From a virus, in the IMG/VR virus record IMGVR_UViG_3300017713_000104, positions 1 through 21,716 of that record: DNA of 21,716 bases, one strand, 5' to 3'. This document shows positions 1-21,716 of the stretch, one piece after another. The notes under the pieces are model-generated. The model was given only the letters and a program-made list of their open reading frames with translations, searched no databases and was not told where the DNA came from. The translations under genes were made by a program, and so were the position numbers. Within the stretch, counting starts at the first letter, position 1, and each line of letters starts with the position of its first letter.

Positions 1-122
1 AACCAGCAAATGCTACTAAAGGAGATAAAACATTAAGAGCAGCTAAAAAAGTAAACACAGAAAATAACCCAAAATTAGCATCAGCAACATTAGATGTTAT
101 AGATTCGTTTTTTAAAGATTAA
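1..122 (+). CDS. C-terminal end of an unidentified protein (5' truncated)
   Basis: An open frame runs from the left edge (first whole codon at position 3) to TAA at 120-122, giving about 39 visible residues that end in DVIDSFFKD. The fragment is lysine- and alanine-rich and looks helical. It shares strand and spacing with the genes that follow: the next start codon is only 2 bases after its stop. Too little is visible to name a family. It is called coding because the frame is open to the edge and joins tightly to the next gene. Confidence 0.6.
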   Translation, partial: PANATKGDKTLRAAKKVNTENNPKLASATLDVIDSFFKD

Positions 123-124
123 AT

Positions 125-394
125 ATGATAACACTTAGTATAATATTAACAGTAGTAGTTGTAACTTCTTTTTTTATCATAAGAAATTTAATAAAACAAG
201 CTGAAAAATTAGAAGATATTCAAACAGAATATGAAAACTTTATTACAAAACAAAGTGAAGCAATTGAAGCTTGTAATATAAGATTAAAAGAAATAGACGA
301 TAAAGGTATATTTCAATCCGATGATGAGATAGGGTGGATGTTTAAAGAAATCTTAAAATTACAAGAAGCTTTAAACGAATTTACCCTTAAATAA
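125..394 (+). CDS. Small N-terminally membrane-anchored protein, function unknown
   Basis: An 89-residue protein. Residues 1-20 form one hydrophobic segment (ITLSIILTVVVVTSFFII) followed by a basic residue pattern, which fits a single-pass membrane anchor with the rest in the cytoplasm or virion lumen. Residues 24-60 are charged and heptad-like, suggesting a coiled coil. An acidic motif (QSDDEIGWMFKEI) lies near residues 64-76. Short anchored proteins with a similar layout occur beside late genes in marine T4-like phages, but that comparison is from memory and no function follows from it. It starts 2 bases after the preceding stop and ends 17 bases before the sigma factor gene, so co-transcription is likely. 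No Shine-Dalgarno sequence precedes the start. Confidence 0.75.
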   Translation: MITLSIILTVVVVTSFFIIRNLIKQAEKLEDIQTEYENFITKQSEAIEACNIRLKEIDDKGIFQSDDEIGWMFKEILKLQEALNEFTLK

Positions 395-411
395 AAATTA
401 GTAAAAACCAC

Positions 412-1188
412 ATGTCAAATAAACTTAAGTATGCCCCTATTCCTCCTCCAGAACCAGTGATTACTGGTTCTCTTGATCCTCAACCTAAAAAAAGAGGAAG
501 AAAAAGAACAAAAAAACAATATTTTACACCAGACACAGATGCAGCCATAGCAGAATATTTAGCTTCTACTAATCAAGATGAACGAGATACTATTTTTGCA
601 AGAAGAATACATTATCCATTTTATAAATTAGCTGAAAACTTAATCCATACATTTAAATTTTACTATACAGAAGTGGATGATTTAGAAGATTTAAAACATG
701 AGGTGATTTGTTTTCTTTTAGAAAAATTAGATTATTTTAAACCAGAAAAAGGTACTAAAGCATTTAGTTATTTTTCTATAGTAGGTAAAAATTATCTTAT
801 ATTATATAATAATAACAATTATAAAAAGAAAAAAGCTAAAGTAGATGTTTTAAAAGCAGATGAGGATGATGGTGTTTTACGCCAACTAGGAAGAGATGGA
901 CGTAAACAAGACATAAAAGATTTTATAGATTATTTTACAGAATATATTGATAAACATATGTTTACTATGTTTAAAAAAGATAAAGACAGAAAAGTAGCAG
1001 ATGCTATTAATATACTTTTTAAACGTAGAGAAAATATAGAAATTTTTAATAAAAAAGCCCTTTATATTTACATAAGAGAAATAACAGATGTAGATACTCC
1101 TGTTATTACTAAAGTAACTAAAATATTAAAAAAGTATTATAAGTCACTTTATATAGAATATAATGAAACAGGACATGTAAGAATCTAA
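412..1188 (+). CDS. gp55: Late-transcription sigma factor, T4 gp55-like
   Basis: A 258-residue sigma-70-related factor expected to bind host RNA polymerase and direct it to phage late promoters. In T4 this works together with the sliding clamp and gp33. Region 2-like sequence spans about residues 65-135. Its core, KGTKAFSYFSIVGKNYLI (residues 113-130), is the aromatic, basic helix typical of gp55 sigma-2 segments. A long lysine run (KKKKAK) follows. Residues 195-250 are basic and helical and may serve the region 4/clamp-contact role. T4 gp55 has 185 residues; this one is longer, with a proline-rich, basic N-terminal extension (PPPEP, then KKRGRKRTKK at residues 26-36). The C-terminus (YNETGHVRI) does not show an obvious acidic-hydrophobic clamp-binding tail, so the activation contact may differ. 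The gene sits at the head of the structural cluster it would transcribe. Confidence 0.88.
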   Translation: MSNKLKYAPIPPPEPVITGSLDPQPKKRGRKRTKKQYFTPDTDAAIAEYLASTNQDERDTIFARRIHYPFYKLAENLIHTFKFYYTEVDDLEDLKHEVICFLLEKLDYFKPEKGTKAFSYFSIVGKNYLILYNNNNYKKKKAKVDVLKADEDDGVLRQLGRDGRKQDIKDFIDYFTEYIDKHMFTMFKKDKDRKVADAINILFKRRENIEIFNKKALYIYIREITDVDTPVITKVTKILKKYYKSLYIEYNETGHVRI

Positions 1189-1192
1189 AAAT

Positions 1193-1219
1193 TCCATATT
1201 TATAATAAAACAATATGGA
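1193..1219 (+). promoter_or_regulatory. Perfect 8-bp inverted repeat covering the start codon of the next gene
   Basis: TCCATATT at 1193-1200 is the exact reverse complement of AATATGGA at 1212-1219, with an 11-base A/T-rich loop. The right arm contains the ATG at 1215-1217. In read-through mRNA this hairpin would hide the start codon. A transcript starting downstream of the left arm would lack it. The stem is weak (two G-C pairs) and chance is possible in such AT-rich DNA. Confidence 0.35.
1196..1205 (+). promoter_or_regulatory. Candidate AT-rich promoter element (weaker member of a set of three)
   Basis: ATATTTATAA lies 9 bases before the start at 1215. The same decamer occurs at 17083-17092, 15 bases before the start at 17108, and ATATTTATTA occurs at 5056-5065 before the start at 5082. 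Read on the opposite strand, the core at 1197-1204 is TATAAATA, the T4 late promoter word, but no minus-strand gene exists to use it. The short distance to the ATG makes this the least convincing of the three. Confidence 0.25.
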
Positions 1220-1598
1220 TTCATTAAACCAAATATTATTCGACGATAAATCCTTTGGGGATTTATTAAAAGAAATTCACGGTAATCAAAAGAAAAAAGC
1301 TAAACAACTTGCATCTTTAATTGCTGAATTACGTCCTTTAGTTCAATCTTTAGGCGACGCTACTGTAGTAGTTCCTTTAATTAAGGAATATATGGAAATT
1401 AGTGTTAAAAATGACGATCAACTAATTAAAATGGCCGCTATTGTACAACGTTTATCTTCAAGTACAGTTAATTCAGGAGATGGTGGTTTATTAACTACTG
1501 AGGAAATGGATCAGTTAATGGATGTAGCTGAAGAAATAGCTAAAACTGTTGAAGAAAAACCAAAACAAATAGAAAAAGGAAATGGAGAGATCATTTAA
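1215..1598 (+). CDS. Small helical protein, function unknown
   Basis: A 127-residue protein predicted to be almost entirely helical. It has a charged N-terminal half (QKKKAKQLASLIAEL near residues 25-39), a middle helix with alternating hydrophobics, a glycine turn (SGDGG near 92-96) and an acidic amphipathic C-terminal helix (TTEEMDQLMDVAEEIAKTVEE). No signal peptide, membrane segment or catalytic motif is visible. Its last 17 bases overlap the start of the M15-domain gene, which suggests translational coupling and a role with the hub proteins, for example as a chaperone or small structural subunit. That role is a guess from position only. The start codon lies inside an inverted repeat. Confidence 0.75.
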   Translation: MDSLNQILFDDKSFGDLLKEIHGNQKKKAKQLASLIAELRPLVQSLGDATVVVPLIKEYMEISVKNDDQLIKMAAIVQRLSSSTVNSGDGGLLTTEEMDQLMDVAEEIAKTVEEKPKQIEKGNGEII

Positions 1599-3486
1599 AT
1601 CTGTAAGAGTTATAGATATTATATTAGATGCTTCACATGAAGAATTTACAAATAATGATGATATTGGTAAAATATTTTATAAAGAAATTGAAGATAATTT
1701 ACCCAATTTTCCAGCACCTGTTTCTAGTATATTACATAAAGCTAAACCTTTATTTTCTTTTGTAAAAAGTTATCCTTTAAAAAATGAAATAGTATTAGTA
1801 ATAGAATCACAAGGAAATAATTCATTTATAGATACTACTAGTTATTATTTACCATCCTTAAATATATGGAGTCACCCTCATCATGGAGCTTTTCCTTTTG
1901 GAAATTATATGGCTTCTGATACTTCTGGAATAAAACAATTTAAGAACACAGAAGATGGAGCAGTAAAAAGAGAAGGAACAAATGAAGAACCTTTAGAATT
2001 AAGATTAGGTGAATATTTTCAAGAATCTGAAAATATAAGACCATTATTACCTTATGAAGGAGATATAATATTAGAAGGTAGATTTGGAAATTCTATAAGA
2101 TTTGGTTCTACTACTAACAATGAAATAAATCCTAATAGATGGAGTACAGAAGGAGAAATAGGAAGTCCTATTACTATTATTAGAAATGGACAAATTGGAG
2201 ATGAACAAGACCCTTCAATAGCACCTATAATTGAAGATATAGATGGTGATGATTCAAGTATATATTTAACTTCAGACCAAAAATTAAATAATTTTATACC
2301 TGCATCTTTAAATTTTAAATCGTGGGGAGCTAATTTAGAAAAAACTAAAAAAACAAAACCTACAATTTTAACCCCTACTTTAGATAATCAAATTGAACCT
2401 GAAATAGAAGAACAACCTTTACCTGAAGAAGAAGAACCAGTAATAGTAGAACTAACTCCTATAACTGAAGAGGAAATACAAGAAGAAGAAGAAATAAATG
2501 AAAAAACATTTGAAGATTCTTCTAATGTAACAGAAAATGAAACTGATACTAATAAAATTACTCCCTCATCCACTATAATATTAAATAAAGGTACTTTAAA
2601 ATATAAAATTATTAATCCAGATAAAGACCCAGGATTTGAAGAATTTCAAGAAGTTGATATAAACCAACCTATAGGAGCTAATTTATCTTTAAAACATTTA
2701 ATATCATCTAAAACAGCAAATAATCCTGAATTTGGTATTCATGAAGAAGCAGAACTAGAAAGAGTAGGAATATATTTCCATTACACAGGTACAAGTGAAA
2801 CAGGAGTAGTACAAGGACATCATGTACATGATATATTAGGTTTTTATAAAAATGAAACAGGTCCCTCTAAATGGATAACAATTAAGGATTCAAATATGAC
2901 TATTATTCATGAAACCCAAAAAACTTTTTCTACAAATATACCAGAAATGATAGAATTAGCCGAATCAGCTATATTTAATAATGCTTATAATGATTACAAT
3001 ACACCTAATCCTGGTATAAATAATTACCCTGGTATAGATCCTGATTTAATAAATGGTGAAGAAATTATTAGTAATTTAAAAAAAGTAGTAGAAAATTGTA
3101 TAGATAAAATAATAGAACAATTTCCTTCATTAGAAATAGTATCAGCTTATAGAGGAGCTGAAGTAGATAATTGTGTTGATGCTTCTGCTGGTTTAGACCA
3201 TATAAAAGGATTAGCCATTGATTTTAGAGTTCCTGGAACAAACACATCAGAATTATTTAATTGGTGTTTTGAAAATTTAGAAGAATGGAAAGATTTAATG
3301 TGGGCTTATCCTGAAAGAGAAGCAGATTCTTGGATTCATATATCTTATGAAGAAGGAAAAAACGAAAAACACACAACACTAGCTTCAGAGATAGATTCTA
3401 TACATGAGTGGTATGAAAGTGATAGAAGAGGAAGTTCAGAACAATATCAAGATGGAATATTAGAAGCAAACCAAGAATTAATATAA
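1582..3486 (+). CDS. Probable baseplate hub/tail-associated protein with C-terminal M15 peptidase domain
   Basis: A 634-residue modular protein. Residues 1-100 (SVRVIDIILDASHEEF onward) look like a structural N-terminal domain that also includes the stretch LKNEIVLVIES. Residues 154-200 contain GDIILEGRFGNSIRFGST and GSPITIIRNGQ, a beta-rich segment like those I associate with hub proteins of marine T4-like phages. An acidic Glu-rich linker follows at about 272-312. Residues 505-600 match the M15 (D-Ala-D-Ala carboxypeptidase/VanY-like endopeptidase) pattern: SAYR at 521-524, H540-x6-D547 (HIKGLAID), and WIHIS with H586. These would be the three zinc ligands. The likely job is cutting peptide cross-links of host peptidoglycan at injection, taking the place of the T4 gp5 lysozyme domain. 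The ATG at 1582 is chosen because the frame opens there into the N-terminal motif; it overlaps the previous gene by 17 bases. Confidence 0.82.
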   Translation: MERSFKSVRVIDIILDASHEEFTNNDDIGKIFYKEIEDNLPNFPAPVSSILHKAKPLFSFVKSYPLKNEIVLVIESQGNNSFIDTTSYYLPSLNIWSHPHHGAFPFGNYMASDTSGIKQFKNTEDGAVKREGTNEEPLELRLGEYFQESENIRPLLPYEGDIILEGRFGNSIRFGSTTNNEINPNRWSTEGEIGSPITIIRNGQIGDEQDPSIAPIIEDIDGDDSSIYLTSDQKLNNFIPASLNFKSWGANLEKTKKTKPTILTPTLDNQIEPEIEEQPLPEEEEPVIVELTPITEEEIQEEEEINEKTFEDSSNVTENETDTNKITPSSTIILNKGTLKYKIINPDKDPGFEEFQEVDINQPIGANLSLKHLISSKTANNPEFGIHEEAELERVGIYFHYTGTSETGVVQGHHVHDILGFYKNETGPSKWITIKDSNMTIIHETQKTFSTNIPEMIELAESAIFNNAYNDYNTPNPGINNYPGIDPDLINGEEIISNLKKVVENCIDKIIEQFPSLEIVSAYRGAEVDNCVDASAGLDHIKGLAIDFRVPGTNTSELFNWCFENLEEWKDLMWAYPEREADSWIHISYEEGKNEKHTTLASEIDSIHEWYESDRRGSSEQYQDGILEANQELI

Positions 3487-3487
3487 T

Positions 3488-3952
3488 ATGGCTTACAAAC
3501 CAGATAACCCTAACATATATCAAGGAAAACAAGTAATAATAAATTCAGATAGATTATTATTTAATGCTAAAGAAGATTCTATACTTTGTTTTTCTGATAA
3601 AGCTATAGGCTTTAGTACTAATGGTAGTATCCATTTTGATACTAGTAATAGAGATGATAATAATTTTATAGTAAATGCCCCTAATATTTATTTAGGATTA
3701 GATTATAATGATGATTTACCAAAAGAACCAGCAGTAAAAGGAGATACATTAGAAGAACTATTAAATGAAATGTTAGATTTAATACAAAATTTATGGGATG
3801 CTACTTTATATGAAGTATCTTACACAGAAAGTGGCACATTTACAGGACCAAATCCTCTAAATAAAGGAGTCGAAAGAAGAATAGAAAGACAAATTACAGA
3901 AGTAAAAAAACAAATAGAACTAATAAAAAGTACTAATGTAAAACTATCATAA
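3488..3952 (+). CDS. Small beta-rich structural protein, possible spike or hub accessory
   Basis: A 154-residue protein. Residues 13-70 are a run of short beta strands with recurring turns (GKQVIINSDRLLFNAKED, then DKAIGFSTNGSIHFDTS, then FIVNAPNIYLGLDY). This resembles the repeating strands of phage spike or VgrG/gp5-like C-terminal beta-structures, although it is short. Residues 83-108 and 125-150 are helical. It begins 1 base after the M15 protein ends and its stop overlaps the next start (TAATG at 3950-3954), so it is very likely made together with both neighbours. A role at the baseplate centre is inferred from shape and position. No enzymatic motif is visible. Confidence 0.72.
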   Translation: MAYKPDNPNIYQGKQVIINSDRLLFNAKEDSILCFSDKAIGFSTNGSIHFDTSNRDDNNFIVNAPNIYLGLDYNDDLPKEPAVKGDTLEELLNEMLDLIQNLWDATLYEVSYTESGTFTGPNPLNKGVERRIERQITEVKKQIELIKSTNVKLS

Positions 3953-5034
3953 TGGCAGTACAAGTAATAAGAAATATAATAAATAGTCAAATTGAGGGTC
4001 AAATTTTAAAAGCTAAAGCACAAGTAAAAACAGAAGCTAAAAAGGAAATTTTAAAACTTAAAGAAAAATTACCTACTATTGAAGATTTAAAAGCTCAATT
4101 TTTATCTATGGCGTGTAGTGAAGCAGCTAAAAAAAAGATAGAATTTTTATATAATAAATTAGATGGACTTTTAGAAAAATTACAAAATATATCAGACAAA
4201 ATTAGAAACAAAATTGAAGAAATAAAAAATAAATTACAAAAAATAATAGAAAATATATTACCTAAAATAGCACAAATATTAGGAATATTAGCTCTAGCAG
4301 TAGTTGCAGCTAAAATAATTATAAAAGTAACACCTGCAGCACAAATAGCAAATTCAGGACCTACAACTAGTGGATATCTTGCTACTAAATTACAATCACT
4401 TGTAGATAAGGCTAAGAAAAAAATTAAAGCTTTTGGAGATGCAATTAAAGCTTTTACTAAAAAAATAGAAAAAATAACAAAAGTAGTACAAACTATAATA
4501 AAAACAGTATTTTCTGTTTTAGCAATTATAACTCTTTTAGGAGACGAAATAACAAAAGCAAGAGATTTTCTTTTATTTTTATATTTAATGTATAAAAGTC
4601 AATGTGAATTAAATTCACCATCAGGAGGATTAACTTCAGGAACTTGTACTATACCTGAACATACTACCCAAGAAGCATGTGAAGCAGCTGGGGGAATATT
4701 TAATAACCCTAACCAACAAGTATTAAATGGAAATACAAATTTACTTGCTATTCAACAACAAATAGCTTCTTTATATGAAGATTTAATAAAAGAACTAGCA
4801 TTAGAAGGAAAAAAAGAAGTAATAGAAACAATAACTAATGTAATGACTCAATATAATTTTAGAATAGAAAGAAAAATAGTACCAATAACTACAATTACAA
4901 ATACAACTACAACACCTGCACCAACAACTACAACTACAACTACAACCCCTACTCCAATAATAATTACAACAACTAACACTGGAGGAAATGGAGGTGGAGG
5001 AAGTGGAGGAAGTGGAGGAGGTGGGGGGTATTAG
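3952..5034 (+). CDS. Helical, hydrophobic protein with Cys motif and Thr-rich/Gly-rich tail; function unknown
   Basis: A 360-residue protein of unusual layout. Residues 1-100 are lysine/glutamate-rich coiled-coil-like helix. Hydrophobic segments follow at about 104-128 (IAQILGILALAVVAAKIIIK) and 176-198, with a shorter one at 206-214, separated by an Ala/Lys amphipathic stretch at 148-175. Three cysteines at 218, 232 and 243 sit in a compact region ending TTQEACEAAGGIF. Residues 255-310 are helical. The tail is Thr/Pro-rich (about 313-343) and then almost purely glycine and serine up to the final tyrosine. It starts on the stop of the previous gene (TAATG), linking it to the hub module. A membrane-interacting or channel-forming tail component, or a tape-measure-like part, would fit the hydrophobic helices, but it is short for a tape measure and no homologue is recognised. 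Confidence 0.72.
   Translation: MAVQVIRNIINSQIEGQILKAKAQVKTEAKKEILKLKEKLPTIEDLKAQFLSMACSEAAKKKIEFLYNKLDGLLEKLQNISDKIRNKIEEIKNKLQKIIENILPKIAQILGILALAVVAAKIIIKVTPAAQIANSGPTTSGYLATKLQSLVDKAKKKIKAFGDAIKAFTKKIEKITKVVQTIIKTVFSVLAIITLLGDEITKARDFLLFLYLMYKSQCELNSPSGGLTSGTCTIPEHTTQEACEAAGGIFNNPNQQVLNGNTNLLAIQQQIASLYEDLIKELALEGKKEVIETITNVMTQYNFRIERKIVPITTITNTTTTPAPTTTTTTTTPTPIIITTTNTGGNGGGGSGGSGGGGGY
4891..5031 (+). repeat. Low-complexity ACN (Thr) then GGN (Gly) coding repeat
   Basis: Imperfect ACA/ACT/ACC codon runs from about 4891 to 4980 encode threonine stretches. GGA/GGT/GGG codons interspersed with AGT from 4981 to 5031 encode a Gly/Ser tail. The G-rich second part stands out sharply in base composition from the surrounding AT-rich DNA. 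Such tracts can change length by slippage. Confidence 0.8.
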
Positions 5035-5050
5035 TTGATAGTTTTAAAAT

Positions 5051-5074
5051 AATTTATATTTATTAACAAACATA
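5051..5074 (+). promoter_or_regulatory. Candidate late promoter/leader element upstream of the 5082 gene
   Basis: AATTTATATTTAT at 5051-5063 is identical to 17078-17090. Both copies are followed by a similar tail, TAACAAACATAA here and AACAAAACATAA there, and both stand 17-18 bases before an ATG. The gap of 47 bases before this gene is one of the largest in the window. A phage-specific late promoter served by the gp55-like sigma factor is the simplest reading. A conserved untranslated leader that helps SD-less initiation is the alternative. Confidence 0.45.
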
Positions 5075-5081
5075 AACAAAC

Positions 5082-5543
5082 ATGAAAGCAAAAACCTTTG
5101 AAAACCTAATTAGAAAAGTAGTTAGAGAAGAAATCGATTATGCGTTACGTAGAGAAATAAAAACACTTAAAGAAGATTTACGTGATGAATTAAAACCAAC
5201 AATAGTAGAACAAACTGAAAGGTTAGTTGAAGTTCCAAATAATCCAATGCCTGAAGCTGCAAAAAATTCTTTAAGAGAAAAAATTATGGGATCACAACCT
5301 ATTAAACAACATACTCTTAAAAATTTCACATCTAATTCCTCTTTAAATGATTTATTAAATGAAACAGCAATGGGTAATACAAACACAGAATCAGGAAACT
5401 CACCTGTAAGTATAGATAAACCATTTTCGTCTGGGGCCCCTTTACCTATGGACACAACAGGAATGCCTCAAGATGTAGCAAGTGCAATGACAAGAGATTA
5501 TAGTGGGTTAATGAAAGCAATAGAAAAGAAAAAAGGAAGATAA
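5082..5543 (+). CDS. Hypothetical protein preceding the baseplate wedge genes
   Basis: A 153-residue protein. The N-terminus is a strongly charged helix (ENLIRKVVREEIDYALRREI, residues 7-26), followed by a probably disordered, Asn/Ser/Pro-rich middle. A short conserved-looking C-terminal helix contains MTRDYSGLMKAIEKKKG. No membrane segment or catalytic motif is seen. It ends 3 bases before the gp25-like gene and begins a new transcription block after the candidate promoter at 5051, so it is probably expressed with gp25 and gp6. A small assembly or completion factor is possible but unproven. I recall similar short proteins next to gp25 in marine T4-like phages, without an assigned role. Confidence 0.75.
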   Translation: MKAKTFENLIRKVVREEIDYALRREIKTLKEDLRDELKPTIVEQTERLVEVPNNPMPEAAKNSLREKIMGSQPIKQHTLKNFTSNSSLNDLLNETAMGNTNTESGNSPVSIDKPFSSGAPLPMDTTGMPQDVASAMTRDYSGLMKAIEKKKGR

Positions 5544-5546
5544 AAA

Positions 5547-6128
5547 ATGGCAGTAGTTAGATCAGCAAGAAGAATAAATCCATTAGATGCTAATAAAAAT
5601 GTAGCAACTATAGGGGTAGCCTTACCTTTAGATTCAACTAATTTATTTCAAGGAACTCCAACTACTAGAGAACAAGTAAAAACAAATTTACTTAATTTAA
5701 TCCTCACTGAAAAAGGAGAAAGATTAATGCATCCTAATTATGGTTTAGGAGTAAAAAATCTTTTATTTGAACAAGGAATAGACACATTACAATTAGAAGA
5801 AAATATACACTCTCAAATAATGATTTATATTCCTGAAATAGAATTACAAAACACTGATATAGCTACATCAGAAGACGGACATACTATTCAAATAAAAATA
5901 GCTTATAATATTAAAGACAATGCAAACCTTCCAGACGCTATTCAAATAAATATAAGTGATCCTTTCGCAGCTTATCGTGAAGATACAACTTATTATGCAG
6001 AGGGAGACAAAACATTAGCAGGACATACAACACCAATAGAATATGGGGGAGATTTAGTAGGAGACAATGATATAGTTACCTATAATAATTCAATAGCAAT
6101 TAACAATCCTTATGAGGTTGGATTTTAA
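5547..6128 (+). CDS. gp25: Baseplate wedge subunit, gp25-like (GPW/gp25 family)
   Basis: A 193-residue protein that contributes the sheath-initiating part of the wedge in contractile tails. The family signature is at about residues 41-75: REQVKTNLLNLILTEKGERL, then MHPNYGLGVKNLLFE, including the conserved G57-E58-R59 and the P-x-Y-G at 63-66. A second conserved stretch with IAYNIKD lies near residue 120. T4 gp25 is 132 residues; this version has an extra C-terminal stretch of roughly 50 residues with many Tyr, Asp and Gly. The gene is followed 12 bases later by the gp6-like gene, the usual gp25-gp6 neighbourhood of T4-like phages, which strengthens the call. Confidence 0.92.
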   Translation: MAVVRSARRINPLDANKNVATIGVALPLDSTNLFQGTPTTREQVKTNLLNLILTEKGERLMHPNYGLGVKNLLFEQGIDTLQLEENIHSQIMIYIPEIELQNTDIATSEDGHTIQIKIAYNIKDNANLPDAIQINISDPFAAYREDTTYYAEGDKTLAGHTTPIEYGGDLVGDNDIVTYNNSIAINNPYEVGF

Positions 6129-6140
6129 ATAAAATAGACA

Positions 6141-8036
6141 ATGGCTTATACAAAAGTATCAAATAAAGAAGAAACTAGAAGTATTAAATATTTAAATAAA
6201 GATTTTACTTCTTTTAAAAATCAATTAATAGAATATGCAGAAGTCTATTTTCCAAACCACTTTAATGATTTTAGTGAAGGTAATCCAGGAATGATGTTTA
6301 TGGAAATGGCATCATATGTTGGTGATGTTTTGTCTTTTTATACAGATACACAATTAAGAGAATCATTTATAAACACAGCTCAAGAAAGAGAAAATTTATA
6401 TAATTTATCTTATGCTATGGGATATAAACCTAAAGTAACATCAACATCAGTTGTTGATTTAGAAATATTTCAATTAATTCCCTCAATAGATAATGGAGGA
6501 GGAATGTATATTCCAGATTGGAATTATTCTCTAGATATATTAGAAAATTCATCATTTTTATCTACTGAAGGTACTACATTTTATACTAATGAAATAACTC
6601 GTTTTGGGGTATCTTCTTCGTTAAGCCCAACAGATATAAATATTTATCAATACGATAATTCGGGTAACCCCCAATATTATTTATTAAAGAAAACAACAAA
6701 AGCAATTTCAGCTGAAATTTTAACAAAAACTTTTGATATAGGGGATGTTGAACAATTTAAAACACTAACATTATTTAATGATAATATAATAGGAATAGAA
6801 TCTATAACAGATTCTGATGGTAATATATGGACAGAAGTACCTTATTTAGCACAAGATACTGTGTTTGATTCAATGGAAAATACAGCTGCTAATGACCCAG
6901 AATTATATCAATATAACCACCAAACACCTTATCTTTTAAAATTAAAAAAAGTACCTAAAAGATTTGTATCTCGTTTTAAATCTAATAGAGAACTAGAAAT
7001 ACAGTTTGGATCAGGAGCAGCTATTGAAGGAGATGTTATTATAACTCCAGATCCTAATAATATTGGTTTAGGGATTAAAGATGGAAGAAATAAATTAGAT
7101 GTAGCTTATGATCCTTCAAATTTCTTATATACAAAATCTTATGGTGAAGCTCCATCTAACACTACACTAACAGTAAGATTTTTAGTAGGAGGTGGTTTAA
7201 AATCTAATGTAAAAGCAAACACAATAACCCAAACAGGAAAATTATTAATAAACCCTAAATCCAACTTAAATCCTTCTTTATTTAATTTTTCTAAAGGATC
7301 AATAGCAGTAAATAATTCATCACCTGCTAGAGGAGGAGGATCAGGAGATACATTAGAAGAATTAAGAATGAATACCGTTGCTTCTTTTTCAGCTCAAAGT
7401 AGAACAGTAACAAAAAATGATTATATAATTAGAACTTTATCTATGCCTGCTAAATTTGGTAGAGTAGCTAAAGCTTATATAACACAAGATGATCAAATAA
7501 CTCCTTACACAGGTGATCCTACTCGTATTCCTAACCCTTTAGCTTTAAATCTATATACTTTGGGGTATAATGATAGTAAAAAATTATCAAATTTAAATAA
7601 TGCTACTAAAACAAATTTATCTACTTATTTAGAAGAATTTAGAATGTTAACTGATGCTATTAATATTAAAAATGCTTATATAATTAATTTCGGTATTGAT
7701 TTTGAAATTACAACTTTTAAAAACTACAATAATCAAGAAGTATTACTAAATTGTATTTCAGAATTACAAGATTATTTTAATATAGATAAATGGCAAATTA
7801 ATCAACCTATTATTATCTCAGAAATAGAAAATTTAATAGGAGGAGTATTAGGAGTACAAACAGTAGATAAAGTAGATATTAAAAATTTAAACTCAGACGC
7901 TTTAGGATATTCTATTTATAGATACGATTTTAAAGGAGCCACTAAAAAAGGAGTAATTTATCCTTCAATGGATCCTAGTATTTTTGAATTAAAATACCCT
8001 AATGAAGATATTAATGGACGTGTAATAACATATTAA
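6141..8036 (+). CDS. gp6: Baseplate wedge subunit, gp6-like (baseplate J family)
   Basis: A 631-residue protein, close to T4 gp6 (660). Gp6 dimers form the ring of the inner baseplate and connect wedges. The N-terminal region has the typical sequence SIKYLNKDFTSFKNQLIEYA, then NPGMMFMEMASYVGDVLSFY and the following REN-LYNLSYAMGYKP (about residues 45-100). This is the J-like core shared with P2 gpJ. The middle is beta-rich, with VRFLVGGGLKSNVKANTI near residues 343-365. The region GGGSGDTLEELRMNTVASFSAQ, followed by RTVTKNDY (near 395-425), is also characteristic of baseplate J/gp6 proteins. The last 150 residues hold alternating strands and helices (INFGIDFEI). It directly follows gp25 and ends 1 base before the next start. 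Confidence 0.92.
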   Translation: MAYTKVSNKEETRSIKYLNKDFTSFKNQLIEYAEVYFPNHFNDFSEGNPGMMFMEMASYVGDVLSFYTDTQLRESFINTAQERENLYNLSYAMGYKPKVTSTSVVDLEIFQLIPSIDNGGGMYIPDWNYSLDILENSSFLSTEGTTFYTNEITRFGVSSSLSPTDINIYQYDNSGNPQYYLLKKTTKAISAEILTKTFDIGDVEQFKTLTLFNDNIIGIESITDSDGNIWTEVPYLAQDTVFDSMENTAANDPELYQYNHQTPYLLKLKKVPKRFVSRFKSNRELEIQFGSGAAIEGDVIITPDPNNIGLGIKDGRNKLDVAYDPSNFLYTKSYGEAPSNTTLTVRFLVGGGLKSNVKANTITQTGKLLINPKSNLNPSLFNFSKGSIAVNNSSPARGGGSGDTLEELRMNTVASFSAQSRTVTKNDYIIRTLSMPAKFGRVAKAYITQDDQITPYTGDPTRIPNPLALNLYTLGYNDSKKLSNLNNATKTNLSTYLEEFRMLTDAINIKNAYIINFGIDFEITTFKNYNNQEVLLNCISELQDYFNIDKWQINQPIIISEIENLIGGVLGVQTVDKVDIKNLNSDALGYSIYRYDFKGATKKGVIYPSMDPSIFELKYPNEDINGRVITY

Positions 8037-8037
8037 A

Positions 8038-9186
8038 ATGGCAAATTATTTTATATTTCCCGAAAAAGACAACACTTTATATAGTCACCCAGATAGAAAA
8101 AGTCTAAACGCAGGCCGTGATGAAATTCTTGAATTAGTAAAAGAAAAGGGAAGCTCAAATTTCTATCATCACCCATCAAGAATACTTATAAAATTTAATG
8201 ACTCAGACATAAAAACAGCAATAGAAAAAATAGGATCAGCAACTTTTAATAATGGTATCACAAAAGTATCTCTCCAACTAACAGCTATGCAGGCTAAAAA
8301 TTTAGTAACTACTTTTAATATTCAATCATTTCCTGTTTCACAATCTTGGAATGAAGGAACAGGAAAATACCTAAATATACCTTCAGGATCTAATGGAAGT
8401 TCTTGGCAGTATAGAGACAATAGTATTTCTAAAACAGAATGGGCAACAGCTAGTTTTGCAGATGGGTCAACAGGATCTATAGCTACATCTTTACTAACAG
8501 AAGGAGGAGGAACATGGTACACAGGAAGTGGCTTTCAATCAAACCAACAATTTTTAATAGGAGCAGATTTAAATACAAATTTAGATGTAACTAGTGTAAT
8601 CCAAAAATGGAGCTCTAGCCTTTATGCTGGTCAAACATACCCTACAGGAATAAATAATGAAGGTTTTATATTAATGGAACCAATATCTGTAGAAACAAAT
8701 GTGTCAGGTAGTTCTGGTGAAATGCAATATTTTTCAACAGATACTCATACAATTTATCCACCAAAATTAAACTTTCAGTGGAATGATTCTTCGTATAGTG
8801 GTACTAATATTAAATCAAGTGGAGATTTAAATGCTATTTTATATAATTTAAAAAAAGAATACAACCAAAATGAAGAAGCAAGATTAAAAATCCACGTAAG
8901 AGATCGATACCCTACAAGAACTTTTGTAACATCTTCTAATTTTTTAGACGTAGGACATTTTAAATCAACATCTTATTATAGTATAAGAGACGGACATACA
9001 GAAGAAGAAGTTATTCCTTTTGATGATACATTTACAAAATTAAGTGCTGATAGTGAGGGAATGTATTTTGATTTAGATATGAAAGGTTTACAACCAGAAA
9101 GATATTATCGTGTTTTACTTAAACATGAAAATAATGATGGAACAACAATATATGATGATAAATATATTTTTAAAGTTATTAGATAA
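8038..9186 (+). CDS. Structural protein with DNRLRE-like beta-sandwich domain
   Basis: A 382-residue protein. About residues 45-230 look like a DNRLRE-type beta-sandwich, a fold seen in surface and cell-wall-associated proteins. Signs are the strand RILIKFN, QSWNEGTGKY (102-111), SSWQYRD near 121-127, LDVTSVIQKW (182-191) and NNEGFIL (206-212), in the order and spacing of the family. The C-terminal part (about 260-382) contains RDRYPTRTFVTSSNF and ends in strands around LQPERYYRVLLKH, which reads as an attachment or assembly domain. It begins 1 base after gp6 and its stop overlaps the next start (TAATG 9184-9188). It takes the place after gp6 where T4 has gp7, but it does not resemble gp7. 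A peripheral baseplate or surface-decorating part is likely. Confidence 0.75.
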   Translation: MANYFIFPEKDNTLYSHPDRKSLNAGRDEILELVKEKGSSNFYHHPSRILIKFNDSDIKTAIEKIGSATFNNGITKVSLQLTAMQAKNLVTTFNIQSFPVSQSWNEGTGKYLNIPSGSNGSSWQYRDNSISKTEWATASFADGSTGSIATSLLTEGGGTWYTGSGFQSNQQFLIGADLNTNLDVTSVIQKWSSSLYAGQTYPTGINNEGFILMEPISVETNVSGSSGEMQYFSTDTHTIYPPKLNFQWNDSSYSGTNIKSSGDLNAILYNLKKEYNQNEEARLKIHVRDRYPTRTFVTSSNFLDVGHFKSTSYYSIRDGHTEEEVIPFDDTFTKLSADSEGMYFDLDMKGLQPERYYRVLLKHENNDGTTIYDDKYIFKVIR

Positions 9187-10307
9187 TGGCAGTAAATATA
9201 TCATTAACAAAAAAAATATACAATAATAAGGAATCAGCAGATTCTTTACAAGGAGATTTTTCTGATATAATAGTATCAAAACCCAAAATAAATACTAAAA
9301 AATTTTTTGAAGGATATAAAAAACATTTTTATAAAATTCCTAAAGAAGGACAATTATCTCATACTACTTTAATAAACCAAAGTCAAGAATATTTAGATGA
9401 TTATAAAGACCCTAACGCAGATACAATATTGAGATTAAACGAGGAAATTGAAAATTTAAGTGATATTTTAATTAAAAAAGAAAGTCAAATAGAAGAAGAA
9501 CATCCTTTTTATCCTAATAATACAATTTTAAAGTTTGAAAATAATACAAACCCTTTACCTGTTTGGATTATGCAAAATGGTGCAAAAAGAGAAATAACAA
9601 ACGGAGATGTTTTATCTTCAATAAAAAAATCAATAGGATATGAATATGATACTCCTACAAACGATATAGCTCAGTTAATTGATTTAAATACATTAGGAGA
9701 AATACCAAGTTTAGAACCTAAAATAAATGTAGATAATGATATAAATAAATTTAATTTTATTACAAGTACTTCTAATTTTAATTTAGGGGATTTTGTAGAA
9801 TATACAACATCAGAAGTTACATGTATAGAAGGAAAACAAGATGATTTATATGATTGGTATAATCCAATAAATACTGATGGGTGGCAAATAAATGGATTAG
9901 GTAATGGTGAAGGTAGAAATAGACCTAGAAAAGATTATTTAGATGATGAACCAAATAACGGTGGGTGTATAATACGTAAATATAGTATAGGTTTAGATGA
10001 AGGAAATGTAGTAGAAAGTACAAGAAGAATATACCCAGGAGAAACTATAAAAGTATGGTATAGAAAAAATCCAATAGTAAATGGACAAATAGTTCAAAAC
10101 GGGGGAAAATTACATGATGTAAAAGGATTCGTAAAAGAAGTTAGAAAAACATCAGGACCATTAAAGCTAACAGAAGAAGAATATAGAAAAGACGAATATG
10201 GTAGAATATTTTCTAACTTATCACCCCACTTAGACCATTTAGATGACATTAATGGACAAACAAGAGTCATGTTTTATGATGTTCCTACAGAAAATGATAA
10301 TTACTAA
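9186..10307 (+). CDS. Baseplate-region structural protein, long paralog of a tandem pair
   Basis: A 373-residue protein. Residues about 40-180 are clearly related to the next gene product: a FYKIP/FYEIS segment, SHTTLINQSQEYL against SHTSIVKKSSKYA, a short coiled coil with LNEEIENLSDIL, then EEEHPFYPNN against EDEHPIIPNR, and a matching stretch ending in PKIN/PPIN. Residues 190-373 form an extra domain absent from the partner. This domain has aromatic and glycine-rich stretches (DWYNPINTDGWQINGLGNG) and strands such as RRIYPGETIKVWYRK. Both ends overlap neighbours through TAATG, so the three genes 8038, 9186 and 10307 are probably translated in step. The function is unknown. Association with the wedge periphery or fibre attachment is inferred from position. 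Confidence 0.72.
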   Translation: MAVNISLTKKIYNNKESADSLQGDFSDIIVSKPKINTKKFFEGYKKHFYKIPKEGQLSHTTLINQSQEYLDDYKDPNADTILRLNEEIENLSDILIKKESQIEEEHPFYPNNTILKFENNTNPLPVWIMQNGAKREITNGDVLSSIKKSIGYEYDTPTNDIAQLIDLNTLGEIPSLEPKINVDNDINKFNFITSTSNFNLGDFVEYTTSEVTCIEGKQDDLYDWYNPINTDGWQINGLGNGEGRNRPRKDYLDDEPNNGGCIIRKYSIGLDEGNVVESTRRIYPGETIKVWYRKNPIVNGQIVQNGGKLHDVKGFVKEVRKTSGPLKLTEEEYRKDEYGRIFSNLSPHLDHLDDINGQTRVMFYDVPTENDNY

Positions 10308-10927
10308 TGTCTGAAATAAAAGAAATACTATTAAACAAAAAAGTTTTTGGATTTAAGGATACTAAAAGATCTTTAAATAGAGATATTGTAGAATTTTTAC
10401 CTAAAACTTCTTCTGTAGGAGAATTATTTGATATATATAATGCTTTGTTTTATGAAATAAGTTCGTTAGGAAAAAAATCACATACTAGTATAGTAAAAAA
10501 AAGCTCTAAATATGCAGGAATTCCTTTAGATCCTCAATTATTAGAAATAGAAGATTTAGAAGAACAAATTCAAATACTAAAAGACGATATAGATTCAATA
10601 GAAGACGAACATCCTATTATACCTAATAGATCAGTTATACAAAACAGAGCAAATAATGAACTTAATTATTATATACAATCAGGTAGAAAAAGACAAATAT
10701 TTGATGATAGAACTCTTAGATTAATAAAAAAACAATCAGGACTTCATAAAGATGCCCCAGATTCAGATTTTGTTATAAAACTAGATTCATCAGCAATAGG
10801 AGGTATTATAAGTGGACCCCCTATAAATACTATAAATGACTTAAACATAGATGTTTTAGAAATAAATAGATATGGGCAAAATATAATAACCAATATTGAT
10901 AATACTGAACCAATAGAAAGAAATTAA
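10307..10927 (+). CDS. Baseplate-region structural protein, short paralog of a tandem pair
   Basis: A 206-residue protein that parallels the first half of its upstream neighbour throughout residues about 35-175 (FYEISSLGKKSHTSI; the coiled coil IEDLEEQIQILKDDIDSIED; EHPIIPNRSV; YIQSGRKRQIFDDRTLRLIKK). It stops soon after the shared module with a short Asn/Ile-rich tail. It therefore lacks the extra C-terminal domain of the 373-residue copy. Its start overlaps the upstream stop (TAATG 10305-10309) and the next gene begins 4 bases after its own stop. The pair could form a hetero-oligomer through the shared coiled coil. No function is recognised. Confidence 0.75.
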   Translation: MSEIKEILLNKKVFGFKDTKRSLNRDIVEFLPKTSSVGELFDIYNALFYEISSLGKKSHTSIVKKSSKYAGIPLDPQLLEIEDLEEQIQILKDDIDSIEDEHPIIPNRSVIQNRANNELNYYIQSGRKRQIFDDRTLRLIKKQSGLHKDAPDSDFVIKLDSSAIGGIISGPPINTINDLNIDVLEINRYGQNIITNIDNTEPIERN

Positions 10928-10931
10928 ATAT

Positions 10932-13900
10932 ATGGCAAAATATATATCACAAGAAACCCCACCACAAAAACTTAATTTACCTAATGTATCTTCAAAAGAG
11001 ATTCAAAAGTCTTTTAATTCAAAAGATAATATAGAACTTCATATATCTGATTTAAGAGGTAATTTATTAGATTCTTTTTCAAATTTTAAAGAATATACTC
11101 TTACAAATGAATCTGTAAAAATAGATCCTGAACATATATTAAGGGAAAATGGATATTCTTATGGTCAATATAATTTAAAATTTTTACTTCAACGACTAAA
11201 AATATTTCATTTAGAAAATGAAGAAGACCCATTTACAATTTTAGAAATATCCCCTTCTCGTACAGAAATTAAATTAATAAGTCCTAAAATAAAAAATGGT
11301 ACATTTAGAACATCTGTAAAAACTTTTATTTCAGAAATAGAAAATTCATCTTATTTTAGAGATTTTGTTTTAAATTTTGGAAAAGGGCTAAATATAATAG
11401 GGATAAATGCATTATTAAACACCAATAATGCTAAATATGAACTTATAATAAAAACTTTAAATCCTTTACCTTCATCTATTAATAAAAATGATACCTGTAA
11501 AATAGTAGAATCTATAGTAGATCCTCATATGTTTGAAATAGATATGGGTACCCCACCTCCTGTAGATGATACTGTATCTTTAAGAGGTCCTAATTTTAAT
11601 ATATCTGTAAAAGAACAAAAATCAATTCCTTCAAATTATAAAAATTATGATCAACTATTAAAATATTCTGTAAGTTCTTCTTATAATAATTTAGTAAATA
11701 TTTTAGAAAAAGGTGAAATACCAGAAATAGAATATGATTATGTAAGACCTGTGTCCGAAAGTTTAGAAGAAGTAATAACATCTTATCACTTTGAAAATTT
11801 CGTACATTTTAGTAGTGCTACAGATAGATTAAAAAACTTTAAACATAAATTAATATTAATTGAAAATAAAAATAAAAAAATAGGAGAAATAGACAATATA
11901 AGTTCTACATTATCTAATGCTTCCTCTAATAATAAAATAAAATTAAATAATGAAATAGATAAAATAACAAAAGGGTTTGATGGATATGAAAGATTTTTAT
12001 ATTACACAACAGGATCTAATAATTTTACATGGCCTAAACAAAATAATACAATCCCTTATATACCTTATTCTGTTACTTCTTCAGAAGCAAAAACATGGTT
12101 AGGACATGAAGTAGACACAGCAACATTTTATGGAGGACAATTACTATCAGCTTCTTTATTTGACAGACAAAATGTTTACAAATTAACTGACACTTTACCC
12201 CTTCATATAAAAGATGGTAAAAGTAATAATTTTTATGTTAGTCTTATTAATATGATGGGTCAACATTTTGATCAAATATGGACTCATATTAAACACATAA
12301 CAAAAATAAAAGATACACATCATAAAAGAGGTATATCTAAAGATTTAGTTTATCATACTTTACAAAATTTAGGAATTAATGTTTTTGATCAATTTGAAAA
12401 TTCAGACTTATCAGAATATATTTTAGGTGAAGGATCAGGAAGCAACCAATATGATGTAAAACATTACTTAGCCAAATCAGGTTCAGGAGTAATACCTACA
12501 GAAACTATGGTAACTGCTTCAAATGAAGGATCTATACCTAAAGGAGACATAGCAAAAGAAGTATGGAAACGTATATACCACAATGTGCCTTATCTTTTAA
12601 AAACTAAAGGAACAGAAAGAGGATTAAGAGCATTAATGAATTGTTATGGAATCCCTTCAACTACCTTAAATATAAAAGAATATGGGGGGTCTACATCTGA
12701 TAGAACAACTTATAAAACTTTTAGTTACGAAAAAACAGGATTAGCTTTAAAAGGAAGCTCAGGAACAACCACAGGATTTTTTGCAAAAACAGATTGGTCA
12801 GCTTCTATAAATTCAAATGTAGTTTCTGCTAGTAATAAAACAGTAACTTTTAGAATAAAACCCACAAGAAAAGATCAATCTACAAATTACCATTTATTTA
12901 CATTATCAGGTTCATATAATAGTACTGCAGTAGTAGACAGTGAAGATAACCACTTAATACTAGAACCTTATGGGTCTATAAATACAGACATATCTTCTTC
13001 AGGAGACCATGATCAATATGGTAGATTATCTTATTATCAAGGTAACACTTTAAAAACATCAACATCTTATTTTCCTATATTTAATGGAAATTTTTGGAAT
13101 ATTTTTGTAAATTCAGAAAACTTAAATACAGACCACACAGCTAGTTTTGGAGCATATCAAGCTAATTCGTTAAAAAACATAGCATATTATACAGCAAATA
13201 CAACAACTTTAACAAATCCTAAAAATACTTGGGGGTTTAGTTCTGATAAAGGAGCAAGAGAAGCATTTTTTGGAGGAGTACCAGCAAATGAAAGTGCACA
13301 TTATAATACAGTAGATGGATTAATGTTTTCAGGATCAATGCAAGAAATAAGATATTATTTTGGTGAAGCATTATCACATGAAACTCTTAAAAAACAAGCA
13401 CTAGACCCTTACATATATGCAGGTAATTCTGTTTCTTCTTCTTATAATAATTTAGTAGTAAGATTACCTTTGGGAAGTAATTTACATGAGAATACTTCAA
13501 GTTTTCATCCTAATATAGATAGAGATTATATTAATAGTGGCAGTATCTCAAGTAGTTTAGCTGATCCTATATGGGAAAGTATAACAGAAAAACACCATTT
13601 ACTTACTCCAGATACTATAGGAGCATCAATGACAAGTGAAAAAGTAAGAATAGACACAGGTACTATAGATGATAATATTTTATCTCATAACACATGTGCA
13701 GAAACTTCTACACTAGACAGACAACCACCAGATTATGAAGATTTAGGTATATTTTTATCACCTACAAGTGAATTAAACGAAGATATAATTTATACTTTAG
13801 GAGCATTTAGATTAGATGATTATATAGGTTCACCTTTACCTTCTGCCCAAACATCCTCTTATTATTCAGACTTAAAAGAATTAAGAGATTTATATTTTAA

Positions 13901-14528
13901 AAAAGTAAAAAGAAAATACGATTATTGGGATTATTTAAAAACAATACAATATATAGATCATACTTTATTTAAATTAATAGAACAATTTGTACCTTTTAGA
14001 GCAAACACAAAAACAGGTATGTTAATTGAACCTCATTATTTAGAAAGAAATAAATTTGTAAGACAATTACCGGTTCAAACTTATGGTCAAACAATGATTT
14101 CAGGGTCATATAATACATTTCATGTTGATTTAACTACATTTTCTGGTTCAGAAGACAAATATAAAGGAAGTTCAATATTATCTTTAGACACAGCTATAGG
14201 GGGAGGAAATGTACCTACACACAATACTTTTACTACTCACCATATAGGTACTAATAAAGATGGATATAGAACAGAATTTGGAACTAATGGTACAATTACT
14301 TTATATAGTTGGGAACCAGTAATTCAAGAAGCAGCCCAAGCACCAATTAAACCTTTTGGGGGGGTAGAATTTGATGGATCAAACAACTTTAGACATGAAA
14401 AACCAAAAAATTATAGAAAATTTAATTCAAATACATTAATGGGGAATGTACAAAAAGGAAGAGTTTCTAGTAGGTATTATAGAAGTTTGGCTATCGGAAA
14501 CCAAAATGATATATTAAATAATAATTAG
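10932..14528 (+). CDS. Large baseplate protein with gp7/tail-protein-I-like segment and LamG-like domain
   Basis: A 1198-residue protein. Residues about 430-580 are helical and contain NNFYVSLINMMGQHFDQIW, then VWKRIYHNVPYLLKTKGTER and GLRALMNCYGIP. This is the KGT-x-x-(G/A)LR pattern of phage tail protein I (P2 gpI), whose T4 counterpart in the wedge is gp7. Residues about 605-825 are beta-rich and end FSGSMQEIRYYFGEALSHETL, which looks like a LamG/concanavalin-like jelly roll. Near 1017-1040 comes FVPFRANTKTGMLIEPHYLE, which I associate with marine phage baseplate proteins. The word SSYNNLV occurs twice, about residues 249-255 and 836-842. T4 gp7 has 1032 residues, so size and position after gp6 both fit. 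The gp7-equivalent call is inference; the LamG addition would be a lineage-specific host-contact part. Confidence 0.72.
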   Translation: MAKYISQETPPQKLNLPNVSSKEIQKSFNSKDNIELHISDLRGNLLDSFSNFKEYTLTNESVKIDPEHILRENGYSYGQYNLKFLLQRLKIFHLENEEDPFTILEISPSRTEIKLISPKIKNGTFRTSVKTFISEIENSSYFRDFVLNFGKGLNIIGINALLNTNNAKYELIIKTLNPLPSSINKNDTCKIVESIVDPHMFEIDMGTPPPVDDTVSLRGPNFNISVKEQKSIPSNYKNYDQLLKYSVSSSYNNLVNILEKGEIPEIEYDYVRPVSESLEEVITSYHFENFVHFSSATDRLKNFKHKLILIENKNKKIGEIDNISSTLSNASSNNKIKLNNEIDKITKGFDGYERFLYYTTGSNNFTWPKQNNTIPYIPYSVTSSEAKTWLGHEVDTATFYGGQLLSASLFDRQNVYKLTDTLPLHIKDGKSNNFYVSLINMMGQHFDQIWTHIKHITKIKDTHHKRGISKDLVYHTLQNLGINVFDQFENSDLSEYILGEGSGSNQYDVKHYLAKSGSGVIPTETMVTASNEGSIPKGDIAKEVWKRIYHNVPYLLKTKGTERGLRALMNCYGIPSTTLNIKEYGGSTSDRTTYKTFSYEKTGLALKGSSGTTTGFFAKTDWSASINSNVVSASNKTVTFRIKPTRKDQSTNYHLFTLSGSYNSTAVVDSEDNHLILEPYGSINTDISSSGDHDQYGRLSYYQGNTLKTSTSYFPIFNGNFWNIFVNSENLNTDHTASFGAYQANSLKNIAYYTANTTTLTNPKNTWGFSSDKGAREAFFGGVPANESAHYNTVDGLMFSGSMQEIRYYFGEALSHETLKKQALDPYIYAGNSVSSSYNNLVVRLPLGSNLHENTSSFHPNIDRDYINSGSISSSLADPIWESITEKHHLLTPDTIGASMTSEKVRIDTGTIDDNILSHNTCAETSTLDRQPPDYEDLGIFLSPTSELNEDIIYTLGAFRLDDYIGSPLPSAQTSSYYSDLKELRDLYFKKVKRKYDYWDYLKTIQYIDHTLFKLIEQFVPFRANTKTGMLIEPHYLERNKFVRQLPVQTYGQTMISGSYNTFHVDLTTFSGSEDKYKGSSILSLDTAIGGGNVPTHNTFTTHHIGTNKDGYRTEFGTNGTITLYSWEPVIQEAAQAPIKPFGGVEFDGSNNFRHEKPKNYRKFNSNTLMGNVQKGRVSSRYYRSLAIGNQNDILNNN
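11675..11696 (+). repeat. 22-bp direct repeat, copy 1 (within the 1198-aa gene)
   Basis: The 22 bases from 11675 (beginning TTCTTCTTATAATAATTTAG) are identical to 13436-13457, in the same reading frame, and encode SSYNNLV in both places. Confidence 0.8.
13436..13457 (+). repeat. 22-bp direct repeat, copy 2 (within the 1198-aa gene)
   Basis: Identical to 11675-11696 and in the same frame. This copy lies just after the LamG-like region, in SSYNNLVVRLPLG. Confidence 0.8.
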
Positions 14529-14530
14529 TT

Positions 14531-17053
14531 ATGCCTTTACCAATAATAAGAAAAATAGCAGATTTACATAGAAGAATAGTATCAAGAGATACTGAAGATT
14601 GGACTAATCATATAGTGTCAGGAGACATAAAAAACCTTTTTGATGGCAATAAAGATACAGTTGTAGAAATAGCTAGTGGATTTGGTGGGACAATTGGAGC
14701 TAATAGTAGATTTATAACATTTGACTTAGGAAAACCAAGAATATTAGACAGAATAGTATTTACTAATGCTACAGGAAATGCATCTTTTGTATTTGATATA
14801 AATTTAAGATTTTGGATCCCTAGTGATGATGTATTTTCAACTAATACTTTTACTGATTTTGCAACAGGATTTAACCATAACTCGGCAACCCCTTTTAATT
14901 ATAAACTTACAGAAAATTCAATTAGTAACCCTGCTCCTTACACAGGTGATTCTACTTCAAAACACCCAGTTCGATATATAAGAATAGATTTAGCAGATAG
15001 TGTTCATTCAACTCCTAATTATCATGCAAATTATTCTCAAAACTTTAAATTTGCAGGTTTAGAAATTTATGAACAATATGAAGCTAAAGATTATAGTGTT
15101 GAATTTAATGATTCTGTTTTAGATTTACAAGGATGGGCGGGACCAAGATATAAAGGATGTAAATCAATAGGTAAAAAAATCAACACATACACAGCAGGAG
15201 ATACTACTTATGGATTAAACCCTAATTTAGAAAATAAAACAACAGCTATTTATATTTCAAATACTTTAGTTGGGGGAAGATCAGATCCTCAATTTGCAAA
15301 TATAGCTCATCATTCTTACATTAATATTGAAAAAATACTTATTGTTGATTTAACTGATGATTCAGTAAGAATATTAGATAAAGGAACAGAACCTTTTAAC
15401 TCATTTCATAGATTTGTAACAACAGATTTTCCAACAGGAGGTAAGTTTTCTATGAAATTAATAGATGAAAGTACTCAATCTAATTTAAAAACATCTTATA
15501 AAGTAAAAATGAATAAAGGATGGTTATTAAGAAGTTTTTCTTATGACGCAGGCCATGGTCCTTTACCTGGGGTAGATGTAGACGGAACCTTTTTAAACAC
15601 ACAAAATGCTAATGTTAATGCTGATTCTGTAAAGGATGCAATAGCAAATCCTATAGCGTTATTTGATGCAGTTTCAGGATCAGTACAAAGAGCAACAACT
15701 CAAGTTTGGGGAGTTACAGATGTAGCACACCCTACTACTACTTTTAATGCACCAGGTGCTGGATTTCCTGATGCAACATCTTTTGGATGTACATCTAACT
15801 GTGCTTGGGCTACAGGAAATGGAGGATTAGGAATATATGGATTACATTCAACAGAAACAGTAGGAGGACAGTATTTTGGAAATACTGACGCAAAAGAAGC
15901 AACAACAGGATCTCTTTTTGAACAATTTAATTATTATAAATACGGAACTACAGTGGGCGCAGGTGTAACTGCAGCTGATTCTGAACCTTACATATCAACT
16001 TATGAACCAACAAGTGTAGGAGAATTAAGATTTAGATATGGTGTAGTAAATAAAATAAATGACGCTATATCAAATGTAGCAGGTAATTTTACTAATTACG
16101 TAATGCAACCTTTATACATAGGAAACAATACAGAATTTGTAGATAATAAATTTACAAGACAATTTGTAGATCCCACTAATAACCAACAAACAAAAACAAG
16201 ATCTTTTGTAATTCCTACAATAGAAGATATAGAAGATAAAAGAGCAGAACAATCTTTAGACCAAAACTTTGCTGTATGGTATAAAGAAACTGAATGGAAT
16301 CCTTCAATGACTGCAAGTGTATTTATTGGAAACTGTATTCAACATTTAAATAATAATTCAGACACTACTGAATTACATTTAACTTTATTTCAAGGTACTA
16401 AAGATTTTTCAGGAAAAGATGACGAATTAAGTATAAGTACTTTTGAAGTAGATAAAAATTTAGATCCTAATTATTTAGATTTTGAATCAAGTATAGGACC
16501 TATAACAAAAACAATTGGACCAAGATTAAGATATTTAAAATTAAAAAACCAACCACAATTTAAACCAACAACACCATTAGCACATGTTTCATCTTCTGAT
16601 TTTTCAACTCCTGGAAGTCCTGCACATACTATTAATGAAACAGGAAGAGACAGATGTATTTTTGACACAATAGAAACAGACCAATTTAGAGCAGAAATAT
16701 TAGAAAAACAAAATGCATTTGTGTTTGGTCCAGGTTCAACCAATCAAGCCCTAGATGCAGACACTGGTTTTTCAACTAGTAATTATGGAGCAACTTATGA
16801 TAATAATAATGATAATTCTCAAAATTTCTCAGGATCTTTTAGTTATGAACTTTCTTTCTTAGATAAAGACCATACACTTATCGCTGACGTAGATATAGTT
16901 CCTGAATTATTTGATGGAATAGGACATATGGGACTTGCCTTAGTACCAGAACATACACATGAAATGGTAAAATTAAATTTAGAATATTATTTATTTAAAG
17001 CAGGAGTAGGTGAAAACAATGTAACAAAAAGATTTATTACTAATAATGATTAA
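14531..17053 (+). CDS. Large tail/baseplate protein with N-terminal discoidin-like domain
   Basis: An 840-residue protein. Residues about 30-182 resemble an F5/8 type C (discoidin, galactose-binding-like) fold: DIKNLFDGNKDT opens it, FITFDLGKPRILDRIVFTN gives the central strands, INLRFWIPSDD follows, VRYIRIDL comes near 152, and FKFAGLEIYEQ closes it. The middle is glycine- and threonine-rich, with a Cys pair (FGCTSNCAW). The C-terminal third (about 560-840) is beta-rich, including LHLTLFQGTKDFSG and LRYLKLKNQ, and has the acidic patch LLIADVDIVPELFDG-like region near 780-800. No enzyme motif is visible. It starts 2 bases after the 1198-residue protein gene. A carbohydrate-binding baseplate or fibre-like protein is the likely role. 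The fold call is from the spacing of motifs, not from an alignment. Confidence 0.65.
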   Translation: MPLPIIRKIADLHRRIVSRDTEDWTNHIVSGDIKNLFDGNKDTVVEIASGFGGTIGANSRFITFDLGKPRILDRIVFTNATGNASFVFDINLRFWIPSDDVFSTNTFTDFATGFNHNSATPFNYKLTENSISNPAPYTGDSTSKHPVRYIRIDLADSVHSTPNYHANYSQNFKFAGLEIYEQYEAKDYSVEFNDSVLDLQGWAGPRYKGCKSIGKKINTYTAGDTTYGLNPNLENKTTAIYISNTLVGGRSDPQFANIAHHSYINIEKILIVDLTDDSVRILDKGTEPFNSFHRFVTTDFPTGGKFSMKLIDESTQSNLKTSYKVKMNKGWLLRSFSYDAGHGPLPGVDVDGTFLNTQNANVNADSVKDAIANPIALFDAVSGSVQRATTQVWGVTDVAHPTTTFNAPGAGFPDATSFGCTSNCAWATGNGGLGIYGLHSTETVGGQYFGNTDAKEATTGSLFEQFNYYKYGTTVGAGVTAADSEPYISTYEPTSVGELRFRYGVVNKINDAISNVAGNFTNYVMQPLYIGNNTEFVDNKFTRQFVDPTNNQQTKTRSFVIPTIEDIEDKRAEQSLDQNFAVWYKETEWNPSMTASVFIGNCIQHLNNNSDTTELHLTLFQGTKDFSGKDDELSISTFEVDKNLDPNYLDFESSIGPITKTIGPRLRYLKLKNQPQFKPTTPLAHVSSSDFSTPGSPAHTINETGRDRCIFDTIETDQFRAEILEKQNAFVFGPGSTNQALDADTGFSTSNYGATYDNNNDNSQNFSGSFSYELSFLDKDHTLIADVDIVPELFDGIGHMGLALVPEHTHEMVKLNLEYYLFKAGVGENNVTKRFITNND

Positions 17054-17077
17054 ATAAAGATATATATTTTTGAAAAC

Positions 17078-17101
17078 AATTTATATTTATAACAAAACAT
17101 A
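17078..17101 (+). promoter_or_regulatory. Candidate late promoter/leader element upstream of the 17108 gene
   Basis: AATTTATATTTAT at 17078-17090 is identical to 5051-5063 and is followed by AACAAAACATAA, close to the tail of the other copy. The gap of 54 bases before the gene is the longest complete intergenic gap in the window. Just upstream, TATTTTTG at 17065-17072 matches the TAnnTTTG -7 box of Bacteroidota promoters, but no convincing -33 TTG lies at the proper distance. Either element could start transcription here; the duplicated one is the stronger candidate. Confidence 0.45.
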
Positions 17102-17107
17102 ATAACA

Positions 17108-17836
17108 ATGGGATATTTAGACAATACTAGCATCACAGTAGATGCAATTTTAACTAAAAAAGGAAGAGAATTACTTGCTCAAGGAGGCATAGGAGCCTTT
17201 CAAATAACACAATTTGCTTTAGCGGATGATGAAATAGATTATACTATGTTCAATGAAAACCATCCTAATGGAACTCAATACTCAGGAGAAGCCATAGAAA
17301 ACATGGCTATAACAGAAGCTTTTCCAGATGAAAATAACATAATGCAGTATAAATTACTTACCTTAAATGAAGGAACATCAGTAATTCCTTTTGTATCAGT
17401 AGGTGCTTCTAATATTTCAATGGCTATAGGGGAAGGAAAATCAATAGATCCTATGACACATAACTACAATGCAGTAGTAGCAGGACAACCAGAACCAAAT
17501 GGATATAGATTTACAATAGCAGATAATAGATTATTTGATTTAATTTTAGGAGGGGGAACAGCAGCAGTTTCAAATACAAATGCAACAACAACTCTACCAG
17601 CTAATACAACAGCACAAAGTGCAGTAGTAGTAGGTACTAACCTTCAATTAACAGCTAAAAGTGCAACATCTTTATTTGGTACTTTTAATTCCTTAACAAC
17701 AACACTTACAGTTGAAGGATTAAATACAGGAGCAAGAATAACAATCCCTATCACAGTAAATAAAACAGTAACAAACTTTACAACAACTTCAGGAGATAGT
17801 ACAACAAATACTACTAATTCTTCTGCAGGAGTTTAA
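17108..17836 (+). CDS. Virion structural protein (marine T4-like family), function unknown
   Basis: A 242-residue protein. The N-terminal 75 residues (MGYLDNTSITVDAILTKKGR, then GAFQITQFALADDEIDYTMF and NHPNGTQYSGEAIENM) match a type of conserved structural protein that I recall from marine T4-like phages. The central part is beta-rich. The C-terminal 85 residues are Thr/Asn-rich and look like an immunoglobulin-like strand set (TTTLTVEGLNTGARITIPIT) followed by a disordered Thr/Ser/Asn tail. No signal peptide is visible. It heads a block of three genes behind its own candidate promoter, so it may be made in higher amount than its upstream neighbours. A tail or baseplate surface role is inferred. 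Confidence 0.75.
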   Translation: MGYLDNTSITVDAILTKKGRELLAQGGIGAFQITQFALADDEIDYTMFNENHPNGTQYSGEAIENMAITEAFPDENNIMQYKLLTLNEGTSVIPFVSVGASNISMAIGEGKSIDPMTHNYNAVVAGQPEPNGYRFTIADNRLFDLILGGGTAAVSNTNATTTLPANTTAQSAVVVGTNLQLTAKSATSLFGTFNSLTTTLTVEGLNTGARITIPITVNKTVTNFTTTSGDSTTNTTNSSAGV

Positions 17837-17850
17837 TTAAAAAATAAAAA

Positions 17851-19011
17851 ATGAGCTTAGTAAGATTTGATCCACAATCAGACATCCGTATCCAAACAGA
17901 CAAATTAACAACATCAACTTGGACAGGTAATAGAAATAATTTAGAAGATTTTATGTACACTTCTTCCCTTCAAGCAGGGGGACAAGCAGGACAATTATAT
18001 CCTCAATCACCAACAAGTTCAGCTTGGTTTTACCTTGATGTATATGATAAAGATCCTTCTTCTTCTCTAGCAGAAGTACAATTTGCTGCTGCTTATGGAC
18101 ATAGAGCAGGATCAGGATCACCTGATTTTACAAATGATACAGGTTCTTTTGGATTAAATGCCTCAAGAACAGTATATAGTCAATACCGTCAATTAGTTTA
18201 TGGAGAAGAAAATCAAAACTTTATATTTGGATCTCATGTATCTGATCACATTTATGTAGTTAATGTAAATAGAGCTAGATATAAACACGGATTAGCTACA
18301 AGTACTTTATCTTTACATTTATCAGGAGCTGCTTGTATTGGAGCTCAAACAGCAGCTACATATGCTCCTTGTACAAATAATGGTTTCTTACAACTTACAG
18401 ATGATAGTATTTCTTCTAACGGAGCTGCTATACAAACAAATATAGGAAGACAATTTAATATAGTATCAGGAGCTAGTGGGGTTTATAGTGGTTCTTCAGC
18501 AAAACAAATAGCAGGAAGTAGTTCATACGGTTTATTTTACCCAGATGCAGGAATAGCTATTTTAAATGCTGATGCTTTTAAAACAACAGCTATAGATTCA
18601 GACACTGATGCAGAAGCTATCTTAGCTAATTCACATGTACCTTTAGGTGCATACACAGCTTCAGGACTTCATAGTGAATATACAACTGCAGAACACTTTA
18701 ATACTCAAAAATTATATAAAGCAATTTCAGGAGCAGCACATTTTATAGTAGATAGTGAAGAAGTAATAACATCTCAATATTATTTTGCAAGAGCTAAAAA
18801 TTTTGAATTTAATTATACTAATAACCCATCATTCCAAGATTCAACAGGTAATTTAACTTTTCAAAGTATGATATCTAATCCAAAAACTTATATTACAACT
18901 GTAGGATTATATAATGATAATAGTGAATTATTAGCAGTAGCTAAATTAAGTCAACCAGTTGCAAAAGATTTTACAAAGGAAGCTTTATTTAGAATTAAAT
19001 TAGACTTTTAA
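17851..19011 (+). CDS. Tail/baseplate structural protein sharing a C-terminal module with the next gene
   Basis: A 386-residue protein. It is rich in Ser, Ala, Gly and Thr and mostly beta-like. A central stretch reads HIYVVNVNRARYKHGL, then strands ending FLQLTDDS. The C-terminus (about 347-372) contains YITTVGLYNDNSELLAVAKL and SQPV. The next protein ends with a matching module (YVTTIGLYNEAGDCLVVGKL, GQPI), so the two likely dock on the same partner. Cysteines at the middle (AACIGAQ, APCTNN) are close enough to pair. The gene starts 14 bases after its neighbour, behind an A-rich leader. A tail accessory or baseplate outer part is the best guess. It lacks the LamG-like and Lcl-like parts of the downstream protein. 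Confidence 0.75.
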   Translation: MSLVRFDPQSDIRIQTDKLTTSTWTGNRNNLEDFMYTSSLQAGGQAGQLYPQSPTSSAWFYLDVYDKDPSSSLAEVQFAAAYGHRAGSGSPDFTNDTGSFGLNASRTVYSQYRQLVYGEENQNFIFGSHVSDHIYVVNVNRARYKHGLATSTLSLHLSGAACIGAQTAATYAPCTNNGFLQLTDDSISSNGAAIQTNIGRQFNIVSGASGVYSGSSAKQIAGSSSYGLFYPDAGIAILNADAFKTTAIDSDTDAEAILANSHVPLGAYTASGLHSEYTTAEHFNTQKLYKAISGAAHFIVDSEEVITSQYYFARAKNFEFNYTNNPSFQDSTGNLTFQSMISNPKTYITTVGLYNDNSELLAVAKLSQPVAKDFTKEALFRIKLDF

Positions 19012-19024
19012 AAATGTTCTCTGA

Positions 19025-21457
19025 ATGTACGCTTATAAAAAACTCACAGCACAAGACTCAGCAGTAGTACCCTTTAATGCTCATAAACAATATGATTTTG
19101 ATTCTGCCTCTTGTTCTGACAACCAAATAGACCATTATAATACTCAATGGACTTCAGAGTCTATTTCTCTTTATAGTTCAGCTAGTTCTGTTTATGGGGG
19201 TGATTCTAAAAATGTAATAAAATACCAACAACTAGATCATCTTTTTTATAGAGAATTTCCACATAATCATTCTAACACATTAGGAAGTTTTCATTATTTA
19301 AAACAAAAAAGAAATCTATATGAAAAAGCAAACATACTATCTATCCCAACAGGTTTATATGGATATGAAATAAAACCAGGATCTTTTTACCTTAAAACAA
19401 CAGGTGGTACTGAAGTAGTAGATGATTCACATGGTAATCTTCTTATAAGTGGAACATTTACAAGTAGTGATTATCCTGTAGATATTCGAGAAAATGTTTT
19501 TAGATTAGATCCTATAAAAGGTTTTAAAGATTACGATTTAGGAGTTTATAAGGATTATGCACTTAAATTTGTTAACCCTCAACACCCTGAAGCAGGAATA
19601 AAAAAGGTTTTTTATAAAAGAGGAGAAATAAAAGCAAATTCCCCTACAACCTATTCTACCCCAGACGACATATTTGAAACAGACGATAGTTATTTTTATA
19701 ATTCTTTCAAATACAATAAAGTAAATTTTCATTCATCTTCTATAAAATCAAATAATACCATATTTAATACGAGTTCATCGTTCTCATCTATAGTATTTGA
19801 TAGTATAACAGGTTCTAATATAGTATCAGAACACAATGAAAGATATAATTTTAACAGAGATGATGATTTTGCTATATCTTTTTATATGGAACCTAGAGTG
19901 TTAAGTAATCCTCCAGTAGCTAATGCAGTAGCTGTTGGGGATAATTTTCAAGGAGGAATAGTTTTTCATATAGATGGATTTGAAGCTTACATTGTAAATC
20001 CATTTCCTATTTTAGATTTTCATGGTTCAGATAAATTTTGGGGAGCTGGTGGACTATCAATTAATGGACAAGCTAGTACTACAATAGGTGAGGGAGAAAC
20101 ATTTACTCAAAATATGGTAACCAATGACCCTAATGGAACATTTTTAGGAACTCATGTACAAAATAAAACAATAGGAGGATATAATGATTGGTGGCTTCCT
20201 ACAAAACATGAAATACATACATTTACACAATTGTCAAATTTTGCTAACCTTTTTTCTTATGATGGAGTTAATACTTTTAATGATTTAGGAATTACAGGAT
20301 TAGGAACAAATGCAATTAACAATGTTGATGTAAGTATTGTATCAAGTAATGATGGGTCAAACATATTTTTGGTACACGTCGCCTCTCCTTTTACCAATAA
20401 TCTTAATATTCCTCAAAGTAAAACAACACCTATAACAAATGATGTATCTAAAAATAATTTAATTTATCCTGTTAGAAAAGTCAATTTAAGTACTTTTGAT
20501 AGTAGTAGAAGATATATAATAGCAAAAAGTACAACAAGATCAGTTATACCAACAGCAATGCAAGGAAGATCTGAAATTTTAAATATGGATTCAATAGGGG
20601 GCCTTACAGAAACAGGATCTAATATGCAACCTAAAGGAATACCCGCTGAACCACAATTTCCTTTTGAAATTTATATGGTAAGTCAATCTTTACACTTTGA
20701 TAGATCTGATGGTGAACATACAATATCTCTTTCTTGTGAAGTAACAGAATCTGGTTTTTCAGATGCTTCTAAAAATGGTAGTGCTGAAAAATTAACCCAT
20801 ATTCTTTGTCAAACATCAGCTTCTAATATGGAAATTTATTTTGATGGTGTTTTAAGAGAATCATCATCACTTACGGGTTCATTAAAAAAACAAACACAAA
20901 ATAAAGCTAATTTATACATTGGTTCAAAAGGAGAAGAAAGTAAAACAGATGGTTTTGATCCAAATTATCATTTTAAATATTTTAATGGAAAATTAACTTC
21001 TATAAACATTTATGAAGAAGTATTTAACCAAACAGAAGTAAAAAACATATCTGAAAGTATAAATGGATCTCCTTATATAGGAAATTTATTCTATAGAAAT
21101 GGTTTTGCAACAATAACTCATCCAAAATACCATGATATACTTTCAGGTTCAACAGGAAATGGAACTATTAGTAAATTAAAATTCCAAGGTACACACCAAA
21201 TGTATGAACATGAATATCAATGTACTGTTGATGAACATGAATTTAATCAAACACTTAATTTAACAACAAGAGAAATAAAATCTAATAACAATTATAATTT
21301 AGCAGGTTTTACAACAAGTTCATTTTTTAAACCCTATGTTACAACAATTGGTTTATATAATGAAGCAGGAGATTGTCTTGTAGTAGGTAAATTAGGACAG
21401 CCAATAAGAATGTCAAACGAAACTGACACTACTTTCGTACTTCGTTGGGATACCTAA
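19025..21457 (+). CDS. Probable receptor-binding/host-contact protein: LamG-like fold interrupted by an Lcl/DUF1566-like domain
   Basis: An 810-residue protein. The N-terminal 275 residues form a structural part (YGYEIKPGSFYLK, VVDDSHGNLLIS). A LamG-like jelly roll begins with DDFAISFYMEPR (280-291) and resumes with RRYIIAKSTTR after residue 490, continuing through MEIYFDGVLRESSSLTG and the closing strands around FNGKLTSINIYEE to about 690. Between these halves, residues about 300-487 match the Lcl/DUF1566-type pattern: VGDNFQGGIVFHI (304-316), a Trp-Gly region (FWGAGG), TTIGEGE, GGYNDWWLPTKHEI (384-397), a SS-containing strand and a final PVRKV. This domain type is lectin-like and is seen in adhesins. 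The C-terminus carries the YVTTIGLYN module shared with the upstream protein. The start at 19025 fits the N-terminal pattern MYAYKKLTAQDSAVVPF; a nearby ATG at 19014 is out of frame and short. Confidence 0.75.
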   Translation: MYAYKKLTAQDSAVVPFNAHKQYDFDSASCSDNQIDHYNTQWTSESISLYSSASSVYGGDSKNVIKYQQLDHLFYREFPHNHSNTLGSFHYLKQKRNLYEKANILSIPTGLYGYEIKPGSFYLKTTGGTEVVDDSHGNLLISGTFTSSDYPVDIRENVFRLDPIKGFKDYDLGVYKDYALKFVNPQHPEAGIKKVFYKRGEIKANSPTTYSTPDDIFETDDSYFYNSFKYNKVNFHSSSIKSNNTIFNTSSSFSSIVFDSITGSNIVSEHNERYNFNRDDDFAISFYMEPRVLSNPPVANAVAVGDNFQGGIVFHIDGFEAYIVNPFPILDFHGSDKFWGAGGLSINGQASTTIGEGETFTQNMVTNDPNGTFLGTHVQNKTIGGYNDWWLPTKHEIHTFTQLSNFANLFSYDGVNTFNDLGITGLGTNAINNVDVSIVSSNDGSNIFLVHVASPFTNNLNIPQSKTTPITNDVSKNNLIYPVRKVNLSTFDSSRRYIIAKSTTRSVIPTAMQGRSEILNMDSIGGLTETGSNMQPKGIPAEPQFPFEIYMVSQSLHFDRSDGEHTISLSCEVTESGFSDASKNGSAEKLTHILCQTSASNMEIYFDGVLRESSSLTGSLKKQTQNKANLYIGSKGEESKTDGFDPNYHFKYFNGKLTSINIYEEVFNQTEVKNISESINGSPYIGNLFYRNGFATITHPKYHDILSGSTGNGTISKLKFQGTHQMYEHEYQCTVDEHEFNQTLNLTTREIKSNNNYNLAGFTTSSFFKPYVTTIGLYNEAGDCLVVGKLGQPIRMSNETDTTFVLRWDT
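19901..20485 (+). other. Inserted Lcl/DUF1566-like domain (within the 810-aa protein)
   Basis: This segment codes for residues about 293-487, which split the LamG-like domain. Its key motifs in order are QGGIVFHI, FWGAGG, TIGEGE, GGYNDWWLPT and PVRKV. Removing it would rejoin SFYMEPR with RRYIIAK, an uninterrupted jelly-roll strand order. Base composition is not clearly different from the flanks. Confidence 0.6.
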
Positions 21458-21481
21458 AATTCCTTTTATACATTAATTATT

Positions 21482-21716
21482 ATGTGGTACTATCAAGAAA
21501 AAACAATTAATGAAATCGTTGACCTTCCTAAAGGAGCATTCGGTTTTATTTATCAAACAACTCATTTACCAACTGGAAAAAGGTACATTGGTAAAAAATC
21601 TTTAATTTACAATTTAAAGAAAAAATTAGGCAAAAAAGAAAAAGCCCTATATGAAGGAAAAGGTCGCCCACCAACATTCAAGAGAGTGTTAAAAGAAAGC
21701 GATTGGAAAACTTACT
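21482..21716 (+). CDS. GIY-YIG family endonuclease, N-terminal part (3' truncated)
   Basis: The frame from ATG at 21482 is open to the window edge and gives 78 residues. GAFGFIYQTT (18-27) followed by TGKRYIGKK (31-39) is the GIY-YIG signature, with the GFIY strand and the YIG turn spaced 10 residues apart. A lysine-rich stretch and ESDWKTY follow, close to the layout of the small GIY-YIG nucleases found free-standing in T4-like phages. These are often homing or DNA-processing enzymes. The catalytic Arg/Glu helix is only partly visible, so activity cannot be judged. The gene follows a 24-base gap after the 810-residue protein gene and has no Shine-Dalgarno sequence. Confidence 0.85.
   Translation, partial: MWYYQEKTINEIVDLPKGAFGFIYQTTHLPTGKRYIGKKSLIYNLKKKLGKKEKALYEGKGRPPTFKRVLKESDWKTY

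Follow-up and report, generated by a model that had tools for sequence, protein, structure and literature searches.

The last complete gene of the marine phage sequence analysed here encodes an 810-aa protein in which the strands of a LamG-like jelly roll break off and resume on the far side of a 195-aa insert. This raises the question of whether the insert is a domain in its own right, whether it is exchanged between carriers and what it may do for the virion. A preliminary description had taken it for an exchangeable receptor-binding tip of the Lcl/DUF1566 type, placed in a loop of a carrier. The window, i.e. the whole stretch of DNA analysed, is a 21,716-nt (21.7-kb) IMG/VR virus record, which may be a fragment. 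The carrier gene and the neighbours that define its setting are the following:

5547-6128: gp25-like baseplate wedge gene (GPW_gp25, E 4.9e-12)
6141-8036: gp6-like gene (PHROG 219 'baseplate wedge subunit', E 2.1e-15)
17851..19011, plus strand: upstream 386-aa gene whose C-terminal YITTVGLYND...AKLSQP resembles the motif of the carrier (39% over 41 aa)
19025..21457, plus strand: ORF of the 810-aa carrier protein, 3' of the gp25-/gp6-like wedge genes

The top named relatives of the gp6-like product were those of Flavobacterium phage immuto (48%) and Microcystis phage Mel-JY01 (47%), and in immuto, tail fibre and tail spike genes are found 3' of the carrier homologue. From this gene order, we infer that the carrier is part of the virion. 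It is very improbable that it acts as a secreted or intracellular protein instead: while its nearest named phage relatives are annotated as hypothetical proteins, the gene sits in a baseplate/tail block and shares its C-terminal motif with the upstream neighbour, suggesting a C-terminal anchoring domain common to the 386-aa and 810-aa proteins. Neither Pfam nor PHROGs placed the carrier in a family of Dit (distal tail) proteins.

Further genes of the window were annotated along the way. An 840-aa protein of the same tail block (14531-17053) shows an N-terminal match to F5/8 type C (discoidin) domains below the cut-off (E 8e-4), possibly another binding module, and a 634-aa protein (1582-3486) ends in an endolysin/peptidase M15-like match (PHROG 894, E 5.1e-9). 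The end of the window cuts a SegE GIY-YIG endonuclease-like gene, of which the 5' part is present (21482-21716) and which was named by its likeness to L005:12233-12658 (PF19835, E 2.5e-22). Between the carrier and the SegE-like gene, locus L005 encodes a 711-aa protein with ITASGNISSSG repeats; in L003 nothing lies between them.

Within the carrier, profile matches, homologues and an AlphaFold2 (AF2) model led to the following layout:

19025..19537, plus strand: N-terminal core, residues 1-171, still identifiable in the 357-aa immuto relative without LamG
19775..19897, plus strand: opening strands of LamG up to SFYMEPR, residues ~251-291 (AF2 strands 254-258, 265-268 and 282-290)
19901..20485, plus strand: Lcl/DUF1566-like insert in slot A, residues 293-487, 195 aa, based on profile matches and homologues
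20498..21070, plus strand: rest of LamG, residues ~492-682 (Laminin_G_3 at 556-673, E 1.3e-9; AF2 strands from 495)
21071..21454, plus strand: C-terminal core, residues 683-810, with the PYVTTIGLYNE...GKLGQP motif, common to relatives
21137..21166, plus strand: slot B, residues ~705-714, empty in the window protein and holding 124-585 aa in relatives (propeller-like or carbohydrate-binding-module-like)

All motifs on which the preliminary description relied are present in a single ORF and in the order it gave (SFYMEPR 285-291, QGGIVFHI 309-316, GGYNDWWLPT 384-393, PVRKV 482-486, RRYIIAKSTTR 495-505), and positions 19901-20485 correspond exactly to residues 293-487. Its view that the insert interrupts LamG was confirmed as well. 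The Laminin_G_3 profile (PF13385) matched the protein above the cut-off (38.8 versus 27.6 bits), covering profile positions 46-151 only, all of them C-terminal of the insert. In the insert-free relatives L023, L026, L075, L028 and L007, the last being the 591-aa homologue of Mel-JY01, the same profile runs unbroken across the site, from about position 11-13 to 150-151, and LamG of the window protein is therefore truly split.

The full-length AF2 model, built on 62 sequences, had a mean pLDDT of 69.6, with most of LamG at 80-94. In this model, strand 282-290 is followed by the insert and then by strands 495-500, 504-507 and 537-540 onward, meaning that the predicted jelly roll resumes after the insert and that residues 280-690 do not form one continuous unrelated fold. 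Parts of the insert reached pLDDT values of 75-88, with residues 411-475 unreliable. Modelled alone, the insert gave a poor model (pLDDT 46.8) and, at that quality, no match in the PDB; a profile search of PDB sequences with the inserts likewise returned no relative and one chance match (E 0.84). The full model matched ConA-like jelly rolls such as pentraxins. Clostridial neurotoxin binding domains in the same list were set aside, as they reflect this common fold and say nothing about toxicity. Among viral folds (BFVD), the model matched A0A218ML58 (1299 aa) and A0A218MMN2 (657 aa) from uncultured viruses (40% and 35% identity). Both belong to the same family by fold and sequence and have lengths that fit two-insert and insert-free forms, and neither is given a function. 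At the short end of the family, the 357-aa immuto homologue has no LamG match and aligns over the carrier's first ~150 residues and over residues 684-809. This composition suggests a core adaptor into which LamG may have been placed.

Next, we considered the identity of the insert. The Pfam profile Lcl_C (PF07603) matched it at 15-17 bits (E 0.01-0.03), below the cut-off of 34.9 and chiefly over the GGYNDWWLPT region; a search of the window record alone gave E 7.3e-5, likewise below the cut-off. Among ten homologous inserts, about 26-35% identical to that of the window, Lcl_C was the top Pfam match for all ten (best E 1.5e-4), and the match is therefore beyond chance. The identity proposed in the preliminary description stands in this weaker form: because 16.6 bits fall short of 34.9, we term the insert Lcl-like and not a member of Lcl_C. 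Phage proteins not related to the carrier also contain relatives of the insert, and there the domain is usually C-terminal: for 20 of the 23 other phage ORFs that have it, at most 125 aa separate the end of the match from the C-terminus. Ten of the eleven cellular relatives in GTDB genomes belong to Bacteroidota; one of them lies within a 3089-aa repeat protein from a Crocinitomicaceae bacterium. This distribution, along with the Flavobacterium phage relatives, suggests a host within the Bacteroidota.

In order to see how slot A is occupied elsewhere, relatives were collected in successive scans, whose counts reflect what the scans returned and not natural frequencies. Relatives found in the first scan at 44% identity keep the Lcl-like insert (about 28-31% identical) and carry ~500 aa more at residues 705-714. 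An alignment-based scan comprised 80 loci with 73 distinct carriers. Of these, 45 had an empty slot A (0-33 aa between residues ~290 and ~490), 21 had an Lcl-like occupant there and six an unrelated domain of 136-140 aa; one further carrier, L040, has an insertion just upstream of the slot. A second scan of IMG/VR yielded at least 583 confirmed candidate relatives, and a profile-based recount was made on 106 distinct proteins with both LamG halves. Here, the slot was empty (at most 42 aa) in 68, Lcl-like in 22, the window counted, and occupied by the ~138-aa domain in eight, so that homologues lacking or replacing residues 293-487, as expected for an exchangeable segment, do exist. The remainder comprised four proteins with 71-74 aa, one (L163) whose occupant looks, from its sequence, like a distant relative of the ~138-aa domain, and three with extra sequence later in LamG. 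These three (L158, L164 and L165) had been candidates for slot-A inserts of 270-306 aa and were rejected, their extra sequence lying at ~590 and ~554. The ~138-aa occupant had no match among named phages.

These states bear on the alternative that the insert is a divergent, lineage-specific elaboration of a LamG loop and no separate domain at all. An Lcl_C score under the curated cut-off and the poorly modelled residues 411-475 would agree with it. However, Lcl_C is the first match for ten out of ten inserts, relatives occur in unrelated phage and Bacteroidota proteins, and the slot can be empty or hold unrelated sequence, which largely refutes this alternative and leaves it highly unlikely.

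The content of slot A has been exchanged between carriers, for which the ~138-aa occupant provides direct evidence. Between L064 and L126, carriers are 92-96% identical and occupants 56%, while for L061 and L126 the carriers share 67-74% (C-terminal core 83%) and the occupants 86%. Accordingly, the carrier tree groups L048 with L054 and L126 with L064 (both 100/100), whereas the occupant tree separates L048, L061 and L126 from L066, L054 and L064 (100/98). The same pattern is found in the DNA, where identity falls abruptly at the slot edges: between L064 and L126 it is mostly 0.9-1.0 outside the slot and 0.44-0.78 inside, with a second divergent patch near residues 121-160, and between L126 and L061 the slot has the higher identity (0.83-0.97, against mostly 0.57-0.90 elsewhere). 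In addition, the slot is empty in L075, whose carrier is 86% identical to that of the filled L064. On the carrier tree, the empty/filled label requires at least 6-7 changes. The distribution of Lcl requires only 2-3, and it may thus be long-inherited and not often swapped.

For the Lcl-like insert itself, the case appears to be one of presence or absence and fast divergence, with no clean swap between near-identical carriers, and exchange itself is shown directly for the ~138-aa occupant only. With L065 and L127 left out as members of the ~138-aa group, the Lcl occupant was less identical than its own carrier in 205 of 210 pairs, which are not independent of each other; mean identities were 0.29 versus 0.54 for distant and 0.50 versus 0.77 for closer pairs. 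In four informative pairs (L010/L011, L003/L006, L003/L016 and L005/L006), Nei-Gojobori dN/dS amounted to 0.61-0.75 in the Lcl domain and 0.18-0.22 in the N-terminal part. None of the ratios rises above 1, which falls short of proof of positive selection, and since dS is raised in several inserts, part of the divergence may be due to recombination and not to selection. The pattern fits relaxed or diversifying selection together with recombination.

The pair of near-identical carriers L011 and L012 differs by 40 non-synonymous changes in the insert, three in the N-terminal part and none in the LamG remainder and C-terminal part. Such a confinement of differences to the Lcl domain would be expected of a target of a diversity-generating retroelement (DGR), and in human microbiomes the variable proteins of DGRs contain DUF1566 more often than any other Pfam domain (PMC4159848). 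Nevertheless, we regard this explanation as scarcely credible, because reverse transcriptase was found in none of 15 records (two long phage genome records, most others fragments) and the inserts of the window and L002 show no difference at all. Moreover, the differences between L011:1992-2807 and L012:7093-7911 form dense patches (e.g. FNTTTAPAG / YTPFVPGNP) with substitutions of all kinds and an indel, and without adenine bias.

Slot A is not the only insertion site, as carrier relatives have insertions at four further places. Insertions of at least 50 aa were located at ~241, 291/489, 554, ~590 and 705-716 by a scan that catches only part of them; within this partial sensitivity and size limit, the N- and C-terminal cores of the relatives contained no insertion. 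Some occupants contain insertions themselves: the Lcl profile matches the L030 and L031 occupants in two separate pieces (for L031, occupant residues 16-85 and 273-389), and the intervening stretch is related (44% over 43-65 aa) to the slot B module of L014, for which Pfam gives a weak match to CBM_4_9. In L003-L006 and L015-L022, slot B holds 511-585 aa between LamG and the C-terminal core (L005:8196-9728), with repeats of the type DGTKYYVAN / PSGTSLYFIG / DGTKFFTVH that appear propeller-like by eye and have no convincing Pfam match. The large insertion of L158 (L158:3001-5409), like those of L164 and L165, lies at another LamG position and appears discoidin-like (F5/8C) by eye. It can be tentatively proposed, as a reading that we find nearly even but do not lean towards, that a large family of tailed phages, most of them known from marine metagenomes, uses one scaffold with at least five sites in LamG loops or borders, at which Lcl-, CBM-, discoidin-, propeller-like or other modules, some with inserts of their own and all passed between phages by recombination, would set virion binding.

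For the window protein, the reading that we favour, with some reservation, is a nested carrier. The conserved N- and C-terminal cores (~1-171 and 683-810) would probably anchor the protein to the virion in the tail/baseplate region, with the LamG jelly roll placed between them and its loop (slot A, from the strand end at ~290 to the strand start at ~495) displaying an exchangeable domain, here the Lcl-like one. This occupant would serve to bind glycans or cell surfaces, adding to adsorption or altering it, as the family of the Legionella Lcl C-terminal domain and the evolved Dit proteins discussed below would suggest. Recombination in the slot could then retune binding while the assembly-critical cores stay unchanged. 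Alternatively, the nested domains could be accessory adhesins that attach, as Ig-like or CBM decorations do, to extracellular matrix, exopolysaccharide or particles and do not decide host range, with a turnover that tracks the environment and not receptor choice. The several kinds of occupants (Lcl-like, ~138-aa, CBM_4_9-like and propeller-like), the empty slot in most relatives and the binding of sulphated glycosaminoglycans by Legionella Lcl are in line with such adhesins, whereas the adjacency of baseplate and tail fibre genes and the concentration of variation in the occupants speak against them. We consider this alternative unlikely, if still a serious one.

The nested carrier differs from the usual account of tail binding-domain exchange, in which terminal domains are swapped, in that the exchanged part lies within a further folded domain and both flanks stay nearly the same. 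In more than 100 natural carriers, this slot is either vacant or filled by one domain family or another, and natural pairs differing mainly in the slot (L064/L075, L064/L126 and L011/L012) make the share of the nested domain in adsorption directly testable. Annotation by the best Pfam hit reads such proteins as 'LamG' and misses the part that is likely relevant to binding.

Among known systems, the evolved Dit of lactococcal skunaviruses comes closest; there, carbohydrate-binding domains inserted in a conserved tail protein alter adsorption and host range (PMC10688798). In both systems, shorter relatives align with the two ends of the protein, and differing domains are inserted mid-protein between conserved flanks. 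However, the carrier described here has LamG and no Dit match, it belongs to T4-like (gp25/gp6) phages, and its Lcl-like or ~138-aa occupants are putative binders. The Lcl C-terminal domain of Legionella is C-type-lectin-like and binds (sulphated) glycosaminoglycans (PMC11162425). It shares the motif order with the window insert, and its family is the best Pfam match for all inserts, whereas the window insert scores below the gathering threshold, is internal and lacks a collagen repeat; a literature search on Lcl, DUF1566 and phage returned nothing. The carrier domain is a member of the Laminin_G_3/ConA-like jelly rolls of phage proteins (PF13385), but its loops hold other domains (slot A, and in relatives also ~554 and ~590). 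Finally, binding domains are also exchanged among the tail proteins of related phages in the shuffling of receptor-binding proteins (PMC10684548); the example given in the neck passage of that article swaps a C-terminal domain, whereas here the swapped domain is nested and both flanks are conserved.
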